A DNA stretch of 64,000 nucleotides from Psychrobacillus sp. FSL K6-2836 (lineage in GTDB: Bacteria > Bacillota > Bacilli > Bacillales_A > Planococcaceae): NCBI RefSeq assembly GCF_038003085.1, contig NZ_JBBOOM010000001.1:3720001-3784000 (forward strand), read 5' to 3'. The notes under the pieces are model-generated. The model searched no databases. It was given only the letters and a program-made list of their open reading frames with translations, and was not told where the DNA came from. Both the position numbers and the translations under genes were made by a program. This document shows positions 1-64,000 of this stretch, in pieces. Position 1 is the first letter of the stretch. Each line of letters begins with the position of its first letter.

Positions 1-2
1 AC

Positions 3-122
3 CAAAAGTTAAGCTTGATGAGGGTAGATTCTAAATATGATTTGCTGAATATACATGCTGCTATTGATGATGTTGAGTCTTCTACAGAGAAAAAAGGGAA
101 ATTAATCTTAACAAGCTACTAA
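3..122 (+). CDS. 3' end of an unidentified gene, cut by the window edge
   Basis: An open frame runs from the left edge to a TAA at 120-122, giving 39 visible codons that end in KGKLILTSY. Composition is ordinary and polar, with no membrane segment. The start lies outside the window and no family is recognised. The alternative is a chance open frame in AT-rich DNA, so the call is weak. Confidence 0.25.
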   Translation, partial: QKLSLMRVDSKYDLLNIHAAIDDVESSTEKKGKLILTSY

Positions 123-182
123 GTTATTTTTCATTAAATTACATAGTAATTTTGCAGTGTAAAAATATTAGGAAAGCATTCA

Positions 183-371
183 ATGGAATATAGTTTTAGA
201 TTGGCTAATGAAAGAGCTTTAGATAGTTTATGCGTTATTAGAAATACTAAGGATTTATTTGTAAGTTATGTATCGAAAATTTTAAAAACTGCTATTTTCT
301 ATAATGAAGATGGAACTAGTTATAATAAAACAAATTTGGTTGAACGAGAAAAAACTTATTATGAAAAATAA
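183..371 (+). CDS. Small hypothetical protein, 62 aa
   Basis: A 62-codon frame starts at ATG 183, about five bases after an AGGAAAG that could act as a ribosome binding site. It carries no membrane segment, cysteine pair or recognisable motif and is rich in charged and polar residues. It sits just before a small membrane-protein gene in the same direction. It could be a remnant of a larger decayed gene. I do not recognise it and infer no function. Confidence 0.35.
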   Translation: MEYSFRLANERALDSLCVIRNTKDLFVSYVSKILKTAIFYNEDGTSYNKTNLVEREKTYYEK

Positions 372-404
372 AGTCAAATTTAGAAAAAGAATTTGGGGTG
401 TATT

Positions 405-689
405 ATGAAACCATTCAGTATAAGTTCAATAGTCTCTATCATTTTAGGGACTCTGTTCTTTGCATTAACTTGGATAGATAAGGATTATTATTTTGAGCCC
501 ATTCTGTTTGTAGGAGCTATTTTTTTATTAATTGGAGGTATATTTAGTTTTATAGCTATTTCTAAAAAGGAAAAAGGAAGTTTAAAGTTTATATCAGTTG
601 CTTCTTTTTTTATTATTATATTTTTAGTTACTTGGTTTGAACCATTTCAGATTATTCGAATAATGACTTGGCTTAAAATTATTACATAA
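405..689 (+). CDS. Small integral membrane protein, 94 aa, function unknown
   Basis: ATG 405 is preferred over the in-frame TTG at 393 because GGGGTG at 395-400 is correctly spaced only for 405. The protein shows three hydrophobic stretches, at about residues 6-22, 28-50 and 63-83. The second and third are separated by a lysine-rich loop (SKKEKGS), consistent with a three-pass membrane protein with that loop in the cytosol. No family motif is recognised. It is the kind of small hypothetical protein common in accessory regions of Bacillales. Confidence 0.55.
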   Translation: MKPFSISSIVSIILGTLFFALTWIDKDYYFEPILFVGAIFLLIGGIFSFIAISKKEKGSLKFISVASFFIIIFLVTWFEPFQIIRIMTWLKIIT

Positions 690-776
690 CAGGCATATGC
701 TTTAATCAGGAGGATTAACGCATTTTGTAGGATTTTGTACTAAAGAGTAGGTCTCTCTATCAAGGAGGAATTTAAT

Positions 777-1337
777 ATGAAGAAATTTGTTTTTATATTT
801 GGACCACAAGCAGTTGGAAAAATGACTGTCGGACAAGAACTAGCAAAGGTAACAGGCATGAAGTTATTCCATAACCATATGACTATTGATCTGTTAGAGC
901 CACTATTTGGCTTTAGTCCAGAAATGTGGAGATTAACACATCTATTTCGGCAGGAAATATTTAAATCATTTTCAAAAAGTGATAGTAATGGGATGATTTT
1001 TACTAAGGTATGGTATTTTGATCAAAAAGAAGATTGGGAAGAAATAGAAAAGATGTGTCAAATCATAGCCGCACAGGGGGCTAATATTTATTTTATTGAA
1101 TTAGAAGCCAACGTAGCTGAAAGGTTAAAAAGAAATAAGACACCACATAGACTTGAACATAAACCAACTAAAAGAAATATGGAACAATCTGAACAACATT
1201 TATTAAGTTCTCTAGAAAGTAACAGGTTGAATTCTAAGAAGGGTGAAATTGACAAGGAAAACTATTTACGGATAGATAACACATATTTGAGTGTAGAAGA
1301 AGTAGCCCAAATTATAAAAAAAGAGTTTCAATTATAG
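777..1337 (+). CDS. P-loop kinase-like protein (shikimate-kinase/AAA-like), 186 aa
   Basis: A strong AAGGAGG lies nine bases before ATG 777. The N-terminus FIFGPQAVGKMTVG is a Walker A P-loop with Met where Ser/Thr often follows the Lys, a pattern common in small Bacillales kinases annotated as shikimate-kinase-like ATPases. A short HNHMTIDLLEP segment follows, then a central lid-like region with basic residues (AERLKRNKTPHRLEHKP, about 118-134). The size fits a stand-alone nucleoside/small-molecule kinase fold. The substrate is unknown. The neighbours are unrelated accessory genes, so context does not help. Confidence 0.7.
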   Translation: MKKFVFIFGPQAVGKMTVGQELAKVTGMKLFHNHMTIDLLEPLFGFSPEMWRLTHLFRQEIFKSFSKSDSNGMIFTKVWYFDQKEDWEEIEKMCQIIAAQGANIYFIELEANVAERLKRNKTPHRLEHKPTKRNMEQSEQHLLSSLESNRLNSKKGEIDKENYLRIDNTYLSVEEVAQIIKKEFQL

Positions 1338-1408
1338 TAGTTTATATTAACAAATGAGATGTATTACTGAAATATTTTTTGGTAAGGAGAACAGAGGGAG
1401 TGAGTATT

Positions 1409-1939
1409 TTGACGAAGGAAGCGCTATTAATAATTGACGTTCAAAATGGAATGTTCCAAGTAGGAGAAGAAGTATTCAAAGGGGATAGGTTATTACAAAA
1501 TTTAAATGGTTTATTAATCCGGGCAAGGTCGATGGAGATACCGATTTTTTATGTACAGCATAATGAAGCCGCTGGGAAACAATTAGAGTATGGAACAAAT
1601 AGTTGGGAAATCCATTCTTCCATTACTCCAAAAAGTGAAGATATTATCATTCAAAAAACGACTCCAGATTCATTTTTTAATACCTCTTTAGATGAGGAAC
1701 TGAAGAGACAAGGGATTGAACATTTGATTATTTCAGGCATTCAAACAGAAGTGTGTGTTGACACAACATGTAGAAGAGCTTTTAGTATGGGGTATAAGGT
1801 GACTCTAGTTTCAGACACACATAGCACGTGGGATTCCAAAGAACTAACAGCGGGGCAGATCATCAATCATCACAATAGCGTGCTGCGTTGGTTTGCTGAT
1901 GTTTATCCGAGTAAAGACGTTAAATTTAAATTATTTTAA
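1409..1939 (+). CDS. Isochorismatase-family cysteine hydrolase
   Basis: The frame opens at TTG 1379, but TTG 1409 (MTKEALLIIDVQ) fits best because GAGGGAG at 1394-1400 precedes it at normal spacing. GTG 1400 is the alternative start. The full catalytic set of the isochorismatase-like fold is visible: Asp in LLIIDVQNG, Lys in IIIQKTTPDSFF and the nucleophilic Cys in SGIQTEVCVDTT. The protein is about 176 aa, typical of stand-alone members that cleave amides such as nicotinamide or carbamates. The substrate cannot be read from sequence. It has no isochorismate or siderophore genes around it, so an enterobactin-type role is unlikely. Confidence 0.85.
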   Translation: MTKEALLIIDVQNGMFQVGEEVFKGDRLLQNLNGLLIRARSMEIPIFYVQHNEAAGKQLEYGTNSWEIHSSITPKSEDIIIQKTTPDSFFNTSLDEELKRQGIEHLIISGIQTEVCVDTTCRRAFSMGYKVTLVSDTHSTWDSKELTAGQIINHHNSVLRWFADVYPSKDVKFKLF

Positions 1940-2330
1940 TTTTTCACTAGCGAAACAAGTTAGTACAGAAAAGAGGCGATTAATAATACCTTATCATGAA
2001 TTCGGAATAGTTGAGGACATTAACATTGAGCAAAATTTTAATAATTATAGTCCTCAAAAGTTTAATTGTATTTCTGTGGATGATGATATTATTAATGACT
2101 TATATGAACATTTATCTATCATGAAAACGTATTATCATTCACTTGATCGCCCTGAGTTTGGTTTAGCTAATTGGGGGATCACGATCATTCCACCACAATC
2201 ACTTTCGTTATTCTATGATGTAGTTGCTTCTTCAAAAATTATTAAAAAATCTATTGAACTTAATGATTTAGCCACAAAAATAAATCAGGCAAAAAAAGAA
2301 CAGAAATATATGATACATTACGGAATTTAG
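1899..2330 (+). CDS. Conserved-looking hypothetical protein with an unresolved start
   Basis: The frame overlaps the end of the isochorismatase gene. Protein-like, well-balanced sequence begins only around 1980 (IIPYHEFGIVEDINIEQ) and runs to IHYGI at 2330, about 115 aa. That part resembles a small Bacillus hypothetical family often mislabelled short-chain dehydrogenase; this is from memory and is not checked. No ATG, GTG or TTG occurs in frame near 1980. A GAGG at 1973-1976 sits upstream of TTA 1980 and of two ATA codons at 1983 and 1986. Either the start codon has been lost, ATA is used, or translation begins at ATG 1899 without a visible ribosome binding site. Confidence 0.4.
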   Translation: MFIRVKTLNLNYFNFSLAKQVSTEKRRLIIPYHEFGIVEDINIEQNFNNYSPQKFNCISVDDDIINDLYEHLSIMKTYYHSLDRPEFGLANWGITIIPPQSLSLFYDVVASSKIIKKSIELNDLATKINQAKKEQKYMIHYGI

Positions 2331-2445
2331 GATTAGTTTTCATATTTATATAACCTGAGGAAGATATAAAACTTGTTATGGATTTGCAGGAATTAGAAGC
2401 TAAACTTTTGAAGCTATTCAGCAATGTTAAAAAGGGGAGAAAACA

Positions 2446-3099
2446 ATGTTGCAGTCACTGATTTTTGATATGGATGGAACTCTATTTCAAACAGATAAAA
2501 TTTTAGAATTATCACTTGATGACACTTTTAACCATTTACGTTCATTACATAAATGGGATACAGTAACTCCTATTGATAAATACCGTGAAATTATGGGTGT
2601 ACCTTTACCAAAAGTTTGGGAAGCTTTGTTACCTAATCATTCCAATGAAGAAAGAGAACAAACGGATGCTTATTTTCTGGAAAGATTAGTTGAAAATATA
2701 AAAGGTGGGAAAGGTGCTTTATATCCTAATGTAAAGGAAGTTTTCAGTTATTTAAAAGAGAAAAATTGTTCCATTTACATAGCTAGTAATGGTTTAACGG
2801 AATATTTAAACGCAATTGTAAGTTATTATAATTTAGATAACTGGGTTACTGAAACTTTTAGTATTCAACAAATACTGACGCTGGATAAAGCAGATTTAGT
2901 TAGGACTATTATAAAGAAATATGATATAAAAAAAGCAGCGGTAGTCGGAGACCGTCTATCAGATATAAGTGCGGCTAAAGAAAATGGTTTAATTGCAATT
3001 GGGTGTAATTTTGATTTTGCACAAGAAGATGAACTTGCTCAGGCTGATTTGGTAATAGATGACTTAATTGAACTAACTACCATTTTTCCTAAATTGTGA
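2446..3099 (+). CDS. HAD-superfamily hydrolase (phosphoglycolate-phosphatase-like), 217 aa
   Basis: GGGGAG precedes ATG 2446. HAD motif I is LIFDMDGTLF (residues 5-14, nucleophile Asp9), motif II is ASNG near residue 110, and motif IV is VVGDRLSDISAAKENG near 165. The insertion between motif I and II is alpha-helical, as in subclass I cap enzymes such as phosphoglycolate phosphatase or beta-phosphoglucomutase. The length fits that group. The substrate is probably a small phosphate ester, but sequence does not fix it. It stands alone, with a decayed gene downstream. Confidence 0.85.
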   Translation: MLQSLIFDMDGTLFQTDKILELSLDDTFNHLRSLHKWDTVTPIDKYREIMGVPLPKVWEALLPNHSNEEREQTDAYFLERLVENIKGGKGALYPNVKEVFSYLKEKNCSIYIASNGLTEYLNAIVSYYNLDNWVTETFSIQQILTLDKADLVRTIIKKYDIKKAAVVGDRLSDISAAKENGLIAIGCNFDFAQEDELAQADLVIDDLIELTTIFPKL

Positions 3100-3141
3100 A
3101 AAAAGTGTACTACTTGGTAGCTTAAAGGAGAAGGTGGAGGT

Positions 3142-3364
3142 TTGTATATTTAAACTAGTTTTATTTTTATCGTAGTCATTGCATTCTATGCTATTTCGAT
3201 TTGGCAATATAAAATCCAACAAAGGCTATCCGTCTATGGCATAAATCGGCGTATATTAAGGAACCAAAAGTAGACGAGGCGGCTGTACGACGTACTTTTA
3301 TAACAAGAGGTATTTCTTTACGTTAGCTTTTATAGTAATGATTGTTATGACACAGGTTATTTAA
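3142..3364 (+). pseudogene. Decayed small membrane-protein gene
   Basis: A very good ribosome binding site (AAGGTGGAGG, 3131-3140) leads into TTG 3142, which reads three codons before a TAA at 3151. The same frame then continues as a convincing membrane start (FIVVIAFYAISIWQYKIQQ, 3166-3222) to a second stop at 3271. The coding sense then moves to other frames, with DEAAVRRTF after 3273 and YFYNKRYFF to a TAA at 3362-3364. One nonsense change (for example CAA to TAA at 3151) plus two frameshifts would explain it. The original product is unrecognised. Confidence 0.5.
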
Positions 3365-3428
3365 AATAGAAGTTATTGCACCATGAATAGCTGTGGTCAT
3401 AAAATAGATAGTTAAAACAGGAACCAAT

Positions 3429-3463
3429 AAATAAGGGGGACCTTATAAAGGGCCCCCTTATCG
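3429..3463 (-). terminator. Rho-independent terminator of hisJ-ytsP
   Basis: Stem ATAAGGGGG (3431-3439) pairs with CCCCCTTAT (3453-3461). Read on the minus strand it follows the ytsP stop immediately and runs into a T-rich TTATTTATT. Confidence 0.65.
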
Positions 3464-3943
3464 TTAAATATGCTTAACCAACACTTGGATAAATTGCTCC
3501 AAACCTTCCGAATCCTGCTTTGTGAATCGATCTTTAATAGGGCTATCGATGTCCAAAACTCCTACAAGTTCTCCGTCTTTAACGATGGGAACTACAATTT
3601 CGGATTGTGACGCTGCATCACATGCGATATGACCTGGATATGCGTGCACATCTGGGACAATAACTGTTTCTTGTTTTGAAGCAGCTGCTCCGCATACACC
3701 TCTATTCAGCGGGATTCTTACACATGCAGGTAATCCTTGGAATGGTCCTAATACTAGCTCTCCATCTTCCATTATATAAAACCCAACCCAATTAATCTGA
3801 TCAAAAAATTGATTTAATAAGGCGGATGCATTACTGAAATTTGCAATTGCATTTGTCTCTCCAGTTAAAAGAGCGTCTAATTGTTTGGATAACATATTGT
3901 AATTTGCTGTTAAATCTTCTGAGTAGGCTGATTTTGTGAACAT
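3464..3943 (-). CDS. ytsP: Free methionine-(R)-sulfoxide reductase, GAF-domain protein
   Basis: This is a 159-aa single GAF-domain protein of the fRMsr/MsrC family, which reduces free L-methionine-(R)-sulfoxide using cysteine chemistry. The three family cysteines are present: Cys74 (PACVRIP), Cys84 (RGVCGAAA) and Cys108 (HIACDAASQSEIVVPI). The open frame extends to 4099, but ATG at 3941-3943 is chosen because GGAGA lies about nine bases upstream. The extra N-terminal residues would also overlap hisJ out of frame. It follows hisJ on the same strand and is probably co-transcribed with it, as in B. subtilis (ytsP near hisJ and ezrA). Confidence 0.9.
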   Translation of the reverse strand: MFTKSAYSEDLTANYNMLSKQLDALLTGETNAIANFSNASALLNQFFDQINWVGFYIMEDGELVLGPFQGLPACVRIPLNRGVCGAAASKQETVIVPDVHAYPGHIACDAASQSEIVVPIVKDGELVGVLDIDSPIKDRFTKQDSEGLEQFIQVLVKHI

Positions 3944-3963
3944 AATTATTGTCTCCATTCTAA

Positions 3964-4761
3964 CTATAGTAAAGTACTTATTTCGTTGTAAAACTGATGT
4001 AAATCTTTTGCTTGATGTGCATCCGATCCAAATACAAGTGGAATCTCGAGTTCCTTCGCTAGCTTTATATAAGGAAGTGGAGGATACGTTTCTAAACAAT
4101 AAGGCTTAGCTAAACCAGCGCTATTTACATCAAGTTCTAGCTTCTGATGTTTGATTTCATTCAAAATAGCTACTATATCTTCATGGTCTTGAACTTCTTC
4201 GCTAAAGGCATGTTGGAATTTGTGTACTAACGTTATATGACCGATTCGATTCGGTTTATAATTTCCAAGATTACTCGTTATTGAATCCATCAGTGTTTTA
4301 TAATACAATTTATACACAGACATTGGGTTTCCAAGTCGATCGATGAAATCTAAAAATGTAGATTTAGAAAAGTCAATACAAGTATAATCATCTTCGTATT
4401 TTATAAAATGAACTGATAAAATAGAGTCATCTAAGTATTTTCCATATGTATTTAAGAAAGAAATAGTATTTTGTTCAAACCCAGTTATAAAATCGATTTC
4501 TAAGCCTGTAGAAATAACAATATCTTGGTTATATTCTTTTTTCAACTTTTGTACCTCGTAAATATAAGATTCTAATTGGTTCATGCTCATCCCGCTATCC
4601 TTATTCGGTGTTGGGTCTATAAAACCAACAGGTAAGGGTGCGTGCTCCGTAAAGGTAATTGCCCCAAAATCCTTTTGAATAGCTTGTTCAATATACAAAT
4701 GAAAAGAATCTTCAGTCCCATGTGGACAATAGGGTGTGTGGATATGACCATCCTTTTTCAA
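3964..4761 (-). CDS. hisJ: Histidinol-phosphatase, PHP type
   Basis: HisJ removes phosphate from L-histidinol phosphate in histidine synthesis. The PHP metal-binding signature is clear: KKDGHIHTPYCPHG at the N-terminus, FTEHAPLP near residue 41, LEIDF near 94, SVHF near 120 and the terminal GSDAH near 245. TTG 4761 is chosen as start because GGAGG lies nine bases upstream and the protein then begins MKKDGHIHT, as usual for HisJ. A longer frame to 4851 adds only a hydrophobic, unlikely extension. It is divergent from ezrA and upstream of ytsP. Confidence 0.92.
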   Translation of the reverse strand: MKKDGHIHTPYCPHGTEDSFHLYIEQAIQKDFGAITFTEHAPLPVGFIDPTPNKDSGMSMNQLESYIYEVQKLKKEYNQDIVISTGLEIDFITGFEQNTISFLNTYGKYLDDSILSVHFIKYEDDYTCIDFSKSTFLDFIDRLGNPMSVYKLYYKTLMDSITSNLGNYKPNRIGHITLVHKFQHAFSEEVQDHEDIVAILNEIKHQKLELDVNSAGLAKPYCLETYPPLPYIKLAKELEIPLVFGSDAHQAKDLHQFYNEISTLL

Positions 4762-4911
4762 AGAAATCAGCCTCCAAATTATAGAAATATAAGATTTTTT
4801 AAGATTTAATTGTTTTTCTCTTGTTTTATGAAACAATAACATAAAAAGCATGGTAAGATATAGAGTAACATTGGAAATAGAACTTTTTGAATTTGGAACA
4901 GGGGGCTTACA

Positions 4912-6612
4912 ATGAAGTATATCATCCCAGCAGTCATTATACTTTTAGTAATTGCAATTTTTGCATTTATCATAAGACGAAAACATAACGCAGAAATAGA
5001 AAGATTAGAACATGAGAAACATCAAATTCAAAACAAACCAATTTTAGAAGAAATGACAAAAGTGAAACAACTTAATATGAATGGGCAAACAGAGGAAATG
5101 TTTGAAAGATGGAGAAATGCATGGACAGAGGTAATGGATGTACATATGCCCAAGATTGATGTTCTTTTATTTGATGCGGAAGAAAGTATAGATAGATTTA
5201 TATTTCCAAAAGCGACAAAAATTGAAAAAGAGATTCAAATATTAATATCCCTTTGTGATAAAAAAATGTCCGAAATATTAAATGAACTCGAAGATCTAAT
5301 CGGTAGTGAAGAAAAAAATCGTATCGAGATGGAGCAACTAAAAGAGCAGCATCGTGCAGCTAGAAAAACACTTCTAGCTCATCAGCATTCCTTTGGTGCA
5401 GCAGTAAATGCGCTGGAGCAAAAGCTAGAATCCTTCATTCCGCAATTTGACGAATTCGATCGTCTAACGGATACGGGAAATTATTTAAGTGCCCGTGAAC
5501 TTGTTATTACTGTTCAAGATGAAGGGCAAAAATTCTTCCCTAAATTACATGATATTCCAGCAGTTTTATCCGAAATTCAACATAAAATTCCAGCCATAAT
5601 TCATGAATTACGTAATGGACAAAAAGAAATGGAAGAGAGTTCTTATTACTTGCAGCATCTTGAAATGAATAAAAAATTAGATAGCATTGAAGCGGAACTC
5701 ATAGAGCTAAAACAAGCAATCATTGAACTAAATGTCGGTAAAACAATTAGTAGAGTAGAAGAGTTAAAAGATGAATTAGACACATTCTATGATATGTTGG
5801 AAAAAGAAGTACTTGCAAAAAAATATGTAGATCAATACAAAGAGCAAACGGGTACACGTTTACGAGAAGTAACATCTGTTACACGTGCTGTTAGTGAAGA
5901 AGCTGCGTATGTACAGCAAAGCTATCGTCTACCTGAAAAAGAGGCGGAAATTCCACAAAGCTGCTTAAAAGAGTTGGAGGAATTAGAGAAGAAGTATGAA
6001 TTGCTTTCTAGCCGTGTAGAGGAAGAACAATCTGCATACTCAAGCCTCCAAGAAGAGTTAAATGATATTGCTGAAGAAATTGATCGACTTTACGAAGAAC
6101 AAGACCGATTTGCTAATCGCTTGAAAAATCTTCGAATTGATGAGAATAGTGCACGTGCAAAACTAGATGAGCTAAAAAGTATGTTACATGATACTGACCG
6201 CATGCTACAAAAAGCCAATATACCTGGAATTCCAGAGGATATGGATGTTCGTTTAGAAGAAGCAGAAGAGCATATTTATGTAGCAATGCAAAGCCTTCAG
6301 GAAGTGCCACTAAATATGTCGTTAGTAGATAATTATTTAGAAAAAGCAGAGGCGTGTATGGAAGAAGTACATAACAGAGCGAAAGAAATGCTAGAAAATG
6401 TTTTACTTACAGAAAAAATTATTCAGTATGGTAACCGCTATCGCGCAAGTCATCCGCAAGTTCACGCAAGACTATTGGAAGCAGAGGAAGCATTTAGACA
6501 ATTACGTTATTCTAAGGCTTTAGAGGATGCAGCGACGGCAGTGGAAGAGGTAGAGCCAGGTGCTTTAAAGAAGATTGATGCATTAGTGAAAGAAAACGAT
6601 TTGCGTACATAA
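4912..6612 (+). CDS. ezrA: Septation ring formation regulator EzrA
   Basis: EzrA is a membrane-anchored inhibitor of FtsZ ring formation that localises to the septum. The 566-aa protein has one N-terminal membrane segment (about residues 3-21, IIPAVIILLVIAIFAFII) followed by a basic RRKH anchor. The rest is almost entirely coiled coil, matching the spectrin-like repeats of the cytoplasmic arch. The C-terminal conserved patch reads IIQYGNRYRASHPQVH near residue 502, the so-called QNR region needed for septal localisation. The length is that of the family. AGGGGGC precedes the start. Confidence 0.95.
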   Translation: MKYIIPAVIILLVIAIFAFIIRRKHNAEIERLEHEKHQIQNKPILEEMTKVKQLNMNGQTEEMFERWRNAWTEVMDVHMPKIDVLLFDAEESIDRFIFPKATKIEKEIQILISLCDKKMSEILNELEDLIGSEEKNRIEMEQLKEQHRAARKTLLAHQHSFGAAVNALEQKLESFIPQFDEFDRLTDTGNYLSARELVITVQDEGQKFFPKLHDIPAVLSEIQHKIPAIIHELRNGQKEMEESSYYLQHLEMNKKLDSIEAELIELKQAIIELNVGKTISRVEELKDELDTFYDMLEKEVLAKKYVDQYKEQTGTRLREVTSVTRAVSEEAAYVQQSYRLPEKEAEIPQSCLKELEELEKKYELLSSRVEEEQSAYSSLQEELNDIAEEIDRLYEEQDRFANRLKNLRIDENSARAKLDELKSMLHDTDRMLQKANIPGIPEDMDVRLEEAEEHIYVAMQSLQEVPLNMSLVDNYLEKAEACMEEVHNRAKEMLENVLLTEKIIQYGNRYRASHPQVHARLLEAEEAFRQLRYSKALEDAATAVEEVEPGALKKIDALVKENDLRT

Positions 6613-6677
6613 TCATACGATTAAAAAAAAGTATGAAATTGTAGACGTTTGAAAATCATATTTTGTATACAAATGTG

Positions 6678-6707
6678 AACCACCTCACTCTGTGACGGTG
6701 GTTTTTT
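6678..6707 (+). terminator. Terminator after ezrA
   Basis: AACCACC (6678-6684) pairs with GGTGGTT (6697-6703) and is followed by a T run to about 6708. It separates ezrA from the cysteine desulfurase gene and argues against the longer reading frame that begins at 6692 inside the hairpin. Confidence 0.8.
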
Positions 6708-6730
6708 TCCGAAAAGGAGAGTTATTGAAA

Positions 6731-7864
6731 ATGATTTATTTTGATAATAGTGCGACGACTAAAGTACATCCTGAGGTACTAAATACATTCGTTACTGTCA
6801 ACGAAAAATTTTGGGCAAATCCAGCTTCCATTCATACGTTTGGACATCAGACAAATGAATTGTTACAATCTGCTAGAGAACAAATTGCAGATATACTGAA
6901 AACTTCGAGTGAAAAAATATTTTTTACATCAGGTGGAACAGAGTCCAATAACCTAGCAATATTTGGTCTAGCTCATAAATATAAGCATCGTGGGAAGCAT
7001 GTATTAATTTCTGAAATTGAGCATCCTTCTATTTTAGAAGCAGCTAAAAAATTGAGCGAACAAGGATTTGAAGTTGAATGGATTCCTGTAGATACAGAAG
7101 GAATCATTTTGTTGGAGTCAGTTAAAAAAAATCTCCGAGATGATACCGTATTGGTAAGTGTCATGCATGTAAATAATGAAACAGGTGCAATACAGCCAAT
7201 CGAACAACTTTCAAAAATTGTAAGAGAACAAAGTAGAGCACTTATTCATATGGACGCAGTTCAAAGTTTTGGGAAAATGCAGGTTAATTTTAAGAATCTC
7301 GATGTTGATGCTATAACTATCTCTTCTCATAAAATACATGGATTAAAGGGTTCAGGATTACTCGCTTTAAAAAAATTCATCGAAATTGAACCGATATTAT
7401 ACGGTGGTGGACAGGAATCGGGTATTCGCAGTGGTACAACTTCTGTACCTTTGGCGGTCTCAACAGCGAAAGCAATGAGACTTGCTATGGAAGATCTAGA
7501 AAACAAAGTAGAGAAATTACAAATATGGTCAAATGATTTAGTGGAATTTTTGCAATCTTTCTCTTTTGTTAAAATTATATCGCCATCTAAAAAAGCTCCA
7601 CATATAATTTCATTTTCGGTACGAAAAATTAAAGGAGAAGTACTGATCAATGCGTTACAGCAACAGGATGTCATTGTTTCGACTAGTAGTGCATGCTCTT
7701 CAAGACAAACGAAGACAAGTCATGTACTAAAGTCTATGCACATTTCAGACGATTATATAAAAGGCGTATTGAGAGTAAGCCTTAGTACCATTAATACCCA
7801 ACAGGAAATAGACCAATTTAAAATTGTGTTCAAGCAAGTAATGAATGTAATAAAAGGAGATTAA
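6731..7864 (+). CDS. nifZ: Cysteine desulfurase, partner of ThiI
   Basis: This is a class V PLP-dependent enzyme that takes sulfur from cysteine as a persulfide. Visible features are MIYFDNSATTKVHPEV at the start, the PLP lysine in SSHKIHGLKGSG (near residue 203) and the catalytic Cys in VSTSSACSSRQTKTS near residue 325. ATG 6731 is used, with AAGGAGA ten bases upstream; TTG 6725 would add two residues. thiI follows after six bases, so the pair forms an operon supplying sulfur for 4-thiouridine in tRNA, as for NifZ-ThiI of B. subtilis. The symbol rests on this synteny; IscS-like is the generic name. Confidence 0.92.
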   Translation: MIYFDNSATTKVHPEVLNTFVTVNEKFWANPASIHTFGHQTNELLQSAREQIADILKTSSEKIFFTSGGTESNNLAIFGLAHKYKHRGKHVLISEIEHPSILEAAKKLSEQGFEVEWIPVDTEGIILLESVKKNLRDDTVLVSVMHVNNETGAIQPIEQLSKIVREQSRALIHMDAVQSFGKMQVNFKNLDVDAITISSHKIHGLKGSGLLALKKFIEIEPILYGGGQESGIRSGTTSVPLAVSTAKAMRLAMEDLENKVEKLQIWSNDLVEFLQSFSFVKIISPSKKAPHIISFSVRKIKGEVLINALQQQDVIVSTSSACSSRQTKTSHVLKSMHISDDYIKGVLRVSLSTINTQQEIDQFKIVFKQVMNVIKGD

Positions 7865-7870
7865 ATAAGT

Positions 7871-9073
7871 ATGAAGTGGGAAAAAATATTAGTACGTTAT
7901 GGTGAATTATCCACCAAAGGAAAAAATCGTAAGCAATTTATATCACATTTACGCAATAATATAAGGTTTTCCTTTGTGGATTTGCCTAATATTAAGATTC
8001 AAGCCGAAAGAGATCGCATGTTCTTAACATCATCCGATGATTCGGAAATTCATGCGTTAATAGAACGATTGCCTAAAATATTTGGTATTCAATCATTTAG
8101 TCCAGTAGCTTCTTGTTCAAAAGATTTAGATGATATTCAAGCAACTGCACTCAAAATTATGGACAGCCTAGAAAGCCAAGATAAAACATTTCGTGTTACC
8201 GTAAAACGTTCAGATAAGTTTTTCCCGCTGGACACATATGAGCTGCAAAGCGTGGTAGCAAGCAATGTATTAAGACAATATCCAACTTTAAAAGTTCAAA
8301 TGAAAAAGCCAGAGATAGATTTACGTATTGAAGTATTAAATGATGCTGTATATATGATGGCACAGGTAATTCCTGGCGCAGGTGGAATGCCTCTTGGTTC
8401 AAACGGTCGTTCCTTACTGATGTTATCAGGCGGAATTGATAGCCCTGTTGCTGGATATATGCTTTTGAAACGTGGTGTTCGCCTGGATGCAATTCATTTT
8501 CATAGTCCTCCATTTACAAGTGAACGGTCAAAAGAAAAAGTGATGGATCTTGCCAATCAGTTAAGCCACTTTGGTGCAACAGTAAGACTGCATGTTATAC
8601 CTTTTACAGATATTCAACAAAGTATACAAGCTCAAATACCTGAAAACGTATCAATGACTACTACTAGACGCTTAATGATGAAAATTTCAGATCTCGTTCG
8701 TGAAGAAATAGGAGCTTTAGGAATTGTAACTGGCGAGAGCTTAGGCCAAGTTGCAAGCCAGACGTTGGAAAGCTTAACTGCGATTAATGCTGTTACATCA
8801 ACACCGATCTTCAGACCGCTAATTTCTATGGATAAGTTAGATATTATAGATATTGCCCGGGAAATTGGAACGTACGAAACTTCCATCTTACCTTATGAAG
8901 ACTGTTGTACTATCTTTACACCATCCTGTCCAAAGACTAAACCGAAGCTTGAAAAAGTGGAATACTACGAGAGCTTTAAGGATTTTGATGAATTAATAAC
9001 AGAAGCAGTACAAAATAGAGAAGTTCTTTCATTCCCAATGAAAAAGTCGAATGATTTTTCAAATCTACTTTAA
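7871..9073 (+). CDS. thiI: tRNA 4-thiouridine synthetase ThiI
   Basis: ThiI adenylates U8 of tRNA and transfers sulfur delivered by the upstream desulfurase. An N-terminal ferredoxin-like region and THUMP domain (about 1-165) precede the PP-loop ATP pyrophosphatase motif MLSGGIDSPVAGYML near residue 185. The tail ends near residue 400 without a rhodanese domain, which is the short Bacillus type. The EDCCTIFTPSCPKTKP segment is typical of the C-terminal part of this domain. AAAGGAGA precedes ATG 7871, and the gene is translationally close-coupled to the desulfurase. Confidence 0.95.
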   Translation: MKWEKILVRYGELSTKGKNRKQFISHLRNNIRFSFVDLPNIKIQAERDRMFLTSSDDSEIHALIERLPKIFGIQSFSPVASCSKDLDDIQATALKIMDSLESQDKTFRVTVKRSDKFFPLDTYELQSVVASNVLRQYPTLKVQMKKPEIDLRIEVLNDAVYMMAQVIPGAGGMPLGSNGRSLLMLSGGIDSPVAGYMLLKRGVRLDAIHFHSPPFTSERSKEKVMDLANQLSHFGATVRLHVIPFTDIQQSIQAQIPENVSMTTTRRLMMKISDLVREEIGALGIVTGESLGQVASQTLESLTAINAVTSTPIFRPLISMDKLDIIDIAREIGTYETSILPYEDCCTIFTPSCPKTKPKLEKVEYYESFKDFDELITEAVQNREVLSFPMKKSNDFSNLL

Positions 9074-9155
9074 CAAATGACAAAAAATACCTTTTCTTCT
9101 CTGTGTATGAATTAGATGAAAATGAACAATCTAATTTCACAAGGAGGTGAGGAAC

Positions 9156-9359
9156 ATGCCAAACAATAATAGCTCAAACCAACTTCTAGTACCAGGTGTA
9201 AGACAAGCGCTAGATCAAATGAAATATGAGATCGCTCAAGAGTTTGGAGTACAACTTGGTGGTGAAGCATCATCGCGTGCCAACGGATCCGTAGGCGGAG
9301 AAATTACTAAGCGATTAGTTGCCCAAGCCCAACAACAAATGAACGGATTCCAAAAATAA
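9156..9359 (+). CDS. Alpha/beta-type small acid-soluble spore protein
   Basis: This DNA-binding spore protein saturates the spore chromosome and protects it from UV and heat. The 67-aa sequence [18 protein letters not shown] is typical. The GPR protease recognition region is [12 protein letters not shown], and the C-terminal motif [16 protein letters not shown] is the conserved DNA-contacting block. ATG 9156 fits the AAGGAGGTG at 9141-9149 better than the in-frame GTG at 9147. The position beside thiI matches sspA of B. subtilis. It shows that the organism makes endospores. Expression is expected in the forespore under SigG, but no SigG promoter was verified. Confidence 0.95.
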
Positions 9360-9367
9360 GTAATCAT

Positions 9368-9400
9368 AAAAAACCGGTAGCCTAGGCTATCGGTTTTTTT
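9368..9400 (+). terminator. Terminator of the SASP gene
   Basis: AAAACCGGTAGCC pairs with GGCTATCGGTTTT around a short TA loop near 9384 and is followed by a T run ending at 9400. It sits nine bases after the stop. Confidence 0.9.
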
Positions 9401-9428
9401 GATACCTACATCCAGTGTTCTGGAATGG

Positions 9429-9686
9429 TGAAATGTTGTGCAAAGACTCACGGAAGTTGTGCATTCGAAAAAAAATGCGTATACCAGAGTGAATGATGCG
9501 CAAAAGGGAGCGAATGTTGCGAGAACCCACGGCAAAGTTGCGCAATGACTTCTGAAAGTTGCGCATCCCAAAAAAGCTGTGTACCGGAGCGAATGTTGCG
9601 CAAACGACGACCAATGTTGCGAGAACCCACGGCAAAGTTGTGCAAAGACTCCCGAACGTTACGCATCCAAAAAAGTCTCACGTACC
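9429..9686. repeat. Nested tandem repeat: about 100-bp units built on a 21-nt period
   Basis: There are two full units, 9486-9585 (100 bp) and 9586-9686 (101 bp), and a partial earlier unit from about 9429 to 9485. Within each full unit a GTTGCG-like hexamer recurs at offsets 10, 31, 52 and 73, exactly 21 nt apart. A spacer containing ATCC, an A run and GTACC closes the unit. The partial unit keeps the 21-nt step (GTTGTG to GTTGTG). Because 21 is a multiple of 3, several frames stay open on both strands, but none has a ribosome binding site and the peptides simply repeat. Confidence 0.85.
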
Positions 9687-9914
9687 GAATGTATTTATTC
9701 AGCTCTCTGTTTTTGCACATTTTAAGCTGATAATGGAGGAAAGACCTTGCATGCACCACAACATCAAGTTTGTTTGTCTTAATACTACAACATTTATTGG
9801 ATAAAATTTTCTTTTGGAGTACTTCAATAGAGAAATATCTGAAAGTTGAAACTTTTGTTTACTAAAACTTGTGATTTTCCTCTATAATTAAAACATTGAA
9901 AAGGAGGAAGTCAA

Positions 9915-11492
9915 ATGAATAAACAAAATTTAATAGCTCCGGAACATTATAACCTTGTAACAGAATTTGAAAAATTTGCGGTTGATGAAGAAAAATTAGC
10001 GTTAATATGGGAATCAGAAGATGGGGAACAGAAAAAAAGTACATACAAGCATTTACTCCAAAGAGCTAACAAAATTGCCAATCTGTTCACCCGTAAAGGC
10101 CTCCAAAAAGGTGACGTAGTATTAATAATGGTACCTCGTTTAATCGAAGCGTATGAAATATATATTGCTGCACTAAAAGCAGGTCTTGTTGTAATACCAA
10201 GTTCTGAAATGCTTCGTGCAAAGGATATTGAATACCGTTTGACACATAGTGAAGCAAAGGCAATTATTGCATATGAACCATTCCTTGATCAATTTGAAGA
10301 AGTACGCAACATAGATGATCAACTATTATTTGTAATCGGCAATAAGAAGGACAATTGGATTTCATTGACGGAAGAAATAAAAGCGGAGTCGGAAGAATTT
10401 CAAACAATTGATACATTAAAGGATGACATGGCATTCCTTTCCTACACAAGTGGTACGACTGGAAATCCTAAAGGTGTTGTCCATACACATGGCTGGGCTT
10501 TTGCACATTTACGCACTTCTGGACCAAACTGGTTGGCAATTCAAGAGGGAGATGTTGTGTGGGCAACAGCAAGTCCGGGCTGGCAAAAATGGATTTGGAG
10601 TCCTTTCTTAGCTACGCTAGGTAGTGGTGCAATCGGCTATGTTTATAACGGGAAGTTTGAACCTAAAACATACCTTAAAATTATACAAGAGAAGAAAGTT
10701 AATGTTCTTTGTTGTACGCCTACAGAGTACCGAATCATGGCGAAAGTAGATACATTAAACGAGTATAATCTATCCTCTCTTCATAGTGCTGTTTCTGCAG
10801 GGGAGCCGTTGAATAGAGAGGTAATTGAAACTTTTGATAGAGTGTTTGGTCTAGAAGTGCGAGATGGCTACGGCCAAACGGAAAATACGTTACTTGTTGG
10901 CACGATGAAGGGCATGGAGGCAAGACCTGGATCCATGGGGAAACCAACTCCAGGAAATACAGTTGATATTATTAATGACCTAGGGCAAATTTGTGCTCCA
11001 GGAGAAGTTGGAGATATAGCTGTTCATCTAGAAACACCAGCATTATTTAAAGAATACTTAAAAGATCCTGAAAGAACTTCTATGCAATTTAGAGGAGACT
11101 ACTATATTACAGGTGACCTTGCGAAAAAAGATGAGGATGGTTACTTCTGGTTTGAAGGTCGAGGAGACGACATTATAATTAGCTCGGGTTACACAATCGG
11201 TCCATTTGAAGTAGAAGATGCATTGACAAAACATCCAGCAGTGCAAGAATGCGCTGTAGTTGGAAAACCACATCCTGAAAGAGGAAGCATTGTTAAGGCA
11301 TTTGTAGTATTACGTGATGCATCAATTATAGGTTCAGAGGAGTTAATAAAAGAACTACAAAATCATGTGAAACAAATAACTGCTCCTTATAAATATCCTA
11401 GAGAAATCGAATTTATCGATGTATTACCAAAAACAACATCTGGTAAAATTAGAAGATTAGACTTACGACAAAAAGAACAGAGTAAAAAGTAA
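9915..11492 (+). CDS. ytcI: AMP-forming acyl-CoA synthetase
   Basis: The enzyme activates a carboxylic acid to acyl-AMP and then acyl-CoA. The 525-aa protein carries the AMP-binding motif YTSGTTGNPKGVVHTHG (about 175-191), the YGQTE motif near 322, a TGDLAKKDEDGYFWFEGR hinge and C-terminal PKTTSGKIRR with the catalytic Lys near 516. Its place between the SASP gene and NAD kinase 2 matches ytcI of B. subtilis. The YSxxEM-like segment and WQKW region suggest short/medium-chain or aromatic acids rather than acetate, but the substrate is not fixed. AAGGAGG precedes ATG 9915, and a TATAAT at 9883-9888 may be the -10 box. Confidence 0.88.
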   Translation: MNKQNLIAPEHYNLVTEFEKFAVDEEKLALIWESEDGEQKKSTYKHLLQRANKIANLFTRKGLQKGDVVLIMVPRLIEAYEIYIAALKAGLVVIPSSEMLRAKDIEYRLTHSEAKAIIAYEPFLDQFEEVRNIDDQLLFVIGNKKDNWISLTEEIKAESEEFQTIDTLKDDMAFLSYTSGTTGNPKGVVHTHGWAFAHLRTSGPNWLAIQEGDVVWATASPGWQKWIWSPFLATLGSGAIGYVYNGKFEPKTYLKIIQEKKVNVLCCTPTEYRIMAKVDTLNEYNLSSLHSAVSAGEPLNREVIETFDRVFGLEVRDGYGQTENTLLVGTMKGMEARPGSMGKPTPGNTVDIINDLGQICAPGEVGDIAVHLETPALFKEYLKDPERTSMQFRGDYYITGDLAKKDEDGYFWFEGRGDDIIISSGYTIGPFEVEDALTKHPAVQECAVVGKPHPERGSIVKAFVVLRDASIIGSEELIKELQNHVKQITAPYKYPREIEFIDVLPKTTSGKIRRLDLRQKEQSKK

Positions 11493-11515
11493 GTGTATGA
11501 GTTGAAAATTATTCA

Positions 11516-11552
11516 GAAAACACGGTGAGAAATTATCTCTCCGTGTTTTCTT
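11516..11552 (+). terminator. Terminator after the acyl-CoA synthetase gene
   Basis: AAAACACGG (11517-11525) pairs with CCGTGTTTT (11541-11549) around a partly paired loop (GAGA/TCTC), followed by a T-rich stretch. Confidence 0.85.
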
Positions 11553-11623
11553 ATTTACTTTAGTAATTTAAAGCAATATAATAGTTTAATATTTCGAGTT
11601 ACAAAGTAAAAGAGGTGTCATAA

Positions 11624-12529
11624 TTGGGATCGGAAGAAAAACAAGGAATCATATTTGTAGTACTGGCATACGTTTTATGGGGATTCATGCCAATATATTG
11701 GAAATTATTAGAGCATGTATCAAGTGATGAAATACTTTCAGGGAGGGTAATTTGGTCATTTATATTTACACTGATGCTAGTAATTGTAGGTAGAAATTTT
11801 AAACAGCTTAAAATTGATCTGAAGGATTTATGGGCAAACAAAAAATCTTTCTGGGGGCTTTTTGTAGCTTCCTATCTAATAACAGGAAATTGGTTTACAT
11901 ACATATATGCAGTGAATGCTGGTTTTATCGTACAGACAAGCTTAGGGTATTATATAAATCCGCTACTTTCCATATTACTAGGAATTGTGTTCTTAAAAGA
12001 AAGATTATCAAGAGCGCAACAACTCTCTGTGCTACTTGCAGCTGTTGGTGTGATTATTTTAACTGTTTCTTACGGTGGAATTCCGTGGATAGCATTTACG
12101 CTCGCTATCACATTTGCCTTATATGGTCTCATCAAGAAAAGTATCAAAATCGATGCGTTACGAGGATTAACGATTGAAACCTTTTTTGTTTTACCTGTTG
12201 CGTTAGTCTATTTTGTCTACCTAGTAGTTTCCGATAAAGCAGCATTTTTTACGTCGAATGCACCTACTGTCATCCTCCTAATATTCACAGGTGTTGCAAC
12301 TGCTGTGCCATTAATATTATTTGCTAAGGGAACGAAAACAATGCCGCTATATATGTCAGGATTTTTTCAGTACATAGCACCTACGATAATGCTGCTAGTA
12401 GGGATCTTGTTATACGATGAGGCATTTAGTAAGATAGAATTTCTATCATTTTCATGTATCTGGCTTGCACTGATATTATTTACAGTTTCTAAAATAATGG
12501 AAGTAAGAAAAGCTCAAGCGCCTATGTAA
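11624..12529 (+). CDS. rarD: RarD-type EamA-family transporter
   Basis: This is a drug/metabolite-superfamily membrane protein of 301 aa with about ten hydrophobic segments, starting with IIFVVLAYVLWGFMPIYWK. It also shows the RarD-specific stretch GNWFTYIYAVNAGFIVQTSLGYYINPL near residue 90. The substrate is unknown; the family name comes from chloramphenicol sensitivity in Gammaproteobacteria. TTG 11624 is the start, with AGAGGTG upstream. The final codons (AQAPM) lie inside a dispersed intergenic repeat that recurs after tpx, so the C-terminus may have been replaced or extended by repeat insertion. Confidence 0.88.
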   Translation: MGSEEKQGIIFVVLAYVLWGFMPIYWKLLEHVSSDEILSGRVIWSFIFTLMLVIVGRNFKQLKIDLKDLWANKKSFWGLFVASYLITGNWFTYIYAVNAGFIVQTSLGYYINPLLSILLGIVFLKERLSRAQQLSVLLAAVGVIILTVSYGGIPWIAFTLAITFALYGLIKKSIKIDALRGLTIETFFVLPVALVYFVYLVVSDKAAFFTSNAPTVILLIFTGVATAVPLILFAKGTKTMPLYMSGFFQYIAPTIMLLVGILLYDEAFSKIEFLSFSCIWLALILFTVSKIMEVRKAQAPM

Positions 12530-12590
12530 GTCAGACAATCGCTGAAATCCTGAAGCGACTAAAGGGGCTAGACGCTGGAACTGGGCAGAT
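12515..12590 (+). repeat. Dispersed repeat D, copy 1
   Basis: The segment begins AAGCGCCTATGTAAG and ends with GAAGCGACTAAAGGGGCTAG and GACGCTGGAACTGGGC. The copy at 15692-15806 has the same beginning (AAACGCCTATGTTAG) and the same end module (GAAGCGTTCGAAGGACTAGG ... GGAGCTAGAC), with a longer middle. The rarD stop codon lies inside it. Confidence 0.6.
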
Positions 12591-12596
12591 AAGAAA

Positions 12597-12636
12597 AAAA
12601 CAGATAGTTCCGTTGCAAAACGAAGCTATCTGTTTT
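12597..12636. terminator. Bidirectional terminator between rarD and NAD kinase 2
   Basis: An 11-bp perfect stem, AAAACAGATAG (12597-12607) with CTATCTGTTTT (12626-12636), is flanked by A and T runs. It is suited to ending transcription from both convergent genes. Confidence 0.8.
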
Positions 12637-12639
12637 GAA

Positions 12640-13440
12640 TTATAAAAACGATCTTTTCACTTTTTCCCAATAACTATTATTCTTCATTTTAACGGTCTTG
12701 ATGATTTTATCACTTAAACAAATAGATACATTCTCTACATGCTGGATGCTAAGTGCTTCGTTATCTGTGCTCATCGAAGGGTAATCATTCCAGTCCTTAT
12801 GCAAGCGAAGCTCTAGTGTTCTCTGACCACTTAATATAAAGGATGAACCTAAAGTTCTATATTCATTGCTATTTACAGATGCTATTTCTGCAACTTGAAT
12901 ACATGGAAGCAGAGGGTCAACCACCGCACCATTCAGTGATTTGTTATAACCTGAGCTACCTGTTGGAGTAGAAATTACCATGCCGTCGCCTCGGAAGGAC
13001 TCAAAATGCTTCTGATCGATTATGATATCTAATACAAATGCTTTAATAATATTCGAGCGAATTGTAAATTCATTTAGACATAAAAACTTCGGGTGATTAT
13101 TTACCGAAACTTCTAGCAATGGATATTTCCGAACTTGTATATTCTTCGTAAGAACTGCCTCAGCCATAGCATCTATATCATCTGCTAAAAAATCACAGTA
13201 CATACTGAGTGTATCCGTTGTGGAAATACCAGCATACAAACAATCCTGTCTAAATCCAGTTTTACGAACTGCTTGTAAAAAGGATCCATCCGTACCAATG
13301 CTGACGATTATGGATGCAAGCCTGGAGTCTTCAACAACCTTAAAACCATGACTATGTATTGCTTCGGCGATTCTGTCTTTTCTTTGCAAAGATTTTGTGT
13401 CATTCTTAGTATATAAATATATTGCGTTTTTGGAGGCCAT
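12640..13440 (-). CDS. nadK2: NAD kinase 2
   Basis: The enzyme phosphorylates NAD to NADP. Motif I reads IVSIGTDGSFLQAVRKT near residue 48, with the GTDG variant typical of the second Bacillus NAD kinase (YtdI). Motif II follows as GDGMVISTPTGSSGYNKSLNGAVVDP near residue 155, where the full ATP/NAD pocket is visible. ATG 13440 is chosen over ATG 13446 because GGAG ends about seven bases before 13440 and abuts 13446. It is divergent from sppA, and position matches ytdI-yteI in B. subtilis. Length 266 aa. Confidence 0.92.
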   Translation of the reverse strand: MASKNAIYLYTKNDTKSLQRKDRIAEAIHSHGFKVVEDSRLASIIVSIGTDGSFLQAVRKTGFRQDCLYAGISTTDTLSMYCDFLADDIDAMAEAVLTKNIQVRKYPLLEVSVNNHPKFLCLNEFTIRSNIIKAFVLDIIIDQKHFESFRGDGMVISTPTGSSGYNKSLNGAVVDPLLPCIQVAEIASVNSNEYRTLGSSFILSGQRTLELRLHKDWNDYPSMSTDNEALSIQHVENVSICLSDKIIKTVKMKNNSYWEKVKRSFL

Positions 13441-13544
13441 AAACATTCTCCTTTACTGTTGTATATATTTATTTTACCATTTCGTGAAACATTTAGATAT
13501 TTTTTACGTATGTAAAGAGAAGTATTAAAGGAGGAATTGTACAT

Positions 13545-14558
13545 ATGAATATGAAACGCTGGTTTGCTATTTTAGGAGCATCATTATTATTACTTATTTC
13601 GATTTTCGTCAATACCGTTTCAACAGCATTTTCAACAGATTGGACATCGTATTTGGATGAATTTGCATCTGCTTCTAGCTCAGAATTCTTTGAAACCGTT
13701 GTAGAAGAAGGAAGTACAAACGAACGAATTGCATTACTTACAGTAGATGGGACAATACAAGATACAGGAAGTGCAAGCTCACTTTTTGCAGCAGAAGGAT
13801 ATAACCATCAATATTTCCTACAGCAATTAGAGCAAGTGAAAGTGGATGATTCGGTTAAAGCAATTGTGTTACAAGTAAATTCACCTGGTGGTGGAGTTGT
13901 CGAATCTGCACAAATTTATAAAGAAATTATTGAACTTCAGGAAGAAACTGAAAAGCCAATATATGTTTCGATGGGAAGTATGGCTGCATCGGGCGGTTAT
14001 TACATTTCGGCTCCTGCAGATAAAATATTTGTAAATAAAGAAACGATGACAGGGTCAATTGGTGTAATCATGCAAAGTGTTAACTATGGTAAATTAGCAG
14101 AAAAATATGGCGTGGAATTTGTAACAATTAAATCAGGACCATACAAAGATATTATGAGTCCTACAAGAGAAATGACAGAGGCAGAAAGGGCAATGCTTCA
14201 AGAAATGTTAAACGACTCGTATGAGGACTTCGTTGATATTATCGAAAAAGGTAGAAACATGACGGAAGCAGAAGTTAAGAAAGTTGCAGATGGTCGAATA
14301 TTAAATGGTCGTCAGGCAATCGAAGCTGGATTAGCTGATGACTATGGATTTTTAGAGGATGTCGTTCAAGCTATAAAAACAGACTATAACCTGGAGAATG
14401 CAGAAGTATTTGAATATGGTTACTCACAAAGCTTTGCTTCGTTATTTGCGATGAAAGCCCAATCATTCTTAGGTTTAGACATTGAATCCAAGCTTATTGG
14501 ACAGTTAATCACAGAAAATAGTTCGCCAAAAATGATGTATTTATATGGGAATGAATAA
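13545..14558 (+). CDS. sppA: Signal peptide peptidase SppA
   Basis: This membrane-anchored serine protease degrades leftover signal peptides at the outer face of the membrane. The 337-aa protein has an N-terminal membrane segment (about 9-27). Catalytic Ser149 lies in SMAASGGYYIS and general base Lys201 in GPYKDIMSP, the Ser-Lys dyad of the short Bacillus enzyme. The VNSPGGGVVES oxyanion segment is near 111. AAGGAGG at 13528-13534 supports ATG 13545. yteJ follows after 12 bases, as in B. subtilis where YteJ modulates SppA. Confidence 0.95.
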   Translation: MNMKRWFAILGASLLLLISIFVNTVSTAFSTDWTSYLDEFASASSSEFFETVVEEGSTNERIALLTVDGTIQDTGSASSLFAAEGYNHQYFLQQLEQVKVDDSVKAIVLQVNSPGGGVVESAQIYKEIIELQEETEKPIYVSMGSMAASGGYYISAPADKIFVNKETMTGSIGVIMQSVNYGKLAEKYGVEFVTIKSGPYKDIMSPTREMTEAERAMLQEMLNDSYEDFVDIIEKGRNMTEAEVKKVADGRILNGRQAIEAGLADDYGFLEDVVQAIKTDYNLENAEVFEYGYSQSFASLFAMKAQSFLGLDIESKLIGQLITENSSPKMMYLYGNE

Positions 14559-14570
14559 GGAGGGTTTAAG

Positions 14571-15149
14571 ATGAGTGAATTTGTACAATCAGAAGAGCAG
14601 CATGTGCAAGCGAACACCTCTGCAACCCAGCAAGTAATTGTTCATCGTACTGCACAATATGGACAGAAGGCTGCAGGCTTTTGGATTCGTTTTTGGGCAT
14701 ATACAGTAGATATTCTCGTTTTAGCATCTATAGGAATGTTATTGATCAAACCTATATTTCGTTTGTTTTCATTCGAGTTAAATAGTCCCGAATGGTATGC
14801 ACCCTTTACAGTAATCACAGCAGTTATCTTCTATGCGTATTTTGTGTTGATGACAAAACTATGCAGCCAGACGGTTGGAAAGATGATATTTGGCATTCGT
14901 GTAATATCGAAAGACGGTGAAAAACTAAAATGGAGTACTGTTATATTTAGAGAGTGGATTGGTCGATTAATATCTATAATTCCATTGAATATTCCTTATT
15001 TAGTCGTAGCTTTCACACCTAAAAAGCAAGGTGTACATGATTTTATAGCTGATACATTAGTCGTACATGAAGCAGTGTATGATTTGAAAGAGAAAGTAAC
15101 ATATGAAAATGCTGTTGCAAAAGAGTTGCATGAGCCGAACGTATTCTAG
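14571..15149 (+). CDS. yteJ: RDD-family membrane protein, likely SppA partner
   Basis: The RDD domain starts at AAGFWIRFWAYTVDILVLASI (about residues 36-56). Three hydrophobic segments are visible, at about 43-63, 80-100 and 135-155, with the typical TVGKMIFGIRVIS motif near 102. The polar N- and C-termini are probably cytosolic. It is co-directional with sppA, 12 bases downstream, with AAGGAGG before ATG 14571. In B. subtilis the orthologue YteJ works with SppA in lantibiotic resistance, and that role is inferred here from synteny. Length 192 aa. Confidence 0.88.
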   Translation: MSEFVQSEEQHVQANTSATQQVIVHRTAQYGQKAAGFWIRFWAYTVDILVLASIGMLLIKPIFRLFSFELNSPEWYAPFTVITAVIFYAYFVLMTKLCSQTVGKMIFGIRVISKDGEKLKWSTVIFREWIGRLISIIPLNIPYLVVAFTPKKQGVHDFIADTLVVHEAVYDLKEKVTYENAVAKELHEPNVF

Positions 15150-15183
15150 TAAGATGAAGGTATGAAAAAGGAGGCTACATATT

Positions 15184-15690
15184 ATGGCACAAGTAACATT
15201 TAAAAATAATCCTGTAACATTAGTTGGTAAAGAAGTGGTTGTTGGGGAAAAGGCACCAAGCTTTACAGTGCTAGCAAATGATTTATCACCCGTTACTCTA
15301 CAAGATTCAGCTGGTAAAATTCGTTTAATCAGTGTAGTTCCTTCCCTAGATACAGGAGTTTGTTCTACACAAACTAACAAATTTAACTCAGAGGCTGCTA
15401 GTTTAGGTGATGATGTAGCAATTTTAACTGTTTCAATGGATTTACCTTTCGCTCAAAAACGTTGGTGTGGGGCTAATGCTGCTGATGCAATCCAAACTTT
15501 ATCTGATCACCGTGATGCATCATTCGGAGAGTCTTACGGAGTACTTATGCAAGAATTACGTTTATTAGCTCGTTCTGTATTTGTAGTAGATAAAAACGAT
15601 GTTGTAACTTATGCTGAATATGTTGGAGAAGGAACAGATCATCCAAACTATGAAAAAGCATTAGAAGCAGTAAAAGCATTAACAAAATAA
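15184..15690 (+). CDS. tpx: Thiol peroxidase Tpx
   Basis: This atypical 2-Cys peroxiredoxin reduces hydrogen and alkyl peroxides with thioredoxin. The peroxidatic Cys60 is in PSLDTGVCSTQT and the resolving Cys95 is in KRWCGANAA, both at the canonical Tpx positions. The length (168 aa) is that of the family, and the sequence is clearly of the TlpA/Prx fold. AAAGGAGG precedes ATG 15184. It matches ytgI/tpx in B. subtilis, upstream of ytxK and ackA. Followed by repeat D. Confidence 0.95.
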   Translation: MAQVTFKNNPVTLVGKEVVVGEKAPSFTVLANDLSPVTLQDSAGKIRLISVVPSLDTGVCSTQTNKFNSEAASLGDDVAILTVSMDLPFAQKRWCGANAADAIQTLSDHRDASFGESYGVLMQELRLLARSVFVVDKNDVVTYAEYVGEGTDHPNYEKALEAVKALTK

Positions 15691-15691
15691 G

Positions 15692-15806
15692 AAAGCCCAA
15701 ACGCCTATGTTAGCCGTGAAAAGCGCTGGAAGAATTGCAATAAAGGCGCACTTTGCCTTGCACTTTTGAAGCGTTCGAAGGACTAGGAGTTGGAGCTAGA
15801 CATATA
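15692..15806 (+). repeat. Dispersed repeat D, copy 2
   Basis: It starts AAGCCCAAACGCCTATG just after the tpx stop. It contains an internal imperfect hairpin (AAAGGCGCACTTTGCC region) and ends GAAGCGTTCGAAGGACTAGG and GTTGGAGCTAGAC. Copy 1 is at the rarD end. Both lie directly at the 3' end of a gene in the same orientation. Confidence 0.6.
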
Positions 15807-15850
15807 ATGGGTATAAAGGATATACTTTTTATCTATAAAATAAAAGCAAG

Positions 15851-15878
15851 CCCACTCTGAAGCTATAGAGTGGGTTTT
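15851..15878 (+). terminator. Terminator after tpx
   Basis: CCCACTCT (15851-15858) pairs with AGAGTGGG (15867-15874) and is followed by TTTT. It reaches to within a few bases of the ytxK start region. Confidence 0.8.
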
Positions 15879-15893
15879 ACTATGAGGGATACT

Positions 15894-16823
15894 ATGCACA
15901 CACATGTTGAACAAATCTTTACATTTATTGATCAAGAAAGCAGTTTTATCGAGAATGAGGCTTTTGCTACATATTTAGAAGGTGTCGTTTATGCACTAGA
16001 ACTTTGGCTATCTGATAAAAAGAGACCGTCTATTATCGATGCAGATAAAGAACAAATTCGCAAAGCTATTCAATTAGCCATTTTAAAAGGCATGAAGAAA
16101 TCTGCTCAGGTTAATCATCAAATGACACCAGATGCAATTGGACTATTAGTAAGTTATTTTGTAAAAGAACTGACAAAAAACAAAAAAGAACTATCTATTT
16201 TAGACCCTGCACTTGGAACGGGTAATTTATTGTATACTATTATGAATGCATTGCCATCGGAAAACTATGCATTTGGTGTAGAAATTGATGAACTGTTAAT
16301 CCAATTGGCTGCACAAACTGGTGAACTCCTTACACATGACATTCAATTATTTAGACAGGATGCATTAAAACCTCTTTTAATCGATCCTGTTGATATTGTC
16401 GTAAGCGACCTACCAGTTGGATATTATCCAGATGCAGAAACTTCACAGGAATACTTCTTACACAGTACAGAGGAAATGCCGTATGCTCACCATTTGTTTA
16501 TGGAACAATCGATGAAGCATGTAAAACCAGGTGGCTATCTATTCTTTTTAGTACCAGATACTATATTTGAATCTAAGCAGGCACCAAAACTTCATGAATT
16601 CATCAAGGAAAATGGTTGGATTCAAGCAGTCATACAATTTCCAAATTCCATTTTCAAAACAAAGGGACAAGAGAAAAGCCTCTTGATATTACAAAAGAAA
16701 AGCGATAATTTGAAGGCACCGAGAGAGGTTCTATTAGCGAAGGTTCCGAATATGATGAACAAAGAAGCGATGGAACTATTTTTGAAAAAGATCGAAATTT
16801 GGCAAGAAGAGAATATGAAGTAA
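15894..16823 (+). CDS. ytxK: Class I SAM-dependent methyltransferase YtxK
   Basis: This is an adenine-specific DNA-methylase-like protein. SAM-binding motif I is ILDPALGTGNLLYTI, near residue 105. Motif IV is VSDLPVGYYP, where D/NPPY enzymes have Asn/Asp-Pro-Pro-Tyr; LPVGYYP is the usual YtxK variant, and true DNA methylation is unproven. An all-helical N-terminal domain of about 80 aa precedes it. The frame opens at GTG 15870. ATG 15894 is preferred because GAGGG lies four to five bases upstream, and ATG 15882 is possible. Always next to ackA in Bacillales; function unknown. Confidence 0.85.
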   Translation: MHTHVEQIFTFIDQESSFIENEAFATYLEGVVYALELWLSDKKRPSIIDADKEQIRKAIQLAILKGMKKSAQVNHQMTPDAIGLLVSYFVKELTKNKKELSILDPALGTGNLLYTIMNALPSENYAFGVEIDELLIQLAAQTGELLTHDIQLFRQDALKPLLIDPVDIVVSDLPVGYYPDAETSQEYFLHSTEEMPYAHHLFMEQSMKHVKPGGYLFFLVPDTIFESKQAPKLHEFIKENGWIQAVIQFPNSIFKTKGQEKSLLILQKKSDNLKAPREVLLAKVPNMMNKEAMELFLKKIEIWQEENMK

Positions 16824-16824
16824 G

Positions 16825-16885
16825 TTGCTTGCTCCTTCTTTGAACGGTACAATTAAAGTACTAGTTCAACGAAGGAGCGTTTTTT
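16825..16885 (+). promoter_or_regulatory. ackA promoter embedded in a terminator-like hairpin that holds the ackA Shine-Dalgarno
   Basis: A long stem pairs GCTCCTTC (16831-16838) with GAAGGAGC (16871-16878), and TTGAAC with GTTCAA inside it. It is followed by G and six T bases, then the ackA ATG. The 3' arm contains GAAGGAG, the ackA ribosome binding site. A SigA-like promoter lies across it: TTGCTT (16825-16830), 17-bp spacer, TACAAT (16848-16853). RNA started near 16860 would lack the 5' arm. Read-through RNA from ytxK would form the hairpin. Confidence 0.7.
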
Positions 16886-18076
16886 ATGCCAATAATATTA
16901 GCGATAAATGCAGGAAGCTCTTCATTAAAATTCCAAGTTTTTGAAATGGTAGACGAACAGGTAATTGCAAAAGGGTTAATCGAAAGAATTGGTCTAGGTA
17001 ATCCTATTTTTACAATGACGACAAATGAAGAACGTATTAATATAATTGAACAGGTGGACAATCACGAACAAGCAGTAAAACTATTGATAAATATGCTGAT
17101 TGAAAAAAATGTAATTCATTCGTTAGATGAAATCCAAGGAGTTGGGCATCGAGTAGTACATGGAGGTGAGGTTTACAGTGATTCTGTTTTAATAAACGAG
17201 GAAGTATTAAAGAGCCTCGACGAATTATCTGAGTTAGCTCCACTCCATAATCCAGCAAACATAACTGGTATAAAGGTATTTAAAAAGGAGCTTCCAAATG
17301 TCCCAGCTGTAGCTGTTTTTGATACAGCTTTTCATCAAACGATGCCAGAAAGCTCTTATCTATACTCAATTCCTTACGACTACTATGAAAAATACGGTAT
17401 TAGAAAATATGGTTTTCACGGGACTTCCCATAAGTATGTATCGCAAAGAGCTGCAGTCCTATTAAATAGACAGCTGGAGACAACTCGATTTATATCCTGT
17501 CACCTAGGCAATGGGGCAAGTATTGCTGCTATTCATCATGGTAAATCAATCGATACATCCATGGGATTTACGCCACTAGCTGGTGTAACAATGGGAACAA
17601 GATCTGGTAATATTGATCCTGCTTTAATCCCTTATTTGATGGAGAAAACAGGCAAAGATGCAGAGGGTATCCTAGATATTCTTAATAAAAAATCGGGAAT
17701 GCTAGGTGTTTCAGGATTCTCTAGTGATTTAAGAGATATTGTTGGAGAAGCTGCCAAAGGAAACGATCGTGCGCAGCTGGCACTAGACGTATTTGCCGAT
17801 CGAATTCATAAATACATGGGTTCTTATGCAGCACGTATGAATGGCGTAGATGCAATTATTTTCACAGCGGGTATTGGAGAGAATAGTGAAGTAATACGTG
17901 AAAAAGTATTAAAAGGGCTCCAGTTTATGGGAGTGTACATGGATCCAGATTTAAATAAAATAAACGGGAAAGAAACTTTTATTAATTATCCTCATTCTCC
18001 AGTAAAAGTTATCGTCATTCCGACAAATGAAGAAATTATGATAGCTAGAGATACGGTGAGAATTGCGAACCTGTGA
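16886..18076 (+). CDS. ackA: Acetate kinase
   Basis: AckA converts acetyl phosphate and ADP to acetate and ATP in overflow metabolism and the reverse during acetate use. The 396-aa protein shows [17 protein letters not shown] at the start, [10 protein letters not shown] near residue 85, [13 protein letters not shown] near 173, GNGASIAAI near 210 and [11 protein letters not shown] near 325, all conserved ASKHA-fold acetokinase blocks. The start is ATG 16886, with its GAAGGAG in the 3' arm of the upstream hairpin. It lies downstream of ytxK, as in B. subtilis. No clear CcpA site was found upstream. Confidence 0.97.
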
Positions 18077-18127
18077 AGGTGTTCTATAGCTTGACCAAGA
18101 CTGAATATTTAAAATGGATATAAAAGT

Positions 18128-18372
18128 GGGGCTGGGACAGAAGTAGAAATTTTTATTGGATAAGGAGAAACCTTTACTAAATAATGGATATTTAATAAAA
18201 TTGATTGGAATGGAGGGGCGACTCCTACGGGAATAGCGTGACGCCTGAGACTACAGGCTCAGGCCACGCCCGTGGAAAGGGTCCCTGGAATGGAAATCAA
18301 TTTTGTGCACAGCAAAAAAACAGCATTTTTCTCACAGAGAAAAATGCTGTTTTGGGGTTCTGTCCCATCCTC
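18128..18372 (+). repeat. Repeat A, copy 1: palindromic-ended 245-bp element with nested hairpins
   Basis: Ends are GGGCTGGGACAGAA (18129-18142) and TTCTGTCCCATCC (18358-18370), inverted relative to each other. Inside is a GC-rich module from TTGATTGG (18201) to GGAAATCAA (18292-18300), with GCCTGAG/CTCAGGC and GCGTG/CACGC stems. A strong hairpin AACAGCATTTTTCTC (18319-18333) / GAGAAAAATGCTGTT (18337-18351) follows. A nearly identical copy lies in the opposite orientation at 55235-55479. Confidence 0.9.
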
Positions 18373-18507
18373 TTTTACTTTAAAGAAGAGGCAAGGTTTT
18401 TGGAAGTAACTATAGAATAGAGGGATAGAGGTAAATTTAAGAGAGATATGAAACACTCTCAGATGTCTAAATGTGAATTTAAAAAGCTTCAGTACTTGGG
18501 CAGAAAC

Positions 18508-18815
18508 AAAGGAGGTATTCTAATTCTGTTTCCGATAGAACAAGAAGTAAAAGGAATGCTAAACGTCGGTTTCACTATTATTATGGGGATTGCCGTTTTA
18601 TAACATTACTCTTCTGGGTAAAAAATAGAAATACAAGTGCTGGCTACTGTTTGATTGTTACACTTTGGATTATTTTCAGGAATAGCATGGATTTTAATTA
18701 TGTTTTGTTTTATATTAGGGATTTTTAGCTTTTCAAATTTCAAAAAGAATAACGTCTCTTTCCATTATGGTAAGTTTATTACGCAAATTTCAGCGCAGGT
18801 AGGGAGTATAATATG
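18508..18815 (+). pseudogene. Remnant of a small membrane-protein gene
   Basis: AAAGGAGG (18508-18515) is followed by a frame from ATT 18523 that reads ILFPIEQEVKGMLNVGF and IIMGIAVL before a TAA at 18601. Membrane-like sense reappears in another frame as MFCFILGIFSFSNFKKNN and so on, which ends in a TGA overlapping the ATG of the next gene. The good ribosome binding site, the split membrane-protein sense and the ATGA-type overlap point to a gene broken by frameshifts. The original family is not recognised. Confidence 0.35.
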
Positions 18816-19346
18816 AAACCTTTTGTCATTTCTATAGCTGCCGTTTCTGGTGGTGGGAAAACAACTATAGTAAAACAACTAAACGAAAAATTACATAATT
18901 CTAAAGCGCTATTCTTTGATACCTATGATTTGGAAGGACCCGAGAACATCATAAGTTGGGTGGATAATGGTGCCAACTATGACGAGTGGAATTTATCCCC
19001 TTTCTTAGAGGAATTGGAAATACTACTTTCTGAACGGTTGGACTTTATAATATTAGATTATCCTTTTGCATATAAGCATTCTTTAATAAGTAGATTCATT
19101 GATTTAAGTGTATTTATTGATACCCCGTTAGACGTTGCTCTAGTGCGGCGGTTAACTCGAGATTTCCACGGTAATACCACCCAAAATATTTTATCCGATA
19201 TGGATAACTATGTTTCGGGTGGAAGAAGAGGCTATCTTGAGATGTTAAAAACAATTAAACCAGACTCTGACATAATAGTGGATGGGACTTTGTCAATCTT
19301 TGAGATTGCAGATATTATATGTGAGAGGATTATAAGAAGTAAGTAA
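18813..19346 (+). CDS. P-loop nucleoside/uridine-kinase-like protein, 177 aa
   Basis: The Walker A motif is ISIAAVSGGGKTTIVKQL (residues 6-23), and LDFIILDYPFAYK near 85 resembles a Walker B/DxxP segment. RRLTRDFHGN near 108 looks like the basic lid of uridine kinase / phosphoribulokinase-type enzymes. The length is that of stand-alone Bacillales AAA/uridine-kinase-like proteins. The substrate is unproven. AGGGAG precedes ATG 18813, which overlaps the TGA of the decayed upstream frame, implying former translational coupling. Confidence 0.75.
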   Translation: MKPFVISIAAVSGGGKTTIVKQLNEKLHNSKALFFDTYDLEGPENIISWVDNGANYDEWNLSPFLEELEILLSERLDFIILDYPFAYKHSLISRFIDLSVFIDTPLDVALVRRLTRDFHGNTTQNILSDMDNYVSGGRRGYLEMLKTIKPDSDIIVDGTLSIFEIADIICERIIRSK

Positions 19347-19437
19347 GAGGAGAGCATATCTAGATAAAATGGTAAATCATTATAGCACTCACTGATTAGA
19401 ATCTGAGAAACTAGGCAATTCTATCTAATAACAGAAA

Positions 19438-19475
19438 AAATGGTTGGCCATGAGAAGAATCACGGCCAACCATTT
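19438..19475 (-). terminator. Terminator of uspA
   Basis: AAATGGTTGGCC (19438-19449) pairs perfectly with GGCCAACCATTT (19464-19475). Read on the minus strand it comes just after the uspA stop and ends in six T bases. Confidence 0.85.
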
Positions 19476-19479
19476 GATA

Positions 19480-19935
19480 TTATACATCTAGTACTTCATC
19501 AGTACGAACTACAAGAACATCACAGGAAGCGGAACGCACGATATATTCGGATACGCTGCCGATTAAGAATCTTTCCATTGCATTTAGACCAGTAGCACCA
19601 CAGATGATTAGATCTGCTTCTACTTTTTTAGCAATGTCTTTAGAAATCATAGTTTTTGGTGAACCGTAGTCTACTACTACATTCACATTTTGTACTCCAG
19701 CAGCTAGTGCTTCTTTTTTATATCCACCTAGTAATTCTTCAGCGAAAGTTTGAGCTCTTTCAGCAATCGAACGGTCATACGCCTCGATTGCAGCAAATGA
19801 ACGAGTATCGATAATGTTTATTAGATTTAATGTTGCATTGTTACGTGCTGCAATAGATACAGATTTTTTAAATGCATATTCGGCTTCTTTCGAACCATCA
19901 ACAGCCACTAAAATTTGATTGTATTTTAATGTCAT
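19480..19935 (-). CDS. Universal stress protein, UspA family
   Basis: This single-domain, 151-aa Usp-fold protein begins MTLKYNQILVAVDGSKEAEYA. The ATP-binding G-2x-G-9x-G(S/T) signature reads GATGLNAMERFLIGSVSEY near residue 120, so nucleotide binding is expected. A longer frame to 20007 exists, but AAGGAGG precedes ATG 19935 at normal spacing and the protein then starts as in the family. Its precise role is not defined; such proteins accumulate under starvation or oxidative stress. It is divergent from ald. Confidence 0.9.
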   Translation of the reverse strand: MTLKYNQILVAVDGSKEAEYAFKKSVSIAARNNATLNLINIIDTRSFAAIEAYDRSIAERAQTFAEELLGGYKKEALAAGVQNVNVVVDYGSPKTMISKDIAKKVEADLIICGATGLNAMERFLIGSVSEYIVRSASCDVLVVRTDEVLDV

Positions 19936-20161
19936 TTTAAAAACCTCCTTATTGGTTATATATATAATATTCGAGATTGTTAGACATAATTCCTCCTTTC
20001 CCTTCATTTTTATTTAGTCTTATTTGTGAACGCATACATGAGAATATTAAATTATTGCAGTAATTTAAATATATAAATGATAAAATGGATTTGTATGAAA
20101 TGATGCGATTAAATAATGCGTCATCTTCACAACAACATGGTTTACATAGGAGGATACGAAA

Positions 20162-21277
20162 ATGCGTATAGGGATTCCAAAGGAAACGAAAAACAATGAG
20201 AATCGCGTTGCAATGACGCCAGCTGGGGTAGTAAGTTTAACGCATTATAAACATGAGGTTTTTATTGAAACTGGAGCTGGACTTGGGTCAAGCTTTACAG
20301 ATGAAGACTACATTGTTGCAGGAGCAAAAATTGTACCAACTGCAAAAGAAGCATGGGACCAAGAAATGGTCATGAAAGTAAAGGAACCTACTCATGCGGA
20401 ATATGACTTAATTCGTGAAGAGTCGATTCTTTTCACTTATTTACATCTAGCTCCTGAGGCAGATTTAACAAAAGTATTACTGGATAAAAAAGTTACAGCA
20501 ATTGCCTATGAAACAGTTCAATTGCCTAATAATACACTACCATTATTGTCTCCGATGAGTGAAGTTGCCGGTCGTATGGCAACTCAAATTGGTGCACAGT
20601 ATTTAGAGCAAATTAACGGGGGTAAAGGAATATTACTTGGAGGAGTTCCTGGAGTTCCACGTGCGAAAGTTGCAATCATTGGTGGAGGAATTGCTGGTGC
20701 CAATGCTGCTCGAGTTGCAATTGGGATGGGAGCACAAGTTACGATTATCGATTTAAACCCTGATCGTCTTCGCCAATTAGAGGATATCTTTGGCTCAAGC
20801 ATCCAAACATTAATCTCTAGTCCGTATAATATTGCAGAAGCAGTGAAAGAAGCAGATTTAGTTATTGGATGTGTATTAATACCAGGTGCAAAAGCTCCGA
20901 AACTAGTAACAGAGGAAATGATTAAAACGATGTCTTCTGGTTCTGTTGTTATTGATATTGCAATCGACCAAGGTGGGATTTTCGAAACTTCTGATCGTAT
21001 TACAACACATGATAACCCAACGTATGAAAAGCATGGAGTAGTACATTACGCTGTTGCTAATATGCCTGGAGCAGTTCCAAGAACTTCTACAATGGCGCTT
21101 ATAAATGCGACAATACCGTATGCGTTACAAATTGCCAATAAAGGATATAAGCAAGCATGTCTAGATAATCTTTCTCTTCAAAAAGGACTTAACACTTTAG
21201 CAGGACATGTTACCTTTAAAGCAGTTGCAGAGGCGCAAGACCTACCTTATGTGGATGTAACGACACTTTTAAACTAA
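20162..21277 (+). CDS. ald: Alanine dehydrogenase
   Basis: Ald interconverts L-alanine and pyruvate with NAD, feeding alanine into central metabolism; in B. subtilis it also matters for sporulation. The 371-aa protein begins [20 protein letters not shown], with substrate-binding Arg15, Lys75 in [11 protein letters not shown] and His96 in TYLHLAPE. The NAD-binding motif is [17 protein letters not shown] near residue 170. GGAGG lies seven to eight bases before ATG 20162. A possible promoter (TTGCAG 20055-20060, TGATAA 20078-20083) is weak. Confidence 0.97.
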
Positions 21278-21290
21278 TATTTTAAAATAG

Positions 21291-21322
21291 ATCACTCAAG
21301 GCAATAATGCTTTGGGTGATTT
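21291..21322 (+). terminator. Probable terminator after ald
   Basis: ATCACTCAAGGCA (21291-21303) pairs with TGCTTTGGGTGAT (21308-21320), with two G-U type pairs, and is followed only by TTC. It is weak as an intrinsic terminator and could instead be a leader hairpin of crcB. It does not match the fluoride riboswitch consensus. Confidence 0.45.
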
Positions 21323-21343
21323 CTGGTTAATGGGGTGATCTTC

Positions 21344-21700
21344 ATGGTGTATATGTACATAGGAATCGCAGGTGCTTTAGGGGCAATTGCTAGATATTCA
21401 ATAGGTGTTATTATGATATCTGAATCAGGTTTTCCATTCGGTACTTTATTGGTCAATTTGGTTGGATGCTATGCATTGGCTTTTATAACCTCCAGAACTC
21501 TACCTTTTTCTAATAAACTGAAGTCTGCCATTGGAACAGGTTTTTTAGGATCTTTTACAACCTTTTCCACGTTTAGCGTAGAAACGATAGCGATGATAGA
21601 GAATGAACAAGTTGTTCTTGCAATAATTTATATTACACTTAGTATTGTGGGTGGAATTATAATCAGTAATTTTGGTTGGAAAAATGAGGTGACTAAATGA
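21344..21700 (+). CDS. crcB1: Fluoride channel subunit CrcB/FluC, first of a pair
   Basis: This small dual-topology fluoride exporter has four hydrophobic segments in 118 aa. It carries the conserved GALGAIARYSIG, FPFGTLLVNLVGC and GFLGSFTTFSTFSVET blocks that line the fluoride pore. ATG 21344 is preferred because GGGGTG at 21332-21337 precedes it by six bases; the longer frame from GTG 21335 begins inside that site. Its stop overlaps the start of a second crcB. Paired genes usually make antiparallel heterodimers. Confidence 0.92.
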   Translation: MVYMYIGIAGALGAIARYSIGVIMISESGFPFGTLLVNLVGCYALAFITSRTLPFSNKLKSAIGTGFLGSFTTFSTFSVETIAMIENEQVVLAIIYITLSIVGGIIISNFGWKNEVTK

Positions 21701-22038
21701 GTATCCTCTTAATAGGTATTGCAGGATTTATAGGTGCAAATATTCGATATATTGTTTCCGAAAAGGTGAACAAAAGCACAAGCGGTGCATTTCCATGTGG
21801 AACCCTTTTAGTAAATCTTGTTGGAGCCTTTTTACTTGGACTGTTGGTCGGTGGTCAAGCAGGAGAAATTTATCTGCTTTTAATTGGCACAGGGCTCCTA
21901 GGTTCTATTACAACTTTTTCTACATTGAATAAAGAACTATATACTTTGCAAAAGTATCCCAAAACTTGGCTGATGTATTTTCTAATTACATATGTAGGCG
22001 GATTTGTTTTTGCCTATGTTGGATACTTGATATTGTAG
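21697..22038 (+). CDS. crcB2: Fluoride channel subunit CrcB/FluC, second of a pair
   Basis: The 113-aa partner of the preceding channel starts at an ATGA overlap with it, implying translational coupling and equal synthesis. The family blocks are GFIGANIRYIVS, FPCGTLLVNLVGAF and GLLGSITTFSTLNKE, and four membrane segments are visible. The two proteins are clearly paralogous but differ in charged termini, as expected of subunits with opposite topology. No fluoride riboswitch was recognised upstream of the pair. Confidence 0.92.
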   Translation: MSILLIGIAGFIGANIRYIVSEKVNKSTSGAFPCGTLLVNLVGAFLLGLLVGGQAGEIYLLLIGTGLLGSITTFSTLNKELYTLQKYPKTWLMYFLITYVGGFVFAYVGYLIL

Positions 22039-22129
22039 TATAAGAAATTAGCGGGTAAGGTAATATAAGAACGGTTGGCATATATGGGTTTATTGTATTT
22101 TATTTTATCGGATAGGAGCTAAGTATTTC

Positions 22130-22891
22130 ATGACAGATTATCAAAAATCTAAAAAAGCGAACTGGAATGATGGGCATAGATTATGGCCCTTACCTAACTT
22201 ACCATGGGTAATGAAGCAAACTTGGAATGATTTACTATTTGCTCATTTTCCGGTTAAATTCGATGTTTTACGCAAACTAGTTCCTGAAGTGTTACCTTTG
22301 GATACTTATGATGGTTTGTGTTGGGTCGGGGTAGTTCCGTTTCACATGACTGATATTCGATTGCGTGGATTACCACCTATACCAGGCACTGATAAATTTC
22401 CCGAGCTGAATGTTAGAACATATATAACGCTTGATGGAAAACCAGGGGTATACTTTTTTAGTCTAGATGCAACGAATCTTCTTGCAGTAAAAGTAGCTAG
22501 AACATTTTATCACCTACCATATGTTCATGCAGATATGAAGGTCGAAAAGCAGGGTGATTTGATTGGATATGAGAGTAGAAGGAAGTGTGGGGAGGCACAG
22601 TTCATAGCTGATTATCGTCCAATTTCAGAGCCATATTATGCTGAACGGGGATCATTTGATGAATGGTTAGTCGAACGATATTGTCTTTATACATTGAATT
22701 CAAAGGGTATTCCTTTGCGATGTGACATATTGCATCACCCATGGCTGCTTCAACATGCAGAGTCTGAAATAAAAGTGAACACAATGCTCTCTAGTCAGGG
22801 GGTTGCTATAGAAAATGATGAACCAATCTTACATTACTCGAAAAAGATCGAAGTACGTATGTGGCCGCTTGTAAAGGCATTTGAAAACTAA
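22130..22891 (+). CDS. DUF2071 (YqjF-like) protein, 253 aa
   Basis: The length and the blocks MKQTWNDLLFAHFPVKFDVL, LCWVGVVPFHMTDIRLRGLP and NVRTYITLDGKPGVYFFSLD are characteristic of the DUF2071/YqjF family. Members adopt an acetoacetate-decarboxylase-like fold; activity is unknown. The tail HHPWLLQHAESEI near residue 204 is also family-typical. AGGAG lies eleven bases before ATG 22130, a loose spacing. A possible promoter (TTGGCA 22075-22080, TTTTAT 22098-22103) is just upstream, suggesting a single-gene unit with the terminator after it. Confidence 0.8.
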   Translation: MTDYQKSKKANWNDGHRLWPLPNLPWVMKQTWNDLLFAHFPVKFDVLRKLVPEVLPLDTYDGLCWVGVVPFHMTDIRLRGLPPIPGTDKFPELNVRTYITLDGKPGVYFFSLDATNLLAVKVARTFYHLPYVHADMKVEKQGDLIGYESRRKCGEAQFIADYRPISEPYYAERGSFDEWLVERYCLYTLNSKGIPLRCDILHHPWLLQHAESEIKVNTMLSSQGVAIENDEPILHYSKKIEVRMWPLVKAFEN

Positions 22892-22926
22892 AAAAAGCAC
22901 TGCAGGTCATCCACAGTGCTTTTTAA
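22892..22926. terminator. Bidirectional terminator between convergent genes
   Basis: AAAAAGCACTG (22892-22902) pairs with CAGTGCTTTTT (22914-22924). A and T runs on each side let it serve both the DUF2071 gene and the M24 peptidase gene. Confidence 0.85.
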
Positions 22927-22931
22927 ATCTA

Positions 22932-24023
22932 TTATAAAATTTGTAATTCTTTTGGGAATTTTGTTAAAACTTCTACTCCATTTTCTGTTACAACTACATC
23001 ATCTTCAATACGAACGCCTGTAATTTCCGGGTGATAAATACCTGGCTCGATTGTAAACACCATACCTGTTTCAAGTTTCATATCATTTACACCCGTAATC
23101 GATGGGAATTCATGAACTGAAATTCCAAGTCCATGTCCTAAACGATGTGTAAAATAATCACCGTAGCCAGCTTCTGTAATGACATCTCTTGCAATTTTAT
23201 CAAGTGCCATAGCAGTAATGCCTGGTTTAACTGCTTCAACCGCTGCTTCTTCTGCTCGGCGAACCGTCTCATATATTTCACGTTTGTCTGGAGTAGGTTC
23301 TCCGAATGCTACAGTGCGAGTAATATCTGAGCAATAGCCATTATAAACTACGCCTAAGTCAAACAGGACAAAATCCCCTTTTTGTATTTTACGATCTCCT
23401 GGAGTTCCGTGAGGTGAGGCTGTTTTAGGTCCACTTAGAACCATCGTGTCGAATGACATCTGTGCAGCCCCTTTTTCCTTTACGGCTAACTCAATTGCAT
23501 TTAAAATTTCCAGCTCTGTTTTACCTTCTGCAATTTCCTTACAACCTACTTCGATGGCATAGTCTGCAAGCTCAGCTGCCTTGCGCATGTTAACTAATTC
23601 TTCTTCTGATTTAATAACTCGAAGGTCATTAATTGTTTCGTCGATTCTAGATACTTGAAGTGCAGAAATTCGTTCTTCTAATGCTTCTAATCTTTCCACT
23701 GTCATATGCGACTTCTCAACGGCAAGGCTTTGGATATTACCAGCTGTTGCTGTGATTTTTTGTACGAGGATATCCCACGCGTTTTCCGTATCCTGATGTC
23801 CGATTATTTCTCCTGTCCATCCTGTTGCTTTTGCATCTGGAATTTCCATTTGAGGACAAATGATAAATGGAGAGGCTTCTTTGAAAATTGCTACACCTAA
23901 CAGGCGTTCATGTGGGTTACTTCTAAATCCTGTAAAGTAAAATACGTTGTCTGGAGTAGTGATAAATGCTGCATCAATTTGATGAGCCTGTAGATATGAT
24001 TGTATTTTTTCTGTTTGATTCAT
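22932..24023 (-). CDS. M24-family Xaa-Pro peptidase
   Basis: This metalloaminopeptidase of the pita-bread fold cleaves X-Pro bonds, or is a related proline peptidase. The 363-aa protein has a creatinase-like N-terminal domain (1-125). The catalytic domain carries metal ligands in FDLGVVYNGYCSDITR (two Asp), HRLGHGLGISVHEFP (His), FTIEPGIY (Glu) and VRIEDDVVVTENG (Glu). All five ligands are present. ATG 24023 fits AGAGGTG upstream; the frame to 24083 adds an unsupported extension. It is divergent from ytkL. Substrate length preference cannot be read from sequence. Confidence 0.9.
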   Translation of the reverse strand: MNQTEKIQSYLQAHQIDAAFITTPDNVFYFTGFRSNPHERLLGVAIFKEASPFIICPQMEIPDAKATGWTGEIIGHQDTENAWDILVQKITATAGNIQSLAVEKSHMTVERLEALEERISALQVSRIDETINDLRVIKSEEELVNMRKAAELADYAIEVGCKEIAEGKTELEILNAIELAVKEKGAAQMSFDTMVLSGPKTASPHGTPGDRKIQKGDFVLFDLGVVYNGYCSDITRTVAFGEPTPDKREIYETVRRAEEAAVEAVKPGITAMALDKIARDVITEAGYGDYFTHRLGHGLGISVHEFPSITGVNDMKLETGMVFTIEPGIYHPEITGVRIEDDVVVTENGVEVLTKFPKELQIL

Positions 24024-24151
24024 ACGGGCACCTCTTTTTAAATTTAATACTATAAGCATATCAGAATAAAGGATTTCTGGCATCTACGTTGAATGAATAA
24101 CTAAGTAAGAGTAATACTTTAAAATAACTACCCAAAAGGAGAGGATACATT

Positions 24152-24841
24152 ATGCAAATCAGCTATCACGGACATTCAGTGGTGAAAATAAAAACAAATA
24201 CGCACATATTCCTAATTGACCCATTTATCACAGGGAATGGACAAACCGATTTAAACGCATCCGAAGAGAAAGTAGATGTTATTTTATTGACGCATGGTCA
24301 TAATGATCATCTTGGGGATACAGTAGACTTAGCAAAACGAAATAATGCCACGGTGATTGCGACATTCGAGCTTGCCAACTATATCGAATCATTCGGTATT
24401 AATGTACATGCAATGGGTATAGGGGGGGCTTATGATTTTGAGTTTGGAAGAGTGAAATTCACACAAGCATTCCATAGTAATTCTTATACGACAGAAAATG
24501 GAGAAATTATATACGGTGGAATGCCGGCAGGGGTTCTTCTTACGTTACAGGATAAAACAATCTATCATGCAGGTGATACCGCTTTGTTTGGAGATATGAA
24601 ACTAATAGGGGAACGTAATAATATTGATGTTGCATTTCTTCCAATTGGGGACAATTTTACAATGGGTCCAGAGGATGCTGCGTATGCAGTGCAACTATTA
24701 AAACCTCAAATTGTAGTACCAGTGCACTATAATACGTTTCCTCCGATAAAACAAGATCCGCAAATATTCAAAAGTCTAGTAAAGACTGCAGAAGTTCAAG
24801 TGTTAAACGCAGGAGAGTTTGTTCAATGGACTCGTGACTAG
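24152..24841 (+). CDS. ytkL: Metallo-beta-lactamase-fold hydrolase, UPF0173
   Basis: This is a 229-aa zinc-dependent hydrolase of the UPF0173 group. The metal-binding motif is [12 protein letters not shown] (near 48), with further ligands in [19 protein letters not shown] and PVHYNTF. The physiological substrate is unknown. AAAGGAGAGG precedes ATG 24152. Its order ytkL-ytoI-ytpI-nrnA-dnaE matches B. subtilis, supporting orthology. Confidence 0.9.
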
Positions 24842-24896
24842 GAAATGATGCTTATGTGGTACAATAAACGTATAACAATCGTTTGGATGTGACTAC

Positions 24897-26204
24897 ATGA
24901 CAACAAAACATGAACAAATTTTAGCATACATTGAAAAACTTCCAGTTGGCGATAAAATATCTGTTAGACAAATAGCCAAAGATTTGACTGTCAGTGAGGG
25001 GACAGCCTATCGCGCGATTAAAGAGGCAGAAACTAGAAGGCTAGTTAGTACAATTGAAAGAGTAGGAACGATTCGAATCGAGTTAAAGAAAAAAGAGCAT
25101 TTCGAGCGTTTAACCTATGCAGAAGTAGTAAACATTGTAGATGGACAGGTTTTAGGTGGAAAAACAGGATTGCATAAAACATTAAACAAATTTGTCATTG
25201 GTGCAATGCAACTTGAAGACATGATGCGGTATGTAGAACCGAGTAATCTGTTAATAGCGGGAAATCGACTTAAGGTTCATGAAACTGCGTTACAAGCAGG
25301 TGCTGCAGTATTAGTTACAGGTGGTTTTGATGTTACAGAGAATACAAAAAGGTTAGCAGACGAGCTAGAGCTTCCTGTCATATCTACTAGTTTTGATACA
25401 TTTACTGTAGCTACGATGATTAATCGTGCCATTGACGACCAACTTATTAAAAAAGATGTGTTATTAATCGAGGATATATATGTTCCACTACAAGAGACGT
25501 CATATTTGTATGCAACAGATAAAGTCAAACAATACCGAGTACTGAATGATGTTACGACGCATGGTGTTTTCCCAGTAGTAGATGCATCGAAGAAACTAGT
25601 AGGAATTATTACTGCGAGAGATGTCATCGGTAAATCGAACAATGAACCAATTGAAAAAGTTATGACGAAAAATCCGATTTCTGTCACGATGAAAACAAGT
25701 GTATCTTCTGCAAGTCATCGAATGATCTGGGAAGGCGTAGATTTGTTACCTGTAGTGCGGGATACAAATTATTTAGAGGGTGTCATTAGTAGACAAGATG
25801 TATTGAAAGCATTGCAAGCTGCTGCTAGACAACCACAAAACGGTGAAACGATCGATGATATTGTAAAGCAACAAATAAAAATCATTTCTACAGAAGATTT
25901 TATATTTGAATTTGTTGTTACACCACAAATGACAGATCATTATGGCGCTATGTCCAATGGTGCTTTTACAATATTAGTAACTGAAACCGGGGCACAAACC
26001 TTGAAGATTCGTAAGCGTGGAGAAAGTGTCGTGGAGAATATGACCATTTACTATACGAAGCCAATTCAGCTCGAAAGTATCTTACGCATTCAAGCCAGAG
26101 TGTTAGAATTGAGTAGAAAAGTAGCGAAGATGGATATTGAAATCTTTAATGACAAACTATTAGTCGGAAAAGCAATGGTAACGTATCAGTTATTGGAGAG
26201 ATAA
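24897..26204 (+). CDS. ytoI: DRTGG/CBS/hotdog regulator-like protein YtoI
   Basis: This is a 435-aa mosaic protein: a winged-helix-like N-terminus (about 1-60, IRQIAKDLTVSEGTAYRAIKEA), a DRTGG domain (about 70-185), two CBS repeats (about 190-310) and a C-terminal hotdog thioesterase-like domain (320-435, with DHYGAMSNGAFTILV). The CBS pair probably senses an adenine nucleotide, possibly cyclic di-AMP or ATP/AMP, which is inference from the family. The N-terminus could bind DNA. The ribosome binding site is weak (GGATGTGA). The order matches B. subtilis ytoI. Confidence 0.88.
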   Translation: MTTKHEQILAYIEKLPVGDKISVRQIAKDLTVSEGTAYRAIKEAETRRLVSTIERVGTIRIELKKKEHFERLTYAEVVNIVDGQVLGGKTGLHKTLNKFVIGAMQLEDMMRYVEPSNLLIAGNRLKVHETALQAGAAVLVTGGFDVTENTKRLADELELPVISTSFDTFTVATMINRAIDDQLIKKDVLLIEDIYVPLQETSYLYATDKVKQYRVLNDVTTHGVFPVVDASKKLVGIITARDVIGKSNNEPIEKVMTKNPISVTMKTSVSSASHRMIWEGVDLLPVVRDTNYLEGVISRQDVLKALQAAARQPQNGETIDDIVKQQIKIISTEDFIFEFVVTPQMTDHYGAMSNGAFTILVTETGAQTLKIRKRGESVVENMTIYYTKPIQLESILRIQARVLELSRKVAKMDIEIFNDKLLVGKAMVTYQLLER

Positions 26205-26254
26205 GACAAACCTTGCAAAAAAACGCCCGGTCCTTTAAAAACAAAAACGTAGAT

Positions 26255-26425
26255 ATACCGTTGGTTTCCGCTTCGAGCAGACGCTTTCCGTGGGCACGGC
26301 TTCAGCCGCTTCACTCGCGATGCTCAGTCCAGGGTCTTCAGCTCGCCCCGCGGAAAGCGTCCACCTGAAACGGAAATCAGTTGTATTATTCATTCTTTTC
26401 ATTCCATAAACTCAGTGTTCACGCT
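26255..26425 (-). repeat. Repeat B copy (minus orientation)
   Basis: This GC-rich palindromic element lies between ytoI and ytpI. Its minus-strand sense runs GTGAACACTGAGTTTAT, GATTTCCGTTTCAGGTGG, ACGCTTTCCGCGGGG, then ends CGGAAAGCGTCTGCTCG and CGGAAACCAA. ACGCTTTCCG (26281-26290) pairs with CGGAAAGCGT (26351-26360). The stretch on its far side, up to about 26218, is also shared with the copy at 46804. Confidence 0.85.
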
Positions 26426-26454
26426 ACATTTTTATACTTTCTTATCTTTTAAAA

Positions 26455-26484
26455 AATGATGCAGCTAGTTTAGCTGCATCATTG
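26455..26484 (-). terminator. Terminator of ytpI
   Basis: ATGATGCAGCTA (26457-26468) pairs with TAGCTGCATCAT around a short loop, and on the minus strand it ends in a T run. The ytpI stop lies in its 5' arm. Confidence 0.8.
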
Positions 26485-26784
26485 ATTAATAGATAATTCT
26501 TCTTCTACAAATTGCCCGTAGTGCTTGGCCACTTTTACATTGTGATACGTAAAATAACCTCCCAGTAAGATAAACAGACCGGCAACAATATATGTTACGG
26601 AAGATTGGTAAATGATTAAAAAGTTAATGCCAAAAAATAATAAAAAAGCTCCAAGACAAACAGAAGCCTTTGCACCAAGCCATTTTTTACGAATAGGTAA
26701 TGGTGTGCGGAATTGTTTCGTTTTAAAATAAAAATACCAAACAAATGTAACTACTATTGCAGCTACTAATAGTATATTAAGCAT
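26479..26784 (-). CDS. ytpI: YtpI-like small membrane protein, 101 aa
   Basis: Three hydrophobic segments are visible: 3-20 (NILLVAAIVVTFVWYFYF), about 40-58 and 62-82, separated by a short basic loop (PIRKKWLGAK). GGAGG lies seven bases before the ATG. Position beside nrnA and ytoI and the size match B. subtilis YtpI, whose function is unknown. It is on the opposite strand and divergent from nrnA, so it is not part of the nrnA-dnaE unit. Confidence 0.85.
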   Translation of the reverse strand: MLNILLVAAIVVTFVWYFYFKTKQFRTPLPIRKKWLGAKASVCLGAFLLFFGINFLIIYQSSVTYIVAGLFILLGGYFTYHNVKVAKHYGQFVEEELSINQ

Positions 26785-26879
26785 AATGAACCTCCAATAA
26801 AAAGTTAACCTTCTATCTATTGTAAAGGGAAATTTATAAAAATGCGAATAGTAAAACCAAACAAGAGAGGTAATTTCAG

Positions 26880-27809
26880 ATGAAAAGACAAATCATAGAC
26901 ACAATAGAAAAGTATGACAAGATTATTTTGCATCGCCATGTTAGACCTGATCCAGATGCCTATGGTTCGCAAATCGGTTTAAAAGAGCTCATTTCATTAA
27001 ATTATCCAACAAAGAAAGTCTTAGCAACGGGCACTCATGATAATACTTTAAATTTCCTTGCCCATCCTGATAATGTTTCTGATGAGGATTTTGAAAATGC
27101 TTTAATCATTGTTACAGATACAGCAAATACGGAAAGAATTGATGATGCTCGTTATAAGCTTGGAAGTTTTCTTATGAAAATAGATCATCATCCTAACGAT
27201 GATGCCTATGGTGATTTACTGTGGGTAAATACAGATGCTAGTTCGGTTAGTGAAATGATTTGTGAGTTGTTCGTAGAAGCAAAAGAATATAAACAGTGGA
27301 AAATGGATGCCTCCATTGCACGTTTATTATTTGCAGGAATTGTAGGGGATACAGGTAGATTTATGTTCCAAAGTACAACCAAGCAGACTATGGATTTTGC
27401 TGGAGAGTTGTTAACATATGATTTTGATAGTACTGCTTTATATAATGGAATGTATGAAGTCGAAAGAAATCTCCTTCAGCTAAAAGGCTATGTATACGAA
27501 AACTTTGAGATGGATGAAACTGGTGTAGGTCATGTTAAACTTACGAAAGAAATTCTCCAAAAGTATAAAGTAGATCAATCAGAAGCGTCTCTGCTAGTAA
27601 GTTCCTTAGCTGATGTGAAGGGTATGAAATGTTGGGTATTTTTTATAGAAGACTCCTCAGAAATTCGAGTTCGACTTCGTTCAAAAGGTCCTGTTATCAA
27701 TGGAATAGCCAAAAAGTATGGCGGTGGAGGACATCCACTTGCTTCAGGAGCTGCCGTAAAGACATGGGAAGAAGCTGCTTTGGTTATAGAAGATTTAAAA
27801 ATGTTGTAA
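26880..27809 (+). CDS. nrnA: Oligoribonuclease NrnA / pAp phosphatase (DHH family)
   Basis: NrnA degrades 2-5 nt RNAs and dephosphorylates 3'-phosphoadenosine 5'-phosphate, with manganese. DHH-family motifs are visible: HRHVRPDPDAYGSQIGL near residue 18, VTDTANTERIDD near 78, KIDHHPNDDAYG near 101 (the DHH triad), and the DHHA1 GGGGHPLASGA near 280. Length 309 aa is normal. AGAGAGGT precedes ATG 26880. dnaE starts 14 bases after it, so the two probably share a message. Confidence 0.95.
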   Translation: MKRQIIDTIEKYDKIILHRHVRPDPDAYGSQIGLKELISLNYPTKKVLATGTHDNTLNFLAHPDNVSDEDFENALIIVTDTANTERIDDARYKLGSFLMKIDHHPNDDAYGDLLWVNTDASSVSEMICELFVEAKEYKQWKMDASIARLLFAGIVGDTGRFMFQSTTKQTMDFAGELLTYDFDSTALYNGMYEVERNLLQLKGYVYENFEMDETGVGHVKLTKEILQKYKVDQSEASLLVSSLADVKGMKCWVFFIEDSSEIRVRLRSKGPVINGIAKKYGGGGHPLASGAAVKTWEEAALVIEDLKML

Positions 27810-27823
27810 ATTGAGGTGTTTAC

Positions 27824-30800
27824 ATGAAAACAGTATATCCACAAATTGTGACGTCGGCGGATATGCTGAAGAGCACAATACAATTGGAACAACTTACGCA
27901 AAAGCTAAAACAGAATAATGCGAGGGCAGCTGCCATTACAAATAGTAAATTGTATGGATTACTGCCTTTTTGGCATGCATTACATGCGCACAAGATTAAA
28001 CCTGTCCTGGGACTCACCGTTAATGTTCAATTAGAGTCAAATATTGTAGGTCTGGTGCTATACGCGAAAGATCATAATGGTTATGAAAATTTGCTGAAAA
28101 TATCAAGTAGTATCGAGACAAGAGATATTACAGCTCTACCTAAAAGATGGCTAGAAGCATATAAAAGTGGATTGATCGCTGTTTATAAAGGGGAGTCTTC
28201 TACTTCGATAGAGCAGCTTACCGAATTGCAAAATATATTTGGAAGTGTGAATTTCTATCTTGCAATGGAACGACCAAATGGTGAAAAACTAGACCATGAA
28301 GAAATAATCATTCAGTTGGGTGAACAGTTGTCCATACCAATTACTGCATACCATATGAGTCGATACATAGAAAAAGAAGATGCTTTTGCATATGAAGTGT
28401 TAAATGCGATGGATCAGTCGCTAAAAATGAGTGATCACGCTCGCTTAAAACCTTCTTCCAACTCCCTTCATCTCCTTTCTACTGAAGAATGGAGTGAATG
28501 GTTTTCAGACGTTCCAAACTGGATTGAAAACACAGAGCAGATGCTTAATAGCTGTAATGTTGATATTGAAAAAACTGCTTCTATTATGCCTAAATATCCA
28601 TTACCCGAAACGAAGAATTCTAAGGACTTTTTAAGAGAACTTTGTGAGGATGGACTGAGTAAACGGATAAAGGAAATTACGAAGCCATATATAGAGCGCT
28701 TAAATTATGAACTGTCCATTATTAACCAAATGAACTATGAGGACTATTTTTTAATCGTTCAGGATTTCATGAAGTTCTCTAAACAACAAAATATATTAAC
28801 TGGCCCGGGTCGTGGATCTTCCGCCAGTTCACTTGTAGCATTTTCTTTAAATATTACCGACGTAGATCCCCTTCGTTATGGTTTACTATTTGAGCGGTTT
28901 TTAAATCCAGAACGAATTACAATGCCAGATATTGATATTGACTTTGCGGATTCGAGAAGGATGGAAGTTATTCAATATGTCGTAGAGAAATATGGAAAGA
29001 ACTATGTCTCCCAAATTATTACGTTTGGAACATTGTCAGCAAAAGCTGCTGCTAGAGAAGTTGCTAGAGTGTTTGGATTTGAGTCTACTACTTTGGAAGC
29101 TATTTCTTCTTTTATACCTGCAAAGCCCGGAATCACGTTAAATGAAGCATATACGATGTCTGAGAAGTTGCGTGAGTTTATACAAACAGAAGACGTTCGA
29201 AAAAAATGGTTTAAGGTCGCACTTGCTTTAGAGGGATTACCAAGGAATGCCTCTACACACGCAGCAGGGGTGGTATTATCACCAGTATCTTTAGTGGACG
29301 TTATTCCTATTCAAAGTGGGCATGAGGATATCTATTTAACGCAATGGCCGATGAAGGAAGTAGAACAAGTCGGATTACTTAAAATGGATTTTTTAGGGCT
29401 ACGAAATTTGACGATTATTGAAAGAATTTTGAAGATCATTAATTATAAACAATCAAATCCATTTAAATTAACAGAAATTCCGCTGCATGATGAGCTGACC
29501 TTTCAGCTATTACAGCAAGGAAATACTACAGGTGTATTTCAATTGGAATCAGCCGGAATGCGACAAGCCCTTAAACAAATTCATCCAACAAAGTTTGAAG
29601 ATGTAGTTGCAGTAAACGCATTATTCCGTCCAGGTCCAATGGAAAGCATACCTCTATACGCAAAGCGAAAAGCAGGACAGGCTCCCATAACTTATGAACA
29701 TCCCATATTAGAGCCAATTTTAAAAGAAACCTATGGCATCATAGTTTACCAGGAGCAGATTATGCAAATTGCCTCAAAAATGGCTGGTTTTACGTTCGGA
29801 GAAGCCGATTTATTACGTAGAGCTGTAAGCAAAAAAAATCGTGAAGTTTTACAAAATGAACGTGTACACTTTGTTCAAAAAGCTATTCAAGAGGGGCACT
29901 CAGAACAGTCAGCGTCAGCAGTTTATGATTTAATCGTCCGATTTGCTGACTATGGTTTTCCAAAAAGTCATGCTGTGGCCTATAGTGTTATTTCTTTTCA
30001 AATGGCTTATTTAAAAGCACATTTCCCTGTAGCTTTTTATAGTGCTTTATTGAGCATAGCTACCGGAAACCAAGCGAAAATAAATGAGTTAATGATGGAA
30101 ATGAAACAAAAAGACATGGAGATTCTTGCACCCTCCATTTTCCGTAGTCAACGCTTCTTCACAGTTGAAAAAGGAGGAGTGCGATTTGGTTTACAAGCCA
30201 TAAAAGGGGTTTCCTATAATTTTATACAAAAATTATTACAGAAACGTATCGAACGAGAAACCAAATGGGAGGATATATTTGACTTGGCTTCTGATTTGTC
30301 AGCAGTTCATTTTACAAGAAAAAATGTAGAACCATTGATCAAAGCAGGGGCTTTAGATGAATTCGGTTATGAGAGATCGACTCTGTTATCTACTTTAGAC
30401 GCAGCTGTTAAATATGCTGAATTGATAAGTCCCACCGAGGAATCAGATTTGTTTGGGGGAGATGCCTCTCATTTTGGAAAGTCTAAGTATATAAAATCAG
30501 ATCCACTTCCAATTATGGAGAAGCTACAATTTGAAAAGGAAGTTTTAGGTCAATACTTTTCAGAGCATCCTACACTATCTAAGAAGAAAATGTTGAAGGA
30601 TAAAATCAATAACATTTGGGATATATTGCAGACAACAAAAGATATGTCTGTAAAGATAGTAGGACTAATACAGGACATAAAACGAATTCGTACAAAAAAA
30701 GGAGAGGCAATGGCTTTTCTAACAGTACAGGACGATACTGGTAGCTTGTCAGTAACCTTATTTCCAGAGGAATATGCAAAATTTAATACGTTATTAAAAG

Positions 30801-30883
30801 AGCAGGAAATGCTTGTTATCACAGGAAAATCAGAACGTAGAAATGGCCGCTCTCAAATCATTACTAAATATATGGAGAAGTAA
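27824..30883 (+). CDS. dnaE: DNA polymerase III alpha subunit DnaE
   Basis: This is the DnaE-type replicative polymerase that in Firmicutes extends primers, chiefly on the lagging strand. The 1019-aa protein has an N-terminal PHP domain, the catalytic palm with the three-Asp motif MPDIDIDFADSRR near residue 365, helix-hairpin-helix motifs and a C-terminal OB domain. The PHP domain lacks the usual HxHSxYS and TDH ligands (here PQIVTSADML and ITNSKLYG), so metal-dependent PHP activity is unlikely. It is shorter than B. subtilis DnaE. GAGGTG precedes ATG 27824. Confidence 0.95.
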   Translation: MKTVYPQIVTSADMLKSTIQLEQLTQKLKQNNARAAAITNSKLYGLLPFWHALHAHKIKPVLGLTVNVQLESNIVGLVLYAKDHNGYENLLKISSSIETRDITALPKRWLEAYKSGLIAVYKGESSTSIEQLTELQNIFGSVNFYLAMERPNGEKLDHEEIIIQLGEQLSIPITAYHMSRYIEKEDAFAYEVLNAMDQSLKMSDHARLKPSSNSLHLLSTEEWSEWFSDVPNWIENTEQMLNSCNVDIEKTASIMPKYPLPETKNSKDFLRELCEDGLSKRIKEITKPYIERLNYELSIINQMNYEDYFLIVQDFMKFSKQQNILTGPGRGSSASSLVAFSLNITDVDPLRYGLLFERFLNPERITMPDIDIDFADSRRMEVIQYVVEKYGKNYVSQIITFGTLSAKAAAREVARVFGFESTTLEAISSFIPAKPGITLNEAYTMSEKLREFIQTEDVRKKWFKVALALEGLPRNASTHAAGVVLSPVSLVDVIPIQSGHEDIYLTQWPMKEVEQVGLLKMDFLGLRNLTIIERILKIINYKQSNPFKLTEIPLHDELTFQLLQQGNTTGVFQLESAGMRQALKQIHPTKFEDVVAVNALFRPGPMESIPLYAKRKAGQAPITYEHPILEPILKETYGIIVYQEQIMQIASKMAGFTFGEADLLRRAVSKKNREVLQNERVHFVQKAIQEGHSEQSASAVYDLIVRFADYGFPKSHAVAYSVISFQMAYLKAHFPVAFYSALLSIATGNQAKINELMMEMKQKDMEILAPSIFRSQRFFTVEKGGVRFGLQAIKGVSYNFIQKLLQKRIERETKWEDIFDLASDLSAVHFTRKNVEPLIKAGALDEFGYERSTLLSTLDAAVKYAELISPTEESDLFGGDASHFGKSKYIKSDPLPIMEKLQFEKEVLGQYFSEHPTLSKKKMLKDKINNIWDILQTTKDMSVKIVGLIQDIKRIRTKKGEAMAFLTVQDDTGSLSVTLFPEEYAKFNTLLKEQEMLVITGKSERRNGRSQIITKYMEK

Positions 30884-30909
30884 ACTGCTTATTTAATATG
30901 CAGTTTTTT
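30882..30909 (+). terminator. Terminator after dnaE
   Basis: AAACTGC (30882-30888) pairs with GCAGTTT (30900-30906), followed by a T run. It overlaps the dnaE stop codon region. Confidence 0.75.
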
Positions 30910-30910
30910 C

Positions 30911-30964
30911 TTTACGTATGTAGAAATCTTTTGTATGCTATTAATTATGAGTGGTCAGACCACT
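30911..30964 (+). promoter_or_regulatory. Promoter with FadR-type operator ahead of the GntR gene and accDA
   Basis: A SigA-like promoter TTTACG (30911-30916), 17-bp spacer, TATGCT (30934-30939) predicts a start near 30946. A perfect 15-bp palindrome AGTGGTCAGACCACT lies at 30950-30964, right at the start point. Its TGGTCAGACCA core fits the TGGTNNGACCA pattern known for the FadR subfamily of GntR regulators. A protein bound there would block transcription, which suggests autorepression of the GntR-accD-accA unit. The regulator-site link is inference from position and family. Confidence 0.7.
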
Positions 30965-30991
30965 TTGTAATTTATGGAAGAGTGAGGCTTA

Positions 30992-31636
30992 ATGGACCCA
31001 ACGAATAATCCTAAAAAAATGTTTCTGGAAATAGTCAAGCAGTTGAGACAACTAATTGCAGAAGAAAATGTTTCTGTTGGTGGTAAATTGCCTTCTGAAA
31101 GAGAGCTAGCAGAGCGACTTCAGGTAGGTAGATCAACAGTAAGGGAAGCGCTTAGGAGTTTAGAATTACTCGGTCTAATAGAAACACGTCGAGGTGAAGG
31201 TACTTTTCTATCGGATTATCGCAAGCATCGGCTAGTTGAGGTACTATCTACATTTATCCTACAAGAGTCTAAGTCGAAGGAAGATGTGCATATAACGAGA
31301 CATGCATTAGAGAAAGATGCAATCTATACAATTAGTAACTCTAAGAGACTTTATGAACTACATATATGGGATGCCTTTAAAGAAAAACTTATGGTAGAAG
31401 AAATAATTCGAGAAGATATAATTCGTGAAATTATAATCATCTCCAATAATCGATTAGGTTTAAAAATTTGGTTTTTGTTAAAACAGTTTGCAGGAGAGCC
31501 TTACCAAGAGATTATGATTCTAGAAGAGAAATCACTTTGGATTCAGCTTCTTACTGCAATGCAAAATGGAGAAGAACACCAAGCGATATCTCTATATAAT
31601 GAATGGCTTTTGCTAATTAATAGGGGAGATGTATAA
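30992..31636 (+). CDS. GntR-family (FadR-like) transcriptional regulator
   Basis: The N-terminal winged helix is clear: KLPSERELAERLQVGRSTVREALRSLELLGLIETRRGEGTFL (in parts, about residues 31-71). The C-terminal 140 aa is helical but lacks the three His of FCD metal sites, so the effector pocket is non-standard. Its stop is followed immediately by the accD start, and an AGTGGTCAGACCACT operator sits on its promoter. It is therefore a strong candidate for controlling acetyl-CoA carboxylase and itself. Acyl-CoA or a related metabolite is a reasonable effector guess, not shown. Confidence 0.88.
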   Translation: MDPTNNPKKMFLEIVKQLRQLIAEENVSVGGKLPSERELAERLQVGRSTVREALRSLELLGLIETRRGEGTFLSDYRKHRLVEVLSTFILQESKSKEDVHITRHALEKDAIYTISNSKRLYELHIWDAFKEKLMVEEIIREDIIREIIIISNNRLGLKIWFLLKQFAGEPYQEIMILEEKSLWIQLLTAMQNGEEHQAISLYNEWLLLINRGDV

Positions 31637-32509
31637 ATGAGTATTCGAGATATATTTAGAAAAAATCAAAAGAAAAAATATGCCACAATACCGACTGAAA
31701 AAGCAAAAAATGATGTGCCAGAAGGTATTATGATGAAATGCCCTGAGTGTAGAAAAAATGTATTTACAAAAGACTTGATGAAGAATTTAAAGGTATGTCC
31801 TACATGTGATCATCATATGAAAATGACAGCCTGGGAGCGTGTAGAAATTTTTCTAGATGAAAATACATTTGAGTCGATGGATGATCATTTAGAAACTGTA
31901 AATCCTTTGAATTTCCCTAGTTATACGGAAAAGATAAAGGCGGACGCACAAAAGACAGGATTGAATGAAGCTGTTCTTACTGGAATTGGACAATTAGATG
32001 GACAACAAGTCGTTGTAGCTATCATGGATTCACATTTTAGAATGGGATCTATGGGTTCAGTAGTAGGCGAGAAAATTACGAGAGCTGTTGAGAAGGCTAC
32101 AGAGCTTAGTATTCCTTTTATTATTTTCACTGCAAGTGGAGGAGCAAGAATGCAAGAAGGTGTCCTTTCGCTAATGCAAATGGCAAAAACGTCTGTAGCA
32201 TTAAGACGACATAGTGATCATGGACTATTATATATTTCAATTCTTACGCATCCTACAACGGGTGGAGTTTCTGCAAGCTTCGCATCAGTAGGAGATATTA
32301 ATATTGCCGAGCCTAAAGCTTTAATCGGCTTTGCTGGTAGACGAGTGATTGAACAGACAGTGCGAGAAAAACTTCCAGAAGATTTTCAAACTGCTGAGTT
32401 TTTGATGAATCATGGACAGTTGGATGCCATAATTCATCGAAAAGAAATGCGCGAAAAAGTTGCTTCCATCGTTCATCTTCATATGACTAAGGAGGGTGCA
32501 AAATGGTAA
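31637..32509 (+). CDS. accD: Acetyl-CoA carboxylase carboxyltransferase subunit beta
   Basis: With AccA it transfers CO2 from carboxybiotin to acetyl-CoA, making malonyl-CoA for fatty-acid synthesis. The 290-aa protein has the N-terminal zinc ribbon ([15 protein letters not shown] and [11 protein letters not shown], four Cys, about 35-60). The crotonase-fold carboxyltransferase part contains [20 protein letters not shown] near 170 and [16 protein letters not shown] near 200. GGGGAGA precedes ATG 31637, which abuts the GntR stop. It overlaps accA by seven bases. Confidence 0.96.
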
Positions 32510-33456
32510 AAGTACTACCTTTTGAAGAACCAATTGTACAATTAAAAACAAAAATAGAAGAATTGAAAGAGTACACAAAAAGTGCTGACGTTGATATGTC
32601 AGTAGAAATCGTCAATTTAGAAGCTAGACTAGAAAAATTAGAGCAAGAGATATATGAAAATATGGAACCTTGGGATCGGGTTCAGGTCGCTCGTCATCCT
32701 AGTCGTCCCACTACAAGAGATTATATCCAATTATTATGTACAGAATTTATTGAACTCCACGGAGATAGATTTTTCGGTGACGATGCAGCGATTATAGGTG
32801 GAATAGCGTTGTTTGAAGGGAAACCAATAACAATCATTGGACATCAAAGAGGGTTAGATACAAAAGAGAATATAAAACGTAATTTTGGTATGCCTCATCC
32901 AGAGGGGTATCGAAAAGCCTTGCGATTAATGAAACAAGCAGAAAAGTTTAATCGTCCGATAGTTTGTATGATAGATACGAAAGGCGCTTATCCAGGAAAA
33001 GCAGCGGAGGAACGTGGGCAAAGTGAAGCTATAGCTAGAAACTTAGTAGAAATGGCTGGACTTAAAGTGCCGGTAATAAGTGTTGTTATTGGAGAAGGTG
33101 GCAGTGGAGGAGCATTAGCATTAGGTGTAGCTAATCATATTCATATGTTAGAAAACTCTACGTACTCCGTTATTTCACCAGAAGGAGCTGCATCGATTCT
33201 TTGGAAGGATGCATCCTTGGCAAAACAAGCTGCAGAAGCGATGAAAATTACTGCTCCAGATTTAAAGAAGATGGGTATTATTGATACTGTCATCACAGAA
33301 GTACATGGAGGAGCTCATAAAGATATAGCCGCACAGGCTAATTATATGAAAGAAACCCTTCTTACTTCTTTAAAACAATTACAGAATTTAGCACCAGATG
33401 AACTAATAGAAAATCGTTATGTTAAATTTAAAAATATTGGGGAATTTAATGAATAA
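32503..33456 (+). CDS. accA: Acetyl-CoA carboxylase carboxyltransferase subunit alpha
   Basis: Forms the alpha2-beta2 carboxyltransferase with AccD. The 317-aa protein begins with a helical segment (about 10-60) and then shows [19 protein letters not shown] near 86, [20 protein letters not shown] near 115 and [17 protein letters not shown] near 195, all diagnostic. AAGGAGGG lies inside the end of accD before ATG 32503. The overlap with accD suggests translational coupling and equal amounts of both subunits. Confidence 0.96.
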
Positions 33457-33484
33457 AATGCGTCAAGAACGACGCATTTTTTTT
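33456..33484 (+). terminator. Terminator after accDA
   Basis: AAATGCGTC (33456-33464) pairs with GACGCATTT (33471-33479) and is followed by a run of T bases. Confidence 0.9.
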
Positions 33485-33540
33485 TAGTTCATTTCATGAT
33501 AAGCTTATATTATGAAATTCATGTTTTGGAGGAGAAATAG

Positions 33541-34500
<960 letters not shown>

Positions 34501-34537
34501 TGAGGCAATATCTTCCCATTATAGAAAGGACTGTACT

Positions 34538-36298
34538 ATGAGAAAAACTAAAATAGTTTGTACAATTGGACCCGCAAGTGAATCAGAAGAAATGTTAGAG
34601 AAACTAATTAATGCTGGTATGAATGTTGCCAGATTGAATTTCTCACATGGAAATCACGAGGAACATTCTGCAAGAATTCAAACGATTCGTAAAGTATCTA
34701 AGAAAACAGGTAAAGTTGTTGGAATATTATTGGATACAAAAGGACCTGAAATTCGCACACATAAAATGGAAAATGGTGCGATTGAGCTTCAATCTGGAGA
34801 AACAATTGAAATTTCGATGACAGAAGTGTTAGGTACTTTAGAGCGTTTCTCTATTTCCTACGAAAAATTAATCGAGGATGTTCATGAAGGTTCAGTCATT
34901 CTATTGGATGACGGACTAATTGAATTAATCGTGCAAAAAATTGATAAAGAGAATGGAATTATTTCTACTTATATTCAAAATGCAGGAACGTTAAAAAATA
35001 ATAAAGGTGTCAATGTACCAGGAGTATCGGTACAATTACCTGGCATGACAGAAAAGGATGCTCAGGATATCCTCTTTGGTATTGAACAGGATATAGACTT
35101 TGTTGCTGCTTCTTTCGTTCGTCGTGCAAAAGATGTGCTAGAAATCCGTAAGCTACTAGAAGAAAATAATGGTGAACATATTCAAATTATCGCTAAAATC
35201 GAAAATCAAGAAGGCGTAGATAATATTGATGAAATTATTCAAGTATCTGACGGCTTAATGGTTGCAAGGGGAGATCTAGGTGTAGAAATTCCAGCAGAAG
35301 AAGTTCCTTTAGTTCAAAAGAAACTAATTACAAAATGTAACGAAGCTGGAAAACCTGTTATTACAGCTACTCAAATGCTCGATTCTATGCAAAGAAATCC
35401 TAGACCTACTCGCGCAGAAGCAAGTGACGTCGCAAATGCTATATTTGATGGAACAGATGCAATTATGCTTTCTGGGGAAACAGCAGCTGGGCTTTATCCA
35501 GTAGAGGCTGTTCAAACGATGGATAAAATAGCTCGTCGTACGGAAAATGCAGTAGATTATCGTGAAAATGTAACGAAAATTAGTAAAGCACGTGACGTTA
35601 ACCTAACGGATGCTATTGGTCAAGCAGTTGCACACACGGCGATAAACCTAAAGGTAAAAGCAGTTATTGCACCAACCGAAAGTGGATATACTGCAAAAAT
35701 GATTGCTAAATTTAGACCTGGTGTTCCGATTATTGCTGTGACTTCAACTGCTACCCCATCTAGAAAACTAACATTAGTTTGGGGAGTATATCCAATTGTT
35801 GGAAAAAAAGCTCACTCAACAGATGAGATTTTGGAAGTAGCTGTGGAGGAAAGTATTCTTCACCATTACGTAACTCATGGGGATCTAGTTGTCATTACGG
35901 CTGGTGTACCTGTTGGAGAAGCGGGCACAACAAACTTGATGAAGGTTCATATTATTGGAGACTTAGTTGCAAGAGGACAAGGTATTGGTAAAAATACTGC
36001 ATTCGGAAAAGCAATAGTTGTGAATAACGCGGAAGAATTAGCTGGACAAGATACAACGGATAGTATTATTGTGACATTAGGATCTGACCGTGATATGGTC
36101 CCTAGTATTGAAAAATGCAGAGGTTTAATCACCGAAGAGGGTGGTTTAACTAGTCATGCCGCAGTCGTTGGACTTAGCTTAGGTGTGCCGGTTATTGTAG
36201 GTGTTAAAGATGCCACAACTCTTATAAAAAATGGCCAAGAATTAACGATAGATGCTGAAAGTGGATTTATCTATCATGGTCACGCTAGCATAATTTAA
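34538..36298 (+). CDS. pyk: Pyruvate kinase
   Basis: Pyk converts phosphoenolpyruvate and ADP to pyruvate and ATP. The 586-aa protein starts [16 protein letters not shown] at ATG 34538, with AAAGGA upstream; a longer frame from 34430 is only an overlap with pfkA. Motifs seen are [11 protein letters not shown] near 30, [17 protein letters not shown] near 217 (catalytic Lys) and [17 protein letters not shown] near 243. After about residue 475 comes the extra C-terminal domain of Bacillus enzymes, a PEP-utiliser-like swivelling domain with [20 protein letters not shown]. Confidence 0.96.
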
Positions 36299-36304
36299 GA
36301 AAAT

Positions 36305-36331
36305 GCCTCACCCTAAAAGGTGGGGCTTTTA
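36305..36331 (+). terminator. Terminator after pyk
   Basis: GCCTCACC (36305-36312) pairs with GGTGGGGC (36319-36326), with one G-U pair, followed by TTTTA. Confidence 0.85.
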
Positions 36332-36376
36332 TTGAATGAAAAGAAGTAGCGTATTAGAATCTATTTATTAATACTA

Positions 36377-36505
36377 TTGATTTTCGTTTCAGGTGGACGC
36401 TTTCCGCGGGGTGAGCGATGAGCCGTCACCGTCGCTTGCGCGTCGATGTGATGCCTCATCTGTCTCACTCATCCCGGTGGAGTCGCCACCTTGCACTACA
36501 ATCAA
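36377..36505 (+). repeat. Repeat B copy after pyk
   Basis: From TTGATTTTCGTTTCAGGTGG through ACGCTTTCCGCGGGGTGAGC to GGAGTCGCCACCTTGCAC and TACAATCAA. The middle contains a GAGCGATGAGCC/… CATCTGTCTCACTC palindromic segment with a GACGGTGACGG-type stem. It is directly followed by element C in the same orientation. Confidence 0.85.
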
Positions 36506-36938
36506 TTAAGTGAGCAGTACTCAGCAGGAAGATTTTGCAGAGCCTATCGCTAAGATGATATCATTAGGCAGAGTGATTATAGTGATAAAACTTTCTGTAA
36601 TCGTTGTTGATTTAGAGATGCTATTATTTAGTGATAGATAGTGGGAAATTTAAAAAAATAGTAAGTTTTACTTAATAAAGAAGCAAAATAGCGACCGAAA
36701 TTGTAATTTAGGACACATACTCTATGAATAAGAAAGTTCTTTTCCCTAGTTATCCGAAAAGACACTTGCCTGTTTCTCAAAGTTGTAGAAGGGCGACGGA
36801 CAGACAAACGCCATAAGATTACCGAGAAAAGGGAGGCTGGTCGTGACGTCAGTCACGATCAGCCTCTCAAAAAATTATCCGATAATATTGTAGTAACAAG
36901 TCTGTCCAATGCCCGCTGGAAACGTTTGAAATAGGTTT
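36506..36938 (+). repeat. Element C, copy 1: long repeat ending in a nested inverted-repeat structure
   Basis: The first part (36506-36768) matches the copies at 53507 and partly 46632. The 167-nt structured part is 36769-36935. CCTGTTTC (36769-36776) pairs with GAAATAGG (36928-36935), and GGACAGAC (36798-36805) with GTCTGTCC (36900-36907). ATTACCGA (36818-36825) pairs with CGATAAT-type sequence near 36880. The central stem is GAGGCTGGTCGTGAC (36833-36847) with GTCACGATCAGCCTC (36852-36866). No protein-coding sense was found. Confidence 0.85.
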
Positions 36939-36981
36939 TGAGTTTAAATGGTGCTTAAGCTATTTCTAAAAGGAAGGTGAA

Positions 36982-37377
36982 ATGATGAAATGGATTATTG
37001 GTTTGTTTATCTTAATCCCTGCGGTTGAATTATATATTCTAATGCTATCAGGTAAAACGATTGGAGTAGGATATACATTTTTATTGATCATTGCAAGTGG
37101 AATAATTGGTGGCTATTTTGCAAAAAGACAAGGCTTTAAAGCATTCCGTGAAGTATCCGACAGCGTTAAAAACTATCAAGCACCAGGAGAAGCAGCGATA
37201 AATGGTATTAGTATATTTGTCGGAGCTATATTAGTTGTACTGCCTGGATTTATCTCTGATTTAATTGGCTTCATGCTTTTATTTGCTCCAACGCGTAACT
37301 TATTTAAACCACTTGTTTATAGATGGATTCGCAAAAAGATGAAAAACGGTCAAGTTATTGTGATGAAGTCTTCGTAA
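36982..37377 (+). CDS. fxsA: FxsA-family membrane protein
   Basis: The 131-aa FxsA/YtzA protein has an N-terminal membrane hairpin (MKWIIGLFILIPAVELYILM, about 1-22, and YTFLLIIASGIIGGYFAKRQG, about 30-50) and a third segment near 78-100 (INGISIFVGAILVVLPGFISD). The conserved FILIPAVELYIL and LPGFISDLIGFMLL blocks identify the family. The E. coli member eases phage-exclusion effects when overproduced; the native role is unknown. AAGGAAGG precedes; ATG 36982 or 36985 both fit. The last 23 bases overlap the end of convergent ytvI. Confidence 0.88.
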   Translation: MMKWIIGLFILIPAVELYILMLSGKTIGVGYTFLLIIASGIIGGYFAKRQGFKAFREVSDSVKNYQAPGEAAINGISIFVGAILVVLPGFISDLIGFMLLFAPTRNLFKPLVYRWIRKKMKNGQVIVMKSS

Positions 37378-38329
37378 AGCTTTCCCATTTATGGGCGAAT
37401 AGATAAATAAATGGACTAAACAATATCCCTACAAATCCAAAGATTAAAATGGCTGCCGCGCTCAAATAAAAGACGTGGACAGCCTTTATTTGTGTGGTGG
37501 ATGACCAGAGTACCGATTCGACGATATGTCTTGTTAACTGAACAAACAAGTATAAAAGTAAGATAATAGTACCTACCATATGCATTTCCATTAAAAAAAA
37601 GTAAATACATAAAGGGATTAGTATTAGGCCTGTACCTAAAAAAGGAACGCTATCGACTAAAGAAATAAGAAATGCATACTTAATCGGATTATGTAATCCT
37701 AATACCGAAAATCCAATAGTGATTAAGATAAACGTTAATACAAATAACTTAAACTCTACATGTATAAATTGATTTACGATGGTTGAAGATTTCAATAATG
37801 CTCTGTGGCAAAGACTGCGCATTTTTTTAGGAAAGTAAACTAGAAACCATTCTCGGTCCTTTATAGATTCGATTAAGGAAAAGAATAATCCAATACTAAA
37901 CAAGAATATCTCAAAAAAATAAGAGGGTAAATGCGTTACATTTAATAATAAATCATTCAATATTTTATTTAGTAATGTTTGAAATTTGCCTTCAAACATC
38001 ATAAATATAGGGTGATTTTGTATTTCCATAACAGGTAGTAAAACAACATGTTCGTGTATAAATGGAATTAGATCAATTAATGTTTGAATTAGAAAAAATA
38101 AGATGATTAAAAAACTCGATAAAATTAAAACTACAGTGAGTAAAACACTTAAAAATACTGGAATTTTGAATTTTTTATGTAATAAATTAGTTAATGGAAA
38201 TAGAAAGTAACCTCCAATAATTGACAAAGTAAGAGGGTAAGCAATAAATGATATCAGTATAATTATTCCAATTGGCAGCCATTGTGATAACAAATCTTTT
38301 TTATTTAATTGTAGAGTAATCATTTTCAT
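37355..38329 (-). CDS. ytvI: YtvI-like membrane protein, AI-2E/PerM family
   Basis: This 324-aa polytopic protein of the AI-2E transporter / sporulation YtvI family has about eight hydrophobic segments. They include two at the N-terminus (about 13-60), one near 130, and a C-terminal block with FLISLVDSVPFLGTGLILIP near 218, the family hallmark. In B. subtilis ytvI lies between ytzA (fxsA) and citZ, as here. The ribosome binding site is weak (AAAAGATTGG) and ATG 38323 is an alternative start. Transport role is not demonstrated. Confidence 0.85.
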   Translation of the reverse strand: MKMITLQLNKKDLLSQWLPIGIIILISFIAYPLTLSIIGGYFLFPLTNLLHKKFKIPVFLSVLLTVVLILSSFLIILFFLIQTLIDLIPFIHEHVVLLPVMEIQNHPIFMMFEGKFQTLLNKILNDLLLNVTHLPSYFFEIFLFSIGLFFSLIESIKDREWFLVYFPKKMRSLCHRALLKSSTIVNQFIHVEFKLFVLTFILITIGFSVLGLHNPIKYAFLISLVDSVPFLGTGLILIPLCIYFFLMEMHMVGTIILLLYLFVQLTRHIVESVLWSSTTQIKAVHVFYLSAAAILIFGFVGILFSPFIYLFAHKWESFTKTSSQ

Positions 38330-38376
38330 CCAATCTTTTCAATTAATTAGGAGATTTTATGATATTTTTCAACAAA

Positions 38377-38390
38377 CTTAAGCGTTTTCA
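38377..38390. promoter_or_regulatory. Possible CcpA (cre) site upstream of citZ
   Basis: CTTAAGCGTTTTCA agrees with the catabolite-response-element consensus at 12 of 14 positions, with mismatches at the first two bases. It lies 130 bases before citZ. B. subtilis citZ is repressed by CcpA, so the position is sensible, but the match is imperfect. Confidence 0.35.
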
Positions 38391-38519
38391 TTCACAAAGA
38401 CGACAATATTGATTATACTGTTTAAGTAAGCAATACTAAAAACATTAATATATACATATAGTTCTTCTGATTTTGAAAATATGATCAGAAGTCTTATGTT
38501 GTAAAGGGGAGACTTTGAT

Positions 38520-39635
38520 ATGACAACAACTAAAGGTTTAGAAGGAATTGTAGCGGCAGAAACGTCAATCAGTTCAATCATCGATGATACACTTACATAC
38601 GTTGGATATGATATTGATGATTTAGCAAACAATGCGAGCTTTGAAGAAGTAGTTTACTTGCTTTGGCATAAGCGTCTTCCAAATGCGACAGAACTTGCTG
38701 AATTGAAGCAACAATTAGCTGATCATATGGCTGTACCGCAAGAAGTTTTGAATTTTTTCAAAACATTCCCAATCAATGATGTACATCCAATGACTGCTCT
38801 TAGAACAACAGTTTCTATGCTTGCATTATATGATGATGCTGCAGAAGATATGTCCGATGAGGCGAATTACTTAAAAGCAATTAAATTACAAGCAAAAATC
38901 CCGACATTAGTAACAGCTTTCTCACGTGTTCGCAAAGGTCAAGAACCTGTAGCACCTAAAACAGACTTAGGCTATGCTGCTAACTTCTTGTACATGCTAC
39001 ACGGAGAATTACCACAAGACATAGAGGTCGAAGCGTTTGACAAAGCACTTGTATTGCATGCGGATCATGAGTTGAATGCTTCTACATTCACTGCTCGCGT
39101 ATGTGTAGCAACCCTTTCAGACATCTATTCTGGCGTAGTTGCAGCAATTGGAGCTTTAAAAGGACCTCTACATGGTGGAGCAAACGAGCAAGTTATGAAA
39201 ATGTTAACTGAAATCGATACACTTGATAATGTTGACACTTATATTGACGAAAAATTAGAAAACAAAGTAAAAATTATGGGATTCGGTCACCGTGTATATA
39301 GAAAAGGAGATCCACGTGCAAAACATTTACGTGAAATGTCTAAAAAATTGACTACACTTAATGGCGAATCTAAACTATATGATATGTCTATTCGTATCGA
39401 AGAAATAGTTACAGGACAAAAGAACTTACCACCAAACGTAGATTTCTATTCTGCATCTGTTTATCATTCCTTGAAAATAGATCATGATTTATTTACACCA
39501 ATCTTTGCAGTATCACGTGTATCTGGTTGGAGCGCTCATATTCTTGAGCAATATGCAAACAATCGTTTAATCCGTCCACGTGCAGAATATGTAGGGCCTG
39601 GAATGCAAAAATATATTCCAATTGAAGAAAGATAA
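38520..39635 (+). CDS. citZ: Citrate synthase
   Basis: CitZ condenses acetyl-CoA with oxaloacetate at TCA entry. The 371-aa bacterial short type shows LEGIVAAETSISSI at the start, VLHADHELNASTFTAR near 178 (oxaloacetate-binding His), LKGPLHGGANEQVMKML near 215 and MGFGHRVYRKGDPRAKHLR near 255 (catalytic His and Arg). AAAGGGGAG precedes ATG 38520. icd and mdh follow in the same direction, the order of the B. subtilis citZ-icd-mdh operon. Confidence 0.97.
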   Translation: MTTTKGLEGIVAAETSISSIIDDTLTYVGYDIDDLANNASFEEVVYLLWHKRLPNATELAELKQQLADHMAVPQEVLNFFKTFPINDVHPMTALRTTVSMLALYDDAAEDMSDEANYLKAIKLQAKIPTLVTAFSRVRKGQEPVAPKTDLGYAANFLYMLHGELPQDIEVEAFDKALVLHADHELNASTFTARVCVATLSDIYSGVVAAIGALKGPLHGGANEQVMKMLTEIDTLDNVDTYIDEKLENKVKIMGFGHRVYRKGDPRAKHLREMSKKLTTLNGESKLYDMSIRIEEIVTGQKNLPPNVDFYSASVYHSLKIDHDLFTPIFAVSRVSGWSAHILEQYANNRLIRPRAEYVGPGMQKYIPIEER

Positions 39636-39656
39636 TAGTAGTATTATCTTAGTAGC

Positions 39657-39690
39657 TAGGGCTTAAACACTTCCCGTGTTTACTGCCCTA
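39657..39690 (+). other. Intercistronic hairpin between citZ and icd
   Basis: TAGGGC (39657-39662) pairs with GCCCTA (39685-39690) and AAACAC with GTGTTT inside it. No T run follows, so it is more likely an RNA-stability or processing hairpin than a terminator. Confidence 0.55.
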
Positions 39691-39718
39691 TGATTATGAT
39701 AGTAGGAGGAAATAACAA

Positions 39719-40984
39719 ATGACAACAGGCAAAATTACAGTAGAAAACGGTGTACTTAACGTACCAAACACAGCAGTAATTCCTTTCATCGAGGGAGACG
39801 GAACAGGTCCAGATATTTGGGCAGCAGCATCCCGTGTATTAGAAGCTTCAGTAGAAAAAGCTTATAATGGTGAAAAGAAAATTGAATGGAAAGAAGTTCT
39901 TGCAGGTCAAAAAGCATTCGATAAAACTGGCGAATGGTTACCTCAAGAAACTTTAGATGTTATTAATGAGTACCTAATTGCTATTAAAGGACCTTTAACT
40001 ACACCAATCGGTGGGGGAATTCGTTCATTAAACGTAGCGTTACGTCAAGAACTTGATCTATATACTTGCCTGCGTCCAGTTCGTTATTTCACTGGTGTTC
40101 CATCTCCAGTTAAACGTCCGGAAGATACAGACATGGTTATTTTCCGTGAAAATACGGAAGATATCTACGCTGGTATTGAGTATGCAAAAGGTACAGATAA
40201 TGCGAAAAAACTAATCGATTTCTTACAAACAGAATTCGGTGTTACAAATATTCGTTTCCCAGAAACTTCAGGTATCGGTATTAAACCAATTTCTGAAGAA
40301 GGTACAAAACGTTTAGTTCGCGCGGCTATTAACTATATTATTAAAGAAGGTCGTACTTCTTTAACATTAGTTCATAAAGGGAATATCATGAAGTTCACAG
40401 AAGGTGCTTTCAAAACTTGGGGTTACGAAGTAGCAGAACAAGAATTTGGTGATAAAGTATTTACTTGGAACCAATATGATCAAATTAAAGAAGAGCAAGG
40501 AACGGAAGCTGCTGACAAAGCACAAGCTGATGCACTTGCAGCTGGTAAAATTCTAGTAAAAGATTCGATTGCTGATATCTTCTTACAACAAATTTTAACA
40601 CGTCCAAAAGAGTTTGATGTAGTTGCTACAATGAACTTAAACGGAGATTATATTTCTGATGCACTTGCTGCACAAGTTGGTGGTATCGGTATTGCTCCAG
40701 GAGCTAATATTAACTATGTAACTGGACATGCTATTTTCGAGGCTACTCATGGTACAGCTCCTAAATATGCTGGACTTGACAAAGTTAACCCATCATCCGT
40801 TATTCTTTCAGGAGTATTAATGCTAGAACATTTAGGCTGGACTGAAGCTGCGAAACTTATCATGGATTCAATGGAGAAATCTATCGCTTCTAAAGTGGTT
40901 ACTTATGATTTCGCTCGTTTAATGGATGGTGCAACTGAAGTTAAATGTTCTGAATTCGCTGATGAACTTATTAAAAATATGTAA
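39719..40984 (+). CDS. icd: NADP-dependent isocitrate dehydrogenase
   Basis: Icd oxidises isocitrate to 2-oxoglutarate. The 421-aa protein is of the E. coli/Bacillus NADP type, with [16 protein letters not shown] near 21, the substrate loop [20 protein letters not shown] near 100 (the Ser phosphorylated in E. coli is present) and [14 protein letters not shown] near 140. The NADP segment [14 protein letters not shown] is near 340. GGAGG lies before ATG 39719. It is preceded by an RNA hairpin after citZ and followed by a strong terminator before mdh. Confidence 0.97.
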
Positions 40985-41007
40985 TATGAAATTGAATTTT
41001 GGTTTTT

Positions 41008-41035
41008 AAGGAAGGGAATTTTCCCTTCCTTTTCT
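41008..41035 (+). terminator. Hairpin/terminator between icd and mdh
   Basis: AAGGAAGGGA (41008-41017) pairs with TCCCTTCCTT (41022-41031), followed by TTTCTT. It may partly end or attenuate the citZ-icd message. Confidence 0.75.
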
Positions 41036-41061
41036 TATAAAAACAAAAGGAGAGTTTTCTA

Positions 41062-42000
41062 ATGACATTGAAAAGAAGTAAAATTTCAGTAATCGGTGGA
41101 GGATTTACAGGTGCAACAACTGCTTTTCTACTTGCTCAAAAAGAGCTTGGTGATATTGTATTAGTAGATATTCCACAAGCAGAAAATGCTACTAAAGGTA
41201 AAGCTTTGGATATGGCACAAGCTGGACCAGTCCAAGGATTTGACTCTGATATCATTGGTACTTCTAACTATGAAGATACGAAAGATTCAGATCTAGTAAT
41301 TATCACTGCTGGTATAGCACGTAAACCTGGTATGAGCCGTGATGATTTAGTTCAAACAAACCAAAAAGTAATGAAATCTGTTACATCTGAAATCGTAAAA
41401 TATTCTCCAAATACAACAATTTTAGTATTAACGAACCCTGTTGATGCGATGACTTATACAGTTTATAAAGAATCAGGTTTACCAAAAGAACGTGTAATCG
41501 GACAATCTGGTGTACTTGATACTGCTCGTTTCCGTACGTTTGTTGCGAAAGAATTAAACCTATCTGTTAAAGATGTAACTGGTTTTGTTCTTGGCGGACA
41601 TGGCGACGATATGGTGCCATTAGTAAGATATTCTTACGCTGGTGGAATTCCATTAGAAACTCTAATCGACGCAGCTCGTTTAGAAGAAATCGTAGATCGT
41701 ACTCGTAAAGGTGGAGCGGAAATCGTTAACCTTCTTGGCAATGGTTCTGCTTACTATGCTCCCGCTGCATCTTTAGTTGAAATGGCTGAAGCAATTCTGA
41801 AAGACCAAAAGCGAGTATTGCCATCAATCGCTTATTTAGAAGGCGAATATGGTATGGATGGCATTTACCTTGGTGTTCCAACAGTACTTGGTGCAGCAGG
41901 TATCGAGAAAATTATCGAACTTGAGTTAACAGAAGATGAAAAAGCATTATTAAACAAATCAGCAGACGCCGTCAAAGCTGTTATGAAAGTTTTAGTTTAA
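41062..42000 (+). CDS. mdh: Malate dehydrogenase
   Basis: The enzyme oxidises malate to oxaloacetate with NAD. The 312-aa LDH-like malate dehydrogenase begins with the Rossmann motif [18 protein letters not shown] (about 8-25). The NAD-specific Asp is in IVLVDIP near 34, and the substrate/mobile loop [17 protein letters not shown] is near 80. Catalytic Asp and His are in [12 protein letters not shown] (near 150) and [15 protein letters not shown] (near 178). AAAGGAGAG precedes ATG 41062. It completes the citZ-icd-mdh block. Confidence 0.97.
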
Positions 42001-42017
42001 ACTTAAGGTTGTTACTA

Positions 42018-42047
42018 ATCGAGTGGGGAAACCCACTCGATTTTTTT
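42018..42047 (+). terminator. Terminator after mdh
   Basis: ATCGAGTGGG (42018-42027) pairs with CCCACTCGAT (42032-42041), with a GAAA loop and a T run. Confidence 0.95.
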
Positions 42048-42226
42048 ATAAGAAAGTACATTAAAATGTCCTTGATTACTGGGACCTTGGCTTGGGACTT
42101 ACATAAGGATGGCTAAAAGTGCCTTTAATCACAAGTATCCTAACTGGTAAGGTCCTATCATCACCTTGCGCTTTGCGTAGGTTTATTGTTAATATAGAAT
42201 TAGCTATTTGTGAGGGGGAGGAACTA

Positions 42227-42673
42227 TTGTTATTAGGGAAAACTCGAAAAATAGGTAGACGTATACAGGAAATAGAGATTGGTGAAAAGTTAGCACTAAC
42301 AGAAAAAATTGAGGACAAAGACTTGCTACTATATCTGGGGCTAACCAATGATAACAACCCTTTATATATTCAACATGATTTTGCAGCTAAGACTCAATAT
42401 GGAAAACCTATCGTACCGTCTATTATGTTAACAGGTATTATTACATCCGCTATTTCAAAATACTTGCCGGGCCCTGGATCACATATAACAAAACAGTTTA
42501 TAAGCTTTCCAATACCTACTTATCATTACTCAATTGTAGAATTTACATTTGAAGTAAAGGAAATAGTAGAACGATTAAATAATGTAATAATTACAGTATT
42601 AGCTCAAAATGACCAAAACGAAATTGTTGTGGAAGGCGAGTTTCATGTAACGCCTCCAATTATAGAAAAATAA
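42227..42673 (+). CDS. MaoC-like hotdog protein, 148 aa
   Basis: A single-hotdog protein of the MaoC/(R)-enoyl-CoA hydratase family. The hydratase segment reads GLTNDNNPLYIQHDFAAKTQ near residue 47. The catalytic Asp of the usual SGDxNPLH motif is present but the His is replaced by Tyr, so normal hydratase activity is doubtful. TTG 42227 is chosen because GGGGGAGG ends about seven bases before it; the frame to 42119 extends across an unlikely region. It is upstream of phoP. A role in lipid metabolism is possible but unproven. Confidence 0.75.
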   Translation: MLLGKTRKIGRRIQEIEIGEKLALTEKIEDKDLLLYLGLTNDNNPLYIQHDFAAKTQYGKPIVPSIMLTGIITSAISKYLPGPGSHITKQFISFPIPTYHYSIVEFTFEVKEIVERLNNVIITVLAQNDQNEIVVEGEFHVTPPIIEK

Positions 42674-42734
42674 TAACGATATAGCTAACATCGATTTGGA
42701 ATGGGGGTTTCAAATCAACCTTGGAGGCAAAATA

Positions 42735-43442
42735 ATGAGAAAAGTATTAGTTGTGGATGACGAAAGTTCAATTGTAACTTTATTAAAATATAATCTTGAA
42801 GAAGCTGGTTTTGAAGTCATAACAGCAAGTGATGGCTTAGAAGGGCTTAATAAAGCTTTAGATGAAAAACCAGAGGTCATTGTACTGGATTGGATGCTAC
42901 CACATATGGATGGCATGGAGGTCTGCAAAGAGCTTCGTTTAAAGAAAGTACAAATTCCTATAATAATGTTAACAGCAAAAGACGAAGAATTCGATAAAGT
43001 ATTAGGTCTTGAACTAGGTGCCGATGATTATATGACGAAGCCTTTCAGTCCAAGAGAGGTAACCGCAAGGGTAAAAGCAATGATTCGTCGTTCTGGCATA
43101 TCTACTGAGCATAAGCAGGAGAAAACCATAGAAGAAATGTATACTTTTGGTCCGCTACAAGTATTCCCGGAACGTTTTGAGGTTCTTTTAAACAATGACG
43201 TCGTGGAGTTTACTCCAAAAGAGTTTGAATTACTAGTGTATTTAATAGAAAACAAAAATCGAGTATTAACACGTGATCAGCTATTAAGTGCGGTATGGAA
43301 CTATGATTTTGCTGGCGATACTCGTATAGTGGATGTTCATATTAGTCATTTGCGTGATAAAATTGAAGAGAATAGTAGAAAGCCTAATTTCATCAAAACA
43401 ATTAGAGGACTAGGATACAAGTTTGAGGAGCCTAAGAGCTAA
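42735..43442 (+). CDS. phoP: Response regulator PhoP
   Basis: OmpR-family regulator of the phosphate-starvation response. Receiver domain 1-120 has Asp9/Glu10 in KVLVVDDESS, phosphorylation site Asp52 in VIVLDWMLP and Lys in DDYMTKPFSP near 102. The C-terminal winged helix ends RTRDQLL-like/…VDVHISHLRDKIEE and IKTIRGLGYKFEEP. ATG 42735 has GGAGG seven bases upstream; the longer frame from 42696 is not supported. It overlaps phoR by one base. Assignment to PhoP rather than WalR rests on synteny with mdh and polA. Confidence 0.92.
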   Translation: MRKVLVVDDESSIVTLLKYNLEEAGFEVITASDGLEGLNKALDEKPEVIVLDWMLPHMDGMEVCKELRLKKVQIPIIMLTAKDEEFDKVLGLELGADDYMTKPFSPREVTARVKAMIRRSGISTEHKQEKTIEEMYTFGPLQVFPERFEVLLNNDVVEFTPKEFELLVYLIENKNRVLTRDQLLSAVWNYDFAGDTRIVDVHISHLRDKIEENSRKPNFIKTIRGLGYKFEEPKS

Positions 43443-44974
43443 TGAAATCATTTCATTCCAAACTTTTTAGAACTTATTCTATTATGATAGGGTTAATATT
43501 AGCTTGTCTAGGAATTATACTTGGACAGCTTTTTCCTATTTTCGCTAAAAGCTCTTCTGAAAAAGTCATAAACACAAAAATAGATGAAGTATCCAATTAT
43601 ATAGACTCCACAGGACTCACAGTAGATGAACAGAGGCATATTAAGGAAATGTTAGCTTCTACATTCTCTCAAACTGAATTGATCAATGCCCATTCCTTAT
43701 GGTTATTTTTAATCGTCATTCTAAGTCTTACTTTTCTTGTTGCACTGTTTTTAGGGACAAATATTTTCAAGAAGTATGCCCAGCCAATAGAGCATTTGAC
43801 GGAAACCGCTATGGAATTAGCACGAGGAAATTATCGAATTCGTGCCTTTGAAGATGAATTTTCCGGGATGTCGAAGCTGAGTAACTCTATTAATATACTT
43901 GCACGAAATTTACATGATATATCCGTCATGAGAGAAACGGAAAAAGAACGTTTAAAAACGTTAATCGAGAACATGGGCAGTGCCCTTATTATGATTGATC
44001 GTAACGGGTATATTACTATTGTGAATCGTTCTTTTCTTAAGCAGCTTGATATATCGTTTAAAGATCTTGATGGAAAGCTATTTAATAAAATTGGTCTTCC
44101 AAAACAGATTGAGGCGTTCATTGATCAATTATTTTTGACAGAGGCTTCGAATCGGGAACAAATATCGATAAAGAAAAACATACATACTTATTTTATGGAT
44201 GCTTATGGAGCGCCGGTTATTGGCGAGCATGGAAAATGGCTTGGTATAGTGGTAGTAATGCATGATATTACGGAGCTTGTGAAACTGGAGCAAGTTAGAA
44301 AAGATTTTGTGGCGAATGTATCCCATGAATTGAAGACTCCTGTCACTAGTATTAAAGGATTTTCAGAAACATTATTGTATGGCGCATATAAAAATGAAGA
44401 AACATTGCTTTCTTTCCTTGAGATTATACACAAAGAAAGTAATAGACTTCAAATGCTTATCAATGATTTATTGGATTTGTCAAAAGTGGAACAGGTAGGA
44501 TATGAAGTGAATTTACAAAAGATCAACTTATTGGAAGTTGTTGAGCGAAGTAAAGAGATGACTAGTCATATTGTAGAGGAAAAGAATATGACTCTCAAAA
44601 TTATATATAACGGACCAGTCTATGTATTAGGTGATATTAATCGTTTAATCCAAATAATGATGAATTTATTGATGAATGCCCTGACTTACTCCCCTGAGGA
44701 TAAAACAGTGATCATATCCATTGATCGTAACGAAAAATGTGGAATATTCCGTATCCAAGATGAAGGGATAGGAATATCAAAAGATGAAATTGGCAGGGTA
44801 TTTGAGCGTTTTTACCGAGTTGATAGAGCTAGAAGTAGAAACTCTGGAGGAACTGGTCTTGGTTTAGCAATTGTTAAGCATCTAGTGGAAGCCCATCACG
44901 GGTTACTAGAAGTAGAAAGTGAAGTAGGAAAAGGTACTGTCTTTACTGTATCAATTCCGCTTGTTAAAAGTTAA
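43442..44974 (+). CDS. phoR: Sensor histidine kinase PhoR
   Basis: The 510-aa membrane kinase has membrane segments at about 12-34 and 85-107, HAMP (108-158), a cytosolic PAS (165-272), HisKA with His295 in VANVSHELKTPVTS, and HATPase with N, G1 and G2 boxes (LLMNALTYSPED, DEGIGISKDE, GGTGLGLAIVKHL). The segment between the two membrane helices is only about 50 aa, much shorter than the extracellular PAS of B. subtilis PhoR. Signal sensing is therefore likely through the internal PAS. The start overlaps the phoP stop by one base. Confidence 0.92.
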   Translation: MKSFHSKLFRTYSIMIGLILACLGIILGQLFPIFAKSSSEKVINTKIDEVSNYIDSTGLTVDEQRHIKEMLASTFSQTELINAHSLWLFLIVILSLTFLVALFLGTNIFKKYAQPIEHLTETAMELARGNYRIRAFEDEFSGMSKLSNSINILARNLHDISVMRETEKERLKTLIENMGSALIMIDRNGYITIVNRSFLKQLDISFKDLDGKLFNKIGLPKQIEAFIDQLFLTEASNREQISIKKNIHTYFMDAYGAPVIGEHGKWLGIVVVMHDITELVKLEQVRKDFVANVSHELKTPVTSIKGFSETLLYGAYKNEETLLSFLEIIHKESNRLQMLINDLLDLSKVEQVGYEVNLQKINLLEVVERSKEMTSHIVEEKNMTLKIIYNGPVYVLGDINRLIQIMMNLLMNALTYSPEDKTVIISIDRNEKCGIFRIQDEGIGISKDEIGRVFERFYRVDRARSRNSGGTGLGLAIVKHLVEAHHGLLEVESEVGKGTVFTVSIPLVKS

Positions 44975-44985
44975 TGGAGGTCTTT

Positions 44986-46200
44986 ATGAAAAACCAACCC
45001 TTTATCCCAATAATTATTGGGACAGACATGAATGCTTATAATATGGCGATTTCTTTTCACGAGGAATACAATATAAAGCCAATATTAGTAGGTAAAGAAG
45101 AAATGTCTTTTACCAAATGGAGTAGCGTGATCGAACATATAGAGATTCAGCCGAATTTGTGGGATAAATCTGCTTTTGTTCAGGTACTTATGGAAGTTGC
45201 ACAAAAATATAAAACAAACGACAAAGAATTGTTATTAATAGGAACAAATGATTTTTATGTACGATTAATAATTGAAAATGCAGACGCTTTAAAAAAAATG
45301 TATGTTTTTAACTATATGTCGGAAGAATTAATGAATAATCTTCTCGTCAAAACAAATTTCTATAAGCTTTGTGAAGAGCACGGAATTGATGCGCCGAAAA
45401 CATATTATTATTCATGTGCAAAAAAAGCAGCATTTACGGAAGATGTACTATTTCCTTTAATCGTAAAACCGAGCAATGGTGTTATGTATTACAAAAATAA
45501 GTTTTCTGGTCAGCAAAAAGTTTACCGTGTAGAGACAAAGGCTGAACTAGATGATGTGATTAGCAAAGTAAATGCAAGTGGTTATACAGAAGACTTAATC
45601 ATTCAGGATTATATTCCAGGGGATGATACGTATATGTGGGATTCGGTCTTCTACATGAGTTCTAAAGGCAAAGCCCAGCTAAGTACACTTGCACAGGTAG
45701 TTCTACAGGAGCATACAGTTACGGCTATTGGTAACTATACTGCACTCATTACTCGATATAATGAGGAACTGATGGAAAAGCTACAACACTTTTTAGAAGC
45801 AATAGGTTATGTCGGTTTTGCAAACTTTGACTTAAAATTCGATGAGCGAGATGGGAAGTTTAAAGTATTTGAGGTGAATATTAGACAAGGACGATCTAGT
45901 TATTATACAACTGCCCTAGGACATAATATGGCCCGTTATTTTGTAGATGATGTTATTTATCAAAAGGAAAAATCTCTAACTTTATTGAATGAGCATTATC
46001 TATTTACCGTAGTGCCTAAAATCGTATTAACGAAATTTGTTGAAAATGAAGAGATTCAAAAAGAAGTAAGAATGCTTTTGAAGTCCGGTAAATGGGGAAA
46101 TCCATTATTCTACAAGAAGGACAAGCATTTTACTCGTAAATTATTTTTGATCGCCCGCCAGTTCAATTATTATAAAAAGTATAAAAACAATAATTGGTAA
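44986..46200 (+). CDS. ATP-grasp carboxylate-amine ligase (D-aspartate-ligase-like)
   Basis: A 404-aa ATP-grasp enzyme starting MKNQPFIPIIIGTDMNAYNM. The ATP-binding region runs from about 115 to 330, with PLIVKPSNGVMYYKN near 150, IIQDYIPGDDTYMWDSVFYM near 205 and the metal-binding FKVFEVNIRQGRSSYY near 295. The N-terminus resembles the Enterococcus D-aspartate ligase that adds D-Asp to the Lys side chain of peptidoglycan precursors. Planococcaceae walls often carry D-Asp or D-Glu bridges. Substrate is inference. ATG 44986 has GGAGG five bases upstream and lies 12 bases after phoR. Confidence 0.75.
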   Translation: MKNQPFIPIIIGTDMNAYNMAISFHEEYNIKPILVGKEEMSFTKWSSVIEHIEIQPNLWDKSAFVQVLMEVAQKYKTNDKELLLIGTNDFYVRLIIENADALKKMYVFNYMSEELMNNLLVKTNFYKLCEEHGIDAPKTYYYSCAKKAAFTEDVLFPLIVKPSNGVMYYKNKFSGQQKVYRVETKAELDDVISKVNASGYTEDLIIQDYIPGDDTYMWDSVFYMSSKGKAQLSTLAQVVLQEHTVTAIGNYTALITRYNEELMEKLQHFLEAIGYVGFANFDLKFDERDGKFKVFEVNIRQGRSSYYTTALGHNMARYFVDDVIYQKEKSLTLLNEHYLFTVVPKIVLTKFVENEEIQKEVRMLLKSGKWGNPLFYKKDKHFTRKLFLIARQFNYYKKYKNNNW

Positions 46201-46282
46201 GGAAATATTTACAAATCATTCATAATACATTAACAATTATTTGTTACATTTAAATAGACCCCTTTTCCAAACGATTTACCTG

Positions 46283-46313
46283 AAAAAAGCTAGCATTTTG
46301 CTAGCTTTTTTTA
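46283..46313 (+). terminator. Terminator after the phoPR-ligase unit
   Basis: AAAAAAGCTAGCA pairs with TGCTAGCTTTTTTT (46283-46312) with a three-base loop. Confidence 0.92.
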
Positions 46314-46339
46314 TTTATAAAGAGAGAATATAAAATGCA

Positions 46340-46745
46340 AAATGAATACTGGGTTTACAGGACAATTAAGAATGAATAATACTACTGCTTTCCGTTTCAG
46401 GTGGAGAACAAAGGCTAAAAGCGCCACGTCGTGTGACAACGCCTTCGTGACCAACATCCTGTTGGCCTCCGCGGGCTTGGCTTCAGCCTCCTCGTCGCTG
46501 CGAAAACATATGCTCCTGCGGTTACTCGTCGCAAAGACATTGGTCAAACAAAGTTTGACTAATGTCTTTCCTGCGGGGTCTTCAGCTCAAGCTATCCCGC
46601 CGGAGTCGCCACTTTCCAATACAATCAACATAATGTGTAGTACTAAACTCAATGATTTGCCAGGGTATATCGCTTAGCCGATAGTAGCAGTCAAAGTTAT
46701 TATAGTGATAAAACCGTCTGACCTATTAGGTATACTATTTTATAA
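46340..46745 (+). repeat. Repeat B with an extended middle plus a truncated element C
   Basis: The flank TGAATACTGGGTTTACAG, then TTTCCGTTTCAGGTGG (46389-46404), a long centre, and end CGGAGTCGCCACTTTCC, AATACAATCAA (46618-46627). The centre carries a perfect hairpin: AAGACATTGGTCAAAC with GTTTGACTAATGTCTT around an AAA loop (near 46534-46568). From 46632 to about 46740 the sequence follows element C's first part (GTGTAGTACT, TTATAGTGATAAAAC) and then stops matching. An open frame through it repeats at 63147 and is not a gene. Confidence 0.75.
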
Positions 46746-46803
46746 TGAAAGAAGAATGTGGATATTCTTTTATCTGAATTGTTCGTTTATGTAAAGTGGA
46801 ACT

Positions 46804-46965
46804 AGTTGATTGGAGCGCAGCGGAGACTCCAGTGGGAACAGGGCGAGCTGAAGACCCTGGACTGAGCATCGCGAGGGAAGCGGCTGAAGCCGTGCCCACG
46901 GAAAGCATCCGCTCGTAGCGAAAATCAACGGCATATCTACATTTTTGTTTTTAGAGGATCGGGTA
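46804..46965 (-). repeat. Repeat B copy (minus orientation), mosaic ends
   Basis: The plus strand reads TTGATTGGAGCGCAGCGG (46808-46825), GGGCGAGCTGAAGACCCTGG, ACTGAGCATCGCGAG, then CCCACGGAAAGCATCCGC and on to GGCATATCTACATTTTTG. From 46838 to about 46962 it matches the reverse complement of 26218-26345 almost base for base. Its other end (TTGATTGGAG ... GAGACTCCAGTGGGA) instead resembles the end of repeat A and the other B copies. Confidence 0.8.
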
Positions 46966-46984
46966 TCTTTTACCCGTTTTTTTA
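46959..46984 (+). terminator. Terminator-like hairpin at the repeat edge
   Basis: CGGGTA (46960-46965) pairs with TACCCG (46971-46976), followed by a run of seven T bases. Confidence 0.7.
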
Positions 46985-47183
46985 ATGTAAAGAGTAATTT
47001 CGTCATTACAGTTTCAAGCAAAAACAAGAATGTATAAGTATCTACTTTTCCAACTAAATTCTAAAAGTTTACTTAACATGCTATTCATAGAAAACATGTA
47101 TGAGATAACCAATTCTATTATTTTTGAAACCAACTACCAAGTTAAACCGTAAAAGGAAGTATACATAAAAAGGAGGAAATAAT

Positions 47184-48170
47184 ATGAGTACGAAAAGGTT
47201 ACTAACTATTATTGCCATGAGTGTAATTGGCATTATATTAATATCTGCAGTTTTTACTTCATGGTATACAGTAGATGAATCGGAACAAGCAATCGTCATT
47301 ACATTTGGTGAAGCAAGCGAACCAATAGTGGATTCGGGATTGAAGTTTAAAATGCCCTGGCCAATTCAATCAGTAGAAAAACTCTCCAAAGAAACATTTA
47401 GTTTAAAGTTCGGCTATAGTCAGAAAGCAAACGGTGAAATTGAATCATTTGATAAAGATACTAAAATGATCACAGGGGACGACAATATCGTCTTAACTGA
47501 TTTAGTTGTTCAATGGAAAATAACAGATCCTAAATCATATTTATTTAATGCTGAAAACCCGAAAGAATTACTTCATGATGCAACCTCAGCCTCTATTCGT
47601 TCTGTTATTGGAAACTCCAAAATAGATGATGCTTTAACGTCAGGAAAAGCACAGATTGAGAGTGACACGAATGATCTATTACGCTCGTTAATAGAAAAAT
47701 ATGATATTGGTGTTACTGTACTAACCGTGAAACTACAAGACGTGGAACTTCCTAATGCAGAAGTTCGTTCAGCATTTACTGCAGTAACAGATGCCGAGGA
47801 GACTAAAAATACAAAAGTAAATCAAGCAGACAAATATAAAAACCAAAAGTTAAGTGAAGCAATTGGGGAAAAGGATGCCATTATTTTAAATGCGACAGGT
47901 TATAAAACTGCACGGATTGAACAGGCAAAAGGGGACGTAGCTTTGTTTGATAAACTTTATGCAGAATATCAAAACAATAAAGAAATTACGAAACAACGTT
48001 TAGTAATGGAAACACTAGAAGCTGTTTTACCAAATGCAAAAATGTACATTATGAATGATGAAGGTGGAACGATGAAATATTTACCCCTTCAATCATTAGA
48101 TACAACAAAACAAACAGCACCACCTGTAACTGAAACAGAAGCTAAAACAGAAGAAGGGAGCGGTAAATAA
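47184..48170 (+). CDS. hflK: HflK, SPFH/band-7 membrane protease modulator
   Basis: HflK with HflC forms a membrane cage around FtsH that limits its protease action. The 328-aa protein has an N-terminal membrane segment (about 6-27, IIAMSVIGIILISAVFTSWYT), then the SPFH/band-7 domain with VDESEQAIVITFGEA near 29 and GLKFKMPWPIQSVEKL near 52. A long coiled coil with the AEETKNTKVNQADKYKNQK type repeat follows from about 205. AAGGAGG precedes ATG 47184. It is followed by hflC with a one-base overlap. The pair is not found in B. subtilis 168. Confidence 0.93.
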   Translation: MSTKRLLTIIAMSVIGIILISAVFTSWYTVDESEQAIVITFGEASEPIVDSGLKFKMPWPIQSVEKLSKETFSLKFGYSQKANGEIESFDKDTKMITGDDNIVLTDLVVQWKITDPKSYLFNAENPKELLHDATSASIRSVIGNSKIDDALTSGKAQIESDTNDLLRSLIEKYDIGVTVLTVKLQDVELPNAEVRSAFTAVTDAEETKNTKVNQADKYKNQKLSEAIGEKDAIILNATGYKTARIEQAKGDVALFDKLYAEYQNNKEITKQRLVMETLEAVLPNAKMYIMNDEGGTMKYLPLQSLDTTKQTAPPVTETEAKTEEGSGK

Positions 48171-49150
48171 TGGCGGACAACAAAAACCCATTCTCAAGTT
48201 TAGAAGCTAAGTTTAAAACGGTTGAAAACAAACCAAGTAAAGTACCTAAGGAAAAAAAGCCTATGGACTATAAAAAATATACAAAGCCATTCATCGCAAT
48301 CTTTTTAGTTTTTGTCCTTTTCATTATCGCATTAGCGAATATATATGTAGTCAAAGAAGGAGAGTTTAAAGTAATTCGCCAATTCGGTGAAATTAAAGAT
48401 ATTAAAGATACTCCTGGCCTTCATATGAAAATACCATTTTTACAAAGTGTAACAACAATCCCTAAATACCAGATGAACTATAAATTATCCGAGGCGGAGA
48501 TCAATACTAAAGATAAACGTCGAATCATTATAGATAATTATGCTGTTTGGAGAGTAGTGAATCCAAAAGAAATGATTTCAAGCGCAGGTACATTGGTTGG
48601 AGCTGGCTCTCGTATGGAGGAATTTATTTATTCGGTCGTTCGTTCAGAGCTAGGTCAACTAGAATATAGTGAGATTATTAACGATGAAAATTCCTCAAGA
48701 GGAAGCTTAAATGATCAAATAACTAACCACGTAAATGAATTATTGAAAAAGGATAATTACGGAATTGAAGTAATAGATGTTCGTATTAAGCGTACAGATC
48801 TGCCACAGGAAAATGAGCAATCTGTTTACAATGAAATGATTTCGGAAAGACAAAGTATTGCACAAAAATTCCTGTCCACTGGGGATGCAGATAAACGTCG
48901 TATAGAAGCCGACACGGATCGAGAAGTTCGGGAAATGCTTGCTAAAGCTAATAAAGATGCAGCGATGATTAAAGCGGACGGAGAAGCAGAGGCGGCACAA
49001 ATTTATAACGATAGTTTCTCGAAGGATCCTGAGTTCTATTCCTTATACAGAACGTTAGAATCTTATAAGAAAACGATAGGCGAAGATACGATGATAATTA
49101 TCCCATCTGATTCACCATATGCGAAAATTTTATCAGGTTACTTAGAATAG
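48170..49150 (+). CDS. hflC: HflC, SPFH/band-7 membrane protease modulator
   Basis: The 326-aa partner of HflK. A positively charged cytosolic N-terminus (1-40) leads to one membrane segment (about 41-62, FIAIFLVFVLFIIALANIYV). The band-7 domain starts VKEGEFKVIRQFGEIKDI, and a coiled coil with RRIEADTDREVREMLAKANK is near 243, typical of HflC. Start ATG 48170 overlaps the hflK stop (TAATG), so translation is coupled. A strong terminator follows. Confidence 0.93.
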   Translation: MADNKNPFSSLEAKFKTVENKPSKVPKEKKPMDYKKYTKPFIAIFLVFVLFIIALANIYVVKEGEFKVIRQFGEIKDIKDTPGLHMKIPFLQSVTTIPKYQMNYKLSEAEINTKDKRRIIIDNYAVWRVVNPKEMISSAGTLVGAGSRMEEFIYSVVRSELGQLEYSEIINDENSSRGSLNDQITNHVNELLKKDNYGIEVIDVRIKRTDLPQENEQSVYNEMISERQSIAQKFLSTGDADKRRIEADTDREVREMLAKANKDAAMIKADGEAEAAQIYNDSFSKDPEFYSLYRTLESYKKTIGEDTMIIIPSDSPYAKILSGYLE

Positions 49151-49159
49151 TATATGAAT

Positions 49160-49206
49160 CGTCATTCCCCTTACTGTCATGGTAAGATATAGGGAATGAC
49201 GTTTTT
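49160..49206 (+). terminator. Terminator after hflKC
   Basis: CGTCATTCCC (49160-49169) pairs perfectly with GGGAATGACG (49192-49201), followed by TTTTT. Confidence 0.9.
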
Positions 49207-49227
49207 ATTATGAAGGAGTGAATGTAT

Positions 49228-51855
49228 ATGTCATCCGAAAAAATTCTATTATTAGACGGCAACAGTTTGGCTTACCGAGCTTTTTTTGCCCTACCCTTAT
49301 TAACTAACGAACATGGTATACATACAAATGCAGTGTATGGCTTTACTATGATGCTTCAAAAAATTATGGAAGAAGAAAATCCGACCCATATATTGGTAGC
49401 ATTTGATGCTGGAAAAACAACTTTTCGTCATTCTACATTTGGGGAATATAAAGGTGGAAGACAAAAAACTCCTCCAGAGCTTTCAGAACAATTCCCTTAT
49501 ATACGTAAGTTGATAGATGCATATGGCATTAAGCGATACGAACTGGAAATGTATGAGGCGGACGATATTATTGGCACTTTAAGTAAGCAAGCGGATGATA
49601 AAGGCCAGCAAGTCGTAATCGTTTCTGGAGATAAAGATTTAACGCAGCTTGCGACAGAAAAGACTACTGTATATATTACGCGAAAAGGCATCACAGATAT
49701 TGAAAAATACACGCCCGAACATGTAAAAGAAAAGTATGGTTTAAGCCCCCTACAGATTATTGATATGAAAGGCTTAATGGGTGATGCTTCAGATAATATT
49801 CCTGGAGTACCTGGTGTCGGAGAAAAGACAGCTATTAAGCTTTTAAAGGAACATGGTTCTGTAGAGGATCTATACAAAGCACTTGATAAAGTAAGTGGTG
49901 CTAAGTTAAAGGAAAAACTTGTTGCCAATGAAGAACAGGCAATTATGAGTAAGGTATTAGCTACGATTGAAACTGCTGCACCAATACAGGTTTCTATTGA
50001 GGATATTTCATATAGTGGTCCCAATATGGAAGATGTAATTGAAGTTTGGAAGGAACTATCTTTTAAAACACTACTGGAGAAATCTGACTATATTTCAGAG
50101 GAATCAGAAACCACAGAAGTAGAATTCGAGATCGTTGAACAAATAGACTCTACTATATTAGATAAAGTGATGGCAGTCCATTTAGAAATGTATGATGTTC
50201 AATACCATACAAGCGAACTATTAGGTATTGCTTTATCAAATGGAGAAAAAGGTTATTTTGCTCCAGCAGAGGTAGCTTTTCAATCGGAGGATTTTTGTTC
50301 GTGGTTACAGAATGATACCAATAAAAAATATTTAGCAGATTCAAAAGCAACACAAGCAGTTAGTAGAAAACATAATGTTAGTGTGCATGGAGTTGAATTT
50401 GACCTGCTATTAGCAGCGTATATTGTAAATCCAGCTATTTCGTCAGAGGACGTTGCAGCTATTGCGAAAGAATTTGGTTATTTTAACTTGTTAACAAATG
50501 ATAGTGTTTACGGAAAAGGTGCCAAAAAAACTACGCCTGAAATCGAAAAAATTGCAGAACATGCAGTTAGAAAAGCAAAGGCTATATGGGACCTTAAGGA
50601 AAAGCTAGAAGTGAAACTTGAAGAAAATGAACAATACGCATTGTATAAAGAAATAGAACTGCCTCTTGCTTCTATCCTCGGCACGATGGAATCGGATGGA
50701 GTATTAGTGGATAAACAAATTCTAGTAGAAATGGGTCATGAGCTAAATATTAAATTACAGGCGATCGAACAAGACATTTATACACTAGCTGGGGAAACGT
50801 TCAATATAAATTCTCCTAAACAATTAGGTGTAATATTATTTGAAAAAATAGGTCTAACACCTATTAAAAAGACGAAAACAGGCTATTCAACTGCAGCGGA
50901 TGTTCTTGAAAAACTTGCAAATGAACATGAAATAATTGAGCAAATTCTTCTATATCGTCAATTAGGTAAGCTCAATTCGACCTACATTGAAGGATTGCTA
51001 AAAGAAATCCATGAAGACGATGGGAAAATCCATACTCGTTATCAACAAGCGCTAACTTCAACAGGACGTTTGAGTTCGATAAATCCAAACCTGCAAAATA
51101 TACCAGTGCGATTAGAAGAGGGCAGAAAAATACGTAAGGCCTTTGTTCCTTCTCAACCTGGTTGGGTAATGTTTGCCGCGGATTACTCGCAGATTGAATT
51201 GCGTGTTCTTGCGCATATGTCTAAAGATGAAAACCTTGTAGATGCTTTTAATAATGACTTAGATATTCATACTAAAACAGCTATGGATGTCTTCCATGTG
51301 GAGCAGGAAGCTGTGACATCTGATATGCGTCGTGCTGCCAAGGCCGTTAACTTTGGTATCGTATATGGTATTAGTGATTATGGTTTATCACAAAATCTGG
51401 ATATTACTAGAAAAGAAGCAGCGAAGTTTATCGAGAATTATTTAAACAGCTTCCCAGGAGTAAAGGGATATATGGACGATATTGTTCATGATGCAAAACA
51501 AACAGGCTACGTGACAACAATCCTAAATAGAAGAAGATATTTACCTGAGATAACGAGTTCTAACTTTAATTTACGAAGCTTTGCGGAAAGAACTGCGATG
51601 AATACACCAATTCAAGGAAGCGCAGCAGATATTATAAAAAAAGCTATGATAGATATGGCAGAACGACTAAAAACAGAAAATATGCAAACGAAAATGCTAC
51701 TGCAAGTTCATGATGAACTAATTTTCGAGGCTCCTCCTGAGGAAATTGCAATGCTAGAAAAAATAGTGCCGGAAGTAATGGAAAATGCGATTAAGCTGAT
51801 TGTACCTCTAAAAGTGGATTATGCCTTCGGATCATCTTGGTATGACACAAAGTAG
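49228..51855 (+). CDS. polA: DNA polymerase I
   Basis: PolA fills gaps and removes RNA primers. The 875-aa protein has a 5' nuclease domain (1-290) with ILLLDGNSLAYRAFFA, MYEADDIIGTLSKQA and VSGDKDLTQLA. A vestigial 3'-5' exonuclease domain (about 305-465) has lost the DxE metal ligands (HLEMYDVQYH instead), as in Bacillus. The polymerase domain carries FAADYSQIELRVLAHMSKD, RRAAKAVNFGIVYG and LQVHDELIFEAP. ATG 49228 is used, with AGGAG nine bases upstream; ATG 49222 is too close. mutM and coaE follow. Confidence 0.97.
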   Translation: MSSEKILLLDGNSLAYRAFFALPLLTNEHGIHTNAVYGFTMMLQKIMEEENPTHILVAFDAGKTTFRHSTFGEYKGGRQKTPPELSEQFPYIRKLIDAYGIKRYELEMYEADDIIGTLSKQADDKGQQVVIVSGDKDLTQLATEKTTVYITRKGITDIEKYTPEHVKEKYGLSPLQIIDMKGLMGDASDNIPGVPGVGEKTAIKLLKEHGSVEDLYKALDKVSGAKLKEKLVANEEQAIMSKVLATIETAAPIQVSIEDISYSGPNMEDVIEVWKELSFKTLLEKSDYISEESETTEVEFEIVEQIDSTILDKVMAVHLEMYDVQYHTSELLGIALSNGEKGYFAPAEVAFQSEDFCSWLQNDTNKKYLADSKATQAVSRKHNVSVHGVEFDLLLAAYIVNPAISSEDVAAIAKEFGYFNLLTNDSVYGKGAKKTTPEIEKIAEHAVRKAKAIWDLKEKLEVKLEENEQYALYKEIELPLASILGTMESDGVLVDKQILVEMGHELNIKLQAIEQDIYTLAGETFNINSPKQLGVILFEKIGLTPIKKTKTGYSTAADVLEKLANEHEIIEQILLYRQLGKLNSTYIEGLLKEIHEDDGKIHTRYQQALTSTGRLSSINPNLQNIPVRLEEGRKIRKAFVPSQPGWVMFAADYSQIELRVLAHMSKDENLVDAFNNDLDIHTKTAMDVFHVEQEAVTSDMRRAAKAVNFGIVYGISDYGLSQNLDITRKEAAKFIENYLNSFPGVKGYMDDIVHDAKQTGYVTTILNRRRYLPEITSSNFNLRSFAERTAMNTPIQGSAADIIKKAMIDMAERLKTENMQTKMLLQVHDELIFEAPPEEIAMLEKIVPEVMENAIKLIVPLKVDYAFGSSWYDTK

Positions 51856-51867
51856 GAGGTTAAAAGT

Positions 51868-52740
51868 ATGCCAGAATTACCAGAAGTAGAGGGAGTGTTA
51901 CGCTCCCTTCAACCAATTGTTACTGGAAAAACAATTAAATCTGTAGACGTTTCTAAAACGATATATACTTCAAAGGCAAATGGTAAAGAAGCTATCATTA
52001 AAGGTCTAGATGTGGATCAGTTTCGTTTAGCTTTGCCTGGTGTAAAAATTGACCACTTAGAGAGACGTTCGAAATATATTTATTTTCATCTTTTGAAAAA
52101 TGGTTATGCTCATATGCTTGTATCTCATTTAGGCATGTCAGGTGCTTGGTTTTATGTGAAAAATTTGCATGAAATTACAGAAGATAAGTTTAAAAGGCAT
52201 GCTCATGTGACCTTCCATTTTGAGGAGGGAGGCATGCTAGTCTACGCGGACATCCGACGATTTGGCGAATTACGATTATTAGAAAAGGAAGCGGATTACC
52301 CTCCTTTATTGCTAATGGCACCAGAGCCATTTGACCAATATGCATTAGATCATTTTTTGTATATGAGTGCACTGCCTAAATACGAAAATAAAGCGATAAA
52401 AGAATTTATCATGGATGGGCATATCATATCTGGCTGTGGCAATATTTATGCAACGGAAGCGTTATTTCGTATGAAAATACATCCAGCTCGAAAAGTAAAA
52501 CGAATTAGTAGAGAGCGGAAAATTCAGCTGTTCCAAGAAATAGTAATTGTTCTGCTTGATAGTATTGAAAATGGAGGTAGTACTATTTCCGATTACCGGT
52601 CCATCAACGGTGAATCCGGAAATATGCAAAATAGGCTTCAAATGTATGGAAAAAAGGAATGTTTAGCCTGTGGTACGAAAACGAAACAGAAGGCAATCGG
52701 TGGCCGTACTTCTACCTACTGTCCAGCATGTCAGAAATAA
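51868..52740 (+). CDS. mutM: Formamidopyrimidine-DNA glycosylase
   Basis: MutM excises 8-oxoguanine and nicks the strand. The 290-aa protein starts PELPEVEGVLRSL after the Met, with Pro2 as the nucleophile and Glu3 next to it. LERRSKYIYFHL supplies the conserved Lys near 58. The helix-two-turn-helix GHIISGCGNIYATEALF and the C-terminal zinc finger CLACGTKTKQKAIGGRTSTY ... CPACQK are complete. GGAGG precedes ATG 51868, 12 bases after polA. Co-transcribed with polA and coaE, as in B. subtilis. Confidence 0.96.
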   Translation: MPELPEVEGVLRSLQPIVTGKTIKSVDVSKTIYTSKANGKEAIIKGLDVDQFRLALPGVKIDHLERRSKYIYFHLLKNGYAHMLVSHLGMSGAWFYVKNLHEITEDKFKRHAHVTFHFEEGGMLVYADIRRFGELRLLEKEADYPPLLLMAPEPFDQYALDHFLYMSALPKYENKAIKEFIMDGHIISGCGNIYATEALFRMKIHPARKVKRISRERKIQLFQEIVIVLLDSIENGGSTISDYRSINGESGNMQNRLQMYGKKECLACGTKTKQKAIGGRTSTYCPACQK

Positions 52741-52752
52741 GGGAGCAAACAG

Positions 52753-53343
52753 ATGATTATCGGATTAACGGGAAGCATCGCTAGTGGGAAAAGCACCGTA
52801 GCAAATATGCTAATGGAAATGGACTTTCCTATTATAGATGCAGATGTTGTGGCACGTATAGTAGTTGAAAAAGGAACTGCGACTCTTGAAATGATTAAAG
52901 AGACTTTTGGTACAGAGGTTATCCACGAAGATGGATCCTTAAATCGGGAAGGACTAGGAGAAATTATTTTTTCGAATCCTTCTAAACGTAAGCAATTAAA
53001 TGATATTATGCATCCTGCTATCCGAGCAGAAATGTTAGCCCAAAAGGAGCACCTAATGCAGCAGGAACATCCAGTCATAATTATGGATATTCCACTGCTT
53101 TTTGAAAGTAGGTTGCAATCCTTTGTGGATAAAATCCTTGTAGTGACAGTAACGGAACAGAAGCAACTAGAAAGATTGATGTCTCGAAATGGGTTTACCC
53201 AGGAGGAAGCTAAATTACGTATTCAATCCCAATTACCTTTGTCGGTAAAAGAAGAAGGTGCGGATGCGGTTATTTATAACAACGGCACAATAGAAGAAAC
53301 TAAACAACAATTAATAAAAGTATTAGCAATTTGGGAACAATAA
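52753..53343 (+). CDS. coaE: Dephospho-CoA kinase
   Basis: CoaE makes the last step of coenzyme A synthesis, phosphorylating dephospho-CoA. The 196-aa P-loop protein begins MIIGLTGSIASGKSTVANML (Walker A). DADVVARIVVEKGT near 32 and MDIPLLFESRLQSFVDKILVV near 112 are typical CoaE blocks. AGGGAGC precedes ATG 52753. It is third in the polA-mutM-coaE operon. Downstream comes repeat B and element C. Confidence 0.95.
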   Translation: MIIGLTGSIASGKSTVANMLMEMDFPIIDADVVARIVVEKGTATLEMIKETFGTEVIHEDGSLNREGLGEIIFSNPSKRKQLNDIMHPAIRAEMLAQKEHLMQQEHPVIIMDIPLLFESRLQSFVDKILVVTVTEQKQLERLMSRNGFTQEEAKLRIQSQLPLSVKEEGADAVIYNNGTIEETKQQLIKVLAIWEQ

Positions 53344-53381
53344 AACTGAAAATAGTACTTTAAAGTATTAAACGTTACCCA

Positions 53382-53506
53382 TGATTTGCGTTTCAGGCGG
53401 ACGTTTTCTGCGGGGTGAGCGATGAACCTTCACCGCCGCTTCGCGTTCGTTGTGAAGTTTCATCTGACTCACTGATCCCGCTAGAGTCGCCTTTCACTAC
53501 AATCAA
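53382..53506 (+). repeat. Repeat B copy after coaE
   Basis: GATTTGCGTTTCAGGCGG (53383-53400), ACGTTTTCTGCGGGGTGAGC, then end CTAGAGTCGCC and CACTACAATCAA (53494-53505). The centre is close to the pyk copy (GAGCGATGAACCTTCACC), including the CATCTGACTCACTGATCCC arm. Followed by element C in the same orientation. Confidence 0.85.
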
Positions 53507-54057
53507 CTAGTGTGTGGTACTCCACTATAAGATTTAACATAGCTTATCGCTTGGATGAGAAGATTGGACAAATTTTAGAAAGTGATCAAATTATTTGTAA
53601 TCGCTTTTGAATTAGAAATGATATTATTCAATGAAAGTGGAAGAAAACAGATTTTCTTTTATACTAGTGGAAATAAAGAAAAGTAGTAAGTATTTACTAA
53701 ATAAAGAAGCGAAATAGCGAACGAAATTGCATCTTCGAGGCACGATGCGGGTCAGGCAGTCGTTGCGAAATGTTTTTTTATTTTGCGACGAGCTTTGCGC
53801 AGGAGCACCACGATGTCGCGTACTTAGACTGTCATCCCCTCTATGAATAGGATAGTGTCTTTTCTCTAGTTATCCAAAAATGCACTAATCTGTCTCTAAG
53901 TGTTATAGAAGGGTGACGGACAGACAAACGCCATAAAATTACCGATAGAAGAAGAGGCTGGTCGTGACGTCGTCACGACCAGCCTCTTAAAATTTTACTC
54001 GGTAATAATATAGCTACAAGTCTGTCCAAAGCCCTTCGGAAACGATTGAAACAGGTC
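53507..54057 (+). repeat. Element C, copy 2
   Basis: The nested structure spans 53889-54055, 167 nt. CTGTCTC pairs with GAAACAG at the base. GGACAGAC (53918-53925) pairs with GTCTGTCC (54020-54027). ATTACCGA (53938-53945) pairs with TCGGTAAT (53999-54006). The central 15-bp stem is GAGGCTGGTCGTGAC (53954-53968) with GTCACGACCAGCCTC (53972-53986), perfect. An extra stretch at about 53730-53838, absent from copy 1, carries the TTGCGACGA and GCAGGAGCA pieces seen in repeat B centres. Confidence 0.85.
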
Positions 54058-54222
54058 TAGTTCTTTTTAAGTTCCTGCGCTCTATTGAACCAATGATAAG
54101 TTATTTGAAAAGATCGACTTTTATATTCTGTATATTTGGGGCTACACAATACGTAAAATGTGTTATACTAATTCAAGGTTATAAAACAATAAGTATCACA
54201 TAGTTACAGGAGGACTTTTCTT

Positions 54223-55227
54223 ATGGCAGTTTCAATTGCAATTAATGGTTTTGGACGTATTGGACGTATGGTTTTTCGTCAAGCAATAGCACAAGAGGAC
54301 TTAAATGTGGTAGCGATTAATGCAAGGTACCCATTAGAGACATTGGCACATCTTATTAAATATGATTCTACACATGGTACTTTTACTGGAAATATTGCAA
54401 TTGAAGAAAACGCACTAGTTGTAAATGGTCAGCGTGTTCAAATTGTGGATGATCGAGATCCAGCAAATTTACCTTGGAAAGAGTTAAACGTGGATATTGT
54501 TATTGAATCCACTGGTAAATTTAATGATGGTGAAAAAGCTACAGCACATATCGAAGCTGGAGCCAAAAAGGTAATTATTACTGCCCCTGCAAAAAATGAA
54601 GATGCAACAATTGTTATGGGAGTAAACGATGATAAATTCGATCCATCGATTCACCATATTATTTCGAATGCAAGCTGTACTACAAATTGCTTAGCACCTG
54701 TAGTTAAAGTATTGAATGACACATTTGGTATTGAAAATGGGTTAATGACTACTGTTCACGCATACACAAACGATCAAAATAATCTAGACAATCCTCACAA
54801 AGATTTACGACGTGCACGTGCCTGTGGTCAATCTATCATTCCAACCTCAACAGGAGCTGCTAAAGCACTTACACTCGTATTGCCAGAGCTGCAAGGAAAG
54901 ATTCATGGCATGGCATTACGTGTACCAACTCCGAATGTCTCTTTAGTAGATTTAGTAGTGGATTTGCAAAAAGATGTTACTGCAGAAGAAGTAAATGAGG
55001 CTTTCACTAAAGCATCTGAAGGTGCAATGCAAGGTATTTTAGGTATTACAATGGAACCACTAGTATCAATCGACTTTAACACTACTACACTATCAACAAC
55101 TGTTGATGGCTTAACTACTATGGTCATCGGGGAACGCAAAGTTAAGGTACTTGCTTGGTACGATAATGAGTGGGGTTACTCTGCAAGGGTGGTTGACCTG
55201 ACCAAAAAAGTAGCTTCATCCCTATAA
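54223..55227 (+). CDS. gapB: Glyceraldehyde-3-phosphate dehydrogenase, GapB type
   Basis: GapB oxidises or reduces at the triose-phosphate step. The 334-aa protein has the N-terminal IAINGFGRIGRMVFRQAI NAD(P) motif and the catalytic Cys in SNASCTTNCLAP near 152. VAINARYPLETLAHLIKYDS replaces the NAD-specific Asp region, as in the NADP-using gluconeogenic enzyme. Position between coaE and speD matches B. subtilis gapB, which is repressed by CcpN. A TATACT at 54164 suggests the -10 box, but the -35 is unclear. The stop is followed by the hairpin of repeat A. Confidence 0.93.
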   Translation: MAVSIAINGFGRIGRMVFRQAIAQEDLNVVAINARYPLETLAHLIKYDSTHGTFTGNIAIEENALVVNGQRVQIVDDRDPANLPWKELNVDIVIESTGKFNDGEKATAHIEAGAKKVIITAPAKNEDATIVMGVNDDKFDPSIHHIISNASCTTNCLAPVVKVLNDTFGIENGLMTTVHAYTNDQNNLDNPHKDLRRARACGQSIIPTSTGAAKALTLVLPELQGKIHGMALRVPTPNVSLVDLVVDLQKDVTAEEVNEAFTKASEGAMQGILGITMEPLVSIDFNTTTLSTTVDGLTTMVIGERKVKVLAWYDNEWGYSARVVDLTKKVASSL

Positions 55228-55234
55228 TTATTCA

Positions 55235-55479
55235 AGAGGCTGGGACAGAACCCCAAAACAGCATTTTTCTCTGTGAGAAAAATGCTGTTTTTTTGCTATG
55301 CTCAAAATTGATTTCCATTCCAGGGACGCTTTCCACGGGCGTGGCCTGAGCCTGTAGTCTCAGGCGTCACGCTATTCCCGTAGGAGTCGCCCCTCCACTC
55401 CAATCAATTTTATAAAATATCCATTATTTAGTAAAGGTTTCTCCTTATCCAATAAAATTTCTATTTCTGTCCTAGCCTC
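55235..55479 (-). repeat. Repeat A, copy 2, inverted relative to copy 1
   Basis: GAGGCTGGGACAGAA (55235-55249) and TTCTGTCCTAGCCTC (55465-55479) form the inverted ends. The hairpin AACAGCATTTTTCTC/GAGAAAAATGCTGTT (from 55257) ends in a T run and probably terminates gapB. The reverse complement matches 18128-18372 with only a few differences over 245 bp. Confidence 0.9.
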
Positions 55480-55582
55480 TTTATTATTTCTTGCATTATT
55501 TAATAAAACAACATATAATGAGAATCGTGTTACTTTACTTGTACACCGACTACTTAAAGGGTTAGGACCTCTTTGGACTAAC

Positions 55583-55637
55583 TTTCCCCCGTGGTAGTCA
55601 ACTTTGAGGTTAAAAATAAACTTATCAAAGGGGGAAA
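55583..55637 (+). promoter_or_regulatory. speD leader that can mask its Shine-Dalgarno
   Basis: TTTCCCCC (55583-55590) is perfectly complementary to GGGGGAAA (55630-55637), which contains the speD ribosome binding site, with a 39-nt loop. An alternative stem GTTAG (55561-55565) with CTAAC (55578-55582) lies just upstream. No known riboswitch class was recognised. Confidence 0.5.
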
Positions 55638-55643
55638 CGGACA

Positions 55644-56027
55644 TTGGAAACAATGGGACGTCACATTATTGCAGAACTATGGGAGTGCGATTTCGACAAA
55701 CTTAACGATATGCAATTTATCGAGCAAACATTTGTTGATGCTGCACTAAAATCTGGTGCAGAAGTCAGAGAAGTTGCATTTCACAAATTTGCACCACAAG
55801 GTGTAAGTGGAGTGGTTATTATTTCCGAATCGCATTTAACGATTCACAGCTTTCCAGAGCACGGTTATGCGAGCATTGATGTGTATACATGTGGTGATTT
55901 AGATCCATCAATCGCAGCTAACTATATTGCAGATGCTCTTAATGCTGGAACACGCGAAACGTTAGAAATGCCACGTGGTATGGGACCAGTTAAAAAGCCT
56001 GCATCACGAATGACAGTTCAAGCGTAA
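55644..56027 (+). CDS. speD: S-adenosylmethionine decarboxylase proenzyme
   Basis: SpeD makes decarboxylated SAM for spermidine synthesis. The 127-aa short prokaryotic type cleaves itself before Ser in [20 protein letters not shown] (around residue 63-65), generating the pyruvoyl group. His68 and Cys in VYTCGDLDP (near 83) complete the active site. TTG 55644 gives [13 protein letters not shown], the usual family start, with AAGGGGG nine bases before. That ribosome binding site lies in a possible leader hairpin. Confidence 0.95.
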
Positions 56028-56050
56028 TAGATTTATACCTGACTGAGTGA

Positions 56051-56076
56051 GCAGAGGAAGCGATTCCTCTGCTTTT
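56051..56076 (+). terminator. Terminator after speD
   Basis: GCAGAGGAA (56051-56059) pairs with TTCCTCTGC (56064-56072), with a short loop and a TTTTT tail. Confidence 0.92.
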
Positions 56077-56145
56077 TCGATTTTATAGAAGAATATTGTT
56101 ATAATAGATACATAAAACTACCGTAAAGAATTAGGAGAGATCTAA

Positions 56146-56610
56146 ATGAGATGCCCAACTTGTCAATATAATGGCACAAAAGTTGTCGATTCTCGTCCTG
56201 TGGATGACAATAAGGCAATCAGAAGAAGGAGAGAATGCGAAGATTGTGGATTTCGTTTTACTACATTTGAAAAAGTAGAAGAGACACCACTAATCGTTGT
56301 AAAAAAAGATGGTTCACGAGAAGAGTTTAGTCGTGAGAAAGTGCTACGTGGGCTAATTCGTGCTTGTGAAAAGAGACCTGTCGCACTAGAGCAACTAGAA
56401 AATATTGTTTTCTCTATTGAAAAAGAATTACGAAGACTTGGTAATGCAGAAGTGAAGTCAGAGGACGTCGGAGAAATTGTCATGGACAAGCTTGCAGAAG
56501 TAGATGAAGTAGCATACGTTCGCTTTGCTTCCGTCTATCGCCAATTTAAAGATCTGAATGTATTTATCGATGAATTAAAAGAAATTCTAAAGAAAAATCC
56601 GTCATTATAA
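56146..56610 (+). CDS. nrdR: Transcriptional repressor NrdR
   Basis: NrdR represses ribonucleotide reductase genes and senses ATP/dATP. The 154-aa protein starts with a zinc ribbon ([17 protein letters not shown] ... [15 protein letters not shown], four Cys) and continues with an ATP-cone domain (about 48-138, [20 protein letters not shown]). AGGAGAG precedes ATG 56146. It lies before dnaB and dnaI, as in B. subtilis, tying nucleotide supply to replication start. Confidence 0.97.
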
Positions 56611-56687
56611 ATAGAAGTATTAATAGAATGGCTACTTATGAGTTAACATTCTTTATTTTAACAAAATTTAAAGGAGTGTAGATACAA

Positions 56688-58043
56688 TTGTCGATGTTAT
56701 ATAAAGAGCTACAGCCAGCAGATTTGTATATGATTCGCTTACCATATTCTTTTTCAGATTATGATCGGCAATTGTTGACTTTGTTTTATCAGCCGTTGGT
56801 TGGAGCAGAAAGCATTAGTTTGTATTTAACGCTTTGGGCAGATGGAGAACAAAGTGAGCGATGGTCGCATTACCAGCTGATGAATGTTCTCGGGATGCCG
56901 ATCGGCAAAATTTTTCAAGCTCGTCTTGCTTTAGAGGCAATCGGTCTTCTACGTACATGGAAAAAAACAATGGATGAAGGTAATATATTCCATTATGAGC
57001 TTGCAGCACCATTAGATGCTGAGTCATTTTTAAAGGATCCATTACTATCCATGTTCTTGCTAAATAAAGTAGGAGAAAATTCATTTAAACAATTACGTAA
57101 TCGTTTTATCCAAAATTCCAAGTGGAATGATGGTTTCACAGATGTTACCAGAACTTTTGTCGATGTATTTAAACCATCGACTAAAATGAATAATGCTGTA
57201 TCTTATGATGACACTTTTGAATCGAAGGAAAGAAAATCTTCTGTTCCTTTTTATTACGACGAATTTGATTTTTCATTACTTCAAGAGGGTCTTTCCGAGC
57301 AATTAGTACCTAAATCAGCGATGACAATAGAAGCAAGAGAAGTAATTGCAAAACTTGCTTTTTTATATAGATTAAGCCCAGTGGAAATGCAAAAAGTTGT
57401 TATTCTTGCATTAGATGATGAACTACATTTATCAGAAGCGAGATTGAAAAAAGCATGTGCGGATTATTATAAGCTGACTGTCTCTAAAGTTGCTCCTGTA
57501 ATTGAGAAGATTGAAAAGAAAGTTGTACCTTTGGAATCCACCGGACCTTTAACGAAGGAAGGTGAGTTGATCCATTATTTGGAGACAACGCCTCCCGTAA
57601 CGGTACTAAAGGATATCGCGAACGGAAAAGAGCCGATTCTCGCAGATGTTCAGCTAGCTAATCATTTTGTAACTCACTTCAAAATGCCAATCGGAGTCGT
57701 CAATGTTTTGTTGCAATATGTATTACTACGTACAGACATGAAACTCACAAAAAATTATGCGGAGAAAATCGCTTCTCACTGGATGCGAAAAGATGTCAAA
57801 ACAGCTAAAGAAGCAATGGAACTCGCTAGAAACGAACATGAACAGTATGTAAAATGGAAAAATGAAGGCTCTCCACAAAAAACATATACGAAAAAACCGT
57901 CCCGTGAGGAAAAAGTACCTGATTGGTTTTATAAGAAAGATGGGGAAACGAAGAAATCAACAGGGAATGCTACAAATGGAATTCAAAATATCGATGAAGA
58001 ACGTCAAAAACTATTAGCGGAACTAGGTATATTGAAAAGGTAG
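56688..58043 (+). CDS. dnaB: Replication initiation and membrane attachment protein DnaB
   Basis: This Firmicute helicase-loading protein, distinct from the E. coli DnaB helicase, acts with DnaD and DnaI at oriC. The 451-aa protein has a winged-helix N-terminal part (about 1-130) and DnaB_2/DnaD-like helical repeats (around 290-400, with VTVLKDIANGKEPILADVQL). TTG 56688 is chosen because AAGGAGTG lies nine bases upstream; ATG 56694 would be too far. It ends next to dnaI. Confidence 0.93.
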   Translation: MSMLYKELQPADLYMIRLPYSFSDYDRQLLTLFYQPLVGAESISLYLTLWADGEQSERWSHYQLMNVLGMPIGKIFQARLALEAIGLLRTWKKTMDEGNIFHYELAAPLDAESFLKDPLLSMFLLNKVGENSFKQLRNRFIQNSKWNDGFTDVTRTFVDVFKPSTKMNNAVSYDDTFESKERKSSVPFYYDEFDFSLLQEGLSEQLVPKSAMTIEAREVIAKLAFLYRLSPVEMQKVVILALDDELHLSEARLKKACADYYKLTVSKVAPVIEKIEKKVVPLESTGPLTKEGELIHYLETTPPVTVLKDIANGKEPILADVQLANHFVTHFKMPIGVVNVLLQYVLLRTDMKLTKNYAEKIASHWMRKDVKTAKEAMELARNEHEQYVKWKNEGSPQKTYTKKPSREEKVPDWFYKKDGETKKSTGNATNGIQNIDEERQKLLAELGILKR

Positions 58044-58052
58044 GTGGCAAAA

Positions 58053-58991
58053 GTGGAACGTATAAATGAAACACTAAAAAGAGTTGTATCGCCTGAATTT
58101 ACTACGCGACTAAACGATATGAAAAAGGAAGTTTTAGAAAACCCTAGAGTGCAGAATTTTCTAGAGGAAAACGCCTCAGAGATCAATAAGGAGATAGTCG
58201 ACCGTAGTTTGAGTAAGCTATATGAATTTATCTCCCAATCTCATGATTGTGGCTCTTGTCCGACTTTAGATCAATGTCAGAATTACATGAAAGGGTATGA
58301 ACCTAAACTAGTCCTTGATCGAAACTTGATAGATAATGATTTTATTCGTTGCAAACGAGGTATTATTGAAGACGAGCGTAGGAAAGTTATTTCTATGATT
58401 GATAGTATTCATATGCCTAAAGAGGTTATGGAAGCTAGTCTTGCCGGAGTGGACCTAGAGGATGGCAGTAGGGTTGTTGCAGTCCGTGCAGCTAAAGACT
58501 TTCTTAATGAATGGGAGCGTACAAATGTCCTACCAGCAAAAGGATTATACATTCACGGCAAGTTTGGTGTAGGAAAGTCCTATTTACTCGGTGCTCTCGC
58601 AAATGAGTTAGCAGCAAGACATATACATTCGGTAGTTGTGTATGTTCCGGAATTTTTTAGAGAAATGAAGCAATCCATCCAGGATCAGTCACTTGCGGAG
58701 AAAATCGAATTCGTCAAACGAGCTCCTGTTTTAATGCTAGATGATATTGGTGCTGAAACAATGTCTAGTTGGACCAGAGATGAAATCTTAGGGACAATTT
58801 TGCATTATAGAATGTCAGAACAACTACCAACTTTTATGTCTTCTAATTTCAACTATGACGAGTTGCAACATCATTTGTCTTTCACGCAACGCGGGGAGAA
58901 GGAAGTAGTAAAAGCTGGTCGAATCATGGAACGAATTCGAGCACTTACGACACCAATTTCGCTTCAAGGGAAAAATTGGAGAGAAATCTAA
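58053..58991 (+). CDS. dnaI: Primosomal helicase loader DnaI
   Basis: DnaI is an AAA+ ATPase that loads the replicative helicase. The 312-aa protein has an N-terminal zinc-binding domain (Cys in HDCGSCPTLDQCQNY near 69 and IRC near 103), Walker A GKFGVGKSYLLGA near 170, Walker B VLMLDDIGAETMSSW near 228 and QRGEKEVVKAGRIMERI near 278. GTG 58053 (MERINETLKRV) matches the B. subtilis start and has AGGTGG five bases upstream; GTG 58044 sits beside the dnaB stop and is less likely. Confidence 0.95.
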   Translation: MERINETLKRVVSPEFTTRLNDMKKEVLENPRVQNFLEENASEINKEIVDRSLSKLYEFISQSHDCGSCPTLDQCQNYMKGYEPKLVLDRNLIDNDFIRCKRGIIEDERRKVISMIDSIHMPKEVMEASLAGVDLEDGSRVVAVRAAKDFLNEWERTNVLPAKGLYIHGKFGVGKSYLLGALANELAARHIHSVVVYVPEFFREMKQSIQDQSLAEKIEFVKRAPVLMLDDIGAETMSSWTRDEILGTILHYRMSEQLPTFMSSNFNYDELQHHLSFTQRGEKEVVKAGRIMERIRALTTPISLQGKNWREI

Positions 58992-59030
58992 AGAATTAGG
59001 GATAGAAGCACGGAAAAATTGGATTTCATC

Positions 59031-59059
59031 TTGCATTTGATTTTTCTGTGGCGTATAAT
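59031..59059 (+). promoter_or_regulatory. SigA promoter of thrS
   Basis: TTGCAT (59031-59036), 17-bp spacer, TATAAT (59054-59059). It predicts a start near 59066, at the beginning of the T-box leader. An imperfect stem CACGGAAAAAT/ATTTTTCTGTG (59009-59051), perhaps the dnaI terminator, overlaps it. Confidence 0.8.
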
Positions 59060-59065
59060 CATTTT

Positions 59066-59341
59066 CATAAGAATAAGTAAATGCGAGGAAGAGGACAACA
59101 ATCAGTTTGTACGACTTTGAAGAGAGAGAAGCCTTGGCTGTAAGCTTCTTAAGTATCGGCAATCGATTTACCACCTCTGAGCAGTAATTGTGAATTTAAC
59201 TAGCAATTACCGGTCACCGGCCCGTTAGCCGATGCAGAGCTTCGTCTATTTCATTTATCATTACTATAAGTAGTGGATAGACAGAAGAAGGGTGGAACCA
59301 CGACTTGAACCTCGTCCCTTTTTAGGGATGGGGTTTTTTTA
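59066..59341 (+). ncRNA. T-box riboswitch (threonine) upstream of thrS
   Basis: The T-box sequence AAGGGTGGAACCACG is at 59288-59302. The terminator stem CCTCGTCCCT (59310-59319) with AGGGATGGGG (59324-59333) and seven T bases follows. Uncharged tRNA-Thr binding would form the antiterminator and allow thrS expression. The specifier is probably ACC in the TTTACCACCTC stretch near 59170, inferred because thrS follows. Stem I features (GAGAGAAGCC, GAGCAG) lie upstream. Confidence 0.93.
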
Positions 59342-59374
59342 TTGTTTTCACCTATTATAAAAGGAGTGTTCAAA

Positions 59375-61300
59375 ATGGCAGAAATTATTAAATTGAAATT
59401 TCCAGATGGAGCAGTAAAGGAATTCCCTGTATCGACAACTACAGAAGAAATTGCTCAATCAATCAGTCCTGGATTACGTAAAAAAGCACTTGCTGGAAAA
59501 CTAAGTGGAGTATTAATCGACCTTAAAACACCGATTACGGAGGATGGAGATATCGCAATTATTACTCCAGAATCTGACGAAGCACTAGAAATTTTACGCC
59601 ACAGCTCAGCGCACTTACTTGCACAAGCAGTTAAACGTCTTTTCAAAGATGTTAAATTAGGTATTGGACCAGTTATCGAAAATGGTTTTTACTATGATAT
59701 TGATTCACCGGTGCCAATTACTGCAGAAGACTTACCATTAATCGAAAAAGAAATGAAAAAAATTATTAATGAAAATATTGAAATCATTCGTCATGATGTT
59801 TCACGTCAAGTTGCTTTTGATAAATTTAAAGACGATGAATATAAAGTAGAACTTCTGGAAGCAATTCCCGAAGGAGAACAAGTTTCTATTTATGAGCAAG
59901 GAGATTTCTTTGATCTTTGCCGTGGGGTACATGTTCCATCAACAGGCAAGCTTAAGGAGTTCAAATTATTAAGTATCGCCGGTGCATACTGGCGCGGAAA
60001 TAGTGATAACAAGATGCTTCAACGTATTTATGGTACTGCATTCTTTAAAAAAGAAGAGCTTACACATCATTTAAATATGCTAGAAGAAGCGAAAGAACGC
60101 GATCATCGTAAGATTGGGAAAGAGCTAGATTTATTTACAACTTCTCAAAAAGTAGGGCAAGGCTTACCACTTTGGTTGCCAAATGGTGCGACAATCCGTC
60201 GTGTTATTGAGCGTTATATTGTAGATAAAGAGCTAAAACTTGGCTATAAGCATGTATACACACCAGTGTTAGGTTCGAAAGAGCTTTACGAAACATCTGG
60301 TCACTGGGATCATTATCAAGATTCTATGTTCCCACCGATGGAAATGGACAACGAAACATTAGTGCTACGTCCAATGAACTGTCCACATCATATGATGGTA
60401 TTCAAAAATGGTATGCATTCATACAGAAACCTTCCACTACGTATTGCAGAGTTAGGGACAATGCATCGTTATGAAATGTCAGGTGCTGTATCAGGATTAC
60501 AACGTGTTCGCGGAATGACTTTGAATGATGCGCATTTATTTGTACGTCCAGACCAAATCAAATCTGAGTTCCAAAAAGTTGTAGAATTAATCATTTCGGT
60601 TTATAAAGATTTTAACTTAGAAGACTACTCTTTCCGTCTTTCATATCGTGATCCTCAAAACAAAGAAAAATATTTTGATAACGATGAAATGTGGGAAAAA
60701 GCACAAAGCATGTTAAAAGAAGCGATGGACGAGCTTGGTTTAGATTACTTTGAAGCTGAAGATGAAGCGGCATTTTACGGACCAAAATTAGACGTTCAAG
60801 TGAAGACTGCAATTGGTAAAGAAGAAACTTTATCGACTGTTCAACTGGACTTCTTATTACCAGAACGCTTTGACCTAAATTACATTGGAGAAGATGGCAA
60901 GCATCATCGCCCAGTTGTTATTCACCGCGGGGTTGTTTCTACAATGGAGCGCTTTGTAGCATTTTTGATCGAAGAGTATAAAGGTGCATTTCCAACTTGG
61001 TTAGCACCTGTTCAAGTTGAGATCATTCCGGTTTCCAATGAAGTGCATTTTGAATTTGCTAAACAAATTGAAGAACAACTAGTTGCTTCTGGTTTCCGTG
61101 TTGAAATGGACGACCGAGAAGAGAAACTGGGCTATAAGATTCGTGAAGCGCAAATGCAAAAAATTCCGTACATGCTTGTACTGGGTGATAAAGAGCTAGA
61201 AGCTGGAAATGTAAACGTTCGTAAATACGGAGAACAAAAATCAGAAAGCATTCCTTTTGCAGAGTTCTTAGAACGTTTGAAAGAAGAAGTAGCACATTAA
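59375..61300 (+). CDS. thrS: Threonyl-tRNA synthetase
   Basis: ThrS charges tRNA-Thr. The 641-aa protein has a TGS domain (1-62), an editing SAD domain with [13 protein letters not shown] near 74 and RGVHVPSTG near 184, and a class II catalytic core with [15 protein letters not shown] near 335, [11 protein letters not shown] near 474 and [19 protein letters not shown] near 518. A C-terminal anticodon-binding domain follows. ATG 59375 is used, with AAAGGAGTG upstream; the frame from 59342 begins inside the terminator region. Controlled by the T-box before it. Confidence 0.97.
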
Positions 61301-61312
61301 TAGATTTGTGTG

Positions 61313-61341
61313 TTGACATGAGTATATCAACATGCTATAGT
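61313..61341 (+). promoter_or_regulatory. SigA promoter of infC-rpmI-rplT
   Basis: TTGACA (61313-61318), 17-bp spacer, TATAGT (61336-61341). A near-consensus vegetative promoter just after thrS. Confidence 0.92.
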
Positions 61342-61349
61342 TAATAAGG

Positions 61350-61516
61350 TTATTGAATACAAGTTTGCGGTATAAGAAGAGGCTGCCCGCTTCTCACCTG
61401 TTTGACACCTAAAAGTGTTGTTGACTGGTAAGCACAAGATCGACTGTAACATGTAGTTTCTACATGTACTCATATCGGCGGGCAGACATATATCATATGT
61501 CTGTCTGCTTTTTTTA
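61350..61516 (+). ncRNA. Ribosomal protein L20 leader of infC
   Basis: A leader with attenuator architecture. CTGCCCGC (61383-61390) can pair with GCGGGCAG (61478-61485), competing with the terminator stem CAGACATA/TATGTCTG (61483-61503), which is followed by a T run to 61515. A hairpin ACATGTAG/CTACATGT lies at 61449-61467. In Bacillus, L20 binds this type of leader and causes premature termination, linking infC-rpmI-rplT output to free L20. The match is by position and architecture. Confidence 0.85.
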
Positions 61517-61599
61517 TGGATCTAAAACGGCGTAACTTATTCGTTTCTACGGAATTTATGCCCAAACCATGTATTCGCGACACTATTTGGAGGTGGATC

Positions 61600-62121
61600 A
61601 TTATTAGCAAAGACATGTATGTAAACGATGGCATTCGAGCTCGCGAACTACGAGTTATTGATCAGAATGGTGATCAATTAGGATTAAAAACACGTAACGA
61701 AGCACTTGAAATAGCAGGTCGTGTAAATTTGGATCTTGTCCTTGTGGCTCCTCAAGCCAAGCCACCAGTCGCTCGTATCATGGACTATGGTAAATTCAAA
61801 TTTGAGCAGCAAAAGAAAGATCGTGAAGTTCGTAAAAATCAAAAAATCATCGTGATGAAAGAGGTTCGTTTGAGCCCAACAATCGATGAGCATGATTTCC
61901 AAACGAAACTGAAAAACGCGATCAAGTTCCTTGAAAAAGGAGATAAAGTGAAAGCATCTATTCGATTTAAGGGCCGTGCCATCACTCACAAAGAGATCGG
62001 ACAACGTGTTTTAGATAGATTTGCAGAAGCTTGTACGGAAGTATCCACAATCGAGTCAAAACCGAAAATGGATGGCCGTAGTATGTTCTTAGTGCTTGCA
62101 CCAAAGAACGAAAAACAGTAA
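61600..62121 (+). CDS. infC: Translation initiation factor IF-3, AUU start
   Basis: IF-3 prevents subunit joining and checks start codons. The frame extends to 61516, but translation most likely starts at ATT 61600, giving [27 protein letters not shown] lies at 61589-61595. The ATT start is conserved in infC and lets IF-3 limit its own synthesis. The 173-aa protein has the N-domain (to about 75), the linker with [20 protein letters not shown] and the C-domain with [14 protein letters not shown]. It precedes rpmI and rplT. Confidence 0.93.
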
Positions 62122-62151
62122 TAGAGTACAATTGTTTAGGAGGAATTCGAC

Positions 62152-62352
62152 ATGCCGAAAATGAAAACTCACCGTGGAGCTGCAAAGCGTTTCAAAAAAA
62201 CCGGGACTGGAAAATTAAAACATGACCGTGCTTTTGGAAGCCACTTATTCGCTAACAAATCTACTAAAGCAAAACGTAAACTACGTAAAACTAAAGTAGC
62301 GTCTTCAGGCGATTACAAACGTATCAAAACTTTATTAACTTACATGAAATAA
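62152..62352 (+). CDS. rpmI: Ribosomal protein L35
   Basis: A 66-aa, very basic protein of the large subunit, starting [20 protein letters not shown] and ending [10 protein letters not shown]. Start and length are those of the family. GGAGGAA precedes ATG 62152. It is in the infC-rpmI-rplT operon, with L20 after it. Confidence 0.97.
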
Positions 62353-62398
62353 TAACAGAAATTCAATCATTCGAAAGAATAGCAGGAGGTAATGAATC

Positions 62399-62758
62399 AT
62401 GCCACGCGTAAAAAGCACACCAGTAACTAAACGTCGTCGTAAAAAAGTATTAAAATTAGCTAAAGGTTATTACGGTTCAAAACATACATTATACAAAGTT
62501 GCTAACCAACAAGTAATGAAATCATTCATGTATGCATACCGTGATCGTCGTAACAAAAAACGTGATTTCCGTAGACTATGGATTACACGTATCAATGCGG
62601 CAGCACGTATGAACGGACTTTCGTATAGCCGTTTAATGCACGGATTGAAATTAGCTGAAATCGAAGTTAACCGTAAAATGTTAGCGGATCTTGCAGTATC
62701 AGATTCTCAAGCATTTACACAACTTGCAGATGCAGCAAAAAAAGCAATCGCAAAATAA
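62399..62758 (+). CDS. rplT: Ribosomal protein L20
   Basis: A 119-aa basic protein that binds 23S rRNA early in large-subunit assembly, and is the likely repressor acting on the leader at 61350-61516. It begins [20 protein letters not shown], with the long basic N-terminal extension, and includes [26 protein letters not shown] precedes ATG 62399. A strong terminator follows. Confidence 0.97.
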
Positions 62759-62767
62759 TTTAAGTTA

Positions 62768-62800
62768 AAAAGCTGATAGAGATTCTATCAGCTTTTTTTG
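62768..62800 (+). terminator. Terminator after rplT
   Basis: AAAAGCTGATAGA (62768-62780) pairs with TCTATCAGCTTTT, loop GAT, and T run to 62799. Confidence 0.93.
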
Positions 62801-62815
62801 TACAAGGAGCATAAT

Positions 62816-63103
62816 ATGATGACGAATGTTATTCTTATTTTCATATTAATCATGTCGATAATCGCTTTTTTTGTAATGGGATACGATAAATCACAAGCAA
62901 GAAAACATGGACAGCGCATATCGGAAAAAACACTATGGACACTTGCGATTGTAGGAGGGGGAATAGGGGCATACATCGGTATGCAAATGTTTCGCCATAA
63001 AACGAAGCATACGAACTTTCGTGTTGGATTTTTAATGCTATTGATATTATATGCTTTCTTAATTTTCTACATATTAACAACAGACAGCTCTATTATTGCA
63101 TAG
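62816..63103 (+). CDS. ysdA: DUF1294 small membrane protein YsdA
   Basis: The 95-aa DUF1294 protein has three hydrophobic segments (about 3-22, 43-60 and 73-92). It also has the characteristic MGYDKSQARKHGQRISEKTL block near residue 22 and GGGIGAYIGMQMFRHKTKH near 47. ATG 62816 is used because AAGGAG lies six bases upstream; a TTG 62798 frame begins in the terminator. The gene after rplT is ysdA in B. subtilis. Function unknown. Confidence 0.88.
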   Translation: MMTNVILIFILIMSIIAFFVMGYDKSQARKHGQRISEKTLWTLAIVGGGIGAYIGMQMFRHKTKHTNFRVGFLMLLILYAFLIFYILTTDSSIIA

Positions 63104-63147
63104 GGATGTCTTTTTTTAGAGATAGGAAAGTGTATAAAAATGATCTG

Positions 63148-63376
63148 TGAACACTGGATTTGCAGCACTTTTAAAAATGAATAATATGACTGATTTCCGT
63201 TTCAGGTGGATGCTTTCCGTGGCCGTTGCCTCAGCCTCTTCGAGCGGAAAACATATGCTCATGCGATTACTCGTCGCAAAGATATTACCCAAACAAAGTT
63301 TGGCCAATGTCTTCGCTGCGGGGTCTTCACCTAACGCTTTTCCCACTGGAGTCGCCACCTTGCACTACCATCAATT
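63148..63376 (+). repeat. Repeat B copy after ysdA
   Basis: Flank TGAACACTGGATTTGCAG (63148-63165), then GATTTCCGTTTCAGGTGG (63192-63209). A centre with ACTCGTCGCAAAGATATT and AAACAAAGTTT related to the 46.4-kb copy follows. It ends with GGAGTCGCCACCTTGCACTA and CATCAATTATG. Element C follows in the same orientation. Confidence 0.82.
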
Positions 63377-63681
63377 ATGTGAGTAGTCCCAATTATTAGA
63401 TTTGGCAAAGCGTATTGCTTAGATATTAAGATTAGTACAAGTTCGAGAGTTTTCTCTATAAATAGGACAGTAGCTTTTCTCTAGTTATCCAAAACCGCAC
63501 TTACCTGTTTTTAAGAGTTGTAGGAGGGCGACAGATAGACAAACGCCATAAGATTACCGAAAAAAAGATGCTAGTTGGTTGTGACGGACGTCACAACCAA
63601 TAGCATCTCTAAAAATTCACTCGGTAATCATATAGCAAACATGTCTGTCCAAAGCCCTTCGAAAAGGATAGAAACAGGTTT
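63377..63681 (+). repeat. Element C, copy 3, with a different but still paired central stem
   Basis: The nested structure spans 63504-63678. CCTGTTT pairs with AAACAGG. AGATAGAC (63533-63540) pairs with GTCTGTCC (63643-63650) using one G-U type pair. ATTACCGA (63553-63560) pairs with TCGGTAAT (63621-63628). The central stem GATGCTA-TTGGTTGTGACG (63567-63586, one bulged G at 63574) pairs with CGTCACAACCAA-TAGCATC (63589-63607). Compared with copies 1 and 2 the stem has compensatory changes on both arms. Confidence 0.85.
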
Positions 63682-63694
63682 TAAAGTATTGTAC

Positions 63695-64000
63695 TTACAT
63701 CTCCAGATCAGTGAATGCGTAAGGTAATAATTCTCTTAAATTCAATTCTAGTATATCTTTGTTCTCATTTGTTAAATAAACTGGCATATCAGGCAAACAA
63801 AATTCTGCTAAAACTTGTCTGCAAATGCTACAAGGTGGAAGGAAATCTACCGTATTACCGGCGACAGCTATAGCCTGGAAATCACCTTTTTTATAACCAT
63901 TTGATATTGCAGTAAAAATAGCCGTTCTCTCAGCACAATTAGTTGCCCCTAATGAAACATTTTCCACGTTTACTCCATTAATTATAGTGCCATCTGTAAG
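63695..64000 (-). CDS. cdd: Cytidine deaminase, partial (5' end beyond the window)
   Basis: This zinc enzyme deaminates cytidine and deoxycytidine. The frame is open to the right edge; the visible 101 residues begin LTDGTIINGVNVENVSLG and continue TNCAERTAIFTAI. They contain the zinc-site Cys with proton-shuttle Glu (CAE) and PPCSICRQVLAEF with the two further zinc Cys. The GTG at 63967 is an internal Val, not the start. Homotetrameric small Cdd type of about 130 aa is expected, so roughly 30 residues are missing. On the minus strand, convergent with ysdA and separated from it by repeats B and C. Confidence 0.92.
   Translation of the reverse strand, partial: LTDGTIINGVNVENVSLGATNCAERTAIFTAISNGYKKGDFQAIAVAGNTVDFLPPCSICRQVLAEFCLPDMPVYLTNENKDILELNLRELLPYAFTDLEM

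What the first reader, a model, noticed from the sequence alone, without database searches (positions are those of the whole stretch)
36769..36935. Three-copy element of four nested inverted repeats with compensatory stem changes
Copies at 36769-36935, 53889-54055 (both 167 nt) and 63504-63678 share four concentric inverted repeats around a central 15-20 bp hairpin. Seen directly: copy 2 and copy 3 have different central stems, yet both pair. At least three positions change on both arms (GAG/CTC versus GAT/ATC, CTG/CAG versus CTA/TAG, GTCG/CGAC versus GTTG/CAAC), and copy 1 differs by one G-U type change. Compensatory change implies selection on the fold, as in a structured RNA, or a cruciform/transposition substrate. 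All copies have the same orientation and follow a repeat B. I know of no named family with this architecture.
Basis: partly seen in the sequence, partly recalled or inferred. Interest (0 to 1): 0.72.

Follow-up and report, generated by a model that had tools for sequence, protein, structure and literature searches.

The report
Structured mobile repeat behind gene terminators
The three repeats are copies of a gene-free mobile DNA element, present in many copies in the bacterial genus Psychrobacillus, that folds into a conserved nest of hairpins and lands right behind the stop signals of other genes, which could make it a bacterial counterpart of the short copied repeats of animal genomes.

Summary
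The 170-nt nested hairpin is real and covaries: on 40 copies, 19 of 53 pairs change on both sides and 0 of 500 shuffles reach the score. It is no three-copy curiosity: the own chromosome has at least 105 places, all 19 genus genomes searched have matches, and so do two more genera of the family.

New here: the 5' end lies directly behind intrinsic terminators of other genes, in the same direction (38 of 43 in two regions of two genomes; shifted controls 0-1 of 43). Better-kept copies end in their own terminator, and 33 copies show no consistent target duplication. In another genus the core sits in elements with inverted termini and 9-bp duplications.

The site matches that of group II introns of the same genus. 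My preferred, unproven mechanism is SINE-like copying of the element's RNA at stalled replication forks. Scarce G-U pairs, and paired opposite cores in the other genus, argue for DNA-level roles. No transcript was examined; the driver enzyme is unknown.

The parts
36305..36330 (+). Host intrinsic terminator (hairpin plus T run) of the upstream gene; copy 1 begins behind it
   Evidence: Read directly; a like terminator is present in relatives that lack the element, such as G001
36331..36968 (+). Copy 1 of the mobile element as a whole (5' module decayed, 3' end reduced to a short hairpin); limits inferred
   Evidence: Filled versus empty sites upstream of fxsA in 19 genomes
36378..36505 (+). 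Repeat B within copy 1
36690..36717 (+). Hairpin Y (decayed in this copy); family loop RAAATTGYATCTT
   Evidence: By eye
36768..36936 (+). Nested-hairpin core, copy 1
   Evidence: CM R1 170.1 bits; fold z -8.0 for 36790-36935
53380..53506 (+). Repeat B within copy 2
53740..53843 (-). Palindromic insert (weak Bacillaceae-1 RNA match) that interrupts copy 2 beside hairpin Y
   Evidence: RF01690 29.4 bits, below its gathering score of 35; compare
53888..54056 (+). Nested-hairpin core, copy 2
   Evidence: CM R1 175.8 bits; fold z -10.7 for 53910-54055
63082..63117 (+). Host intrinsic terminator directly upstream of copy 3
   Evidence: the same T run in the orthologous site of G013, followed there by B-like sequence without the 5' module
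63126..63190 (+). 5' module of copy 3 (GGAAAGTGTATAAAAATG plus hairpin), the start of the element
   Evidence: Profile hit E 5e-19
63191..63373 (+). Repeat B within copy 3
   Evidence: aligned region
63503..63679 (+). Nested-hairpin core, copy 3
   Evidence: CM R1 178.2 bits; fold z -10.1 for 63526-63672

Best explanation
Shown: the three sites are copies of a non-coding mobile element. In order it has a 5' module with a hairpin, often repeat B, a linker, hairpin Y, the nested-hairpin core and, in the better-kept copies, an intrinsic terminator at its 3' end. In Psychrobacillus its 5' end lies directly downstream of intrinsic terminators, in the terminator's direction, mostly in the sense that lies on the lagging-strand template, with no consistent target-site duplication. 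Inferred: it spreads through an RNA copy, as a bacterial SINE-like retroposon that borrows a reverse transcriptase, most likely of the group IIC intron type. The growing lagging strand stalls at the target terminator hairpin with its 3' end on the T run; the enzyme switches onto the U-rich 3' end of the element's RNA, copies it to its 5' end and returns to the template. This would explain site, direction, strand bias, the element's own 3' terminator and the lack of duplication. The nested core would be the enzyme-binding or 3'-end-protecting domain.
For: Mobility: in two 400-kb regions each of G000 and G013, 39 5' modules could be anchored on the left; 17 have a module at the orthologous site, 22 do not. 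Of the 20 of these 22 that were printed I read 8 as empty sites (7 of them ending in or at a host T run), 7 as reduced or decayed elements, 5 as unresolved. Target: 38 of 43 modules in these regions follow a terminator, shifted controls 0, 1 and 0 of 43, opposite strand 1 of 43 (modules shared by both genomes count twice); 43 of 52 in a first, partly selected set against 91 of 1500 random intergenic positions and 146 of 1153 past gene ends. Tandem copies behind another element's terminator (L008, L041, by eye). No duplication: no 7-mer offset recurs in 33 copies. Conservation stops at TTTTTCTTA, 9 nt past the terminator stem. Strand: both arms 95 of 105 with replication against 69 of 98 predicted terminators, p 0.0003. 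Group II introns of the genus: 5 of 5 5' ends printed lie behind a hairpin, 4 with a clear T run. Passages: IIC introns insert at intrinsic terminators, introns without an endonuclease domain prime from the replication fork (PMC4424553); group II enzymes switch templates end to end (PMC3898094). RT matches against element rows over 19 genomes: rho 0.48, p 0.039, not corrected for kinship.
Against: No transcript or cDNA was seen. Only 32 of 82 cores extend to the 3' end profile, and only 28 of 82 have a detectable terminator within 75 nt. The own genome has one RT match, a 360-aa frame with no D1-D4 intron match in its locus; G012 has 4 RT matches but 5 element rows. It is not shown that any RT acts on this RNA, nor how its 5' end is set. 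G-U exceeds A-C only 1.8-fold against 10 to 1 in tRNA. In genus g17 the core moves in DNA-type elements with inverted termini and 9-bp duplications, and 10 of 10 such elements of 650 bp or more in L201-L230 carry two cores in opposite orientation, which fits DNA-end recognition; this made me lower the odds of the RNA reading. A terminator-seeking DNA transposase could give the same site pattern.
Confidence: 0.36

Rival explanations
1. Non-autonomous DNA element (MITE) moved in trans by a DDE transposase. In genus g17 it is a MITE with inverted termini; in Psychrobacillus its ends changed and its transposase now prefers terminators, with no recognisable duplication left.
For: In g17, 18 of 18 terminus pairs in L201-L230 hold a core match (some of these sequences had gone into the profile); 10 of 18 have exact 9-bp duplications and 3 of 18 have one mismatch; 10 of 10 pairs of 650 bp or more hold two opposite cores. 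A decayed PF01609 transposase locus (L298) has termini 3 and 4 mismatches away from the MITE's and a 9-bp duplication; other PF01609 loci have termini CACTAGTGTTGCATTA, alike only by eye, with 9-bp duplications. Psychrobacillus ends share a weak inverted ATAAGAAA (by eye).
Against: 33 Psychrobacillus copies show no consistent duplication (repeats of one or two letters, such as T runs, were not counted); the one-sided, same-direction terminator rule and the strand bias are not typical of DDE elements (general knowledge).
Confidence: 0.31
2. Single-strand DNA transposition by a Y1/HUH transposase (IS200/IS605- or REP/RAYT-like) that recognises the end hairpins and inserts behind a hairpin plus T run on the lagging template.
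For: Hairpins near both ends, no duplication, oriented target, lagging-template bias; Y1 matches, one to three each, in 18 of 19 genomes, one in the own genome.
Against: No core in 27 Y1 loci, and only 1 of 27 with a 5' module and repeat B, more than 1 kb away; Y1 count unrelated to element rows (rho 0.16, p 0.50); G004 has no Y1 match but 25 element rows.
Confidence: 0.12
3. The paired changes are not mainly selection on a fold: template switching between the two arms of a palindrome repeatedly perfects it, and the element is otherwise an inert repeat.
For: The apical hairpin is 828 Watson-Crick to 20 G-U and 8 A-C cells in 82 cores, with all four Watson-Crick types at one position; helices 4 and 5b show no G-U excess (19 to 25, 13 to 14).
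Against: The outer stem, with about 150 nt between its arms, has different sequence but still pairs in the other genus, as does hairpin Y around a nearly constant loop (by eye); helix 3 has 49 G-U to 11 A-C, while unpaired C-to-T and G-to-A rates are equal (12.1% and 12.6%).
Confidence: 0.13
4. A host-useful RNA device: a second, insulating terminator or a 3'-end stabiliser, kept because it sits behind genes.
For: Position behind genes, own terminator in some copies, conserved fold.
Against: Empty sites: 8 read in the comparison of two species, and at the fxsA site 3 of 19 genomes have the full element and 2 a reduced one; it follows sites that already have a terminator; rows per genome range from 4 to 148 in one genus.
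Confidence: 0.08

Closest known systems
Group IIC (class C) introns
   Same: Insert directly behind intrinsic terminators in the terminator's direction (passage of PMC4424553); group II introns in the same genus do so (the class C label for these is my inference)
   Different: No intron domain match in Rfam searches of the window (gathering scores) or of copy 2 (E up to 10), no reverse transcriptase frame, does not begin GTGCG, ends in a terminator in better-kept copies
DDE-type MITEs (as found here in genus g17; IS4-like label recalled, from PF01609 neighbours)
   Same: Homologous core carried inside them (92.7 and 85.3 bits in L102 and L103; 18 of 18 terminus pairs)
   Different: Psychrobacillus copies have other ends, a terminator target and no 9-bp duplication
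bcr1-type repeats of Bacillus cereus
   Same: Intergenic, structured, mobile-like, many copies in one bacterial group (passages of PMC3446304; table passage in PMC2267715)
   Different: bcr1 is listed as 147-167 nt; sequences were not compared, and the primary paper was not held
REP/RAYT and IS200/IS605-type elements
   Same: End hairpins, oriented insertion, lagging-template bias (family features recalled)
   Different: No Y1 gene flanked by these ends in 27 loci; much longer than REPs
Eukaryotic SINEs
   Same: Non-coding, short, many copies, proposed to move as RNA with a borrowed enzyme
   Different: RNA step not shown; bacterial intrinsic terminator at the end instead of an A tail; no target duplication

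Membership tests
Group IIC intron | Insertion directly behind an intrinsic terminator | tested here: met
   38 of 43
Group IIC intron | Group II ribozyme domains | tested here: not met
   Only Bacillaceae-1 in the window at gathering scores; no intron family up to E 10 for 53400-54220
Group IIC intron | Intron-encoded reverse transcriptase in the element | tested here: not met
   No frame of 90 aa or more lies within the three intergenic elements of the window; introns without a protein exist, so this alone is weak
DDE-type MITE | Terminal inverted repeats with fixed-length target duplication, Psychrobacillus copies | tested here: not met
   No recurring direct repeat in 33 copies; only a weak inverted ATAAGAAA by eye
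DDE-type MITE | The same feature, genus g17 relatives | tested here: met
   10 of 18 exact and 3 of 18 one-mismatch 9-bp duplications, 5 of 18 with four or more mismatches
IS200/IS605 or REP/RAYT | Y1 transposase gene flanked by the same ends in the genome | tested here: not met
   No core in 27 Y1 loci of 18 genomes; one 5' module with B in L255, not flanking the gene
Rfam families | Match at or above the curated score over the core | tested here: not met
bcr1 | Sequence identity to bcr1 | not tested
   No bcr1 sequence was in hand; paper not held
SINE-like retroposon | Movement through an RNA intermediate | not testable with these tools
   Needs a marked-element assay

The most novel reading that the evidence does not exclude
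A bacterial SINE: a gene-free structured RNA whose own intrinsic terminator is its retroposition tail. It is copied back into DNA at replication forks stalled at other genes' terminators by a reverse transcriptase borrowed from group IIC introns, and it arose when a transcribed DNA-transposon remnant gained a terminator.
Probability: 0.25. Interest if true: 0.88.

Novelty: new variant of a known kind. Interest (0 to 1): 0.62.

Why it matters
High-copy, gene-free bacterial repeats are usually filed as MITEs or REPs moved as DNA. Here one conserved structured domain is found under two insertion regimes: inverted termini with a 9-bp duplication in one genus, terminator-directed without recognisable duplication in another. 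If the second runs through RNA it would be a bacterial analogue of SINEs and would show that intrinsic terminators serve as entry ports for retroelements beyond group IIC introns. The family also offers a natural experiment: matches per genome vary from 4 to 148 rows in one genus.

Tried and rejected
Named RNA family: rejected. Phage or plasmid origin: no match by blastn (phages, plasmids), although contig C4 of the own genome (70 kb) carries two copies. Y1 transposase as driver: tested by presence, count and flanks, not supported. Direct sequence link between the element and group II introns: profiles of core, 5' module and 3' end found nothing in ten RT loci; only repeat B matched, in L191. 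Autonomous partner with the g17 termini: ORFs of 13 stretches were listed and no transposase was recognised by eye between facing termini (no family search was run on them); 30 PF01609 loci gave one decayed copy with near-identical termini. My first, strict terminator finder caught only 20 of 52 modules and was replaced by a folding-based one applied equally to controls. The idea that repeat B in reverse is a second, diverged core (shared GGCGAC..AAAGC..GAAACG) is by eye only and untested. Counting all covariance-model rows as places was rejected: palindromes also hit on the opposite strand, and 32 of 139 rows were dropped for that reason. A tRNA control with printed structures gave nothing and was replaced by acceptor stems found by best pairing. 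Literature searches for the element, for its B motif as letters, for terminator-targeted MITEs and for bacterial SINE-like elements returned nothing recognised as this element from the listings; subscription papers are largely not held, so this is no proof of novelty.

Full report
What is there. The three window copies are real and close to the stated coordinates (window 36768-36936, 53888-54056, 63503-63679). Each is a long imperfect hairpin of nested stems whose inner about 146 nt fold with z between -8.0 and -10.7 against dinucleotide shuffles. On an alignment of 40 copies from the own genome, 92.7% of cells pair, 19 of 53 pairs have a change on both sides, and none of 500 shuffles reaches any of the five measures; sliding the partner by 1-3 columns drops pairing to 33-38%. 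A set of 92 distinct cores (82 Psychrobacillus, 10 from genus g17) shows T-A, C-G, A-T and G-C at the same apical position.

How many and where. blastn with copy 2 finds 40 near-full-length places in the own genome, plus 9 partial or opposite-strand rows. The covariance model R1 gives 139 rows; 32 were dropped as opposite-strand hits on the same palindromes, leaving 105 chromosomal places and 2 on contig C4. Only 150 of 2048 candidates were scored, so these are lower bounds. All 19 genus genomes searched have matches, 4 to 148 rows each, opposite-strand rows included and capped at 148. In the family search 36 of 261 genomes match, from 3 of 19 genera, the own genus included; that search used stricter filters that lose weak matches. 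The genus is Psychrobacillus by inference: 24 of 26 pattern hits in named species genomes are Psychrobacillus (the other two, a Desulfobacula and an Acidobacteriaceae bin, I take for chance without testing), and several contig lengths coincide. The two other genera are unnamed here.

The core is part of a larger element. Aligning 40 copies with flanks shows conservation over several hundred bases: a 5' module (AGAAAGTATATAAAAATG and a hairpin), repeat B, a linker, a hairpin Y whose stem varies while its loop (RAAATTGYATCTT) is nearly constant, the core, and a 3' hairpin followed by TTTTTCTTA. Of 82 Psychrobacillus cores, 44 have the 5' module, 44 have B on the same strand, 30 have both, 32 extend to the 3' end profile and 22 have both ends; a terminator within 75 nt downstream was detected by folding in 28. 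Between recognised ends the element measures 270-1010 nt. The window copies are worn: copy 1 has a decayed 5' module, copy 2 carries a palindromic insert resembling Bacillaceae-1 RNA (29.4 bits, below the family's threshold), only copy 3 has a 5' module found by the profile, and none of the three has the standard 3' end. No frame of 90 aa or more lies inside them.

It is mobile. Upstream of fxsA (copy 1) the 19 genomes differ: G000, G013 and G006 have the full element, G007 and G016 have reduced forms, G001 has a 48-nt spacer with the host terminator, and the other 13 lack it, some with unrelated inserts and one (G010) with B-like sequence in reverse. Comparing two 400-kb regions of G000 with the syntenic ones of G013 (92% identical in the first), 39 5' modules could be anchored on the left; the other genome has a module there in 17 cases and no recognisable module in 22. 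Of the 20 of these that were printed I read 8 as empty sites, 7 as reduced or decayed elements (copy 3 of the window among them) and 5 as unresolved. In 7 of the 8 empty sites homology ends in or at the T run of a host terminator. Right-hand junctions are not all clean: some bases of the empty site can be missing or changed.

It targets terminators. Of 52 5' modules from the first G000 and G013 regions plus selected loci, 43 follow an intrinsic terminator within 20 nt, against 91 of 1500 random intergenic positions and 146 of 1153 positions past gene ends. In the four 400-kb stretches alone it is 38 of 43, against 0, 1 and 0 of 43 at shifted positions and 1 of 43 on the opposite strand; modules shared by both species count twice, and the first stretch contains the window. 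Tandem cases have an element behind another element's terminator (by eye). Over 33 copies with both ends no direct-repeat offset recurs; repeats of fewer than three different letters were not counted. Conservation falls off sharply at both ends.

Strand. rRNA operons switch direction between 2.19 and 2.42 Mb, which places the presumed origin. Elements run with them: right of it 48 plus and 8 minus, left 47 minus and 2 plus. Against 69 of 98 terminator-like sites on the leading sense in the first 400-kb region, the right arm alone gives p 0.049 and both arms (95 of 105) p 0.0003; against 249 of 309 reading frames both arms give p 0.023. Five of the eight exceptions on the right lie at 3.95-4.15 Mb, possibly around the terminus; leaving that stretch out, a cut chosen after seeing the data, gives 45 of 48, p 0.001 and 0.025. 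The terminator figure rests on one region and the strict detector.

Relatives in another genus. In g17 the core sits in elements of about 300-730 bp with the terminus CACGTCTGTTGATTAACCATTT. Of 18 terminus pairs in 30 loci, 10 have exact 9-bp duplications, 3 have one mismatch and 5 have four or more. All 18 hold a core match, and all 10 of 650 bp or more hold two cores in opposite orientation, one near each end (a few of these sequences were among the 92 rows of the profile). One search found this independently of that profile for L203 (66 and 67 bits); weaker second cores appear in L090, L102 and L103. A decayed PF01609 transposase locus (L298) has termini three and four mismatches from the MITE's and a 9-bp duplication; other PF01609 loci have 9-bp duplications with termini such as CACTAGTGTTGCATTA, alike only by eye. 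So in g17 this looks like an IS4-type MITE (the IS family name is recalled, not returned by a tool).

How it most likely works in Psychrobacillus. Group II introns of the genus sit behind terminator-like hairpins at 5 of 5 intron 5' ends printed, 4 with a clear T run, as the literature says of group IIC (passages of PMC4424553). The element shares site, direction and strand preference but not the ribozyme or the protein. Its 3' end lies 9 nt past a terminator stem, where a terminated RNA would end (general knowledge). I therefore favour a SINE-like route: a nascent lagging strand stalled at the target hairpin, a group II type enzyme switching onto the U-rich 3' end of the element RNA (such end-to-end switching is described in passages of PMC3898094), and copying back into the chromosome. 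Shown: site, direction, lack of recognisable duplication, mobility, fold. Inferred: transcription, RNA intermediate, enzyme.

Results against this. The own genome has a single RT match, a 360-aa frame with an Intron_gpII match behind it but no D1-D4 match in its locus. RT matches correlate with element rows only loosely (rho 0.48, p 0.039, uncorrected), and G012 has four RT matches but five element rows. G-U cells exceed A-C 169 to 93 overall, 49 to 11 in helix 3 but 19 to 25 in helix 4; tRNA acceptor stems give 10 to 1 (30 stems, register chosen for best pairing). The equal unpaired rates (C to T 58 of 479, G to A 92 of 728) make strand mutation bias an unlikely cause of the excess. The near-absence of G-U in the apical hairpin suggests that palindrome correction or DNA-level pairing contributes. 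The two opposite cores in g17 fit DNA ends better than RNA.

Verdict. A real, structured, terminator-seeking mobile element without a name in what I could search. The nested hairpin is its conserved domain. Its mode of movement is open; RNA copying is the most interesting reading that survives, only slightly ahead of a DNA transposase, and it can be tested.

Noticed in passing
window 46399-46465 (+) and 53740-53843 (-): A Bacillaceae-1 RNA match (63.6 bits) and a weaker one (29.4 bits) that interrupts element copy 2; this 'RNA' may itself be another palindromic mobile repeat.
   Followed up: partly
L032 1468-2067 (G000:C1 near 1067475): A Y1 (RAYT-like by eye) transposase gene, the only match in the own genome; 11 genus genomes have one match, 7 have two or three, 1 has none; no element parts beside it in the own genome.
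   Followed up: partly
L192-L196: Group II introns of the genus begin GTGCG behind terminator-like hairpins.
   Followed up: yes
L201-L230, L203 especially: Genus g17 carries MITEs with 22-bp inverted termini and 9-bp duplications; the long ones hold two opposite copies of the nested core.
   Followed up: partly
window 36378-36505, 53380-53506, 63191-63373: Repeat B read in reverse shows the same GGCGAC..AAAGC..GAAACG order as the core, as if it were a diverged second core, like the opposite core of g17; seen by eye only.
   Followed up: no
L087, L088: Two genomes with only 4-5 element rows hold two cores side by side, next to what looks by eye like the same ATPase-like gene: possibly an old fixed copy pair.
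   Followed up: no
L138 (fxsA site of G015): An unrelated palindromic insert between two copies of the gene terminator, at the site where copy 1 sits in the own genome.
   Followed up: no
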